Source: Branchiostoma floridae (lineage: Eukaryota > Chordata > Leptocardii > Amphioxiformes > Branchiostomatidae). From it: a DNA stretch of 64,000 bases. How positions within the stretch are numbered: position 1 is the first letter of the stretch; every line of letters starts with the position of its first letter. The position numbers and the translations under genes were made by a program. Of this stretch, positions 1-64,000 are shown piece by piece. The DNA is taken from contig NC_049993.1 in the NCBI RefSeq assembly GCF_000003815.2, forward strand, positions 10,348,134 through 10,412,133. The letters are read 5' to 3'. Below the pieces are notes generated by a model that saw only the letters and a program-made list of their open reading frames with translations, had not been told where the DNA came from and made no database searches.

Positions 1-1054
1 ATATGTGTCTAATGAAGGTCTAATGAAGATGGTCCTTTTACAATAGACTTACTGCAAAGACACCACCGTGTCTTCTGACAGAGAAGCTGATTACAGTCTC
101 TAACTTCGTATCAGAAAAGACCATGTCATCTCCGAGGTGCAGGATGTAAAGGGGGGGGGGGCTACATAGCAAAGCAACAACCCATCAGACACGCCCCCTC
201 GTTCTCAGCATCTTTCACATATATGGACCCTGAATCAGCTGAATCTGGCCCGAGGTTTAACCGACAGGTGTGAGGTGCCACGATACTAGAAAATAACCTA
301 CATCACGGCATGGTAGAATTATAATTTGAAACACGAAAATGGACGACACACCTAGCCTGAAAACAACACCCCAAAAACTTTATTTTACCTGGTCAAAAGT
401 AACCCACTTAACGTTACCAACGTAAGTGTCTCTAACACTTGAAAATATTTCTAAAGTTTCAACCACATAAATATTTACTATTTACCCGTGGCTATAAAAC
501 AGATCCAAAACTCACCTGGTCTTCCTTGAAGCCCAACGTTACACTAAAACTTCAAACGGTCCACGGAATTTAACCTTTGACCCTTTAACAACAGCAAATG
601 GGAATCAATTTTCAAATAGCATCGATGTATGTCAGTTTATCTATATCGGTTACACCTGTCAGTGAGGACCCCTAGCGATTTATATCATTTTTGCCGCTGC
701 TGGATACAGATTTCCTGCAATGATATCTTTAGCCGTTAGGCGGCGCTTTTGAGTCGTGTGCAAGATGCACCTTTGTATAGGCGTAGATACGTTGATTCTA
801 ATTGACTTGATTCCAGCAGAATGGACTAATTACTGGCGAATAAAGATGGAAAATGCACTATAAAATTGGCCAGTACAATGTTCATCGAGGAAATTGATTT
901 TCGAGGATGAAATCCCAGCCTCTTGCACCTACTTGCAGATTAGAAATCCCATGTTTATGCCGTAGGAATATTCATAGAACTTTTAGTGTAGAATACAAGT
1001 GACAACACGGATAACAATTACGAAAGAGCTTGACAAGATGGTTTAATCAGCAAT
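1..1054. other. no gene recognised (3' flank of the Pax gene)
   Basis: I see no coding exon, RNA gene or clear repeat here beyond a short G run near 150-161. It lies downstream of the minus-strand Pax gene and may include its 3' UTR. Confidence 0.5.
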
Positions 1055-1060
1055 TTTATT
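1055..1060 (-). terminator. candidate poly(A) signal of the Pax gene
   Basis: AATAAA on the minus strand, about 320 bases beyond the proposed stop codon at 1383. It is placed plausibly for 3' end formation, but a single hexamer in AT-rich DNA is weak evidence. Confidence 0.35.
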
Positions 1061-1382
1061 CTGAGATCGCTGCAAATCTTGAGCTGACAAGACAATATCT
1101 TACTATATTCTACATATGCGTATACGGTTGTTTGTCTACTTTTTACAGATCGAGTTTGACGTCGATGTCAATAGATTGGCCATGGCAATCAGATTCAAAC
1201 TAATTGCATAAAATACGTACATACTGGTACATGGTCACATTACAATTTGCTTCTGTACTTCACTACTGATCAGATTCCAACGTTTTAAGACACAATCGCA
1301 AAATGGCAATGGCAATGAACACTTCCAGACATTTCCAGATACTTTCAGGTATTATAAACTGCAACATAAGTATTTGAAAACT

Positions 1383-2958
1383 TTAAACCACCCTCCACTG
1401 GCGATACACTGACCTCAAGTGAAGAGGATGATCGCTGATATTGTAAAGTGGTAAGGTTTGGCCTTCGGTTTGGCCATTGCCAAGGCGGCGTTGGTGCAAC
1501 ATTAGTGGCATCCGCGAGGCGGCATTGCTGCGTTGTGCTAGACCCGATGAGGTGGGAAGTTCGATCATTCGTGGCTGTGAGAGGGCAGGATCGATGTTTA
1601 AAGATGCTGAGCTATTCTTTTCCTCAGTTTTCTTCACAACTTCCTTCCTCGGCCCCCCAGGTTGCTCTACTAACCCATTCGCCTTGAAGCCAGAGTGATC
1701 ATCTGTCGCCGCTGGTCCACCTGCTGCAAAGTAGACCAGCTGTTAATCAACAGAATCATTACAACAGTATGGGGATATGGATTGTACACATTGTATGATT
1801 GGTGCAAACAGCACAAAGATTAACACAAGGCAGAGTACCAGGGACATTAAACTGTGTGAGAAACGGCGAGTTCAAGAATCGGAAGTGAAAATGCAACATA
1901 ATTGGTGACTGAAATATCAGCCACGTATATAAAACTTAAAGGCATTGGGTATCTTCAACTTGATGATCATACGCATCTTATCACAACCAAGGGGAACTAT
2001 GTGTTAAGGGCTACCTGTAGTGTCAGATGCCGAGGAAGGTTCCATGAGGCTGCCGTCTTTTCTATTTTCAGTCGTTTTGTTCTGTTCTACAGTCACTCCA
2101 GTTGGTGGGCTTACTTTGGTCGGTACAGTGCGGGATGTGTCATTTCCCGATGTACTAGTATTCTTCACCGATGGACCACTAGATGTCGCTATTTGAACTG
2201 GTAGGAGAGGGATCGGTGCGTGGATACCTGGAGCCCTGATAGTTCTGAAGTTGATGGGTAGTCTCTGTTGGTCCTGGAAAAAAAGAAATAAGAGTTTTTA
2301 AAATTTCATAATATTCAATCTAGTAAACATTTGAACAATTGAAAGAAGTTGCCATATACATTACTACTAGAATGTGCTGTGCGTGAGTACAATTTCCTGT
2401 GTTTTGAAATGATGGCTGTACATTCAACTTACGCATGTGGAAGTTGGTAAAGTCCTGAGGATGCGGTTGATGGAAGAGACGCTGGGCAGGTTGCCTTCCG
2501 TGCAGACCCTGTCCGCTAGGAGGCGCTCACGGATCTCCCAGGCGAACATGCTCGGCTTCTCCAGCTTGTACCCCAGGATCTTCCGAACCACCAGCGGTGT
2601 CGCTACCTGCGAGAAACAACGTGAACAAATCAAATAAAGTATGTTCTATAGCAGTAGGCAAAGGGCGTACAAACGTTCGACTTCTGAATATCAACAAAGC
2701 TTTCAACAACGGGAAACATAGATTTTGGCAACTTTACCTTTGGCCTGCTTCCTCCAATGGACCCTGGTCTGACTGTCCCCGTCTCGAAGTAACGGGACAG
2801 AATCTTGGAGACACAGCCGTGCGATACCAGCAACCGCCGCGAGATGTCGCATGGCCGCACGCCCATCAGCGCCAGGTGCACGATGTACCTTCTGACGTGG
2901 TCCGGTAAAGGGCGTCCGTTTACGAAGATACCACCCAGCTGGTTTATTCCCGTTTGTC
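1383..2958 (-). CDS. Poxn-like: Pax transcription factor, Pox-neuro (Pax-alpha) type, paired domain without homeodomain
   Basis: Sequence-specific DNA-binding nuclear transcription factor. Minus-strand exons in transcript order: 2958-2738, 2606-2433, 2273-2015, 1723-1383. Each is bounded by AG and GT, and the phases (1-0-0-1) match. The first two exons encode a full paired domain, with PAI half motifs [36 protein letters not shown] and SIGGSRPK, and RED half motifs [21 protein letters not shown] and SSINRILR. The features [27 protein letters not shown] and NRILR fit Pox-neuro better than Pax1/9, 2/5/8, 3/7 or 4/6. The last two exons give a low-complexity Ser/Thr-rich tail with no homeodomain, as in fly Poxn. 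LYNISDHPL in the last exon is at best a decayed octapeptide. About 331 residues are encoded from the paired domain to the stop. The exact 3' end is less sure, since a G/GTCAGT donor lies shortly before the stop. Confidence 0.88.
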
Positions 2959-3641
2959 CTGTAAAAGAAAATCAAGAAAGTGAAACTATACAGTGATATT
3001 TTCAACGTATAATTCTCATGCTTGTCACAAGACAGCTACGTCTGTAGAGAACTTAATAGAAACAGATGGCGATTAAACTTTAACAGTTCATGCATTTAAC
3101 GTTGACTACAAAGAAATCGACTATTTTCTCTCCATTCGTTAGGGCTATGTCTTCCAAATCTTTTTATTTTCCAAAGTCTTCATATGTATACTGCATGGTA
3201 GAACATATTACTCAATGGAAGCCAAAGGTATCTTCATATCTTTGGCTTCCAATCAGAAGTGCGTCCTACTTGCGTAACGTTATATGTATACTTGATCAAC
3301 TCACCTGTGTGGGACATATCTGCATATGATGGACAATCTCCTAATGTTATAGATAAAAGAAAACATTGACATCAAACTTTAATACAATTACATAGAAGAA
3401 GTAACTTGATATTGCTATGTGAATCATTTATAACGCGTCTATACCCCCCTACGTCTTTATGTAAGTTAAAGTTGCTGACGCCAACAATAGATTTACAATG
3501 TCAACAAATCGTCAGAACATCAAGCATCGTTTAATTTCTATTTGAGATGTTAGAAAAGACTAAAAGAAACACGGAAAGCATCTTTCATTCATAGAGGAGA
3601 GCAAACATCAGTCAAAAGACTGTCCGAAAACACCCCCTTAC

Positions 3642-3744
3642 CTACAACAGGATCTGTAGTCACGGTTATACTGAACCAAACCGACTGTACTGTTCGTAGT
3701 CTGCAACCACCTCGGTGAGCAACTGCAAGCAATTGTTGTTTCAT
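3642..3744 (-). CDS. candidate 5' coding exon of the Pax gene
   Basis: The paired-domain exon opens in phase 1 at its acceptor, so an upstream exon must give one base. This stretch starts at an ATG, stays open for 34 codons (MKQQLLAVAH to DPVV) and ends at a good GTAAGG donor in phase 1. That would rebuild a Gly just before QTGINQLGG. The phase match is real, but the leader is unlike other Pax N-termini. A further-upstream exon outside my recognition is equally possible. Confidence 0.3.
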
Positions 3745-4315
3745 TGAAGTATTCGAATTCTCGTATTTATACAGACGAGTAGGGATGTTCCAATATCTTT
3801 GCCAGAGAGGTATATATTTCTTAATGTCATCACCAAACCATTTAAAGATGCGATGAACACAATATATCCCTTGTGAAGTACTAAGTATCCTCATGAAGAA
3901 TCCAGGGCTTGATATTATTCTTAATAATTGAAGCTTCATCTGCAAAATGTTTTAAATCACTTCGGAATAACCCACCTTGTTTTAAGTGGAATGTCCCAAA
4001 TCCAGGAGTCGCTAACGAGAAAAGGAAACGCTTTAATCTCTGCCCTGTGCACCTGCCGAGTCTACCGGGACAGGTACCGTCCCGTTAATCTCCGAGCAGA
4101 TGTTGGCCCTAGCTTCGTTTTCGTCTTTGATCTTATTTTTTCCGTCTCAGGGTGCTGCTACTTTCTATATATAGTGGAAACAAACAGTATACACTATTCA
4201 CACATGCCTCTTTTTCTGTCCACAGCGTGATAGCAAATAATGCTATAGATCACTGGAATAGATCTTTAATAGAAGCTGAACGTACAATGACATCTATCAA
4301 ATGGCAAAAATCATT
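3745..4315. other. intergenic, no gene recognised
   Basis: No coding exon is supported. At about 4059-4096 there is a GGGAC..CCCGTTAATCTCC..AGCAGAT block that recurs near 42620-42654, so it is probably one end of a dispersed TIR element. Confidence 0.4.
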
Positions 4316-5567
4316 GGCTTGATTCCATTATCACGGAAAGATTGGTCGGAAAAAATGATATTTTTAAGAATAAGAGCAACACAATAGTGTATACAGAGTC
4401 TGTAAATACGTAAATCAATCCCTGCAGTTCACAGCCTTCTCATGATAGGCATGCCAAATGTCGTGACTTCCTCATGACTTCCTCATTACAAGACTAAACC
4501 ATTATCAGGGTCCCAATGACTGCATGATCCCCCTCCCCTCCTCCCCACTCGTCCATGCATCTTTAATGACGTGTTCCTGCCTTAAAAGCCGTCATTAAGC
4601 AGCTAATGTCCCCCTTCTTCTGTCACCTTTCCTGTTAGACAGGTGCTAACGTGGTTGTCTTTATTCCCAGTCCCTGTAATTGAAAGAGATCGCTTGGAAT
4701 CATTTTGTATTCTAGCATATAGTGGCGGATGCAGCTGCTTTGGCCAGGAAACAGCTGGAACGCTTCCAACAAAGTGCTAATCTCTGGAACACGGAAACGT
4801 TATGGAATAAAGTCCTGCGCTGTCCTATTAGAACACATACAAACGGGTGAGTACTATATAGGCTGAAAGTTTTAACTGGTGTTTTGTAAGTCTATAAAGG
4901 TCCCTTGTGCGAAGGAAGCTTTGTGTTCACCTTATCTATCGATGCACCGGCGGTTCGCTCATTAGCGCTCAAGTACTCTCAGAGAAGGGTCATTATCTAG
5001 GATAATCCCATATCAAAACTACAAGACAAAAGAATGGACAACAAGCTACGTATACAATACGGGTTATTATAGATTTAATACTTGTCACAGTACAAAAGCT
5101 CTCACGTAGAAACTTTACCTGCGTAACGTTATACGTAATTTGGTACAGTTCCTCACATTTGACATTGCACTCATTACAAGTACATTGTAGTTATACATTG
5201 ACCCACGAGCTCATTTCCTTCTAACGTTAGAAATCTCAATATCTCATTCTTTTATCTTGGCAAAGTACGAATACTTATGTGCAAATATCTACCAGGAGAC
5301 GGTGCCAAAATTTACAACTTATAAATGTGTTTAACACGTATAATTAAGCCATACAACAAAATACAGGCATAAATACGTTGGAAATACCCTTCAGAAACAC
5401 ATAGTAATAGATGCTACGTTATGTAGTTTGATAATCTAGTCAAAAGATGCATTTAATGCATACGTGTATAAATAACCGTGCTCTCGGAGCATAATACTAG
5501 GAGAACCACTGGAAGGATTCGCATATTCTTTAACATCTGTAGGCACCATAGGTGCTACCATTTGTGT

Positions 5568-6594
5568 CTAGTCTTGCCATGCATATTTATCATACATGAA
5601 ATATAAATGATGGTAGCTGTTTTCGACAGCAACCCTGAAGTCTCGCAGTACCAGGAAGTCCCGGATATGACGCAGGTACTCGGAGGGCGGGTCCTGCATA
5701 TCCGGTTCCATGACGTATGAGGGTCTGCCGGGATGTTGCACATCAAGCACGTCTATCTGCAGTGGTTGGTGGACAGAACATGAATTCAGTACGAATATGA
5801 TGTAACTGTTTATGTCATGGAAAGGAGAACTGATTTTGTTTTGAACGAGCCTTGATTTATACACTAAGATGAAATTATTCGTACTGACCGTGACATTGAT
5901 GGCTGTTATGAACGTTTGCAGTTGGTGCCGACAGGCGGTGATGTTGGCAGCGAGGCTGGAGTGGGTCCCCTCCTCCAGCACAGCGTCCCACTCCATCTCG
6001 TACAGGTACCGCCGGGCCACGTACATGCTGCTGTAGATGGCAGACAGGCGCGCTGCATCCTGGGGACAACATGGCGGAACTTTACTCTGGGCTGTTACAT
6101 GCTCAAGATAGAAGTGAATAACACTGTTTTCTTATCACCAGAACCGCCACCTAAGTACTCATCATCAGGCACACGGACGGAAACATAGGGCAGCTTGCAT
6201 TGGAGCACTCCGCTATTCTCCAAGCAGAGGTTGGATCGTGGGGGTAGTGTCCGTGGTTTAAAGCCGCTCGGAAGGGATCAGTTAGAAATCTCGGCCACTA
6301 CTATCCCCCGATCCCAAACCCTGCTTGAAGAATGGCTTGACAGTTCATAATAGACCTGAACTGTATTTATCGGTGTCATTCTTGTCTGTAGTGACGACTC
6401 AACATAACATAGCCCGTACTCTTTGAGACAGGAAGTTAGCTCACAGTGCATTACGTGCAGATCAAAATCAGATATGTGTTCTAAAAGTACTATCTATAAC
6501 TACAAATTACTAAATCTGGATCAAAATAACGTACGTCCATGTCGAAGAAACCATCGTTGTAAGGGCCAGGCAGCAGGAGACCGGGAATCTCGTC
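5568..6594 (-). pseudogene. duplicated terminal exons of the cytokine gene (partial copy or alternative 3' end)
   Basis: Three pieces lie on the minus strand: an exon-3 remnant at 6594-6535, an exon-4 copy at 6059-5889 and an exon-5 copy with stop at 5756-5568. The exon-4 copy differs by two residues (DAARLS for DEARLS, ANIT for ANLT), and the exon-5 copy encodes an identical 62-residue peptide. All splice sites of copies 4 and 5 are intact (CCCCAG, GTCAGT, CTGCAG). The exon-3 remnant lost its acceptor and its first 14 codons at the duplication breakpoint. There is no copy of exons 1-2, so it cannot make a secreted protein alone. Because all junctions are phase 0, exon 3 of the complete gene could splice into these exons instead of its own, giving a nearly identical product. 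Whether it is a dead copy or an alternative 3' end cannot be told from sequence. Confidence 0.75.
6215..6333. mobile_element. MITE with imperfect ~35-bp terminal inverted repeats (left copy)
   Basis: ATTCTCCAAGCAG at one end faces CTGCTTGAAGAAT at the other, and the inverted similarity continues inward through GGATCGTGGGGGTAGT against ACTATCCCCCGATCC. It has no coding capacity. It lies within the duplicated segment. Confidence 0.7.
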
Positions 6595-6596
6595 AC

Positions 6597-8879
6597 TGCT
6601 TGATTCCATTGTCACGGAAAAATGATGTTTTAAAGAATAAGAGCAACAAAATAGTGTATACATAAATCAATCCCTGCACTTCACAGCCTTCTCATGATAG
6701 GTATGCCAAATGTCGTGACTTCCTTGTGACTTCCTCATTACCCAGACTAAACCATTACCAGGGTCCCTATGGCTGCATGATCCCCCTCCCCCCTCCCCAC
6801 ACGGCCATGCATCTTTAATGACGTGTTCCTGCCTTTAAGAGCCGTCACTAAACAGCTAATGTCCCTCTTCTTCTGTCACCTTTCCTGTTAGACAGGTGCT
6901 TACGTGGTTGTCTTTAGTCCCAGTCCCTGTAATTGAAAGAGATCGCGTGGAATCGTTTTGTTTTCTAGCATATATTGGCGGATGCAGCTGCTATGGCCAG
7001 GAAACAGCTGAAACACTTCCAAGAAAGTGCTAATCTCTGGAACACGGAAACGTTATGAAATAAAGTCCTGCGCTGTCCTATTAGTACACATACAAACGGG
7101 TGTGTACTATATTAGGCTGAAAGTTTTAACTGGTGTTTTGTAAGTCTATAAAGGTCTCTTGTACGAAGGAAGCTTTGTGTTCACCTTATCTATCAATGCA
7201 CCGGCGGTTCGCTCATTAGCGCTCAAGTACTCTCAGAGAAGGGTCATTATCTAGGATAATCCCATATCAAAACTACAAGACAAAAGAATGGACAACAAGC
7301 CGCAATGCGGGTTATTATAGATTTAATACTTGCCACAGTACAAAAGCTCTCACGTAGAAACTTTACCTGTGTAACGTTATACGTAATTTGGTACAGTTCC
7401 TCACATTTGACATTGCACTCATTACAAGTACATTGTAGTTATACATTGACCCACGAGCTCATTTCCTTCTAACGTTAGAAATCTCAATATCTCATTCTTT
7501 TATCTTTGCAAAGTACGAATACTTATCTGCAAATATCTACCAGGAGACGGTGCCAAAATTCACAACTTATGAATGTGTTTAACACAAATGTGTATAATTA
7601 AGCCATACAACAAAATACAGGCATAAATACGTTGGAAATACCCTTCAGAAACACATAGTAATAGATGCTACGTTATGCAGTTTGATATTCTAGTCAAAAG
7701 ATGCATTTAATGCATACGTGTATAAATAACCGTGCTCTCGGAGCATAATACAAGGAGAATCACTGGAAGGATTCGCACATTCTTTAACATCTGTAGGCAC
7801 CATAGGTGCTACCATTTGTGTCTAGTCTTGCCATGCATATTTATCATACATGAAATATAAATGATGGTAGCTGTTTTCGACAGCAACCCTGAAGTCTCGC
7901 AGTACCAGGAAGTCCCGGATATGACGCAGGTACTCGGAGGGCGGGTCCTGCATATCCGGTTCCATGACGTAGGAGGGTCTGCCGGGATGTTGCACATCAA
8001 GCACGTCTATCTGCAGTGGTTGGTGGACAGAACATGAATTCAGTACGAATACGATGCAACTGTTTATGTTATAGAAAGGAGAACTGATTTTGTTTTGTTT
8101 TGGATTAACTCTTAGCCTTGAGTTATTCGCTAACTTAAAGATGAAATTATCCGTACTGACCGTGACATTGATGGCTGTTATGAACGTTTGCAGTTGATGC
8201 CGACAGGCGGTGAGGTTGGCAGCGAGGCTGGAGTGGGTCCCCTCCTCCAGCACAGCGTCCCACTCCATCTCGTACAGGTACCGCCGCGCCACGTACATGC
8301 TGCTGTAGATGGCGGACAGGCGCGCTTCATCCTGGGGACAACATGGCGGAACTTTACTCTGGGCTGTTACATGCTCAAGATAGAAGTGAATCGCACCCGC
8401 ACTGCTTTCTTATCACCAGAACCGCCACCTAAGTACTCATCATCAGGCACACGGACGAAAACATAGGGCAGCTTGCATTGGAGTACACCGCTATTCTCCA
8501 AGCAGAGGTTGGATCGTGGGGGTAGTGTCCGTGGTTTAAAGCCGCTCGGAATGGATCAGTTAGAAATCTCGGCCACTACTATCCCCCGATCCCAAAACCT
8601 GCTTGAAGAATAGCACTTGGCTTGACAGTTCATAATAGACCTGAACTGTATTTGTCGGTGTCATTCTTGTCTGTAGTGACGACTCAACATAACATAGGCC
8701 GTACCCTTTGAGACAGGAAGTTAGCTCACAGTGCATTACGTGCAGATCAAAATCAGATATGTGTTCTAAAAGTACTATCTATAACTACAAAGTACTAAAT
8801 CTGGATCAAAATAACGTACGTCCATGTCGAAGAAACCATCGTTGTATGGGCCAGGCAGCATGAGACCGGGAACCTCGTC
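6597..8879. repeat. right copy of the 2.28-kb tandem segmental duplication
   Basis: Head-to-tail partner of 4316-6594. It contains the functional-looking exons 4 and 5 of the cytokine gene and most of exon 3. A small inserted stretch in the intron between exons 4 and 5 (around 8100-8140) is replaced by different sequence in the left copy. Confidence 0.93.
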
Positions 8880-10434
8880 CCCTGGATGGCTGTAGTCAGG
8901 GTCGCCAAACCTGCTGATCTTCTGCAAGAGGAACAAACAGCCATATTTCGTTAGTTGATTTGATTTCCTTCACAAGCAACTGTGACCATCACATAGCACA
9001 GAGGTTTCCATCTAGGTACGAAACCAACTAAATATTACAAAGCAAAAATATATGATTCTAGGAATGTCAAAGTTGATTTCACAAGTTGAAAAAAAAAACC
9101 CAGTGAAATGTGAATTACTTACGAAATCCTCAAATGTGACGTTGACTTTGGTGAATAGTCGTATACTGATCTGTACGGCATTATCGAGAACTTCAACCTT
9201 GGACTGCTGAAACCCAGAGTCCGCATGCGCAGTAGACTTCACTGATTGGAGCTGCAAGGGTACCTGGGAAGTGACGTCATTCGACGTCATCACTGAAGAG
9301 GCTGTTGAGGATGGGAACGGTTCCGGAAGTGGAGTTGATGATATTTCCGGCAAGAAAAGCAGCATTGTAACGATGACGACGTTAAAAAGACTGCAACCTG
9401 TGAAAGGAATAGAAAAGAAAAAACAGTTGGTTACAAAAACAACTACCAGAGGGAAGAGAAGTCCAAACGTCAACACCAAATACAAACCAGGATCACTAAA
9501 ATCATTGAGATGCCATATCAGGAGTGGTTACAATAGTCCATTGATTTGATAAATCTATATCTATAAATAGCAAATTGAAGAGACTAACTCTGTTGGTGGC
9601 ATTTCAAAAAGCGTCGAAATAAGAACATATCGGCGAAGACCATTTCGATGTTTGAAAACTCCTCAACGTATCAAGATGAATTTCTGACAGAGAAAATTGT
9701 ATCTAATGCCGCTTAAGCTTAGACCCACCATTTATACACCATGCTCACGTCCCAAGCAGCTATATTTAGATCCATATTTCAGAGGTATAAGCCATGTGAA
9801 ACTATCAAACGTTCGTGGGCGGTAGACAGTCTCGATGCAATCGGAAACGATCGTAGGTAGTTTCGTTAATGATCGGTAATCGTCGTCAGATTTGCCGAAG
9901 GCTTCCAATGTTTGACAAGGAACAGTTTTAAAAGATAAGGACGTAGCTATATAGTTGCTCCGTAACCTCTTCCAAATTTGGTAATGAGGCTATAAGCCGC
10001 TATAAGTACTAGTAATGAAAGAGTTACCGCAATAGAAACAAAGAATACGTTTTGAAGTAAGCTCTAATGTGTGTAAAAATTCCCGTGGAAAAATATGCTT
10101 TTTTGACATGTTTGGTCAAATGGCACATCATGCTCTATTGGCTATGATCGTCCCTGCAAAACTTTATCTATAACCGTTTACTTGCTCCATTGGAAACAAT
10201 CGAAGGCAATATTTCCGGCGATACTGCCTGTCCTTTATCGGGTACAAATGACAAAGTCCACCGAAGATAACGTGTGACGTTGTATCTCTAGGCGTGAACA
10301 ATCATCTCAAGACTCAGGTATGCGGAAGGTATTCTTACAAGACATAGACATTAGAGAGTAAACGGCATTGCCTGAAGAAATCGTCTAACGGAAATTCTAA
10401 ATTAGACAAGCTTGTACTTACCGAACGTAGTCAT
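7822..10434 (-). CDS. secreted four-helix cytokine candidate, CNTF/CLCF1/IL-6 type
   Basis: Five exons on the minus strand: 10434-10422, 9397-9123, 8921-8820, 8331-8161, 8010-7822. All have consensus splice sites and matching phases, giving 249 residues. Residues 1-25 form a signal peptide (core NVVIVTMLLFLPEISS). About 40 Ser/Thr-rich residues follow, then likely helix A (68-95), a loop containing FGDPDYSHP, helices B (131-155) and C (160-187), a Pro-rich loop, and helix D (212-245). Helix D, EYLRHIRDFLVLRDF, lines up with the CLCF1/CNTF helix D that carries the FxxK receptor site; here it reads YxxH. The loop FGDPDYSHP resembles the post-helix-A loop of CLCF1. N-glycosylation sequons lie at N90, N169 and N185. 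A single Cys (173) remains in the mature chain. The four-codon first exon is typical of this family's genes. If correct, it would signal outside the cell through gp130-like receptors and JAK-STAT. The gene structure is firm; the family call is inference from pattern. Confidence 0.72.
8493..8611. mobile_element. MITE with imperfect terminal inverted repeats (right copy)
   Basis: Counterpart of the element at 6215-6333, at the same relative position in the other duplication copy. The insertion therefore preceded the duplication. It lies in the intron between exons 3 and 4 of the cytokine gene. Confidence 0.7.
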
Positions 10435-10523
10435 GATGATTAGAGCGTATTGTTGGTCTTGGACTCTTCTGTGCACCCCTGTGTGCTACCTGTTGGTGTG
10501 TGGAGACAGTGGTGCCCTGACCA

Positions 10524-10530
10524 TTTTATA
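10524..10530 (-). promoter_or_regulatory. TATA box of the cytokine gene
   Basis: TATAAAA on the minus strand (context CCTATAAAATGG), 90 bases upstream of the start codon at 10434. It predicts transcription starting near 10495-10500 and a 5' UTR of about 60-65 bases. Its position and quality support the short first exon. Confidence 0.65.
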
Positions 10531-10562
10531 GGACTCTGAGAGATGAGTTTGTGGTCTAAAAA

Positions 10563-10569
10563 TGACTCA
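10563..10569 (-). promoter_or_regulatory. AP-1 consensus site upstream of the cytokine TATA box
   Basis: A perfect TGAGTCA/TGACTCA heptamer, 32 bases upstream of the TATA box. It is the layout of a stress- or immune-inducible promoter. A heptamer alone can occur by chance; its location gives it weight. Confidence 0.45.
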
Positions 10570-13231
10570 ATTTAGACAAAAATCTCTATATTTCCAAAAA
10601 CCTCCAACATTGCACCAAATGAAACTATTGGAGTCTGAACTGGAGTCTATGTTGAATTGAAATCTGACCATCCGGTACATTGCAAACAGAGAGAAACTTT
10701 CGATGCGATGGCACTTTCGTGATTAAAATCATCTATTTCTACGATTTTTATGGTAAAGTTTCGAAAAATATCATAGAGATTTTATGCATACTTTTCACAA
10801 GTTTCAATATCAAGTGCATCTATTTTCATTTTGCTGCAAATATGACATCGAAGCTGTTGAGCTCAGTCATCAGAATGACCATGGTTGATTGAGTAGTTCG
10901 GAAACCCCTTTCCCGTTGTTGATGTACAATGACTTGAAATGTTGCTTTGTTTTCATTCGAATTATCGATTTGAATATCTATGTGGAGCCTGTGAATAGTA
11001 GATTAATACTTAGCATTATATTTAGTTCAAAACTACCATACATGGATGAAAACTGAAACTTTATTACCAGATCTAACTACCCTAACATTGTATAGCACTC
11101 TAAAAATCTTGTTTTGCTGCACAAATAGCTTTTCTGTCCAATTCGGCCCACAATGACGTTTGCCCAAACAATTCAGGTTGGTGGCAATCAATCAGGCAAT
11201 CAATAAACCAAGCTTTGTGTGCTCTCGGGTCTCCAAAAGGTCACACAACACACTTTTGATACATCAGGTAGCGCTGCAACTAACATAGTTTCTACTGCAT
11301 AGTCAATCTCCCACGCAGTTGTTCCAACAGAACTGCATGTTCAGGAATCTATACATAACGTGGAAAGAAGCAATTAATAATGACATTTTTGTGACATCTG
11401 ACCTCATCTGAGCTATAGCAGCTTATCCCTACATGTACAGTGATAACTGGTGCCATAAACAAATAAAGTGGTCAATAAAAGTCTCATTGATCAAACAAGG
11501 CAGTTTCCAGTGGTAGATTCAGTAATGATTAACTTTTCTGTTGGTGTATTTGTTACTGTGGGCTTGCTTCTCGAGGACTTTTGGCTGGACTTTTTACAAC
11601 GTTCTTGGACAGATTATAAAACCACCAACTTAGCAAAGGTACTTTATTTATACCTTTTGTATGTGTATTACTGTTAAGGGTAACCATAAGGGGAATTTTC
11701 GAGGACTTTTTCCTTGGACTTTTTACGACGTCATTCGATAGGTTATAAAATCATCAACTGGGTAAAGGTACTTTCTTGGTAACCTTTCGGATGTGTAATA
11801 CTGTTGGGGGAACCCATAGGGGAAATTATGATGACCTCAATGGTTATAGGTCAGTTTCTTAAGTCTGATATAACCACATGCAGCTCACCAATTGTACAAT
11901 ACATGATTGGTAATGTGTACAGTTATAATTAGGTAACTTGGCTAGTTGCCATTGAAAAGAAAAAGTTTTGGTGAGTTCAAAACGTTTATGTACCCACATT
12001 TGATCGTGCATGGGGATCTTACTAAGTTTAGAAAATGATTTCCTGTGAAAACGTCCAGCGATAATGACAATAGGTGATCAGCAGGCCTACCAAGCTTTGA
12101 GTGATAATTACTAATTCTAATAGCGCCATACGAACAATCGTGAGACCTGTCTGAACATAGAAACACTTGATGAAGGAAAGGAAAGGGGCAGTAAATTTCT
12201 TCAACAATGGAAACAAGGAAGGCGCCATGAAGGGAGGACATGGTGAAAAAGATAGTGGATTCGACAAATACAAACATCATGGCCAGGTACGAGCAAAACA
12301 CAATTGTTTAGCGTTGGATGCATCTATAATGCCAAATATATATATAGTGCTATCCTTGTGAATAATGTGGCGAACTTTCTTGAAATGTTTGTGGACACTT
12401 TCGTTGCGTAAGAAAGGAAATACAAAGAAATAAAGAAATAAAAATAAATAAAACAAGGAAAATGTTATTATCTGTTTCTTTATTCTATTTCATTACTCAT
12501 TCATATCAATGAATACGTATTCAACAAATCAAAGAGACCAGCTCTTTGACACATTGTAGGAAGACACTGTTGAAGACATAATTCATTTTTGTCACAGTAG
12601 CCGCGACAATCACTTTTCTTCGACTTATCATAAGGATACAGCAGCAATATGTCAACTTCAACATTCATTTGGACGGTATAAGTTACGAAGCACCGTGCTA
12701 TGACTGGATACTGGGTGGTGCTACGAGTAACTTTGTAGTTGCTAGTCAGATTATCGCTGTTCCTTTTAGAATGCAATTTAAGTATCTTGATAGAGACATT
12801 AAGTAATTGTTACTTACATCCCCTTTACTCTCATTTGCATCTTGGCTTTCATACAAAGTTCCAGTTCTGTTTTAATCCATTATTTCTATTATTGTCGTTC
12901 TCAATAATGATTAAGCGGGAAACTGGATGAAGGGAACGGGAAGGGGGATGTACCAAACGTCTGCGGGAAAACGACGGGAAATATCGAATAGCGAAACGAG
13001 TCATTTGGACGAGTGACAGTATAAGTGAATCACGACACTAAGTATATCATCTGTGTCCAGTATTGTGTAATTGTTTCACCCATGTGACGTTTATGACTAG
13101 CCATATAATTGTCCTAAAGCTACATTTACAAAAAGAAAGTCTGTTTTTTGTGAGATCACAGTTGCCGGCAACTGGGGCTGAGAATCATAACAGATATTCT
13201 GTTGTAAGACGGTAGGAAAAGTCTGCAGTTT
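10570..13231. other. intergenic between cytokine and DUF229 genes
   Basis: No gene is supported. It contains the diverged tandem repeat at 11571-11827 and A/T-rich sequence. A 119-codon open frame at 11942-12301 (minus) looks like chance: no family resemblance and no splice partners. Confidence 0.5.
11571..11827. repeat. two diverged tandem copies of a ~128-bp unit
   Basis: Copy 1 starts at 11571 and copy 2 at 11699. Both run TCGAGGACTTTT, GGACTTTTTAC, a TTATAAAA core, AAAGGTACTTT, ATGTGTA, TACTGTT and end in a CCATA(A)GGGGAA motif. The copies are clearly diverged, so this is an old duplication. Confidence 0.7.
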
Positions 13232-16200
13232 TCACGGCTCTCCTGCTCCAAAGTGTTTACATACACAGTACTGTAAGATCACTCTTCTATCCCAGCATTC
13301 CTCGTATTTCCGGTACAGACTAAGTTGCTTGATCTGGAAAAAACATAGGAAAATTTACTAGAAACTGTTGTGTTTAATGATATGACATTAGAAAAAAACG
13401 TATGTCTATGCCATCGAATTTTGTCTTATTCTAAGCTAGAACTAGTATTAATTGCCAGAAAATTAAAAAAAAACATCGCTCTTACGCGTTATATTCTAAC
13501 AGGTACATGACTTGCAAACTACTCTCCAAGCAGCGTTTAGGCTCCTGCTTGTTTCGACTGGAGAAGAAAACTGGCAAAATAAAAAGCCCGATATCAAAAC
13601 GACGTCCAAAACAAGACGGGCTCTAACCTCTGCTTGGAGAGTACTTACAACCTACTGATTCTATTTTATCTGTTTATAAAGTTAACATGGAGCGTACCTG
13701 TTGTATATGAAAAGCGTCATCTATGACCAGTTCCCATAATGACGGCCCCTCCAGGGCTGTGAAGGTGATCTGGTATCTTCTCATGGCTGCCGACGAGCCG
13801 GGATTCCTCGTCTCAAAAACATGGAGGATCCGGTCAAAGGTCAGGTCCATACAGGACGTTTGCGCCGTGACTAGTCTGTTCAGTCTTCGTATTCTTGAAA
13901 GTGTTTCCTGGTTTAAGAAAGACAACGTACAAATTCAACGAAAGCTAAAAATCAGCTGACCTACAGAATACTTAGAGTTTAATATATACTATGTCAATGT
14001 GTATCGTCATTTATTTTATTGGAGTGTTTAAGAGTCCAAATATATTCAACTACGCTCCATCACATATTACGCCATTGTTTTCAAATTCAATAATGAATGA
14101 ATGAAGACCTTTATTGTACGTTTTTGCTTTCTGACAAGCTAAGTACAGGTCAAGGTGAGTAATAGTGAAGTACAGATTGTGTAGGGTGTGATACATGACT
14201 AATACATAGATTTTGGATAACAATCGCCTCCTCAAAGCAGAATTAGAAACAGGACCTAAGAAACGATCGTTATAACAATATGCACGCGTATTCAGGGTAG
14301 TGTTGATATGGTTACCATACTTACCGGTCTGTGCATGTTGTTAAGGTAATGTAGGGAGAACTTGGCCATTTCTGTGTGTCTCGCTGACCACTCTGTCTCT
14401 TCTAATTGCTGTAAAATGTTAAAACAAACACAAGTTACAGCAACACAGTCTGCCATATGAAATATTTATCAGTATAAATGTTGATTAATTAAGAAACGCC
14501 CCGTCATTTTAACCTTCTCTTCATAGAACCCTCTGTTGTCTCAAATAATAAGACTGATGGTTTTTAAGCTTTTGTTAACAGCGCTCCGTCCCTGAGGCGT
14601 CGCAAAAAAGGTAGGACAATGGATAAGGAAGTCTGTGGACACCAACTTTAATAGCAAATAATCAAGAACACCCACCCCTTCTGATGGAACCATTTGTACA
14701 TAGAAACAAGACACTCGTACCTTCATTAGGCCGCATGCGCAGGTCCATGTTGGCAGGCCTGCTTCCTCACACGTCCGGTTTCTGTGATAAGATTAAAAAC
14801 ATGTTTCATGCTATTTTATCGGGAAAAGCGGAATGTTTACAACCACTGACCTACTTAGAGTTATACACGATACGCACTTCTGCCAGTTGAAGTTTTGGTA
14901 TATGTTACTTGCCTTGTGAATTGGTGCGAGAGTAAAACTAGGTCTTTTGCACCAGATTATCCTGAAATAATCTGTCATGATTATTGATCAGTGTCAATAA
15001 CTTACTAGTATCTCAGAAGTTTAAAACAACAAGACATGCACATAAAAAGAGAGATATAGATAACATTAACGCTAATAAGGCTTGGCGTTATGGAAACTAA
15101 GTTAGAGGTATAACCACACGTACCTTGGTACAGTCTCAGTTAGTAAATTGATAGCAGTATCTGCCGTGTGCCCCTCTACACTGTCGAGATGAGGGTAATG
15201 TAGTAGGGACTTCATAGTCTTATGTAGGTCCAGATGAACCTGAAATAATGGAATACGACTGTCATTGAAAGGCTTTATACAACAGAATGCAGCGCCAGCA
15301 TTTGCCCTTGCGGCTGAATGAAAGACTGCAGTATACACAGAAAAAGTTACATAATTAGACAATAAAAGTGTGTTTTTCTTACAATATATTTTCTCTGGTT
15401 GGCGGCAAGATTTTTCAAGATGGTGGGCCTTTCTCTGAGCAGCCATGTTGGGAGAATGATTGACAGGAACGGCAGGAGAGTCTCGTAGTGCCCGCCCAGA
15501 TGGGACGCGAAGCGATGGTAGGACTTCCCGTGGTCACCGAACAGGAACTGAAACGTCATAGAATCATATTTTTGTAATCCAACTGTCGGTAGTATTATCA
15601 ATCGGTTCTTCCTAACTGCTCTATTTGTTTGCACTAGAAAAAATAATAACGAAAGCACCCCCGTCTATGTGCACCTTGGTACCGTCCGTCACAAGCATAT
15701 GACCTTACCCTGTCCTTGGTGCTGAATCCACTATCAGGGCAGGCAGTAGCATAATTATGCAATCTTATAAGCGCTTGAATTTTAGCCTTATGAAAAGAAC
15801 AAAATCGCTTACAACACAACACGCTTACATGTAGAAGACGGGCAGTTGAGATACACTAAGACAGAAGTTTGTACATTTCTGACGTTCATAAAACCTACCA
15901 CTACGAGGTTTGGGTCTTCACTCAGGGCATCTTGAAGAAGCGCCACCATGCGGTCGTCCAACTGATTGACAGACTCGGCGGAGTAGCCGTGGTGAGCGTT
16001 GAGGTCGAACGCTGCCCACTTGGCCGGATGGGGCATGCGCAGGAAGTCACGTGTGTAGTTCATGATGTACTCGTGTAACATGTGGTTTCCCTCGCAAAAA
16101 CCGGACAGGACGTTTGGACTCACCTATTAGATTAATGTAGCGTTTGACCAAGTACAGTACTTAAAGGTTGCACTATCGTTAACATAGATACCAACGTATG

Positions 16201-19200
16201 CAAGTATAACTATGAGCTCGAGCACAACACAAGTGCCTTATTACTGGTCCGTTTGAAGAAAATTTCCTACATAGGTTTCGTACGAAGTTTCCTACAAAAT
16301 TTCCTGACACTTCGACACAACTATCAGTTTGGGCAAAAACATATGCTAACAAGTATCAAACAGTGCGTGACAAACACATATTACAGTTGTAGCTAATGGC
16401 GAACTGACCTCCTCATTTTCCCGCTTGATCCATCCGTGTTCTTGGTGTGGCAAAACAGGGGGTCGGTAGTGACAGTCCTGTAGAGAGATTAACAATAACA
16501 GGCGTTCTTGAGACTGCCTTCGTTTACTCGATTGAAACATCGTGATAAGCGCAGTTATGTGGGTATCGTCTCTATCTGAAAAGGCTGAAATGTATTCTGT
16601 AAGAAATCCTCGGCTGTAAGATGACTCGTCTACGTACCACACATGGTGTTCTCGTGCCCATCAGTCCACCGCTGTTGTCAACACCATAACTGGTGACGTA
16701 ACCACGCCTGCCAGCGTACTCCCATATCCACTCATTTACCCTCTTGGCAAATCTGTGACAAATTAGATGATTGACAGATCATTTGTACGACAAAGACAAC
16801 ATCGTATTTCTGCGCAGATGACACTGATAGACAATTTCATTGACTATTTTCTTTCCGTGTCTTCATAACTTAATGTTCCTTTTCGGATGATGAAAGTGTA
16901 TGTCAAGGTTCAGTTGTTAAGTGATAAAGGCACGAAAAGGTGATGTGTGATAAATTCCTTGAGAATGTAGTCTTTATTGCAATATTTGTGGTTACGCCTG
17001 TTAGCTACCCTTGCTGGATTCTTACACTCTGTTCCGGACCTTCTCCTCGTCCACCTCGTCGTACAGCTGCCCTGCGTACAGCGGGGTCAAGTTCATCACG
17101 GTCGAACCGGAAATGGCGTTCAGTCGGTTGAAGAGAAAAGCATGATGGGAGAGTGGTCCGCCATTTTGCTCTGTAGATGTTTGGAACAACAGAATAGTAA
17201 AAGAAAGCTGGGGTTAACGTTTTATACGTTTTTTACGATCTTTAAATCACACATTTTGAGATTAACAACGTCTAAGTAGGCCTTTCTTTTATCTTAAGTT
17301 GCAATATTGCCAATATTCAGACCTTCTGAGGCGCCATTGTACAGTTTCCTGAGAAAGGCGGACGTTTTAGGGAGCCCGCACGGCCGGTGGAAGTGAGCAC
17401 GTGACACAGAATCCAGACTGATGGACAGTACAGACAGCGGCTTCCACGATGTCTCCTTCGTCTTGGTCTCCAGAAACTTCTCACGCTGGGACTCGTTTAT
17501 GTCGTCATCCGTCAGGAACTGCGTGTGATAGTTGTGTTGGTCATTTCCGCTGGGATAAAAGATAATAAAACAGACATAAAAGAAAGTTTGAGACAGATTC
17601 TATGAGCAGTGACACTTCTAAATTGTCTCAACTGCGTCAGAATCTTAATCGAAGGATCACAGACCTCAAACAATTTCAGAAATAAAATCCATTTTTGCAT
17701 ACTTTTGGTCCTTGCAGACGACATCGGCATAGCTTGTTTCCATGGCAACTGAGGTGGGTCCTTCATAGTAGTTCCACTGGGGATACTCCACGTACTGTCC
17801 ACTGGGGAGGGGGGCCTCATGTTCTCGCCTCTCCAGAAAGTTAACACGGAAAGTCCCTGGACAGTTCACGTGTATTGTTCTGTGAGGAAATTAAAAACAG
17901 TGTAATTGATTAAATTTTGTATAATTAAGTAAAGATGTTGTGTCTATTGTTTGATTAGCTCGAAAACCTAACCATCACTCAAGAAAAGAGAGGCCATGAG
18001 AGAAGTTTAAGAACGGTAACCAGAGAAACCAGCCCACCTGTTAATGAGTGTTGAGAATGTGGCGGTCATGTTACATCTCCACGTCACGTTTCGCCAACAC
18101 AGCTCATCCGGGGCCTTCAGGTCAGGTATGGCGCATGCGCTGTCGCTCTCAGGACCAACATCTGTTGAAAATAGACTGTCCTCTGCAGACTTGAGTTGAA
18201 ATAGAATATCGGCGTTGTTATTTTTCCAGATGCGAGTTTCCTCGTGTTTTTGCCAACTCTTCGTCGTTCCTTGGAAACTGGAGTCCTCAGAGACCGTTCC
18301 CTCTAGACTTGATGTGGGCTGTTTGTGCCAACTCCTGTGGTTCATAGGACGTCTGCCGCGCAGCCCCAGTGCCAAACCGTCATACAGTCTGCGGACAGGT
18401 GCTTCCTCCGTGGAATGAACTTCTGCAATATATGGATTGAAAAAGATGAAGGAAAAGATGGAAAGATTCAGCATACTTCAACACAAGGTTTCATCATGAA
18501 AATGAATGTATGATTTATTTTTGCCACAGAATATCATATGTAACGTTATGTCAAGATAAATTTTGAACAAAAATGCTTCACAAAATTTCTCTGCCGCCGT
18601 AGCTAAACGATATGTTGGAAGCTCGCAGGTCAGTTTGTCAAGGAATGGTTGCTACTGACGCCAAATAGCGAGGTTTGTTGTCTGTAAGGTGTTAATGTAT
18701 AAAACAATGTTCTTATCGACTTGTGAAATACGCATTTCCTAGTAACCCTGCCTTTGATTTCTAAGTGCCACACACGTTCAAACTTCCCACTTTCTTGAGA
18801 AAGAATTCTGCCTTCCTTGCTGTATAACCACCCTTCCTTGCAACCTTCAGCGTCTTTGTTTTACATTACTGACTAAACGCACCAGAGCCTTCTCGGCCCA
18901 CACATGTATCAATAGCACGGTTTGCCTTTCCTGACGTGCAGTATATCTCTGCGGACATAAACCAAGAGTAGGCGATTAGAGCACGCCAGAGAAATGCCAA
19001 GGAACCGCTTGCCAAAAACAACAGGGAACTGCTCTGATCGTTTCTTGAGCCGCCCCCACTCACTGAACCTGCCAGGACAGTTTACCAGCGCATGCGCTCT
19101 ACCTGCCGAATCTCTCGACATTTGCCATATGTCGGCAGGGGTCGCTTCTCCACGTCAAACGATCTAACAGAGTGCCATCTCTCACGTGTGTTTAGTGCTG

Positions 19201-22200
19201 CGGGCGCTTTTAAGTGACACAGACGCTCATGAACGCGATCAGAAATCACTAACAAAGCCGTCACAAGACCACAGTAGGCCACTATAAGGTCATAGTTGGT
19301 ACACATGTGAAGATGGATGTTGGCACATGGTAGTGGCGCAGTCACATTCGTTGTCCGATTTTTACGTTGTAGGATTTTATTTTGTAGGATATTTACGTTA
19401 ACGTTGTAGGATATTACGTTGTAGGATTTTCAGCAAATGCTTGACAGAATCATCACAAGAATATACGGCAATTTTGTCCGTCGCAAGTCAACTGAACTCC
19501 TGGACTCTATACAATATATTCACGACTGTCCTACGAATACCCCGCAGTTTGCTACTAAAACCCTCATTCGATGACGAATGACAACTGGCTCTTACAAGAG
19601 AAAAATAGAGATTGTTGTTGAACTACAGCAGGAAATTTCCCTTACAGAAGGACACATGCTTTTGCTAAGTTCCCCACTGTCAAGGTCTAGTACCAGGAGG
19701 AAACGTACAGTGTATTGTACAGACAACCCACATAACATTGACCTTTTCGTTTATTTATACAAACAGGCAAGGCCAACTTTAATTGTATTCCAAGACGCAG
19801 AAGAACGTTCAGAAGCTAAGCTAGACATCTAGTGATGCCACAGTACCACCCGCTAGTGTATAAACTACATGTACACATTAGCCAATCAAAATCTTAATGG
19901 AATCACTATTAACGTAAGCGGAAGCCGTATGTGTCAAATGCTGTATTGCGTAGTTGGGTGTGGTTGCATAGAGGGGCACTGGACGACACCTCAACATGTT
20001 CAAATTCTCTGCATTCATGCTGTCTGTACATGTGAGGATATGGGTTTGGGTGATCAAGTCTGACGCAAATTTACACTGCCCAGTTGTTCAGAACTACGGC
20101 GGTACCTTTCCAGCTGGATTTGTGGACAAAGACCAAAACCGTTTCCTTCACCAATATGATTGACGTGTAGAAAAGCCAAATCCCCTTGAAGCTGTTGCCA
20201 ACACAGCTCTAATACTCACACAAACCTTTCCTCCCCCACGCTCTGCTCATTCTAGGTCTTGGCGTGCCGCCTCGGCACAAGGTAGATGAAAAATGGACTT
20301 GGCAGAGGTTTTTGTGCATATCCTTGTTAGAGTTTACTGGGTCATTCTAACCCTATCAATTATCTATTTTAAAGTTTTTGTACTGGACTTGCTCTCTTCA
20401 CACCACATCCGGTGCTACATTCTGTTTCTTACTTGAGTATTTTCCAAGTTGGGACTTTGACGTGAACACTCCATCCCCTCCCACAATCTTATCAGTGTAT
20501 ATGTTAATAAAATAATAGGGATACATTGTATTTATGGTGTCCTTTTTGCTCACTTTGCGATCGCACCGTTATAGAAACTCTAGTTCACCCTTATCCCCGG
20601 GGCAACCTATATCCGTTGTTTTAATACAGGGCATTTCAGGATACCAAGTTGACAGACAGAACATATATTGCAACTGAAAATACTGCAGCTTGAAACCACC
20701 TTGCGTCGACATGATATCCCTAAATGCCCTGTTTTTTAAAACAACAGATATAGGTTGCCCTGCGGATAAAGGTGAACAAGCGTTACATAAAATTGGTGCG
20801 ATTTTACGTTTCGGTTAGGACAGTCCACAGCATTTTTCCACAATATCACTCCGCGGATAGGAATGTCCCGTCGCCCCAACACACTCAAGACCCTAAACAC
20901 ACCGCCAAGAAATACTTTCCGCTGACAAATTGTCCCCTCTTGTCTTGGCTTGAAGTAATCATGAAGACAAATTTGTTCCACTCTAATTTGTCTGAGCGAC
21001 AGCAAATATTTGCCGGTGCCATCTTGTCAAATAGCACATTCCGTGGGCTCGGAGACCATTGTCTGAAGTTCCTGTGTCTTGCAAAATGTAGCAGAAGAAT
21101 ACATGAGATAGAATTCTTGTTAAAGGTCACTTTCTTAATCTCGAAGTTAGCCTGTTTACTGTATGTACGAGACTATCATTCTTTCATTTATTTATAAGGT
21201 GCCAATTCATCAACAGAGTGACCCAGTAATGGGGATAAGAAATAACGTTAACGTTAATTTCTATGTATTTGACGCATATAGTCTCCAAGACATGCTCCTT
21301 AGGAATGCTTTTTTTCATGACATGTCTACTTTGCTGAAGTAACGTCCGCGCCAACAAAAGCCTGACTTCCAGTCTTGATGCTTCGCGTAGCCAGTCGGAC
21401 GTGTCAGTGTAAATGTCAGCCGACCCATTCATTACTGAGATCATCACTCATTTCCTACACAGGACCCCTGCTTCCAACATAGCAGTGGGTGTATTTGTAA
21501 CGGATGGGTGTTCGGTGTATTCAATAAAAGAACATTCTGAGAACACTTAGTCCACTTAGTCCCCTCCTGCTTTGAGAGTCAAATCCTGACAAGACCCAAG
21601 GTAGAATCTCCCGGGTGTAATTTGGCGCAGACGGGGGGCAACGGTTGAGCGAGTTTTATCGTCCTAAAGACTTCCGAAATGTCACATTCTCACCCTAACC
21701 CACAGAGAGCGTGCGGAGATAAATGCACACACGGTGAAGGCTTGTCCCACAGTTCCCAATATCCGTACCTGCTGGAGTCTTGACTTTCAGATCACTATGT
21801 AGGCCGAGACTGTAGCTGACGGAAGTGTTCAAGGGCCAAACATTACATGGGAACAGCTGAAGATATGTGAATGGCGGAATGAATGAATGAACGGACGAAC
21901 GAATTAATGAATGAACTAGAGTTCGGCGACCTCATACCTCCATGAAAATTTAGAGCTTTCGTAAATTTCAGGCAATTGACCAACACATCAACATAATTCA
22001 TGCATGGTGTTGTTCATCATTGACTAACGTACACATGTCACAATTATAAAATTCCCATTATTGATCATAAAGCAGTTTTGAATTTTTACATAAATTATGC
22101 AAATAAGTTCCTCATTACCATATTTGGTATCTGCTTATATTCCACCTATCATAATTAACATGTGTTACGTGTATTGAGGTCCAGTTATTGAAAACAATGG

Positions 22201-23140
22201 AACTATACAATTTCCTCATTAATTATGCAAGTTAAGTCCTCATTTGCATAGCATGCATATTATTGTGACCATCTTTGCCTAAGCTACCTGCATGCCTAAA
22301 ATGCAGGCAATCCGTCGTTCCTTTCGGCAGTTATCCGCTTTGGAGTGTCTTGACAAAAACGCCCCTGCAGTTCCACAATTAAATGTCAGGGGACTGAAAC
22401 TTGCCCCACATTTTTATGTCGCTAAAAGCTATCTACCACTTAAATGTCACGACCATATCACGTCAGTGACAAGAGATACATTGAAAAAACTGATAGAATA
22501 TTCTCATTAATTATGCAAATGTATTCCTGATTTGCATAATTAGTATTTTATCTTGTACAACATTGTCTAAGGTACCTACATACCAAAAATCATGAAAATC
22601 CGTTGTTCCCTTCTTGAGTTATCCTCGTCAGAAGTTTTTGACAAAAATGCCCCTGCTATCCCCAAACTAGACGCTAGGGGGCCCAAACTTATGTCATTTC
22701 TTCCTGAGCACAAGAGCTATCTAACACTTAAAAATCGTGACCATAGCGTGTTCAGAACACCGAGATAGCAAAACCGGAAGTTGCGCTGCAGCACCAAGGG
22801 GAGTTGCTAGGGAGCCCAAAATCTAATCATTTCCAGCTTTCGTCACACACTACCAACACACCAAGTATGAAACCAATCCACCCAGCCGTTCTTGAGTTAT
22901 CTTGTTTACACACACACAAACACACAGACACACAAACGCGGGGTAAAATATAACCTCCATGACATTTCATGGAGGTAATAATTATTTTGTACATGCGTCA
23001 CAGCGTAGGAGAAGGCTGAATTACGCATCACTTACAGGCTTGACGTAAAAAGTATTATAATAGTATAGTAGACATGGCAAGTGTAGGTACGTGCGCAAAC
23101 GTGCGCGCGCGTGTTTGTGTGTGTGTACAGTGTGTGTACG

Positions 23141-23171
<31 letters not shown>

Positions 23172-26100
23172 TCTGTCTGTCCGTGCTTCTGTGTATGGTG
23201 TAAAGTGAGTTTCTATTGTTACACAGGAACCGCGGAAAGTGTGTGATGTCCTGTGTTTTCTTTATTGACTTCTTAAGAAATAGTTTCCTGTAGTCTCTAG
23301 TATAGTTTTGTACGATTATACTAGGATAAGAAACAACGGACGGATATATTACCTTTGGACCCATAGCTCAGGGCTATTGGCTAGAGTCCAGGATGTCTGA
23401 GTATGTGATAAATCTGGGCGCGAACAGAAAGCTGTCTGTCTTCCAAAATCTTTTAAATTGCTGACCCTCCAGCAACCTGTTTCAGATTGTAGAAGATCCG
23501 TTATCAATTTTATAAGTGTCGTGAACTGGTTTCTCCCACATCTGGCTGTCCAGTCAGCTGTCTTTATATCTGTATCACTGCACTCCCAACAAGACCAGAA
23601 GGGACAACATGGAGAGAACGGTAAAAATGAGCAGTTCTTCCCAGCTATCTTTTCGGAAATTCCGGTTCGAAAGGCCATGTGTACAACCTGGCTTCATAGC
23701 CTTCACCCGGCCTTCCTACGAGGGTGCAGGGATCGTACAATTCGGGAAAAAAGCCCGGGAAATTGGCTGGGGGGGGGGGGGCAGTCCACGCTTAGGTTTA
23801 TTATTCTCCCTAGCCCTATAATAGCTAGCGTAGTCAGTCTGGTATAGACTACTCACTCAGGCTTCAGGCTGTGCCAGCTTCTTACTCTTAGACAGAAGAT
23901 TTTACAGCCGGTACAACATGCTGGGACAAGTGACGAGGTGCCAGGCACAGTATGTGACGGTGTCCCCCGCGACAGGCGTCGTAAGTTAGTGGGATTTCCT
24001 TACAGTGACTCGGTTCCTGTGTTGGGTTTCTTGAAAATTCCTTATCGGACACAAGTCTTACTGAGTTGAACACGGGATGCTCTCCGCTTCTACATTTTTG
24101 TATTCCCTATCTCATATACGATCAAGCATGTGTAACAGCCCATTTCCATATCACTTTCAGAACAGAAAGGCTCTACATACGTAATAAGCTATAGTATAGA
24201 GTCAAAGACTTCATCGAATATGACCCACTACTCAAGCCTCCGCAAATAAAGTTTTAAAGCAGATGTAGGAAAGTACTGCTGTACAGTTAGTTGCAGCTAC
24301 GCTTCCTTCAAATATCAGCTTGATTAGACGAACTTTCTAGCTTGAAGCCAGACAAGTGCTACCGTTTATGTATAACTGGCACCATATGTACATTGGTCTA
24401 CTAGCACTAGTCACGAAAGCGAACTGATCTTGTAAATGATACTTTAGCCTTAAAACCGTTTAAATCTTCATCTGACACTACCCGCCTTCGTGTCGGTACT
24501 TTGTTCTTCTTGATTAATCCGTTTTAAAAGAGTCCGGTAAAAAGACTTAGTCTCAAAACTGGCGAAGTCCCCATGTTGAAGTCCTTACCTTTGTGGAGTG
24601 TCACCTTCAAGTAAGCACTTTTAAGGGATGAAGAGTTAGGTTACAGAAATAGTCTGCATGTGCTCTGGACCTGACAAAAATAAAATAAAAATGGCAAGAA
24701 AGAGTGGACAAAGAAAGGATTAACGTAATTCTTCTCAATCTGACAATGGTGACGATTTGGTACGGATCAGTAAAGACAGTCGGAATTCTTGCTGAAGGTG
24801 GCGGATGGTTTCACATAGTCACGCACAGTAGGGGGGAGGCCTCGTATTTACGACCCCCTTCACTAAAGAGGAGGTCAGAAAATGAAAGTATGCTTTGAAA
24901 ACTTAATAAATAAATCTTCAAACACTTTTTCTTCAGAAATGTTTTTATGCGCCACATTGAAAATCTTATATTATATTTAATTAATTTCAATTTTAAAGTT
25001 TCATTGCTTTAAATATCTTAAGGTCAATTACTTCAGCACGGATTCTATGTGCCTTAAAAGAGCATAGGATAAGGATACCATCCGACGTTGGATTTTAAAG
25101 GGAAGGCTGTAAATCCTGAGAAATTGACGGATAATTAGTGTAAGTGCCACCGTGGGACTTAGAGACCTAAAGAGACGTGTCTTCTAATATCCCGACATGA
25201 GACACATGGATCGTATTCTGCACGACAGAGGTGATGTTACTTTAAGAGCAGATAAGGCCCGTGGGAGTGTACAGGTTACGGCCAAGTGCACACCTTAATG
25301 AAACCCAGCTCCGTCTTAAGGGAGAACACATTCGGCTTCTACGATGAGGTCTGACTCGGGCCACTTAACTCATCTACATGTTCTTGATATTGCAAATGAT
25401 ATATACCATTCGTAAACGGAAAAATCTGCTCTAATTACACTGAGACACTTACTTCCTGTGTCATACACTGCTTGACGTTACGAGAGTCAGTTTTTCTCAC
25501 AGAATAGTTTTCTGGTGAAGTTTTGGCGTTAGTCCAAGTCTGATTGTGAAAGAGAAGTACAGCGGAAGTCACTATGTTACATCTATGCTAATGAGGAAGG
25601 CAGATCGATCTGCACCTGTAATTCACTACCTCTACTTGAAGAAAAGAATAAACAAACTTTGCAAAAACAAACAAATAAACAGGTATCTCGATAATGAACA
25701 CTGCAGCTTTCACGTGACAAATATGGTTAACTTGTACGTAATCTGTCCTTCAATATACAATATTATTTTATTACACAGACATATCATGCCATTTTTTTCA
25801 TAACTATTACAATCAGAAGCATTGGCGGATACGTAATGGCTAACAGACAGAACTACAGATAGAGGTTTGTTTAACGGAGTCTAAATCACAAGAGAGGACG
25901 GGCAGCAGACAGCATGTCACACATCCGTGCGTCTGCGGTTAGACTAGAACGTGCTGGGAACTTAACATGTTAATCCACACTTTGTTTAGCCTGCATCTAT
26001 CGGTACAGATCACTGATAGGGGTTCACGTTGCGCTGATAAAGTCACAGGTACGGGTCCGTCTTCAAAGTGCTGTGAACCAGATGGGTTGGGGAAATACAA

Positions 26101-29100
26101 TTGCGGTTGACAGGTAGACTGGCGATCTTGGCACTTGTACTTGGCGATCATTTGAAGATAGTTGAGAGTTTCCTTGGGAGACGTTCTTTAAATTATTCAA
26201 TCCAAACCAATATTTCTCAAAACCCCACCATTCTATTGCTGTAAGTGTCAAGACAAAATACCTATTTTTGTTCTCATTTCTGTTTTTGCATCACTTATTT
26301 ACAACGGGTGTGCGGAAAAACACTTCCAAACATCGTCCAGTGTTTCTAGATATTCATATCGATAGTTCCAACAGCATGTCATCTTGCTAAATCTCTTGAT
26401 ACATCTATAAATAAGGATTAGCGGAGCCTCTGATTATCCCTTTGAGTTAATCCTCCAAAATTCACTTGGTAGAGCCTCTAGGCTATTATCGGTCATAATT
26501 GTCGGCAAATTTTTCTTCCGACATTTAAATGGTGTATGCCTCGGAAATGTCATTGTCGTTACATCGTCTAAAACATAATAAATGGCTTACTTTTAAGCAC
26601 ACAAGTAGTATGAATAAACCAGCGGGACACATCTAAGCATGGCTCTGTAATCCACGGACATTAAACCAATCATCTTCTCCAAGCTTGATCAGGTCAGGAC
26701 AATCCCGCCCTATGTACGGGCAGGGGAGTGGAAAACTCCATGGTGAGACCTGTCAATCCGCAAGTGATGAAACACTTGTATGACTTAGAACATATATAAC
26801 ACATGTAGCAACGATACAGTACTAGACTAGTGTGCCATGTTGTTGTACCGAGTTTGACATCACTGAAGTGATGCCAACACTGTCTTGAAACAAAACTGTC
26901 TTATACAGACCATGTACTGTTTTGTGACATTAGAAACAGTGTCATACCCGTTCAGAGGGGGCGTGGTTGATAAAGACACTGCACTGAAATACTTGGTGAC
27001 ACAGCAGGTAGTTTAGCTGACAAATGATTAATGTCAAAATGTATTGCGAAAGTATGCTGTGGTGTAAAAGTCCAGTGTACTATCTTCGTCCTATTTTGAC
27101 AGAATAGTACGATGAGAAGACGAAGCGTTTTCAACACTGCGGTCTGATTCCCCTGTAAGAACAGGACAGTTCCTGATTTGTGGCACTAGTTTTGAGGTTG
27201 GCATGTCGCCCGAGGGTAGGGCATGAAGAGATGACTATCATGTGTGTGATCTACTTCACAGGCACCGACAGTGTTGTGGCTAGACAACTATTCCGGGTGT
27301 GTAGGACAGCTTTGATATCAAACTGGACGTTGTCATCGGTGCTTTACCTAAACATGAGTTAAAGTCAGTTACTATTCCAGTAAGGGACAGACACAATGAG
27401 AAATAGTTCTCACCAATGACCAGGCAATTGGACAGAGCTGACACACAGATGACCTTATCTTTACACACATCTTTACGACCAAACTACAACAAGAATCTTC
27501 TGCTAGCTCCGGGCTAAAATCAGACTAGAGGACTGCGACCAAATCTCAGGGAGCATGATTGTATACGGAGCAGGAATACAGAATCTTTATTGTGAACATT
27601 TGAGATTCAGGAGCGCACGTGTGTGTGCGTGTATACGTCTGTGTTTCCGTATGAGCGTGTGTGTGTATGTGTGTGCGCGCTCGTACATATGTAACGTGAT
27701 ATATCCGTCTGCTTCTGTGTTTGAGTGTGAGTGTGTATCTGTGTGTGTGTCCCTGTGTGTGTGAGCGCGTGTGTGGTGGCGGCTTGGTGTTTTCCTACTG
27801 AAATATCTAGACGATTGTCACCCAGGATCTTCAGGAATTCCCGCCAATTACCCCTGACCTTCAGCTGCCCCCCTCCCCCGGTCAGGTAGCCCGTCTGTGA
27901 GTGATAGAACCCTCACACTTCAGTAACGCCTCATTACGTACCCAATGATAAATCAAAGAAACGTACAAATGTCGTCTTAGAACTCTGTGTGTGACATAAG
28001 GACTAACCAAGCGGACTGGATTAGATGATCATGCCTGACTGGTCAGGAAGAAACGATGTCTACCACACGATTAGTCTTCTTCATGCCGTGTGGCTTTATA
28101 GCTACATAATGAGGCTGGAAAATTGATTATAGACTGGACAGCAACTGCGTGCTTTTAGTGTTTTTTGAAGTAACAATTTCCACATTTTGTTGCTCAATGA
28201 TTTATGATTATTGACAAAGCAAACAAATAAACAGTGCAAGTAACATTTGTAATTTACACTTGACCTCTGATAGCAGTATTGAACTTTTCAGCCAGCGCTG
28301 TAGCGAACTAGCATTTTGTGTTCGACCAAACGTGTCCCTAGTCTTACCGGCATCAATATAAATGGGTGGTCTATCAAAACGTGAGGCGCTGTGTTAGTAG
28401 TGTTTGGATTAGCTAACAATAAGAGCGGTAATGGCTGCCCCTCCCCATCGTTATCGATCGTCCCTCCCCCTACCAGATGGTTCCGCCCACTCCATCAATC
28501 CCATTCAGCGCTCTGCCCTGTCCATGCCTACCGGAGCATACTCTGACCAAAGGCTTGTAGTTTTCTGTTAAAGGTACCCCACCCCCACCACAAGCCTGTA
28601 TGACCCTGAGTACAGGAGGCTACATCTGACCTAATAAAGTTTCATTTAATAAAATAGTCGTTTCGAAGCAGATGTCTGGAGTGCAATATGAGCATGTTGG
28701 TTTCACAGTGGTACAGGGTGTGCATGAGCGTCAGACATTTTTTTTCTGCGAGACTAATAAAAACGTTTGACTCGAGCTTGGAAAGCGGACAGCTGAACAA
28801 GTAGAATTGCGGTTACATACACTAGATGTGGCGACACCTGATATAAACAGACAACTGATACATGCACCCAAGTCGTCGGCAGACAAACCCTGACACTCAA
28901 CCCCCCTCCCCAGTCTGAAGTTGAGACCTCTCAAATGATGTTCAAAATAGTTCCTTCAGCGAGCTATATGAAGAAGATTCAACAGAATCGACCCTTGTCA
29001 GACATTACAAATATACATTAATAACGCACGACAGAGTAAGCCACAGAGGTCATTAATCATATGTCTCAATAATAACCTTCTACTCTATAGGTCACGTGTG

Positions 29101-31014
29101 GCGCCACCGACATATGTAACCTGGTCATATCAAAAGTCATATCTCTGTCATAAAGTATGAACTTCAAACAGCCAGATCTATTTTAGATGCGGTACAGCTG
29201 ACAGGATCAAGCCTGTCGGTACATTACATGCCACGAGTACATGTGTCCGTCCTAAATCATAAAGGTTCGATCGACAGACAGGGGAGGTTGCTTCATGTCA
29301 AGTGAACGTGCCCTGGAGGTATGTGGTTATATCTGGGACTGATCAGTTCCTGAACTTTAAAATGTGTAGGTTGTTATAGATGCTGCTCATGATAAAACGC
29401 GGTCTCCGTGTTTTGTTATCTGTGGCAAAATCACAAGGTCGTATGAAGTGACCGAAAGACACAAAAGGTGTCCTATCTGACATGGATCAGTTGCTGCAAA
29501 TACCGGGGAAATGTCTAGTAAGGTCATCACAGGTCACGTGACAATCAGGTGTTTCTCTCGTGTTGACCTCCAAATGACCCTGAAGGTTACTACCGTCAGA
29601 AAGGTGTCAAGAGATCAAATCAAATATTTTCATGACCAGTCCTTATCATTTCTGGTACATGCAACTTCTGTACGTACATACTAGTGATACATATTTTGAA
29701 TATTGCTCAGGCAATGGCTACAGTCACACGTTTTGCCAATAACGTTTAAACTGAACCGCAGATTCTGTCAAGGTTTCTTCTATGAACTATGATTAGCTTC
29801 ATGAACCAACGGCCATTCGATAGTGCAATTCATAGACCTTTAAACTCTTTTACTGTATTACAGGACGGTGGGTTAGAAGAGGCCCTTACTGCCCATGCTA
29901 ACGTTACTAACTAAGTCAAGTACAACGTGTATCCTATGGCATATGAAGCACATAGACTATAGATAGTTACAAGATGTATCGTACAAGAACAGTTTTGGAG
30001 ACTCAACATTCTTCAAGATCTGAGTGCTGACAAATCTTTTCTACTTCACTCCATCTTATTGTCTCTCTGTCAGTCCTCTTCGCCTCTACTAGCCTACCGT
30101 AGTCTCACTATCGTAACAACCTTCACAGGCACACTACTTCCGAGTATAAACATCCGAGCAAATGTAACCACATAAAAGCCTTAATGGCCCTCTTTGTCAT
30201 CAACCTATTTGTTACTTAGTCGTTTGTAAGATTATCTCCTTTCTAAGTCTTTGACAACAAGCCACAAACACGCCGGATCTCAGTGTTGCAACTGTTCTCC
30301 GGACAACACACTACTGTTCAGGGGGCGGGCCCTTTCGCTGTGTTTGGATATGGACTCCCCTACGGGAAACCTTACCTGTCTCAGACCTTCCACGTACAAG
30401 CTTACGATAAACACACGAGAAATAGATGGCAAACAGAAGCTATTCTGCCCGCCCAGGCCGTACGTTTACTATAAACAACGGCTTTGGCCGCGTGCAAACG
30501 CCGTCCGTTTGTCCGTGTAAAAAAACAAGTGACAGCGCCGTAACTACATATATAGGCGCGAAGCAGTTTGCCCGCCGGTCAGGCTTTGTTAATGAGTGCG
30601 ATGTCTAATACTAAGTCACCGAACAAGTCCTCGTATAGGAAGGCCCTGGTAACGTAAAAAACGGATTGGCTACTCACCTTTTCTGTCGGTATTGTCCGAA
30701 AAGTCAGGGAACTCGTATATTACAGCATTGTCCTGTCTCGGTAATTTTCCCAGGTTTACAAGCATATCCTGTCGGCCCGTCGGCTTCCCCTCGCCCGGTA
30801 TGACTGTGTTCTCGTGTACGTGTTCGGTGCCTTCCCGTAGGCGACGGGGTCGGAAACGACCGTGCCGCAGGCTGCCGAGTCTTCGGGGCTCCTGTTCTTG
30901 GTCCACCGCCCAGAACATGCGGTCCAGCACGACTAGCAGCAGTACTTGCGACAGCAGCACAACTATAGTCCCCTTGCACATTTTCCTACGAAAAACCGTC
31001 TTCAACAACCCCAT
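13232..31014 (-). CDS. DUF229-family membrane-anchored alkaline-phosphatase/sulfatase-fold protein
   Basis: Fourteen exons, minus strand: 31014-30678, 18422-18038, 17879-17703, 17549-17323, 17170-17026, 16752-16638, 16477-16409, 16123-15899, 15547-15383, 15239-15124, 14781-14721, 14408-14325, 13907-13698, 13333-13232. The lengths total 2418, which is 805 residues plus stop, and every phase agrees. Residues 15-35 (core IVVLLSQVLLLVVLD) after Arg/Lys form a type II signal anchor, so the catalytic part is luminal or extracellular. The linker to about residue 225 is low-complexity. The DUF229 core has VLSISLDSVSRAHF (metal Asp near 346), GLPKTSAFL (candidate nucleophile Thr near 362), MNLTPLYAGQ, YGVDNSG, and GDHG (metal site near 565). 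Cys-rich stretches follow (RTCEEAGLPTWTCACG; YCVCKHF at the C-terminus). Members are common in nematodes and insects and their substrate is unknown; hydrolysis of a phosphate or sulfate ester is inference. No CxPxR sulfatase signature is present. Confidence 0.9.
13521..13642. mobile_element. 122-bp MITE with perfect 13-bp terminal inverted repeats
   Basis: ACTCTCCAAGCAG at the left end is mirrored by CTGCTTGGAGAGT at the right end. ACT flanks both sides as a possible 3-bp target duplication. It lies in the last-but-one intron of the DUF229 gene and shares the TCTCCAAGCAG terminus with several other elements in the window. Confidence 0.75.
14085..14240 (-). mobile_element. probable 3' end of a non-LTR retrotransposon
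   Basis: Read on the minus strand, the sequence ends in AATAAAGGTCTTCATTCATTCATT, a tail of short tandem repeats after a polyadenylation-like motif, as CR1/L2-type elements end. Upstream residues such as LYLACQKAK look like a decayed reverse-transcriptase C-terminal tail. It is intronic in the DUF229 gene. Confidence 0.4.
20583..20777. mobile_element. MITE with ~60-bp terminal inverted repeats
   Basis: GTTCACCCTTATCC..GGGCAACCTATATC..GTTGTTTTA..CAGGGCATTT at the left is repeated inverted at the right with few mismatches, ending GGATAAAGGTGAAC. The loop is only about 70 bases and there is no coding capacity. Confidence 0.8.
21935..22977. mobile_element. ~1.04-kb foldback element with internal degenerate repeats
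   Basis: TACCTCCATGAAA at the left end faces TTTCATGGAGGTA at the right end. The interior holds two to three diverged modules (about 22293-22470, 22580-22750, 22785-22905). Each carries an ATCCGTYGTTCC / TTGAGTTATC segment, then GACAAAAAYGCCCCTGC, then a GAGCTATCTA-like segment. A CACACA-rich stretch precedes the right end. It looks non-autonomous. Confidence 0.65.
23113..23169. repeat. (GT)n microsatellite, interrupted
   Basis: Runs of GT with TACA/TACG interruptions, followed by a pure stretch at 23140-23169. Confidence 0.9.
27618..27775. repeat. degenerate GT-rich tract
   Basis: An interrupted GT/GTGTGC array in the first intron of the DUF229 gene. The 69-codon open frame it produces is low-complexity and not a gene. 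Confidence 0.75.
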
Positions 31015-34000
31015 TGCGGTAGATATCTACTTGGGTACTTTACAGGCGAGCGGTTCCTCTCACAGCTGTGACACAGTTTTGGGTCTGACGTACACACCGG
31101 CGTGCTCGGTATGTCTGGGCCGCGCCAGGGTCGCCTGTCATCTTTGTGTGTGTGGGTAACACCGCTGGGGAACTCCTCATTATGTACACAAATTTATGCA
31201 GCATCGAGCCAGAGGGGGCGCGGTGACCCGACATTCACCACGGTCAAAGTCAGTGGCGGCATGGTGCGAAGCTGGGATTTATTCATCCTATATATACATA
31301 TATACGTGCTGAGTTGCACATTCCTCAGTATGAAACTAAGTACTGTACTGAGATTTGATTTACACGGATAACACCGTGGCGGCCATGGTAACGCCATACA
31401 CAGACTTTTGCGCTCGATGAGCTGAGCCAAGAATTCTAATCATGCTTATCCGAGTTGAACATTATTATAGCATGGTTGTAGCACAATGATAGCATGTGCT
31501 ATTTTTGAGGGCAAGTATATGTATACATGAACCCGCGTACTTCGACTATGGCTGGAATTAACAGGTGCGTCAGACGACACAGTGTTAACGTTGTTGAGAA
31601 CATAGGGAATTCAAAAGCGTTTCCATGGCTTCTACATGCGGAATCTCCCCTTCAGAAAGGCCACTCTTGGTGGGAGAGCAAAGGGGCTGGTGCGCTTTGT
31701 GAAATATAGACAGATGGGTACATTAAGCACAAAGCATTTCCCACAATGTGCTCACAGGCACAAGAGAAACTACACCTTTGTGAGTAAGTTGCCAAAAATA
31801 CGGCCATGATAAACACACACATCCAACATCACGGGTGTTTCTCCCCATAGATATCAGAAAAAGTGATATGTTTTAACTGTCGTTGCAATACACTTTGGAA
31901 CAGCTAAACTATCAAACATATACATTTTTTTAAACGTTTATACATAGGATCATTGGCAGTGCAACAGGACAGCCGCGAGTTTCCTTTTCTTTAAAAGTAC
32001 AGTGTTCAAGTTCATCTTACGCGTACACGTAGGTTGACGAAATAGTAACATGCCTACCAGATCAGAGTTAGCATCACGGAGGGGATTTTTACACACCCAG
32101 GTTTAGACAAACGACCGTGTCAACAAAAAGTGAGAATACTGGACTCCTTCCAAGATATCTCTCTCGGAAGCCTCATCAGATACCTTAAGTGTGCGATCCT
32201 CTCACTCTCTACTCCTTTGATTAATTGGGTCAGTGAAAGCTGGACGGACGGGGTGGGGAGAGTTATTCGTCAGGGGTCGGCAGGAATTGGTCAGAGTGCC
32301 AGGAGAGAGGAAGGGAATCTGGAGCAAAGCTGGTACCGGGGCGGAACCGAGTCATCGTCTGGAAAATTGCGGGAAGTCTCTTGGTGGTCACAATATTTAT
32401 CATCCATGCGTTTGTCTTTGAATTTTACCATTACGTGCATTAGATAAAAATCCAAAATACTAGTAAACTTGTGCTTTGGGTGCATACTAGTATTCGCATG
32501 TGGCCATGGAAAAGGTAAATTTTGTTATAAAGGTTGTTGTGGTAGAAACTGAGATACGTAGGTGCACACATGGTTTTTAAATCAGTGATATATGGATATT
32601 AGCTAGCACTGGCAATTGTTTGATTGGATTCACTAAGTTAGATAAGTGTTTAGACAGGTAGGAGATCATGGCTTCCCGACCTTCTCCAGATCAGGGCGGG
32701 TTGGGAGTTAGTCGTGAGCGGAAGGCCATCTGTGGTTGGGAATTGGTGGGCAAAATAACAATGTCCACTAGTTTTATGTCTACTTGTCTACTAGTCTGCT
32801 CTAACCGAATATATAGCTTTTGAAATATAAAAGTCGGGCCAAAATCATATTCTGCCTGGATGCGATCAGAGGAGTGTACTGGAGCCGGAATAGGATGAAT
32901 TTCCAGGCTACTCCCAACTCATTGCCGATCTTGGTTGTGGAGTTGTCGGGAGTAAAGTCGTGGGAAGGTCCCGAATGTGTGACAGGGGCCGGGCTGAAGA
33001 TTCCTGCCTGCGCATCTGCCCCACACGTCGCCTCACAGCAGGCATCCCCCGGTCCTGAACTTGCACACGACACGAGAGAGGTCCCGCCGAGCCACACGGA
33101 CTCAGGGTCGTCAAAACGTCTGAGAAAATGGAGCTCAACAGAATATACAGTACCCCGCAAACGAGCCAAGCTATTAAGTGGAAAAACATGGTCGTCAGGT
33201 GGTCTCAAATGCTGGTAGAGTGTGGGGACTGGCATTTGTAGTTTAAAAAAAGAGAGACGCGCCCACCGATCAAGACGTACAAGCCAACGATCTTATGAAA
33301 TAAAGCAGAATCTGAAGATGAAACTTTACAATCACATTTCTCCTGTAGTGCTTAAATTTCCTCCTCACCACTACAGGAGTACTACTTACAATTGCCTGCT
33401 CACTACTTTTACTTACAATTTCCTCCTCACTGATGGTCATCATTTTGGAAAGCTTTTTTTCGATGTAGGTGACATCCTAGCATCACCTGAGTGTAACTTC
33501 TTCATGGAATAAGATGTATGGATCCCCGTCCCCCGACATAGATGAAGCATTGATGAATCAGGTATAAACTAGTAAACAAAATAATGGTTAATTAATGGTC
33601 TCCCCGATACTTGACTACCACTCTGTGCATGTTTTGTATAACATAAAGGTTTCTTAATACTTCATTCCCACTACAGTAAAACAGGGGCTTATTTGAAACA
33701 ACTAGTACTTCATTTTTCCTGGCGTGGGTTTAAGGACACCCGATGGCAATGGTTAGAGCTACCTATTTTTGTACACACATTGCTTAAAGAAAGATACATA
33801 AAAGCCTCCCACAGTAATCACATTACTCCAAGAATAGGCACTTTAAAGTCCCACAAGCCACGTGGAGTCTGTGGCGCATTATACGAGCCCTACTAGCACT
33901 CTTCAAACTTGGCAGCTTACACACATCTTTTCTATAAGAAACACGTGTGCAATCGGTACAGCAAATGCATAAAATACCTCTATCTTAATATCCACTATAC

Positions 34001-34102
34001 CTTAAAGAAAGGTAATGGGTAAACGTCAAGAAAATGGGTGGTTCAGGATCATACAGAACCTTTAATGAACGGTTTAGAAGGGTTGAGACGTCGACGCACT
34101 AG

Positions 34103-34105
<3 letters not shown>

Positions 34106-34163
<58 letters not shown>
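34106..34163. repeat. (TG)n microsatellite
   Basis: An uninterrupted run of about 29 TG units. Confidence 0.95.
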
Positions 34164-34164
<1 letters not shown>

Positions 34165-35322
34165 GGAGGGTGGGTTCTCATTCCCAGCGTTGTTTACAGA
34201 CATGCCGAGAATGTGTAACGGACAACACTGGAGTGATGAAAAACTGATCCGGTGTTTATTGACGACTCGGCTCCGCTAAACAAGCCTTGTCAGGTCGTAA
34301 CTAGATGTCAGTAAACCCGCTACACAAAACTACCATTTTATGGACCCGACTTACATTTGTATTAGAGTAAGGACAGAACATATTTGAACTAAATTAGCAG
34401 ATAAAAGAAGGGCTTGGTTGTAATCGTGAACATTATTTCCCATCATTTACAATGATCTATGGCTAGCTGATATATTTTCTTTCATTAGTCATGGAAGTGT
34501 TTTGAATTTGTTTCAGTGTTGTTGCAAGCAAGTAGAAATGTCAGTGCAATGATGAAGATACAAACGTGTGCCATTAATTTGCACTATCGCTAAAACTGGG
34601 CTACTAATTAATAATCAAGCAAACATATCTAAATTACATATTCATGTGATTGATGTAACTCCGCTGACTTCACTCCAACCACATTTTAGAGGGAAAAAGC
34701 GACCCCTGCAACTGTTTCATTCCTTTTCTTCCTGCTGTTTAGTCGGCTATCATCAACACACAGGGCAATAAACAAACGTCCCTAAAACGCGTTTTACGGC
34801 TGATAAAGCTAGCGACTTTGCAGGAAAAATCAGAGAAGTTAATATCTCCCTAATGTATCAGTTGGGAGGTGTTCTATTGACGTCTCAGGTGTGAGATAAG
34901 ATCTCCCCCTCCGGTCTTTCCTCTACCTGACGTAGCTAACAGCTGACCCGTGCAGGGTCGCCGTAAATCTTACCCTGACAGGTGTCTACAAACTATTGTT
35001 ATTCAGACAGTGTTTCACACAGAAAGGTCGGCGAGAAGTTTAAGTAGAGGCTTTAGGATTCAACTTTGCAAGCCAGCATTTACCGTTCTTATATGTATAA
35101 CTATGTAGTTAACTGTGCATGTGTAAGATTTTTTCTCATATTCCAGTACATACATACAAAACAGGATGTACTACTAGGGTCTACTTGTCATAGTTGTTAT
35201 TCTTCCGTAGAGCATAGTTTCGTAAAGTCAAGGTCGTTATATAACGTCCTTGGTAAAGTCAATAGAGTATAGTAGAGCTGATGGATGTTGTGGAGCCCCT
35301 ACGACCACTGTGGTTACGGGTT

Positions 35323-35431
35323 GTGAGTGAGTGAGTGAGTGAGTGAGTGAGTGAGTGAGTGAGTGAGTGAGTGAGTGAGTGAGTGAGTGAGTGAGTGAGT
35401 GAGTGAGTGAGTGAGTGAGTGAGTGAGCGAG
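35323..35431. repeat. (GTGA)n microsatellite
   Basis: About 27 tandem GTGA units with one GCGA variant near the right end, running directly into a pentamer array. Confidence 0.97.
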
Positions 35432-35434
35432 TGT

Positions 35435-35676
35435 AGAGTAGAGTAGAGTAGACTAGAGTAGAGTAGAGTAGAGTAGAGTAGAGTAGAGTAGAGTAGAGTA
35501 GAGTAGAGTAGAGTAGAGTAGAGTAGAGTAGAGTAGAGCAGAGCAGAGCAGAGTAGATCAGAGTAAAGTAGAGTAGAGTAGAGCAGAGAAGCGTGGTGTA
35601 GAGTAGACTATGGTAGAGCAGGGTAGAGTACTGTACTACACATATAGAGTAGAGTAGATTACAGTAGAGTAAAATG
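35435..35676. repeat. (GAGTA)n pentanucleotide array
   Basis: GAGTA units, pure at first, then variant units (GAGCA, GATCA, GAAGC) toward the right. On the reverse strand it yields a 143-codon SLTH/TLLYS-repeat open frame that is an artefact of the repeat. Confidence 0.95.
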
Positions 35677-37774
35677 AGTCCACAGTTCATTCGGACAAGT
35701 AGTTATAATTTTCAGTTTGGGCCGCTCTTCGCTTCAGTTCACTTATATATCAGCCTTCTATAGATTATCCATAACTTTGTAGTTCTGTATCACTGGATAG
35801 CTTGGGTCATTATAAAGTCATTCATATTATTTGACACGTATGGTATGGTAATGACAACGGAAAGGTCGTCTGGGGCATGTGACACTAGATACATCTATTT
35901 CTGGATAGATGTCAAATATAATGACAATGGTGGTTGAGAAACACCTAGTAATTCTGGTTTATTAACACCAATTTACACACGATAATTATCTGCCCCTCAG
36001 CGAAAAGAATGGTTACAGATCGTACTGATAAAGATAAAGAAGTGCGGTTTGTGAGGTACCTAACGCCCTCCAGCGACTGACGCAGAAACTGCCCTCGGGC
36101 AGGCAGGTTCGTTTATAGCAATGACGTCATAAACAGACAACATACGTGTGCAGCTGAATCAATAGCGTCTTCCGGGTTAGCAGTTTTGTAAACATCAATC
36201 ATAAAACATATCCTGTGTGGGGAAATCGTGGTTACTATTTACTCGTGCCATTATTTGACAAAAAATCCAAATAAGGCGTTTGAGAGTCTAATAAAAATCT
36301 TATCAAAGTCTCATCAAGACCTGTACATATATCAAATATCAAGACAAACCCATATCCAAGCCTTCTCTAGTAATCGTGCTGACACAAACACATACACTAA
36401 CGCCACCGATAACTGTTGCGGAGGTTATCACTAGTACAGCGTTTCTGCCACAAACAAGACCCAAAGAACTGGGAGATTTGTAAAATTCGTTACAAACAGT
36501 CTGACTGTTTTGTCATGTACTAGTATGTTACGGCATAGTCATTTGTCCACATTCAACATCGATCACAGTTTGACTCTGAGGTTTACCTCGGATGGAAACT
36601 TCGGCATAAAGTTAATCATTACTTGAGATTGTGACTATGATTATTGGTAAACTGAACTTTGACCCACAAATTCACACGTTAGTCGCAGGATTGTTGCAGT
36701 GTTAGTGCGTTAGACATGCTGTATGCTTCGCTCGACAAGTTTGAAAATCCATGTCATTCAAAACAACAATTATACTCGATGATCTGACAAAAGAACAGAT
36801 CTCGACGAGGATGGGATTCGAACCCACGCGTGCAGAGCACAATGGATTAGCAGTCCATCGCCTTAAAGTGTAACTGAAATGAAATCGTCTGTAGCATTTT
36901 CTACCAATAATGTAAAAATTTGATCTTTTCTGAAAAAGTCAATGCAAGTTTCAAATCAATTGTCCGTCCGGAAGTCCCTCAAACAGCGACATAAAAATGT
37001 GTACTTTGAGCTCTTTGCTGGAACTAATTAGGAACATGCCGTGACGTCATTTTAGTTAGTCCCTACTAGCTGGTATGGTTGACTAGGGGAATAATATACA
37101 TTTGATAGACCCGTATCTTATAAAGGAAACATAATTCATTGACGAAACTCGGCACGACTAAAGAACACATACTTCACTTCACTTGAAGAGAATTTCGTTC
37201 GTATTCACGCCACTGAAATATATCTTAGAGGCACTTGAAGTTGATGCACGTACCAAGCGTGCGTAACGCAAGCGGGGAGAAAGTTCATTATTGTAGCGTG
37301 TGGAATAAGCGGGGACAAACAGTCATCGCTTATTCTATACAAAAATGATAGCATTAGCTTACATTATCCTCAGTAAGGAGGCCATGCTGTACATTAATTT
37401 GAAGATGTTTTCTAGCGGAAGCGCAGAAATTTGTGCCTCTTTGCGGTCTCAGCTTGTGTCTGCTAGCGAAACCGGGACTAAAGCTTCGGTCGCGTACAAA
37501 TATACAACAGCTGAGCAACTAACTACGTACAGTTCGCCAGGATTTAAAATGAGAAGCAACCTCATTGCCACAAGAAATGCGATTCAAAATACATTCCCAC
37601 TCAAAGTATGTGTTTGTTTACAAACCTGTAAGCTTTTATCGGATAGATAGTACGTCGTAGACTGACTATTTCTAGTCGTGAGCACGGCCGATAGCTAGCT
37701 AAACGCCTCCAGATTGTGACGAGTCCGTGAAACATTTTGAGAGTGACTGTTCTTTCTGTCTCATATTTGTCTGC

Positions 37775-38450
37775 ACAACAGACAGATTTTGTAAGCTCCC
37801 AGTGATTCGAGGAAAACACACAGACTGGTGTTTCCTTGATAGAAAATTCGAAAAGTGTGGTTAAATAATAGCGCATGGCACGGGGCCGCCATTTTTTTGT
37901 GAGGAATTTTTCTTTGTTGTTGACGACGAAAAATCCAAGATTCACTCGTAACTAGGTTTTACGGAGACCATATCAGTACTACATATAAATGCTACAATAT
38001 TCATGACAAAATCTAGCGACAAAAGTGCCAAGTTTGTAGCTACACGAGCAAAAAAAACGAGTTATCGATGACATAGTAACGAGTACGTACATGCTTGTGG
38101 TCCCGCAACCCAGATATATTTTCCTTTGTTTACATGCTCAGGTTACGCTAGAAATTTTTATACAAAACCAAACTATTTTAACTCATCTATCAACAACATG
38201 TCCACCGCTAAGACACTAAACAACACACAGATTTCGTAAGCTCCTAGTGATTCGAGGAAAAACATACAGACTGGTGTTTCCGTGAAAGAAAATTCGAAAA
38301 GTCTCTGAGGTTTTTAGCGCACGGCCGCCATCTTTTTTGGGGCCATTTTTCTTAGAGTTGTTGTTGTCGACGACGAAAAATCCCAGATTCGCTCGTAACT
38401 TGGTTTTACGGAGACCAAAAACTACAATACTCATGACAAAATCTAGTGAC
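37775..38450. repeat. direct repeat pair inside the Kolobok-like element
   Basis: 37775-38023 and 38213-38450 share GTAAGCTCC, GTGATTCGAGGAAAA, CAGACTGGTGTTTCC, GAAAATTCGAAAAGT, CGACGAAAAATCC, GGTTTTACGGAGACCA and CATGACAAAATCTAG in the same order, with moderate divergence. They are about 440 bases apart. Confidence 0.85.
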
Positions 38451-38895
38451 TATTTTTCCAACGTATTTTGAATACGGTCAGCAAATTTTCGTGCTTGAAA
38501 ATCTTGGGACAGCGTCGGCATTGTTGTTACGAGTTCGGTATAAGCGGTTCACTTTGTTATGAAATCTATCCGGACGCCGACAAAGATGTAAAATCCAAGA
38601 ATCATTTGTGCTGTTTTGTGTCGGAGTCAAAGCGTACAAGTACTTCACAATAATGGCAACACAGTTATGACCAGAACAAGCGAAATACAATGTAAATTTA
38701 CAGGGTGAATTACTACTAGTATGTGACAGATAAACGTCCTGCAGCTGTGATAAACAGTGGCGAATTCACCCTTCTCCGCGCGCGTTCCGTGACTGGGAGT
38801 CGGCAGACCAGCGGTGTCAATAGTTGGAACTTTTCCTGCGATAATCCTTCTGGTCCTCCCACAGCTCTCCCCAATATAATCTCAAGGTTCATGTT

Positions 38896-39143
38896 GAAGT
38901 ACGAGGGCTCGAAGTGTGCGGAGCTCGAAGTGTGCGGAGCCGTAGATGTCGCGGAAGGAACCATGCCTCTGAACAAACTTGATACATAATTTTGTACACT
39001 GTTTTCTAGCTCGCAGAGACTCTCAATTTGTCAGCCGCAGTTCTGTCATTTTTAACTTTGGGGAATCTGTGCATAGATATCCCCTCGGTAGACTGACTAT
39101 TCTTACAGCTAACGCCATGTGGGCCTCCTGCGACACAATAACG
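38896..39143 (-). pseudogene. broken THAP domain of the transposase
   Basis: One minus-strand frame reads YCVAGGPHGVSC then EGISMHRFPK, the N-terminal zinc-ligand region of a THAP domain. A different frame, after a stop, reads SAHFEPSYF, the typical CSxHF-type end of the domain with its Cys lost. A frameshift or unrecognised intron lies between. A 17-base local duplication (CTCCGCACACTTCGAG) just before the second part adds to the damage. Confidence 0.72.
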
Positions 39144-39446
39144 TCCACTGGACTTTGTACTAACACGACCGGTAGTACAAGACGCCATTACAGCGGACAG
39201 GGGTAGAGCTACTACAAGAACGCGACTCTCTAAAATGACATCATGCATATCATTTGAATTCGCCCTCGGATGCCCCAAATCGCACTTTTTAAAGACGTTT
39301 TAACATAACTTTCCGACCAAATTATCACATGAAAAATATCTCAATCTAATAGCGATGAAATGATCCTCTAGATCGTTAAAAAAGTTTGCAAAAATTAAAA
39401 AATTGATCCTATTTCTCCTAGTCTTTAACCACTCGGCCACCTCGTC

Positions 39447-40145
39447 CCGATGCACACACTCGTTCACCTGTTTCTGGTTGGCATTAACTCGGGATATTGT
39501 AGAGTTGTGCAACGTGCTAAAGGTATATCTCTCCGCAGGTGCAAACAGTAGACGGAAATCGAAAGACTTACCTACGTTTAATCATTAATGTCATTGTTGA
39601 TCAGAAACGAAAACTTTTTGAGATACTTATAAAATCAGAAAATATGTCTTAGTTTTTCGAAACATGAGATTGTAAACATTTAAACATGCCGCGTGATTTA
39701 CTAAAAAGATCTCATTTTTGCCGCCCCTGCGAAGATCAAAGTCCGTGGCTATCACCAAGTTATTACAGTGAAATGGTATTTATGTTGTCAACAAACGCTT
39801 TGACTTGTTTGTTGAAAGTCAGCGCAACGTTCGTTTATTGCAAGGCAATTGAAAAGTCATCCCGTCTTGATGCTCATTTTATAGTTAAAATCGCCACGCA
39901 GTACGTTGATTCTAAATAAAGAATTCGAATACATTTTGAAACAGTCAAGACGCAATTCACTTCATTTCTGAAAATCTTAGTCACCATGGTCTTTTTTAGT
40001 GGGTAGACACATATTTGTGAACACAAATGTTTAATTTTGCACTAGAAACAGCATGCGGTTTTCAGTAAATCGTAGTCAAATTCGAGTTGGACGTTTGGAC
40101 AAAGTTTGGGAGAGAACCGTAGTTCAACAGGGTGAGGTTATCTTA
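39447..40145. other. intergenic, no gene recognised
   Basis: Between the split tRNA-Ser(GCT) and the intact tRNA-Ser(AGA). Only short chance open frames are seen. Confidence 0.5.
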
Positions 40146-40227
40146 GTTGTCGTGGCCGAGTGGTTAAGGCGATAGACTAGAAATCTATTGGGCTCTGCCC
40201 GCGCAGGTTCGAATCCTGCCGACAACG
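40146..40227 (+). tRNA. tRNA-Ser (anticodon AGA)
   Basis: 82 nt. Acceptor GTTGTCG pairs with CGACAAC and is followed by discriminator G. The A box TGGCCGAGTGG, anticodon loop CTAGAAA with anticodon AGA, long variable arm GGGCTCTGCCC (class II, serine-like) and B box GGTTCGAATCC are all intact. A short T run follows at 40232-40236, suitable for polymerase III termination. No intron. Confidence 0.97.
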
Positions 40228-40231
40228 ACAT

Positions 40232-40236
40232 TGTTT
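40232..40236 (+). terminator. polymerase III T-run terminator of tRNA-Ser(AGA)
   Basis: A run of T begins a few bases after the mature 3' end of the tRNA, the usual position for a Pol III stop. Confidence 0.6.
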
Positions 40237-40796
40237 TTTATCCAAATAAAGAACATTTCGAGATACACAAGCTTTGCTTCTCAAAGCACATTGATTTTAT
40301 GAAACGAGAAGCAGAATAACAGGCCGTTTCTTACTTTAATCACTCTTGTAAGGCCCGTTAAATTATAGGGCAAAGTCCACTTCCGGATCCTGTCACCAAT
40401 ATAGTTGACTGTAGTCTATAAAGGGAACTGGGTGTACTACTGGTAGTAAGATAGGAGGTAACTTTCCTTAAACGTCTAAACAATATTAAAAAGTGCAACA
40501 AAGCTAGCAGTACATTCTGTGTAGTGTTTGTTCTGTGACAAGTTTATTCAATGCTGCTCAATTGCAGAATGTAATAGGCTTATGTCAATAAAACTGATAT
40601 TTTAGCATAACTCTAAGATAGACAAGGCATGCAAAGGGTTAATAAAATAATAATTTACATTTTAGCCCTCTGTAATATCATAAAAATACACCATAAAAGT
40701 ACTAGTGACAACATGAATATACAAGTATGGCACAAGAAAGCAATTAGACAACAAATACATGTCATACAATGAGGCAACCACTTAAAAATATAAGAA
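40237..40796. other. 3' flank of DUS4L, with candidate poly(A) signal
   Basis: No exon seen. AATAAA on the minus strand at 40548-40543, about 250 bases past the DUS4L stop, is a plausible poly(A) signal. Confidence 0.4.
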
Positions 40797-42191
40797 CTAG
40801 CTATCAAAACAGAGTGATATGTTGTCTGTATCAGCATAACCATTTTGTGTAGGAAGACTCTTGTTATTTACTGCACTATCAGGGTTGTAGGAAACCCCAT
40901 AATGCTCCTCTAGATAGTCCAACACTGCTGCTGTACTAGTCAGTGCATTGAAGACTCTCTTCTCAGATTTGGGAGTGACTCGTTCAAACATGTACATCAG
41001 GTGGTGATGGAAGCATGTAAAATGAGTTCCCAGCTTCAGAGAAATGTCCACCCAGTCCTGTACGCACTGTAATGGGGTCTGGTCATACCCCGCGTACATT
41101 CCCGGATTCTGGAGTATACCACGTGCTGCCATCACTCCGTCAACTCCCGTTAAACTCTGTACACGTCTCACATCCTCTAAGTTCTTAATGTCGCCATTTG
41201 CAATGACAGGAATACTCAGGCTCTGTTTTATGAGAGAAATAGCTTCAGTGTTGACAGGCTCCCCTCTCTGTGTGGGGGTTCTACCATGTACAGCTATCCA
41301 GGATACACCTGCATGTTCTGCCTTCTGACACATATCTACTGTTTCTCTCAAGTCTTTGTGAAGCCTGATTTTAATGGAAACTGAGAAATCTTTGTCAGAA
41401 ACTCTAGCTCTAGCCTGTCGGACCATGTCAGAGACGAGCTCGGGATTTTTCAGAAGACATGATCCGTACCCCTCCGCCATGGCCCACCGCTGCGGACAGC
41501 CGCAGTTCAGATCCACTCCGTCAGAGTACGGCGCAACGATCTCCGCAGCGTCAGCTAATGTCACACCATCTCTCGCTGCAAACTGGACCACAAGCGGCCT
41601 GTCTGCGGAGTTCGTGGTGAACTCGCTGTCTCGGGCTTTCAGAGACTTCACGAAAGATTCAGCGATGATCATAGGAGAGAAGGCGAGATCGCAGTTGTAG
41701 CGGCGCACGAGAGCGCGAAACGGTAACTTGGAGTAACGTACCATGGGCGCGCACACGTGCACGACTTTCCCCGGCTGGAACAGTTCAACAACAGGCACAC
41801 GTCCTGTCGTCGGAGGAAGGTCGTTTGGTACCTGAGCCATACTGGAGGAGAAAAAAAACCATACGGTTACTTCAGGAGGTGCCTCGACCACGTTAAACAG
41901 CCTCATTACCCACACTTTGGGTACAACTGTACCTACTGGCTGCAAAATACACCCGATATTATTATTTACGAAAACTCGATAATTTTGTTAGGACGCGCGC
42001 CGCAGCATCTAGCTAAAAATATACAGACATAGCGAAAGCTTTCATTCACAGACCTTACTACTCCATGTAGAAATGTAGTCTCCGCCTGAAACACGATGCT
42101 GTGCTGGTATAGATCAAGCTAGTAGCTTTAAATCTCATTGATTTGTGCAAGGCAAAACCACTCACGCCGCATAGTGACGAAGGTCGGCCAT
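40797..42191 (-). CDS. DUS4L: tRNA-dihydrouridine synthase DUS4L (U20a/20b type)
   Basis: Reduces uridine to dihydrouridine in the D loop of tRNAs using FMN and NAD(P)H. Two minus-strand exons: 42191-42166 (ATG with Kozak-like AAGATGGCC, donor GTGAGT) and 41841-40797. The 324-base intron ends in a long T-rich tract plus CAG. The join rebuilds one Ala codon in frame, giving 356 residues, against about 317 in human DUS4L. The TIM barrel has APMVRYSKLPFR near the start, the active-site motif LNCGCPQ (catalytic Cys near 124) followed by GYGSCLL, then IKIRLH, VHGRTPTQRG, ANGDI and GVMAARGILQNP. An open frame runs 35 codons further upstream of MAQVPND, but that is intron read-through. Translation could instead start at MAQVPND (41840) if exon 1 is non-coding. 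The gene is divergent from HEATR1. Confidence 0.95.
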
Positions 42192-43125
42192 CTTGATAAT
42201 ACGGAAGGTACCACTGATGCTGAAAAGGGGACAATGGAATTAATGTTACGCATCTGTTAAATGGTAAATGGTTCTTACTGATGAAAAGTCTTAACACAGC
42301 ACATATTATAAAGCTGAATCATGAAATTCAAGTTACTATAAAGACTTTTCGTTTTCTGAGTTGTTTTTATTATATAAATATACCTTAGCGATGAATGTAG
42401 TAATCCAACCCGGAAGTAATTGATAGCATTTCGACCTGTCGCCGCACGTGGACGTCCCACAGTTTTCATACGTGAAGATCGCTGTTTTCACCATCTTTTG
42501 GAGGGCGTAAGTCCACAGGTGTGTGCACTGTGTTACAAAAGACCCACAAGAACATAATTTGTACAAGTCTGATGAGAAATGATGCTTTCTTAAGGAATAA
42601 ATCACCGATGATCAAAACGGGACATGTCCCGGGACGTAATCTCCAAGCAGATATAAAGTGTATGTGCGTTTCGCGTGCTAATGCGACATGTTTCTTGGAA
42701 AGTACACCGTTGATTTCTCTTAACACTCTTCTGAAAACATTGAAAAAAGGTGAGCACCTAAAAATATGAACTTATTGCTACTAAACAACGCTTCGGACAC
42801 TGATACTTACTAGTAGCCTGGAACAACATTCTACTTGGAGATTGCTGTAACGTCTCATACCCTGAGTTTCTGGTTGCCTATGTGAATATCTATTATCTTA
42901 CTGAAAGGATAAAGATGGGCTGGGATGATCAGTGATCAAAAACTGCATTTCATTTTTTTCTGGAACCCTTTTGAATGAGGAACTTGTGTTCATAAACAGA
43001 CAGATTATGTTCATAAACAGACCCCAAACCAGTTACACATATGAATTATGATACCTTTCTAGAACGATGTTGGCAGAATGTTCACAAAATACTCCTTACA
43101 TCACTTCCTCTGTAGACACACCGCA
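42192..43125. promoter_or_regulatory. shared upstream region between divergent DUS4L and HEATR1
   Basis: 934 bases separate the two start codons. A YY1-like CCATCTT lies at the DUS4L start, typical of housekeeping promoters with the motif at the initiator. HEATR1's start exon is preceded at 43108-43114 by a CTCTGTAG acceptor-like sequence, so a non-coding first exon may lie within this interval. A dispersed-repeat terminus occurs near 42620-42654. Confidence 0.45.
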
Positions 43126-46100
43126 ATGACGTCGCTAGCAACCCAGCTGCAGCGGCTAGCCCTGCCCCAGTCGGAACTGGCTGTACCAGACAAGGACCGG
43201 GAACGTGCTTCACTGCTGTTTGATCCCAAGGAGGCTGCTAATCTAGACAGGGATACCTTCTACGCTTTGGGTTAGTGATGATGAAGAGTTTGTTGGTAGT
43301 ACATACAGTTTATATATATAGAATTTACTGAATATGATACTTACTGTTTGTAGCAACTAAAAAGTTTTGTTGCATTCTGCAGTAGAGATGAGTTAGCCAA
43401 TTCATCATGTATCCATTCATTATGCGTATATAAAAAGGTACAGTTGAATCATAGACTTTTGAAGACATTGGCTTTAACCCTCTCAGCACGTCATAAAATT
43501 TTTTCCTGTATACCATATACGACATATAATTTCAGTCTATACAGGTGTCAATTAGTACTTTTTGTTAATTATTATTACAGCTGCTATGTAAGGAGTAGAC
43601 TAGGAAAACTATATATTTCTGGAAAGCTCACAGACTGGCCTTTCCAATAAAAGCAAAATAAACATCATACCATCAATCTGATAGTAGTAATAGTAATAAC
43701 AATAAACAAAAACACAATATGCAAAACAAAACAAAAACATGTCTCACAAAATAAAAAGTCCATTCAGGGGCAAAAACATACTTTATTTATCCTGAAACTA
43801 CACAGAAATACATTATAATACAAGAGCAATGCTGGTATTATGTGATGGGCATCAAACATCTTCACACTGCTCATCATCTTCATCGATGTTGTCACTGCTG
43901 GATGCTGGGGAGAAAACCAAAATATAGTTTATAATAATCACATGTTTTGTTGTTGAACAATTGTATTGTTGTATTATCATGTGAAATTGTTGTTTTGTTG
44001 AGGAAAAATTGTAGTAATATTATTTAAAAAATAGTACAACTTCCAACCACTTTCATTTATATGTTCACATAAGTATAACTACAAGCTCTGACAATATCTA
44101 CAAAAAAAAAATTTGAAAAAAAAAAATTTGAAAAAAGTAAAACAGAACAGGTTTTGCTATCGCAAACCTGTAAAATGCAGCTAGATATTAGCAGTACGAA
44201 ACCGCAAACCTGGCATGAAGAGACTACAGCCAATATTCAACCAAAAAAACCCCGTTGTTTACCTTGTTGTTCGTCACTTTCCCCGCTGGTGGGAGCCTCC
44301 ACTAAATCTTCATTATCGGCCGACGAGGCCCCTGAAGCACTCATGATTATCTAGCGTCTGGATTACGTTCAAATAAGGTTTGAATGAAGTCAAAATGCTG
44401 TATGTTTTCTGATTGATTGGTTCTCTTACAATTACCAGCGTTCTAGTTGTGGGATTCGTCATGATGGTGGGCAGGGAGTTCAAAATCCAAAACGTGACGT
44501 ACGAAGCCCCGTACGTGGCTTCTCGCGGTCTACGGGAAAGCCACGAAAATGGCTTTTCGTGCTGAGAGGGTTAATGATTAAAATGAACATGTGAGAATGT
44601 TCTCATATTCACTCGCTGTAGTAGCAGTAATATGTACAAATGAAGTTAATCTAAAATTGGTCATAAAAATATGCAGATATTTGCAGCAGATGTCTTCACC
44701 AATCTGAATTTTGTGAAAAATTGATTTGTCTTTTCCCAACAGGAGTGAATGGTCTGGATGAGCTGGCCAACATCGACCCCGTGTTTACAGACTTCCACAA
44801 CAACCTGTTCAGTCAGTCGTCTAAAAATCTGGAGCGAGTCGTCCAGACCAAGGAGGTGAACGCCAGACTGGATGAGAACATTTCTCGCTTCCTGACGTGC
44901 GTCTCTCCGTACTTCCTGCTGAGACCTGCCCAGAAGGCACTGGAGTGGCTTATCAACAGGTCTGATGTTTACTGGAATTACTCTTGTTATTGCATGTCTC
45001 ATATAGCTGCAATGGAGTGTAATCACTTATATATATTTCCACTAGTTGTAATATCTATTACCTTTGCCAAAGAGGCTATATTTTTGGTGACATTTGTATG
45101 TGACTGTGTGTGTATGTGTGTGTATGTATGCATGTATGTATGTTTTTGGATGGACATCTTAACTCTAAAATGCCTGGATGGATTGCATTAATTTAATACT
45201 TGGTTGGTATGCGGATAGTCTTGTTCAACTTGAAGTATACATTGTAAGATATTTTCACAGTCTTTTGACATTCAACATTATACAAATGCACATGTACCAT
45301 ATAGCTACTGATTTGAAATATTATTTTTGCAGAGGTAACTTAAAAGCAATGTTTGATGGAAGATTTTAGGAACCTTTACGTGAGTGTCTACTAGTATATG
45401 CATCTATATATCAACATCAAGTTGTTTTCAACATCATGTTGTTTTCTTGCTGAAGTCCTAATGATTGCACCCCCCCCCCCTTTCCCCATTCAGGTTCCAC
45501 ATCCACAGATTTAACACAGATGAACTGGTGGCATGTGTGTTGCCCTATCACCAGACTAAGATGTTTGTACGAGTTGTCCAGCTCTTAAAGATCGACCAGC
45601 CAACCAACCGCTGGAACTGGATGGCAGCCATTAAGGTCTGTGGGCAGTAATTCTTTTCTTTTTATTCTCTTCTCAACATCAATTTGTTTTACAAATTTCA
45701 AAATGTTAAACATGACATATGCAGCTGCACAGTTTTTATTTTCAAAACATTGACAAGACTCCATATACCAAATATCAATCCTCCATCAAGTCTGTCTCAA
45801 GTTATTGTGTTAGCAGATGAATTGTCACATGCAGTGACATAAATGAATGCTGCCAAAAATATTTTTCAAATATATGATTAAAGCGTTGAATTAAATCTTC
45901 AATCAGTGAACACTCTTACAGCCGATAGAGAAGTTTATAATTTTTTCTGTGTCCCCAGAAACCTGGCACCCCTCTGGCATGGTCCACTGTTATCAACCAC
46001 TGTGCTGCTGATCTGGGCTTCCTCACCTTCATCTGTGATATGGTGCAGAAGGCAGTCAAGGTGACTAATAGTACTAATACATATTGTACAGCATCATCAT

Positions 46101-49100
46101 CATCATTGCGGGCTGCTTGCCCAGACCAAGTCCACTCATTCTCTCCATGCTGTTCTGTCCCCCATAACGTTCTCATCTACAGCACATATCTGTATATATT
46201 AAAGGAAAAGTCTGTATATTGAAAGCTTGTTTGTAAGAGCTTTACTTTGTGTACAGATCCCTTTGTGTCCCTACGGTGCAAGCCTAGGTCCTCTTCAAAC
46301 TCACGTCGCTTTACTATTCAATTGCCAATTTCCAAGACCTTCTAGTTCTACAGCAACAGTGTCTTTCCACGGACAGCAAAATTATGGAACTCTCTTGATG
46401 ACACCTGTTTCCCTCATGTCTACAACTTATCAGCCTACAAAACAAATGTCCACTGCTATCTCCGTGCACAGTTTCAAACTTCTTAGTTCATTGTCTTGAA
46501 GTGGTCTTGTGACCTTGCTTTGAACAATCTCGTTGAAAAAAAATGGATCAGGGTACAGAATTTTTTTATCTTGTTATGTAAGACCCAAAATCTTTTCTTG
46601 CATCACAAATGTTTTTTGGCTGTTCCATCCAGGTTCACTCTTCCCTGGACTCCTCTGCACCCTCCCCCATGCGTGCCCTCATCAGTTTCTATGCCACCAC
46701 CATCCTGGGGGCACTGGAGGTCACGGAAATCATCAAAGAGAACATGGTGACAAAACTGCTGCCCTACATCATAAAGGGGCTGAAGTCCCGGACTATTCCG
46801 GACTACAAGGCAGCCTCGTATCTGATTATAGGACAGCTGGCTAACAAAATCACCATGCAGGGTCTTCTGGTACAGACGTTCGTCAAGGGTGTGTGCAAGG
46901 TCAGTGGACAGGTTTTGGTTCCAGAAATGTGGGGACTGAGATGTCATTATATGACCTTAGTAAAAGATTCATCCATATATGCATATTACATTGAGTTTTC
47001 TTAAAGGAAAAACAATATGGGCTTGGTACACTAATGGTTATCTCACATATATGAGGTATACTTGGTCAATGCTTAGATAGTTAGAAGCTTGTCCTTAAGC
47101 CCCCTTTACAAATCNNNNNNNNNNNNNNNNNNNNNNNNNNNNNNNNNNNNNNNNNNNNNNNNNNNNNNNNNNNNNNNNNNNNNNNNNNNNNNNNNNNNNN
47201 NNNNNNNNNNNNNNAGCTCGCTGACACTCGGCCGAGCTAAATTCTTGATTTGTAAAGGGGGCTTTAAGATAATCATGAAAGAAGACATGGAAGACAAGAC
47301 TTAATTTTTCAATGCAGCCATATTGACTTTTGAAAAACAAGTGTCATGTGTGATGTAATTTACTTTAAGTTCTTTAGTTTGAAAGCTTCTGCTGTTTAGT
47401 GCCAGCAAATGATGCATGTTTTCTACATCATATATTTCACAGCACATCAGCCCACAGCTGTCTGTGGAGGCTGTCACCTGTCTGGCTGTTCTGTGTCACA
47501 AACAGCGGGTGGACAAGCTGCCCAAGAGGTGGGGAAATGATATCTTTTTTAAACTTGGCATTTATGCTAAGTTGCAAATATGTTTCTCTGTGAGGCATAT
47601 CAGGTAGGGCTGGGTACCGGTACGATGGGTACCGGTACAAAGCTGTTTTTTCTTGTTAGACCAGTCTGAAAAGAACAGACCTGAACAAATTTGGTGGACA
47701 GGATGTTGGACCTATTAGAACATAAAAAGGGGCATTCACACTTTTTGGGGCTTACTGGTCAAAGAAAATGACAAGAATGAAGTAGAGTAGAGTTTATACT
47801 ATTAGCCATTTCTAGCAAGTTTCACAGTCACAAAGGCATTTAGCCTTGTAGGATTTTAAAATTGCCAGAGTGAGTCGATACTCAACCAAACAAATTCCTT
47901 TGTTTTGACTTGAATTTTCTGTACCAGTATCCACTCCTGATATCAGCACTTTGTGAAAGTGTTTGTAACCATGGAGCTCCCATTTTCCACAGGTCCTTCA
48001 AACACCTGTGTAGAGTACCAGGCCTGGTGCAGACCCTGGCCAGACTGGGCACTGCTCATGACATCACAGGACTGCTGGCCGTCTTCTTACCAGCACTTGT
48101 CAAAGCTGCTGTCAATGATACAGGTTAGAAAGTTGTCGGCACAATAATCTAACAATAGAAGTTAATTGTTTATTGTAAAAGAAAACTAAGCAAACTAGTG
48201 AAAACATCTGCAATGGTCCAAGAAGTAAGACTTGATGAGTCAAATTAGTTTGCATTCATTTTACAGACTACCTGTGTCCAACCCTAAACCCCTACCCACT
48301 ACCCCACAGATATGTAGCAATGTTTTTGAAGAAAAGGGTACCACAAGAACTGTGGTACAGTAATCTAACTCTCCATTGGGTACTAATGGGTACCTCTGTC
48401 CCCAGTCTCCACCACCACAGGTACCAGCAGTGAGGGTGAGGATGGTACCACTGGTCCTGTCAGCTACTGTGGTCTTCTGGAGAACCTGCTGTTAGATGTG
48501 GAACTGACAGAATCACTACAGACACTGGTGGCCAAGTGAGTGTTGTAGGATGCATCCTTAAAGCTCTTTTAAGTGTAGAACATTTGTTATTGATTGTCTA
48601 GTCAAAATCAAAATTCCCCATGGTGCAATTAAAATGTTTCTTTCCCTTCTTAAGTTTTTGCTAGATGTTTACTGTGAGCAATGTGTAATTATTCTGTATT
48701 AAAGGTTGCTAAGAAATATAGAGGTTTGGATATGTTGAAGAAAAATAATGGTTTCTGCTTTTTCAGACATTTGTTCCAAGAGTACCTCACAGTAAGAGGT
48801 CATGTGGCTGGAAAGTCATCAGCCACAGTGCAGTCTCTAAATGAGAGGGTGGGGCCCATTGTCAAACTGATTGACAGGAGATACCCTGTTGCCATGGATA
48901 CCATCCTGCAGATCCACATGGGTCAGAGTTCAGAGGAGGCTTCCCATGATGCCGAGCATGTGCAGGAGTTTGTTAGCTTGTCACTTGGAGGGTTAAAACA
49001 TCAGCTGGTCCCTGAAGCACAGACATCCCTGGTGCTGTCTCTTAACCATCCCAATGCTACTGTACGCAAAAATGCTGTCAAACACCTTCCAAAGGCCTGG

Positions 49101-52100
49101 GAAAGCCAACAGGTAATAGTAACTGTCTAAACTAGTAAGGTTACATACAGCTGTATGTCTAGTTCAGTTAAAGGTAACAATATCCATGTGTACTCAAATT
49201 GAACAGTGAATGTAAAAATAAGCCATACCATATATGAGTGATCAATGATTTCAGGAACAGGTCAACTTAGATTAAGTTTTTATGTGAAGAAATTAGAAAA
49301 GAACAACATCGGAATAACACAAATTTTTAAAGAAAAGGTTGGCAGGAAAAATGCATGGCCACAAGATAATTTTAACAAATGTCATGAATCTGTGTTACAG
49401 GGAGAAGCTGATATGCAGTTCGTGAGGGATGGTCTAGTCCAAAGACTTAGAGATGATGATGATGGTGTTGTAATGGCTGCACTCGGCATTATGAAGGTAT
49501 GTGTTTTCTTCAGAGAATACTGAGAACATTGTATAACATCAGCACAGTACAAAGCTACATGTGTGTAGTTTGATGTGCCTGTTTGCTCTGTACTCAAGAC
49601 TATGTCTGAAGCATACAAAAGGTGAAACTGTCACTTGTTTTTAACCTTTGTGCAGTGATAGTCCAAGTATGTTTGGTGAGTTCAATATTGTCCTACAATT
49701 TACATAGGATAATATGATATATGGACTTTATGATACTTGAACTTTTTCAACTCTCTGTGTAGGACCTGCCCACCCTACCTAAGGAGGGACTTGAGGACAC
49801 CTTGATTCCGCTACTCCGTCGGAGCGGTTTGAGTGAAGCGGCCGCAGAACTCCTGACCAGCGCGGCCCTCCTACAGGATAACCCTGCCGTTCACGACAAG
49901 GTGGCGGTCGCTGTTCTGCCGCTCATGTTTGTGGTCGTCCCCAACGCCAAGTCTGGGGAGGTCACCACGGCAGCTATGGTAGCGCGGTCCTACCTGTGTC
50001 AGGAGCATCCGCTGCTCAAAGGGGCCCAGCAAGGTAGACACAACAGTGCACGTAGGTTGATAACTAACTCATTATTAACACTGGTAAAACTTCTAACATT
50101 GCAGCTCCTATTACCAGACTTTAAATCCTAAAGATTTATATGCCATTGGCTAAATTTCTAACATTGCCAGACTTGTTACCAAACTTAAAATCATAAAGAG
50201 CTATATTGTTTTGCTTAGGTATGACTTGTTCAGTGCAAGTTGAAAACTTGTCATAGAATATTAAAAGACAGACAAGAAAATAAAGGTAAATCTGTCAGTC
50301 CAAATCCTGACTATTTTACTGTTCCTCTCTGCAGTTGGTACTTGTTACACGGCATACTGACTGCATTCCTCCTTTCACAGCATGGAGCCATCTGAGTCAG
50401 AGTAGTGATGTCAATGTTGTCATGGCAACAGCCAATCAGGGCTTGGTTAGTCATCTTGCAGGGAACCTGGCAGCCATGGAATCAGACACGAGGAAGTCAA
50501 TGGTACATTCTGTTTCATCATTTAAAATTTTCGTTAGTCAAGACATTCTAATCTCTTTATTGGACAGTTGTTAGAACTCTTAATATCTTTACTTTTTCTT
50601 TGAATGGATCACACAAGTGTTGTAACTACCCCTGTTTTTCTCTGTTTATTTTCTTAAGATTCAAAAGCTATATGAGGCAGCAACATCTTCCACAGAGGAT
50701 TGTTGTGATCTGCCCATGGTTGTTAGCTTCATCCTGGCACATCTGATTGGGCAGCTGGACTCGGGCGACCAGGGGGCCTTGTGTCAGCAGGCGCTGGATC
50801 TGGTCTGCAACAGGCTGCACCAAGTGGGGTTCTCAGAAGGCAGCAAGCCATTGCAGAGAGGGAAGGTATGTGACATTACCTAAAAATCTGCATTTAGATT
50901 GTAGTGAAATAGTTGTTTTTGGATTTGGCACTGACAGTGTTCACTTGACTCTTTGCTGCCAAGACAAAAAGTGTTAACTAGATAGTGAATTTACTCCCCT
51001 TTGCAGAGTTCACTGGATGTGCAGAAGCTGAAATTCCTCCACACCAAGGTTGCCATCATGCCACAGAACTTGTCAATTCACTACCAGAAGATGAGCTACC
51101 AAGGCTTGGGACCTGACAGCCCACAGTTTGTTCCAGTTCTTCTCTGGCTGCTGAACAACATCATAGTCAACCTACATGTTCCTGCAGACTTGAAATGTGA
51201 GTTATATGTCAAAAGTCTGTCTTCTTTTACTTGGTGTAATTTGGTGGCACAATAACACTTACTATTGTAAAATTGTATCTTAAATGTTACTGTAATGCAG
51301 GATTAACACTGTGTAAATTATGTTTAAAACTAGGGACATGTGTGCCTACCTGTGTCCAGCTAAGGAACAGGTGTTAATGTGTGTATTTATGTGTGAATTG
51401 AAATATGGACAACATTCAGCACCAAGGACAATTGTGTTTGTGTGACAATGGTGTTCAGCACCAAGGACAGTTCTATTTGTGGATGGTGTTCAGCACCAAG
51501 GACAGGAAGAGTTAGTGTGTGGATGGTGTTCAGCACCAAGGACAGGAAGAGTTAGTGTGTGGATGGTGTTCAGCACCAAGGACAGGTATGTTTGTGTGTG
51601 GATAGAGCTCAGCACCAAGGACAGCTACATGTAGTGTGTGAATGGTGGTCAGCAGCAAGGACAGGTCTGTTTGTGGATGGTGTTAAGCACCAAGGACAGG
51701 TGTTAGTATGTGGATGGTGGTTAGCACCAAGGACAGGTCTGTTTGTGTGTGGATGGTGTTCAGCACCAAGGACAAGTATGGTTCATGTGCCACATAACCT
51801 AACAAACATTCTTTGTCTTCTGCAGCTCAGCAGTGGTGGAGCCAGCAGACAGCTGATCCTTCCCAGAAGTCCTACCTGTCCCTGTTGGTACAGCTATTTG
51901 ACCTTCTGGTGACCTTCACATCAGGAAACAAAGCAGATCACTACATTCCCCACTGGAGACAGCTCATGCAGAACTTTCTCAAGGTGACCTTAAACACTTT
52001 CTGACACTTGTACAGAGACTGTTGAGTTTACATTCTGGTGTTATGGGGTACTCCACTGTATGCTTACAAGTGTACATATAGCACTAGTTTTCAAGTTTAT

Positions 52101-55100
52101 AGTTCTATACCCAAGATTTTCAAAGAGAACATGAGATAGAAAGTTTTTCTTTTCTTTCAAAAACAACAACATTCTTTTCTGCAGGTGCACCTACCAGAGA
52201 CCACGACCTTATTCAGGTTCCTGTCCATGTTATGGGTGTGTCACCATGACAACACCAGCCACGCCCGAGCCCTGGTGCAGGTCCGGGCGCTCCACATGGC
52301 AGCTGTGTGCATCAACAGCTCTGCTGACAAGGCAGTGTCAGAACTACTCAGCAAGGAGTCTGGTGGTACGATACTGTTTTCCTTTCCTTTCTGCTTCCAT
52401 ATGCTTACTTGCTTGCTTAAGTCGAGTCCATTCGGTCTTGAGTTGTGATGGGAGACCATGCGTCCCTGTCAGCAATGATTGACAATGTTTCCATATAGCA
52501 CATTTCCATTTATGAAACATCAATTGATAGGAAAATGATGAACTTCATGTTACATTCTCTTGGACAAGACAAATACATGCGTAGATCTAGAGGCATGCAT
52601 GCTTGTACGCCTTTAGGTTTTGTATATCAAATTTGTATATCCTGACCAGAGCAAGCTCGCTACTTAGCAAGAAGGCAAAACATACTTAACAAAACCCATG
52701 ATTGAACCCCCCTCCCCACCTCCAGTGCTGCCCTCCCTGCTAGTGACCTTACAGCACAGAGTCCCTACAGTAAGGGAAGCAGCGGTGGCAGTGTTGGGGG
52801 CACTGTTGGAATGGTCAGGCAGCTCCATGTATGGAGAGGTCCTAGTGAAGAGACTGGTCCATGCCAGGGAAGAACTGGTAGCAGACAACAACCACCTGAA
52901 ACAGGTATGTTAGCATGTTGATGATCCATATCTAGATATGGCTGCTGTACGTTTTGTTCAGCTACTGTTACATATTGCATATAACTGGTAAACAGATAAG
53001 TTAAAGGATTGTAAACGTAACATATTAAACATAAATTTTAAACTAAGCTAGAGTATTTTTTTGAAAGCTAAATTGTTCTGACATTGAAGATTGTTTCAAA
53101 TGTTCAATATTGATATCCCTTTCCAGGCCCTTCAGGTGCTTTTTAAGCCCTTGGAACAAGCCAAGCTGCCTGTGAGTAAAGCATCTCCAGGTAAACACAA
53201 GCAGAAGGCTGAGGCGAAGCAGGCAGTACTTCAGACCACATTGGACAACCTTCTTAATCATGTGACTGCTGAGGCTACCCCTTGTCATATGAAACTGGGT
53301 TTACTGGAAGCTCTGCAACTTGTGAACAGTCAGGTGAGAAGAAATAATAGCATTAAAGGTGGCTATTTATCACTAATTTCAAAGTAGTTTCTTTAAGCTA
53401 ATGAAATCATTTTTACATGAATGACAAAAAGAGGGTTTAAGTTACTTGACTAACTTTTAAATTACAATGATCACAATCATGTGTTTTTGTCAACAGGGTG
53501 TATTATCTTCCCTGCTGCCCATGCTGAGTACCCTACTGGAGAAATGTCCAGATGGTCTCACACCAGAAGAAGCTGTCATCCTTCAGCACATCCTGGTGAG
53601 ATACCAGGTCCCCACAGCCCCCCTGCTGCAGCCTTCCCATCAGGCCCTGCAGCTGTTCCAGAAGTCCATGGGGATCAGTGGTAAACCGTGTGATGGCCAG
53701 GAGTCACCACAGACCATGGCTCTGGGACAGGTTAGTCTCTGCTCTGTTGATATGTTTCTGTTAGTAAATAAATTGAAGAGTCTATATGAGTGACTGTATA
53801 TACTTTAATATGGATGTACTTATGTATACATATTTACCCTTAGTTAAGTGTACATAAATGAATGCTGCCTGTTTTTTTTTTGCAGATCACAAAAGAGTTC
53901 TTTTCCTCGCTGCCCTCCCCTGCTGTGCGACAAGCGCTGTTGTGTACCCTGTTTGACCTACAGGTCATTGCCCCCAACCCTCAAATTGCCAAGGAGATCA
54001 GCCATGTTCTCAAAGTGGTAAGTTACTCAGATAGACAATGCTGTGGCCATCTGAAACTTGGGTGTATTCCATCATTATTCCAAACCAAGAGAAATAATAC
54101 GATAACAAAAAAATAATACAAGTAGAATTAAGCAACATTTCAAAAATCTTTTTCCTTAACCCATGTGGTCTATTTCTTTAGGATTATTCTTCATTGTCTC
54201 CATTTTTCTCTTGGTCACCATGATTTCTTGTCTTCCTCAGATTTCCCTCCAGGCTGAAGAAGTTGCTATAGAGCTGAAGAAGTTCACACAGTCTGCTCCT
54301 TCCACCTCAGTTAGAGGTGCCAAGAAGATAAGAAGGTAACTAAATGTTAGATATCCAAGATTTGGAAGCCGGTTGATTATCCAAGACTTGGAAGCCGGTT
54401 GATTAGTAACAAATTAGTAACCAAATTACCAAGTTTGTACCCTTTTCCTTGGAATTCATGCTGACATTACATTTGTATCACAGAGCTACTCTGCAGGCCA
54501 AGGTAACACAGCGGTCAGCGACGGACAGCGAACCGTGGCGCCGAGTGACGGTCATCCTGGAAATGCTACAGAACAAGAAGAAAGTGCGGAACCTGCAGCT
54601 TATTGTGCCACCTCTGTTTGCAATCCTAGCAAGGTTGGTGGTCAATGAGGTTGATTGATTCTATGAAGATGGACTGACTGTAATTATGGGCTGTTCATTT
54701 GGGTACAATACCATACTGGCATTTTAGATGCAGTTTAGATTATTGTTAGTTGTAAGGAAATTGAAAGGATGTGATGTTAACTGTTTTTGATGAATCAATG
54801 TCAAAACAGAGTCATAAGTCATGGAAAAGTCATTGAAAGATGTTTCTTGACTCAGGTGTCTGGAGGAGGAGGAGCAGACACCTGTGGAGTACCTGAAGCA
54901 GCTGGTTCTCACCTGTCTACTCAACACCTGTGAGCGACTCTCACCTGACAACAAGCCCTTGCCACCAGGTTGATATCTGTCATTAATTTGCAATCAACTA
55001 CTTCATTATGCAAAATGACAACATACAGAAATACCTATATGCAATCAATAGAAGCATGTAGTGTAGATGTAAAGAATTCAAGGCTTAAATGTGTAATCAA

Positions 55101-58100
55101 CTTTTCTTTATATTGTCATCTTTATCATCTTGAAACTACACTTATATTGTCTATATATTGCACCATTATTTAGAAAAGGTTCTAAAATATACCAGTAATG
55201 ATATTTGTACATATGTCATTAGAAATCAAAAGGAGAATAGATACAGGTACATGTAAATTGTAACAGTGACAACAAAGAATCTTACATTTATTGATATAAA
55301 CCCTTGTTTCCTATAGCTGTGCTTCCCGAGGAACAGTTTAATGCTGAGCTGGTTGTGCAGTGTATCCAGCTGTCTGACAGCCCTCAGACCCATAACCAGG
55401 CACTGCTGTTGCTCGGAACAGCAGCTGGGCTCTTCCCTGTAAGTACAGTGCAAATCAACATGTAATAGAGAAAAAAATTCAACAATACACTGTCTCCTTT
55501 GTATGAAGATCAGCTGACTGTCTATCAAATACAGCTAACTGGTACTTCTTGCTACAATAGCTGGATGTACCGATATTGTAAAATATCTCACTAATCAACA
55601 AATTTTAATAGTTCAATGTTTTGACTAGTGTCTTGCTGTTTTACATCATTCACCTGCACATTTCACAGTGCTTTTTTGTTGTATACCAACTGCCCCCCTC
55701 CCCCATTGCAGGATAAGGTGTTGCACCAGGCCATGGCTATCTTCACCTTCATGGGAGCCCACGTGCTGCGACAGGACGACACCTACAGTCTACAGATCAT
55801 CACCAGAACTGTGGACACGGTCATACCTGCTCTCATACAGGTCACACTGATAATACAATCTTACCACTTACATGTCTTAGCTTCATATATGAAGTCAAGC
55901 TACAGTAGTCTGTAGACTCATTATATGAGCACCTTTAAAACAATTGTACAATATGACATCAGTGACATGATAGTTTTTTTGTGAGAGAAGAATGATGGGG
56001 TTGTCTCTTACATGTATCCATTCTGCAGAAAAAAGATTAATAATGAACAACTTAACAATATGAAAGTTAGCTTAGTTTTTATTGTCTTTAACTTCACCCT
56101 TTTTAGGCCGTGATACATTTTAGCCAGGCATTTTAAAGTCTGAAACTTTTTTCCTTACCCTAGGCTAGCGAACGGAACCCGTCTCTCACTGTAGCCAACC
56201 AGAAGCTGGACAGCATTGTTGCCATGGTGATCCGTGTATTTGTGGACGCCCTGCCGCACATACCGGAGCACCGCCGGCAGGCCGTGTTCCATCATCTTGT
56301 GCGTACCGTTGGTGGGAGTCAGTACCTGTGGACAACGTTAGCGCTGGTGTTTGAGAGTAAAGTGGTGGGGAAGACTGGGGGAGGAGATCACTCAGATGGA
56401 GAGGACAAGGTTGGTGAAGACTTATTGCACATCTACTTATCCTTTTGTTTTTACTGAGGTGATAAATTTTCAAGGATTGATAGTCATTTGTAAGATTAAG
56501 AAGTGCTATAATTTTAGAAGCTCTTTGTATCTTTACATTTGTACTTACACACACTTTGATTCCCTCTTATACCGTTTACAGCCCCCGCCCCCTCCCCTCA
56601 CAGCTGCAGAGTTCTATGTGGAACTGTATTCACATGTTTTACAAACATGTTCATCTGACACTTTGCTGCCTCCCTACCCCTCCCCCCCCCCCCCTCCAGG
56701 TGCTAGACACAGATGCAGAGTTCTGTGTGGAGCTGTGTTCACACTTCCCTCCAGATGTCCAGGTGCTCAGCCTTGTGAAGTTACTGAAGTATGTCTCCAG
56801 TCTTCCCGAGGACAAAGAGGACCGGAGAGGTGTGTGGGTGTCAAACTGTTTCAATGCTGTCATATTATCTGTGTATACTGAATAACAGTCTTCGTATTGA
56901 GCCACTACAACAATTTTCAAAATTGAGAGTAGTATGATCGAAAAATCTGATCCAACACCTCATCATATTTACCTAATAGTTCAAAGCTTGCAGAACAAGG
57001 ACATATTCAGCTGCTAAAGTACTACTGAATGGAGGAGCCATGTATCAATATTGGTGTCCACAAGAATTTAGTTCTTTGCTTGTTGCTTGTCAAAGGAAGT
57101 GTATTTAAGCTTTGTTGTATCAATAAGTAAATTTTGATATCTTGCATTCCAATGAAAGGACCCACTCCAGCCAAGAGGCCTCGGAGGAATGAACCAGCTC
57201 CGTCAGAGAATCAGTCAGAGCCTCTCTTTGATGTGGCCAACCATACGGCTCGCCAGCTGCGGAACTTCAAGTTCCTGGCCATCAGTTTCTTCCCAGTGTT
57301 GCTAGGCAACAGCTCATTTGTCGGACAGTTGGTGGACTTAGAGATGGAAGGCAGTGACAAGATGAGAGGGCTGTACCAAAGGTATGGTGCTTAGAGGTGT
57401 TTTTTATGTTTACAGCTTTGTTTTAAGTGACTACAAATGCCTTACCAATACAATTCTTTAAAAGCATTTAGTGTAAATGTCCAAATAATGAATTTTATGG
57501 GGCGTTATACAGTATACCTTTTTTCTCTCTCCAGTCTACTAGAGGAAACCCTGCAGTACATCCGCCAGGTTGCCTTGTCCCTTGACAAGAACTCCAACAA
57601 TCCTACAGCCAGATTCTGGAGAGCTCTACTGCACAAAGCCTATGACACATTGGAAAAGGTGATGGTCTTTTTTTCCTGTTTGTACTTTTTGTTCAGAATA
57701 TTTTCTAATCTCGCTGAAAATTGCCTTTTTAGGCTCTATATATAAGCACATTTGACTATTGAATGGCCTCATATCTATTGAGTGTGCACATGCCAGATTG
57801 TATATAAAACTGTTGTGGTGGTTTGTAAATTATGGAACTTCAGTTTTTTAAACTTGAACTAACATAAATGATCTGTTCAGGTGAATGCCTTGCTGCCCAC
57901 CGAAGTGTTCATTGGAGTGGTGTCAGGTCTGATGCAGAATAACATGGCCACTGTGAGGAAGAAGGCCATGGAGCTGCTCAACAGCAAACTACAACAACCA
58001 GGGCAACAATGGGCACAGGGGGAGGTAGGGTACAAACTGGAACAGCTTTTAGAAAAAGTATATCAAACAGTAGTAGGGGTAGACACTTGTTAAATTAATG

Positions 58101-61100
58101 TAAATAAGAACTACATTTAGAAGGAATAGTAAAAACACAGATCAGTACATTCAAGGAATTTGTATAGGTAAAACAAATGGATTATCGAAATGAAAATAGA
58201 TAGTTCTACCCAATCAGTTTAACAAGGAATATCTTTGTTCTAGGTCTCTCTACTGCTGGATATGCTCCAGGAGTTACAGAATGTTGCCATGGCCACCAAA
58301 GAAGACACGCCCACAGCTGAGGAGTTGGCTGTTAATCGGCAGACTGCCCTGTACAGTCTGAAGCTGCTCTGTCGGGCACTAGGAACTGCTCACCCAGACA
58401 GCTTTGTGGAGGTTCTGAAGGGGGTTACGAAAATCATGGGCAACACTGAGGAAAACCCTTTGGTAAGAAGGAAAAAGTTTTTGACAAATTCATTTATAGC
58501 AAGAAAGAAAGAAAAGAAATGATAACTGAAAAAAAAAGGTAATAACTGCGTGACAAAGTTACTTGACAGATACAAAATGGATAATGGGTCATGTGAATTG
58601 AATGAGCAACTTGCAGAAGACTTTTGTAGCCTATATACTCATTTTTCACTTGAGTGAAGTGAGGAAAGTCGTGTAAAGTGCCTTTCCCAAGGGCACAAGA
58701 TCGGTGACATGGCGGGGTTGGAACTCAGGACCTTCTGGGCCTGAGTCAAACGTGCTGCTGCTTGCGCCATGCTGTCCCACAAAAATCATATTGGTTAAAA
58801 AACTTGTCACACTCAATATGTTGAGTTCAGTTTCCTTGTATATTGTTAAAGTCAGGAAATGCTAAAGAGAAAGCTGCAAGGTCATACAGCTTCTAATGAT
58901 GTGCCCCCCTCCCCCACAGGTTGTATCAGCTGCATTATTGTGTCTGGCAGAACTGTGCACCTGTCTGAAGGCTCATGCCATCCCCCACCTCCCCGCCTTC
59001 ATGCCTCCCCTCATCAACATCTGTCAGTCTACACAGCTGGCCAAGAGGTAAGAGTTTACTCAAATTTAGGATTTGTTTCCAATCTTAAAATCAACTGCGT
59101 TAGAAAATAAACCATAGTTTGTAGGGAAATTTGTGCTGGCTGTAAATGTCCTTATTTATGTTTACCACGTATTGCTAATTGAGGACAACCCTATAAATGA
59201 AGTACCCTCTAATTGTAAGCCATCAGTTACTCAGAATTACTCGAGAAGAGAAAAACTAATGCACTTCAAGCCTGTGTGATTGGTATCATTACATCATATA
59301 GTTGAAATCTGTGAATATTACTTTCCAGTCAGGAGTTGTTGCTGCTGAGTGCCCTGACAGCTGCACACAAAGTGTGTGAGAGTCTGCCTCACTTCCTCAG
59401 CCCTTACCTGCTGCAGCTACTTCTACAGGTATGTGTATGCTATAAAAGTTACCGAGGCAAGACAAATTACTTTATTAATATGAAGCATGTAGAATTATAT
59501 ATCCACATGTAAGGTGCAGAGATATTCAACTCTATGTAACAGAGTAACATTGCATTGCTCAAAGATACATGTAGATAGTTACACATATCAGGTTCATGTT
59601 TTCTTGATGATGTTTAAAAGCTGTAATTACGTTTTTTTTATGTTGTCCAGATAACCAGATTGTCCCAGCTGATGGCAGAGGCAAAGGAGTTTGCTCAGAA
59701 GGCCCACATCACAGCAAGGCTGAAGGCCATCAGGTATAATATCATCATAATTGAATTAATTCCAATGGGTGCCATAATACTGCCACATCAAAAACATTGT
59801 TATAAAGGCCTTCTCAATAAGTGCCATAATACTAATCTCCAAGCAGATCCTACTGTGCCATAAGATAGTATCAAATCTGGCCAAGGAGTATAGCCGGCCA
59901 AAGGGAGTCAAACGAGCACCGGATATCTGCCTTCACTGGAACAGGGAGGAGCATTTCTATTGAATAAAGGTGTCTCTGCCCCTCCCTGTGCCATATTAAC
60001 AGCTACACGAATATCCGATGTGCTAATGATTTTACAAGCAATTTACATCTTTATTGGGACAAGTTCACCTGCGCACATCCATGTAGGAGATCTGTGCCAA
60101 ACAGGAAGGAGGGAAATTAACACCTACACAGCAAGCACAGTTTGATTAGGCAACAATTGGATGTTAATAGCCTTTTGTAAAGCCGAATGAATGCAGATCC
60201 TACGGTGGGTTTGATACTATATTACGCCACCATTAATCTGCTTGAAGATTACCATAATACTGCCACATCAAAAAACATTGTTTCAAGATTGCCTTGAACA
60301 CTGAATGTCTGAAGTAAATATACATCAGGATTACTAATGCTGCATTGGTACATTGTACAATTCATGTCACAGTTGCTTATGTGGCAATATCATGGATCAG
60401 GTAAATGGGAATTTACGCTCACTTAAGTGTTTACATCAATGAAGGTTAGACAAACGATCACTTCTACTTTTTTCCCCCAAAACATCAATGAATTGTTTGA
60501 TACTTATTTGATCCTGAGCAGTTAAGCTTAATTTATCCTTGTTATTTGTCAGCACACTCAATATCTATATGTCTGTTTTACCCCTTACTTCTCATTCTTC
60601 AGACACTGCCTGGCCAGCACCATTGCCCCACGTATCCTCCTCCCTGCCATAGCACATTGTTATGATGAGCTACAGAAACACACCCAGGTATGAACCTATC
60701 ATTGTTCTGTGACCAGGTTGCACCTTGACCACTTTTCTTAGATTGAAATGACAAGTAAAAGAGTTTGAGTCAAGATTTTCAGTATAGAGTGCACTAAACA
60801 AAAACATTCTAGTTTGGAGCTTATCACAAGGCAGATTTGTTAGTTACATTTAGGTCCATTTTTTATTAATTAAAAAATGTTTGCCAATCTTGCCAATTTG
60901 ATATGTTTTTATTTATTCATGTAACATTATGTCAGAATTTTATCTCATGAATTTTGCTTATAGAATTGATAACATTCATGTTTTGGGCAACTTGAAGGCA
61001 GCTTTTATATATGGTGTTAACAAAGATACAAGAAGTCATAGACAGTTTCGATTACCCTGCATATATGATACAGTTGGCTGTCCTCCAAATGGGAAAAATG

Positions 61101-64000
61101 AAGCAGGCTGCCAGGATGTTAAAGGTCAATGCCATGTAATTGGCTGCAGCAAAATTGGAAATGATGCGTTAATTACGAACTCATTATTTCGCATAGTGTA
61201 TTATTGATTGCTCACTGTGCACTCTGTGGATGATTAATGTGCTGGGCATTTTGCCTTTTACTTATGATAGTTCAAGGCCTTTTGTTAAGTACCTTGGCAA
61301 CTCTCATCGGACTTTGACTGGTCATTACTCAGAGGGCCAATGGTACATAGTTATGGAATCTTTTAAAGTTTAACATTGAAAATATTGTAACATGTATTTT
61401 ATTCATGTGAATTTAATTTCATTTAGAATTTTTAAGATCTCTCTCACACAGGTGAGAAAAAATATGTCCTATTTCTGAGGTGAAAACCTTTCATTATTGA
61501 CTGCTCATCAGTGTTAAGTTTGGTTGGATGTACAGAATAACTGTATTCAGTGAGTGTACAAAATGTAGAGTCAGACTCTGGAAATGATCATATATGTTAA
61601 TCTATGTTTTAATACTTAGACTTCTGACTTAGTCCTTGTTTGATTATGTTGTATCCAGGGTGGTATTGGTGCTCTCATGTCTGTTCTGTCGGAGCGTATC
61701 ACCACCATGTCTAAAGATGACATCGGCGCACACCAATCCCAGATGGTCACTTTCTTCATGACTGCACTCAACTACAGAGCCAAACATGCACAGGTAACTT
61801 TGTGGGTGGAGAATGATGACTGGACAGGTCAGGGTGTGATACCTATAGGCTTAACTTAGAATTGGGCTGTCACAGTATTGATAACTCACCTGATAGTGAT
61901 GACCTACGGCCATCTGTTCTATGCATGTCATGCATTCATTGCTTATTTCTGCAAGACATGAAAGATACATGTAGAATTACTCAGAGTACATCTCTTTCTA
62001 CCTCAGTGTAATTAGTCAAAGAATGAAGGATCCTTGGAGTAATAAGTCAAAGAATGAAGGATCCTTGGAGTAATAATAAGTGATATTTGGTCTAATTTGT
62101 AAGAACATCTGAGATTACTACAGAGTCTCTAAAGAAGCGCTCAGTAGATTCATTGTGACTGAATAAGAAGAATTTAGCCATACCATTAATGTGGCTTTAC
62201 TATTGAAATTTATTTCCTTTGTTTTCTACTTGAAAGGAATGACGATCTGTGAATGAATTATGAATAACAAAATTGTGTCACAAATCGGATCTCTCACAGC
62301 TGCAAAAACAAATTTGAGGATGTAGGAAATAGTTTTATGAACAGTTTTATAATAACAAAACATAATGTTCATTATTTTGCCAGCTGTGCGTTGAAATGTG
62401 CTATACATGTATATAAAGTATATTTACTTGAAGATGAATTGCTAGATGGAAAAGCACTCAAATCTGGAATGAAAATTAAACTAGGTCTCCTTTGGTGGAA
62501 GCAATTATAGTAATTATACCAAGTTGCATTTTGACAAACTGATCCATTTCCCAAGTAATTTGTTGTAATTGCTGTTTGCCTGCAGGATGACCTTGAAGTT
62601 GTACAGCAAGTTGAAGGTCATGTGATGGAGGCAGTTCTGTCCTTGGTGATGAAGTTGTCCGAGGTCACCTTCAGACCCATGTTCTTCAAGGTAAAATATG
62701 TCATTGTCAAAACTACTAAGTGGAAAAACTCATTTAATGACTTCGTGTGACAGTAATATGCTAAAATGTGTTTCATATTCCATGTACATGTATCTATATG
62801 AAGAATGTGGGAGCTATTGTATACGTCTGTTATTGAACTTTTCTTTTTTCACACACAAAAAAAATAATCTGCACTTGAATATTTCATGTCTCAGTTTGAT
62901 GAAAGTCAGCCTGATTTGAAGCAGACATTCTGCAAAAAAGCAACCCAAAACAATTTTCCAATACTGAGCTTCAGAAAATTCATGATATGATGAAGTATAG
63001 GTAAAGGTAAATTATAACTCAGATTCATGTAATAATATGATTATATCCCACACGTAACGAAAAGTTTTAGTGCAAAACATGAATGGAAACCTGTATAATA
63101 ATTTTCCTCACACAAAAAACATGACCTTACGACTGGAGATGAATCTATTTCTAGTTAAAGGTTTTAAATGCTTGTTTTTTTCCATACTCCAGCTGTATGA
63201 CTGGGCCAGCCGACCTGACAGTTCCAGGGAACGGTTACTGACGTTCTACCGGCTGGCAGAGGCCATGGCTGACAGGCTCAAGAGTCTGTTTGTGCTGTTT
63301 GCTGGCCACATTGTCAAAAATGCTGCCGCTACTCTAGACTCCAACAATGTCATCAAAGCAGGTATTTCAGTAGATTGTGTTTTAAGAAAGTTAGGTTGAT
63401 AAAGAATGATGCAGCTTTTATAGCATCTGTAATGTTTTAAAGGTATGCACAACATATATTGCATGTCTTATAAGTGGTAGATGAGAAATTAGAACATGTT
63501 TTCCAGGTTTTTCTTTTGTTTTTGTGTGGCAAAACTGTACTTAAATGATGTTAAACATTACATTAAACAAAAACTTCATACCAGATTTATCTGAAGAATG
63601 ACAGTTGTTCCTTTCTTTACAGAAGAGTCGTATTTTGGTGACAGCGATGCAGACCAGAGGAAGTCCTCCCTGTTGCTAGGATACATCATGGACTGTCTCC
63701 ATAAGGTGTTCCTGTATGATAATGAGAACTTTGTCAACAAGGAGACCTTTGACCTCCTGATGCAGCCTCTGGTGGACCAGGTAAGAAGGGGATGTTCTGA
63801 CACATCAAACACCCAATGATGACTCTGATGTTGGAACATAACGTTACATCTTGTTGTGGTGTTGAAACATTGGGGAGTTGGGATTTATCTAGTAAGGATA
63901 CATTTAGCTGTAGGATATGTCATGCAAATAGAGCGATGACCGAAAATAACTTGAACACAGGTTTTCCATTTATTCCTACAGACACGCTACAATCTAGATG
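43126..64000 (+). CDS. HEATR1: HEATR1 / UTP10 (BP28), small-subunit processome HEAT-repeat protein, 3' end outside window
   Basis: Nucleolar t-UTP component needed for rDNA transcription and early 18S pre-rRNA processing. The start MTSLATQLQRLALPQSE matches human MTSLAQQLQRLALPQSD. Forty exons: 43126-43270, 44743-44959, 45494-45635, 45959-46060, 46633-46899, 47443-47528, 47993-48123, 48406-48535, 48767-49112, 49401-49496, 49763-50033, 50381-50502, 50659-50865, 51007-51196, 51826-51983, 52185-52365, 52726-52904, 53127-53333, 53497-53730, 53886-54017, 54241-54335, 54484-54633, 54856-54968, 55317-55438, 55712-55840, 56164-56409, 56700-56829, 57159-57381, 57535-57658, 57881-58024, 58244-58462, 58920-59047, 59329-59428, 59651-59733, 60603-60687, 61659-61793, 62586-62690, 63193-63361, 63623-63780, 63982 onward. 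All phases agree. About 2073 residues are encoded here, against 2144 in human. The UTP10 N-terminal region is in exons 5-7 and the BP28CT domain in exons 35-38 (ITTMSKDDIGAHQSQMV). Landmarks are FTFMGAHVLRQDDTYS, VFVDALPHIPEHRR and VNALLPTEVFI. The gap at 47115 is intronic, so no exon is lost. Confidence 0.97.
43478..44570 (-). mobile_element. piggyBac-like non-autonomous transposon with perfect 13-bp TIRs and TTAA duplication
   Basis: CCCTCTCAGCACG at the left is exactly mirrored by CGTGCTGAGAGGG at the right, each directly abutted by TTAA (43474-43477 and 44571-44574). TTAA duplication and CCC-starting TIRs are the piggyBac hallmark. At 1093 bases it is too short for a full transposase. It lies inside HEATR1 intron 1. 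Confidence 0.88.
43852..44344 (-). CDS. two-exon, 44-residue acidic open frame inside the piggyBac-like element
   Basis: Exon 44344-44263 starts at an ATG and ends at a GGTAAAC donor in phase 1. Exon 43904-43852 starts after CTCCCCAG and ends in TGA, and the junction rebuilds an Ala codon. The product starts MSASGASSADNEDLVEAP, ends DEDDEQCEDV, and is very rich in Glu, Asp and Ser. It resembles the acidic N-terminal leader common to piggyBac transposases, so the likeliest reading is the relic 5' part of a transposase whose body was deleted. No catalytic DDD domain is present. Expression is unknown. Confidence 0.4.
46360..46486 (+). mobile_element. 3' terminal fragment of a non-LTR retrotransposon reverse-transcriptase ORF
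   Basis: In frame, it reads VFPRTAKLWNSLDDTCFP, then YNLSAYKTNVHCYLR, then a TAG stop. The FFPRTxxLWNSLP...YNLxxFKxxVxxYL pattern is the familiar C-terminus of CR1/L2-like ORF2 proteins. It is intronic in HEATR1 and too short to be active. Confidence 0.75.
47094..47268. repeat. inverted repeat flanking the assembly gap
   Basis: CTTAAGCCCCCTTTACAAATC at 47094-47114 is mirrored, with one extra T, by the sequence at 47247-47268. The gap sits between the arms, so a hairpin-forming MITE probably caused the assembly break. Confidence 0.8.
47115..47214. other. assembly gap, exactly 100 N
   Basis: A run of 100 N, the conventional placeholder for a gap of unknown size. It falls in the intron between HEATR1 exons 5 and 6. 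Comparison with the human protein shows no missing residues. Confidence 1.
51418..51780. repeat. minisatellite in HEATR1 intron 14, about ten copies of a ~35-45-bp unit
   Basis: The unit core is GGATGGTGTTCAGCACCAAG followed by GACAGG, then a spacer such as TCTGTTTGTGTGT or AAGAGTTAGTGTGT. Spacing varies slightly and one or two units carry AGCAGCAAG. It ends about 45 bases before the acceptor of exon 15. Confidence 0.93.
54353..54404. repeat. 26-bp perfect-but-one tandem duplication
   Basis: ATCCAAGATTTGGAAGCC and its continuation GGTTGATT occur twice in tandem with one T/C difference, in the HEATR1 intron after exon 21. Confidence 0.9.
58655..58779. repeat. dispersed repeat containing CCTTTCCCAAGGGCACAAG
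   Basis: The order GTGCCTTTCCCAAGGGCACA, TCGGTGACATGGC, GGTTGGAACTCAGGACC, then GCGCCATGCTGTCCC matches a repeat I know as widely dispersed in animal genomes. It has tRNA-like GGTTxGAACTC character. It is in the HEATR1 intron after exon 31. Confidence 0.55.
59834..60250. mobile_element. ~417-bp element with TCTCCAAGCAG-type terminal inverted repeats
   Basis: AATCTCCAAGCAGAT at the left faces ATCTGCTTGAAGATT at the right. Subterminal GATCCTACTGTGCC and GATCCTACGGTG also recur, as does GATAGTATCAAA versus its inverted mate. CCATAATAC flanks both ends. It lies in the HEATR1 intron after exon 34. Confidence 0.7.
62011..62071. repeat. 31-bp tandem duplication
   Basis: AGTCAAAGAATGAAGGATCC plus TTGGAGT occurs twice in tandem in the HEATR1 intron after exon 36. 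Confidence 0.9.

What the first reader, a model, noticed from the sequence alone, without database searches (positions are those of the whole stretch)
7822..10434. A CNTF/CLCF1/IL-6-type helical cytokine in an invertebrate deuterostome
Seen: an intact five-exon gene for a 249-residue secreted protein with signal peptide, Ser/Thr-rich lead, four predicted helices, three sequons and one free Cys. Known: class I cytokines of this family have a tiny first coding exon, a loop after helix A, and a helix D starting with an aromatic FxxK receptor site. Inferred: EYLRHIRDFLVLRDF corresponds to CLCF1/CNTF helix D, and FGDPDYSHP to the loop after helix A. A non-vertebrate ligand of this class outside insect Upd proteins would bear directly on the origin of gp130 signalling, and I do not know it as described.
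Basis: partly seen in the sequence, partly recalled or inferred. Interest (0 to 1): 0.92.

Follow-up and report, generated by a model that had tools for sequence, protein, structure and literature searches.

The report
Amphioxus relative of cytokine CLCF1
The gene looks like a real secreted signalling protein of the long-chain helical cytokine kind in an amphioxus genome; as a family it is closest in sequence to the vertebrate nerve-and-immune factor CLCF1, and it is a distant cousin of a protein published as 'amphioxus growth hormone', which bears on where such signals came from.

Summary
In detail: five GT-AG exons on the minus strand (10434-7822, intron phases 1-0-0-0) encode 249 residues with three sequons. 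Alone, the protein matches no cytokine family. It has three intact paralogs on contig C4 (E 2.9e-19). A profile of the four, searched against 177,635 PDB sequences, gives three hits at E<=10, all IL-6-family ligands: CLCF1 (E 0.2) and two IL-27p28 chains. The C4 paralogs keep the CLCF1 residues reported critical for CNTFR-alpha (W94, R197, D201); the window gene keeps none. Published primers place the amphioxus 'GH-like' hormone GHl at one C4 paralog, so the kind is not wholly new and GHl's assignment deserves review. Against: no single protein makes the case; FxxK lysine absent in 4 of 4; CTF1 shows no affinity; helix A is more GH-like; GHl's receptor is closest to prolactin receptor; synteny prediction not met; no confident fold.

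The parts
10422..10434 (-). coding exon 1 (ATG ACT ACG TTC G), 13 nt, phase-1 donor
9123..9397 (-). exon 2: presumed signal peptide, Ser/Thr-rich lead, putative helix A, ends phase 0
8820..8921 (-). exon 3: AB loop (KISRFGDPDYSHPG...FFDMD), phase 0
8161..8331 (-). exon 4: putative helices B and C, phase 0
   Evidence: low-confidence model
7822..8010 (-). exon 5: CD loop, putative helix D, stop
10525..10530 (-). TATAAA upstream of the start
   Evidence: motif match only
5568..5756 (-). tandem copy of exon 5 (1 difference in 189 nt, synonymous)
5889..6059 (-). tandem copy of exon 4 (5 differences in 171 nt)
6535..6594 (-). 3' part of a tandem copy of exon 3; homology stops inside the exon, no copy of exons 1-2 found

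Best explanation
The window holds a functional-looking amphioxus gene for a secreted, N-glycosylated long-chain class I helical cytokine. It belongs to a small amphioxus family (this gene with a truncated tandem copy on C15, three genes on C4) whose nearest vertebrate relatives by sequence are CLCF1, then IL-27p28 and CNTF. Inferred mechanism: the signal peptide is removed, the chain folds as an up-up-down-down four-helix bundle, and it brings together class I cytokine receptors that signal through JAK-STAT. The C4 members keep the CLCF1 alpha-receptor triad (W94/R197/D201) and so probably use a CNTFR/CRLF1-like chain at site 1; the window gene has lost it and probably engages a different chain or only sites 2 and 3. 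Shown: gene structure, paralogy, sequence affinity of the family, class I receptor exons in the genome. Inferred: fold, secretion, receptor choice, signalling.
For: Gene and splice sites. Paralogs A (L021), B (L022), C (L023): same exon order and phase-0 junctions; window gene against the A/B/C profile E 2.9e-19, z 51.8 over 60 shuffles. PDB-wide hmmsearch with the 4-member profile: 3 hits at E<=10 of 177,635 sequences, 3 of 3 IL-6-family ligands, CLCF1 first. Pfam: PRF (PF06875) is the only hit of A (E 0.0091) and the top of four weak hits of B (0.051). hhalign with shuffles: CLCF1 prob 90.8, z 15.3, 0 of 120 shuffles reach it; IL27A z 9.1; CNTF z 6.1; GH1 z 4.1; exons 3-5 alone CLCF1 z 17.4. 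W94/R197/D201 kept in 3 of 3 C4 paralogs (importance of the residues: PMC10022904 passages). Class I receptor D1 exons at four places (4 of 6 PF09067 hits), with fuller genes read at L041, L040 and L044.
Against: The gene alone has 0 Pfam, 0 NCBIfam and no cytokine PDB hits; alone it scores CLCF1 and PRL equally by hhalign (z 3.5 each) and CTF1 2.3, CLCF1 2.0, PRL 1.8 by hmmsearch. Without the window gene, the A/B/C profile gives CLCF1 only prob 19.5 (CLCF1+CNTF 77, IL27A 27, GH 1.0). PRF hits are below the curated cut-off in 2 of 2 and absent for 2 of 4 proteins. Phmmer of A and of C alone gives phage and bacterial top hits. CTF1, a close kin of CLCF1, shows no affinity (z 0.3), nor LIF (0.4). 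FxxK lysine absent in 4 of 4; site-1 triad absent in the window gene. Exon 2 (helix A) is nearest GH1 (z 5.8). GHl's receptor is nearest the prolactin receptor. Genes of the CLCF1/CTF1 neighbourhood lie on C11, not C4 or C15 (2 of 2 placed markers). The AlphaFold model of the permitted contiguous piece is not confident (pLDDT 40).
Confidence: 0.73

Rival explanations
1. The family is cephalochordate growth hormone/prolactin-like: GHl is what its authors say, and the window gene is a diverged GH-like paralog.
For: GHl published as GH-like, binding GHRl and active in zebrafish (PMC9010856 section 4); primers tie GHl to paralog C. Exon 2 is nearest GH1 (z 5.8); GH1 z 4.1 and PRL z 2.0 over the whole chain; GH1 third of 19 scored. 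GHRl's cytokine-homology region is nearest the prolactin receptor (E 1.7e-32) ahead of CRLF1 (2.3e-25).
Against: Over AB loop to helix D, CLCF1 z 17.4 against PRL z 2.0, and GH1 not among the best 8 of 15; no GH or PRL chain among PDB hits at E<=10; GHRl carries an N-terminal Ig domain, and CRLF1 aligns with it over Ig and homology region; CLCF1 site-1 triad kept in 3 of 3 C4 paralogs.
Confidence: 0.15
2. Stem position: the amphioxus genes descend from a long-chain cytokine that predates the split of the GH/PRL and CLCF1/CNTF branches and are co-orthologous to both.
For: Helix A looks GH-like and the rest CLCF1-like; GHRl mixes an Ig domain with a PRLR-like homology region; the exon scheme is, from recall, common to GH, IL-6 and others.
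Against: Profile scores favour CLCF1 over GH for exons 3-5, which carry the AB loop and helices B-D.
Confidence: 0.3
3. Not a cytokine: an unrelated secreted helical protein whose likeness to CLCF1 is chance.
For: No significant hit for the single gene; E 0.2 for the best PDB hit is not significant by itself; no confident fold.
Against: 3 of 3 PDB hits of the profile fall in one ligand family; shuffled and reversed controls fail; Pfam agrees independently for two paralogs; the paralog GHl is described as a type I cytokine.
Confidence: 0.07
4. The window gene is a decaying copy of the family and no longer makes a working ligand.
For: It has lost W94/R197/D201, has a longer lead than the C4 genes, and a truncated tandem copy sits beside it.
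Against: Open frame over 249 codons, canonical splice sites, TATA and poly-A signal motifs; exons 4-5 of the tandem pair differ at 6 of 360 positions, while the duplicated stretch as a whole is 94.4% identical with 37 gap positions.
Confidence: 0.1

Closest known systems
CLCF1 (cardiotrophin-like cytokine factor 1), with CNTF and Pfam PRF PF06875
   Same: Collinear profile match from the AB loop to helix D; C4 paralogs keep W94, R197, D201.
   Different: 18-20% identity over 148 aligned residues; FxxK lysine missing in 4 of 4; window gene lacks the alpha-receptor triad; five coding exons here against three exons stated for human CLCF1 (PMC8780587 passages).
Amphioxus GHl (GH-like hormone, 208 aa; PMC9010856, PMC5376476)
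   Same: Its primers match paralog C on C4 (19 of 25 and 18 of 23 letters; best in 60 shuffles 17 and 15); C is 208 aa, as is A; same family as the window gene.
   Different: Window gene 24-33% identical to the C4 genes, with a longer lead and a different site 1; the published GH assignment differs from the profile result.
IL-27p28 (IL27A)
   Same: Second PDB match and second hhalign rank.
   Different: Match covers 68 columns only.
Growth hormone / prolactin
   Same: Helix A likeness to GH1; recalled: exon junction at the end of helix A.
   Different: Little likeness in exons 3-5.
Insect Unpaired (Upd) ligands
   Same: Recalled: invertebrate ligands of a gp130-like receptor.
   Different: Not compared here.

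Membership tests
Long-chain class I helical cytokine | Up-up-down-down four-helix bundle | tested here: inconclusive
Long-chain class I helical cytokine | Signal peptide and precursor of roughly 200-250 residues | tested here: inconclusive
   Hydrophobic N-terminus read by eye in the four proteins; no signal-peptide program available; 206-249 aa.
Long-chain class I helical cytokine | Five coding exons with phases 1-0-0-0, A / AB loop / B+C / D by exon (recalled for IL-6 and GH) | tested here: met
   Window gene phases 1,0,0,0; C4 paralogs phase 0 between exons 2-5, with the start codon I chose in exon 2 there. The vertebrate scheme is recalled, from no call.
CNTF/CLCF1 group (Pfam PRF, CNTF) | Profile match over the curated cut-off | tested here: not met
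   Window gene none; paralogs A and B 15.9 and 13.5 bits against a PRF cut-off of 22, C none.
CNTF/CLCF1 group | Best sequence affinity among helical cytokines is to this group | tested here: met
   For the four-member profile: though CTF1 shows none. For the window gene alone CLCF1 ties with PRL.
CNTF/CLCF1 group | FxxK motif at the start of helix D (LIFR site 3) | tested here: not met
   Y..H in the window gene, F..S, Y..S, S..A in paralogs A, B, C; motif described in PMC10022904 (passages).
CLCF1 | W94, R197, D201 for CNTFR-alpha | tested here: not met
   Window gene F126, N233, H237; met in 3 of 3 C4 paralogs.
IL-6 family (functional definition) | Use of gp130 or a shared beta receptor | not testable with these tools
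   Class I receptor exons exist in the genome; no binding data.
Growth hormone/prolactin | Best affinity to GH/PRL over the fold | tested here: not met
   GH1 z 4.1, PRL z 2.0 against CLCF1 15.3; GH1 is nearest for exon 2.

The most novel reading that the evidence does not exclude
The amphioxus family is the cephalochordate CLCF1/CNTF-type ligand set. The 'growth hormone' GHl of Hatschek's pit belongs to it, and its Ig-bearing receptor GHRl, described so far only as an ectodomain, would be a CRLF1-like partner rather than a GH-binding protein. The window gene is a further, undescribed member that has shed the alpha-receptor site. CLCF1-type signalling would then predate vertebrates and the published 'GH axis' of amphioxus would need renaming.
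Probability: 0.4. Interest if true: 0.82.

Novelty: new member of a known kind. Interest (0 to 1): 0.66.

Why it matters
A 2026 survey states that IL-6-family cytokines are found only in vertebrates (PMC13203501: abstract, passages, and the first of two parts of the discussion). A CLCF1-type ligand family in a cephalochordate would move the origin of this ligand branch before the vertebrates and make the ligand-receptor assembly testable in an animal without the vertebrate genome duplications. It would also change how a published hormone axis (GHl/GHRl) is read.

Tried and rejected
Single-protein scans of the window gene (Pfam, NCBIfam, PDB) gave nothing of use; phmmer of paralogs A and C alone gave unrelated phage and bacterial chains (B was not tried). 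The Pfam PRF search of the genome found nothing, and the tool says that this does not show absence. AlphaFold on the exon 4-intron-exon 5 frame was too poor for a fold search, so none was run (1 of 2 jobs used, 0 fold searches). Macrosynteny test with four markers named beforehand in note (CLCF1/CTF1 neighbours, recalled): BCL7 on a small contig C76, SETD1 on C11, RAD9 on C11; the fourth, POLD4, was not run; result against the prediction. PF09240 hits L024 and L025 read on both strands show no receptor exon that I recognise. PF09067: I read L026 and L027 on the wrong strand and took them for noise; the check shows them, with L028 and L029, to be class I receptor D1 exons (4 of 6 hits; L030 and L031 are not recognisable). 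Hydrophobic moments did not support helices B-D. A first residue map had a gap-parsing error and was replaced. The 'all_long' hhalign row mixes families and signal peptides and is not used as evidence. L063 was fetched and not analysed.
Full report
OBSERVATION. The window is part of a 513,431,437-base genome in 431 contigs (contig C15:10348134-10412133). That size, and the fit of published amphioxus primers (below), make it an amphioxus, probably Branchiostoma floridae; the species is inferred. On the minus strand five exons with GT-AG introns give a 249-residue frame: 10434-10422, 9397-9123, 8921-8820, 8331-8161, 8010-7822, phases 1-0-0-0. A truncated tandem copy (1,332 aligned columns, 94.4% identical, 37 gap positions) runs from 6594, inside exon 3, down to at least 5300, where my query ended; its exons 4 and 5 differ from the gene at 6 of 360 positions, and no copy of exons 1-2 was found. 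It could be a partial duplication or an assembly artefact of a heterozygous animal.

THE GENE ALONE IS NOT ENOUGH. hmmscan against Pfam and NCBIfam gives 0 families at E<=10 and phmmer against PDB gives one unrelated protease.

PARALOGS. A six-frame search of the genome with the protein finds, beyond its own locus and the tandem copy, exon matches at three places on C4. Reading them gives three intact genes, A (L021, 208 aa), B (L022, 206 aa) and C (L023, 208 aa), with exons 2-5 in the same order and phase-0 junctions; the start codon I chose sits in exon 2 there. Identity to the window gene is 33, 31 and 24%. The window gene matches the A/B/C profile with E 2.9e-19 (z 51.8 over 60 shuffles). 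A second search with gene C returns the same five loci and then one hit at E 3.26; the tool scores only its best candidates.

WHICH FAMILY. Three routes agree. (1) Pfam: the only family hit by gene A is PRF, PF06875, E 0.0091, over residues 129-208; it is the top of four weak hits of B (0.051, residues 173-205); C and the window gene have none, and both hits are under the curated cut-off. That this Pfam family holds cardiotrophin-like proteins is recalled. (2) PDB: hmmsearch with the four-member profile over 177,635 sequences gives three hits at E<=10, CLCF1 (0.2, profile 57-209 to chain 34-182) and two IL-27 alpha-subunit (p28) chains (1.7, 2.1). None is significant alone, but 3 of 3 fall into one ligand family. 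hhalign of the four-member profile on 11 of them, signal peptides removed where I had typed them, gives CLCF1 prob 90.8, score 45.9 against a shuffle mean of 12.6 (0 of 120 global and 0 of 120 local shuffles reach it, reversed 11.4), IL27A z 9.1, CNTF z 6.1, GH1 z 4.1 (3 of 120 local shuffles reach it), EPO z 3.7, IL6 z 2.7; the other five (CSF3 2.4, PRL 2.0, IL11 1.9, LIF 0.4, CTF1 0.3) are low, CTF1 although it is a close kin of CLCF1. Without the window gene the A/B/C profile is weaker on CLCF1 (prob 19.5; CLCF1+CNTF 77, IL27A 27, GH 1.0). By part (15 targets, 40 shuffles): exons 3-5 go to CLCF1 (z 17.4), exon 2 to GH1 (z 5.8). The window gene on its own scores CLCF1 and PRL equally (z 3.5 each).

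RESIDUES. PMC10022904 (passages) reports that CLCF1 W94, R197 and D201 are critical for CNTFR-alpha, D201 bonding to W94, and that F178/K181 form the FxxK site for LIFR. In the alignment all three alpha-receptor residues are kept in A, B and C, and replaced by F126, N233, H237 in the window gene; F178 is F, Y, S in A, B, C and Y in the window gene; K181 is kept in 0 of 4. So the C4 genes look CLCF1-like at site 1, while the window gene has changed that site.

THE PUBLISHED RELATIVE. PMC5376476 lists primers for amphioxus ghl and gh/prllbp (passages). The ghl primers fit gene C: 19 of 25 in exon 4 and 18 of 23 in exon 5, facing each other; best in 60 shuffles 17 and 15, best in A and B 16 and 15, best in the 64-kb window 17 and 16. 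Read by eye, the first primer encodes LFLDEVL, the letters of gene C. The receptor primers fit C15:19049500-19059400 (24 of 26 and 22 of 24; 40 shuffles at most 18 and 17). So GHl is very probably the ortholog of C and GHRl the gene at L041; the GHl sequence itself was not available. GHl is described as a 208-aa type I cytokine nearest GH, GHRl as an ectodomain-only receptor with an N-terminal Ig domain, although an adjacent predicted gene with membrane and cytoplasmic parts may be its missing half; 'several genes related to type-I helical cytokines' are mentioned in the genome without detail (PMC9010856: section 4 in full and passages). My joined GHRl ectodomain (Ig, D1, D2 with WSEFS) is nearest prolactin receptor (E 1.7e-32, homology region only), then CRLF1 (2.3e-25, Ig included), then gp130 (9.5e-17). 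This favours the GH/PRL view for the receptor; the Ig domain, and secretion without a membrane part if that is right, are what CRLF1, the partner of CLCF1, shows (PMC8780587 and PMC10022904 passages).

OTHER RECEPTORS. Of six PF09067 hits, four are class I receptor D1 exons with a paired-cysteine C-x-W pattern (two near-identical on C7 at 20.65 and 20.70 Mb, one on C7 at 19.44 Mb, and GHRl on C15). The C7 19.44 Mb gene has a leptin-receptor-type Ig exon over Pfam's cut-off (38.5 against 28.8) and a D1 exon just under it (26.7 against 27.3). Downstream of the 20.70 Mb exon, L044 holds exons with YQVRYWSEW, FWSDC and several FN3 domains; its joined D2 has fibronectin as the two best PDB hits and CRLF1 third. 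That these belong to one long gp130-like gene is my inference.

SYNTENY. Markers of the human CLCF1/CTF1 neighbourhood (recalled) were named beforehand for C4 or C15 (note). SETD1 and RAD9 are on C11, BCL7 on the small contig C76; POLD4 was not run. The prediction failed in 2 of 2 informative markers.

FOLD. The contiguous frame of exon 4, intron and exon 5 gave helices where B, C and D are expected but pLDDT 40; no conclusion is drawn.

LITERATURE. The listings of searches (20 of 224, 25 of 3,115, 17 of 17, 2 of 2, 14 of 14, 20 of 1,269, 15 of 700, 15 of 168 papers shown) contain no title or abstract start that describes a CLCF1/CNTF/IL-6-type ligand in amphioxus; PMC13203501 says IL-6-family cytokines are only in vertebrates. 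Passages on GHl in PMC9049855 treat it as GH-like. The library lacks most subscription papers; the 2014 GHl paper was not seen.

VERDICT. The gene is real and is best explained as a secreted long-chain class I cytokine of a small amphioxus family with CLCF1-type sequence. The wider point of interest is that GHl is in the same family.

Noticed in passing
window 2631-2971 (-): An exon coding most of a paired-box (PAX) domain, Pfam PF00292 E 2.6e-39, about 2.6 kb from the last exon of the truncated cytokine copy.
   Followed up: partly
window 40798-41987 (-): Open frame of 396 aa with a dihydrouridine synthase domain (PF01207, E 1.6e-70).
   Followed up: partly
window 17294-17599 (-): Exon of a DUF229 (PF02995) protein, E 7.8e-06; three neighbouring frames that I tried gave no hit.
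   Followed up: partly
window about 8490-8620: A roughly 120-base element inside intron 3 of the gene, with 70-76% identical copies on other contigs, three of these loci matching in both orientations, as a short palindromic transposable element would.
   Followed up: no
window 5300-6594 (-): Truncated tandem copy of exons 3(part)-5; exons 4 and 5 differ at 6 of 360 positions. Partial duplication or merged haplotype.
   Followed up: partly
L041 minus strand, about 4880-7100: The intron after the first half of the GHRl homology domain carries a minisatellite whose unit appears to repeat the end of that exon and its splice donor many times (read by eye).
   Followed up: no
L044 (C7:20682000-20691900), minus strand: Exons with a C-x-C-x-W type pattern, YQVRYWSEW, FWSDC and several FN3 domains, downstream of a class I D1 exon at C7:20695611; a possible long gp130-type receptor.
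   Followed up: partly
L040 (C7:19435900-19445800), plus strand: Receptor gene with a leptin-receptor-type Ig exon (PF06328 over cut-off) followed by an EpoR-type exon just under cut-off.
   Followed up: partly
L026 and L027 (C7:20695611 and C7:20654588), minus strand: Two near-identical class I receptor D1 exons about 41 kb apart, suggesting a recent receptor duplication or an assembly duplicate.
   Followed up: no
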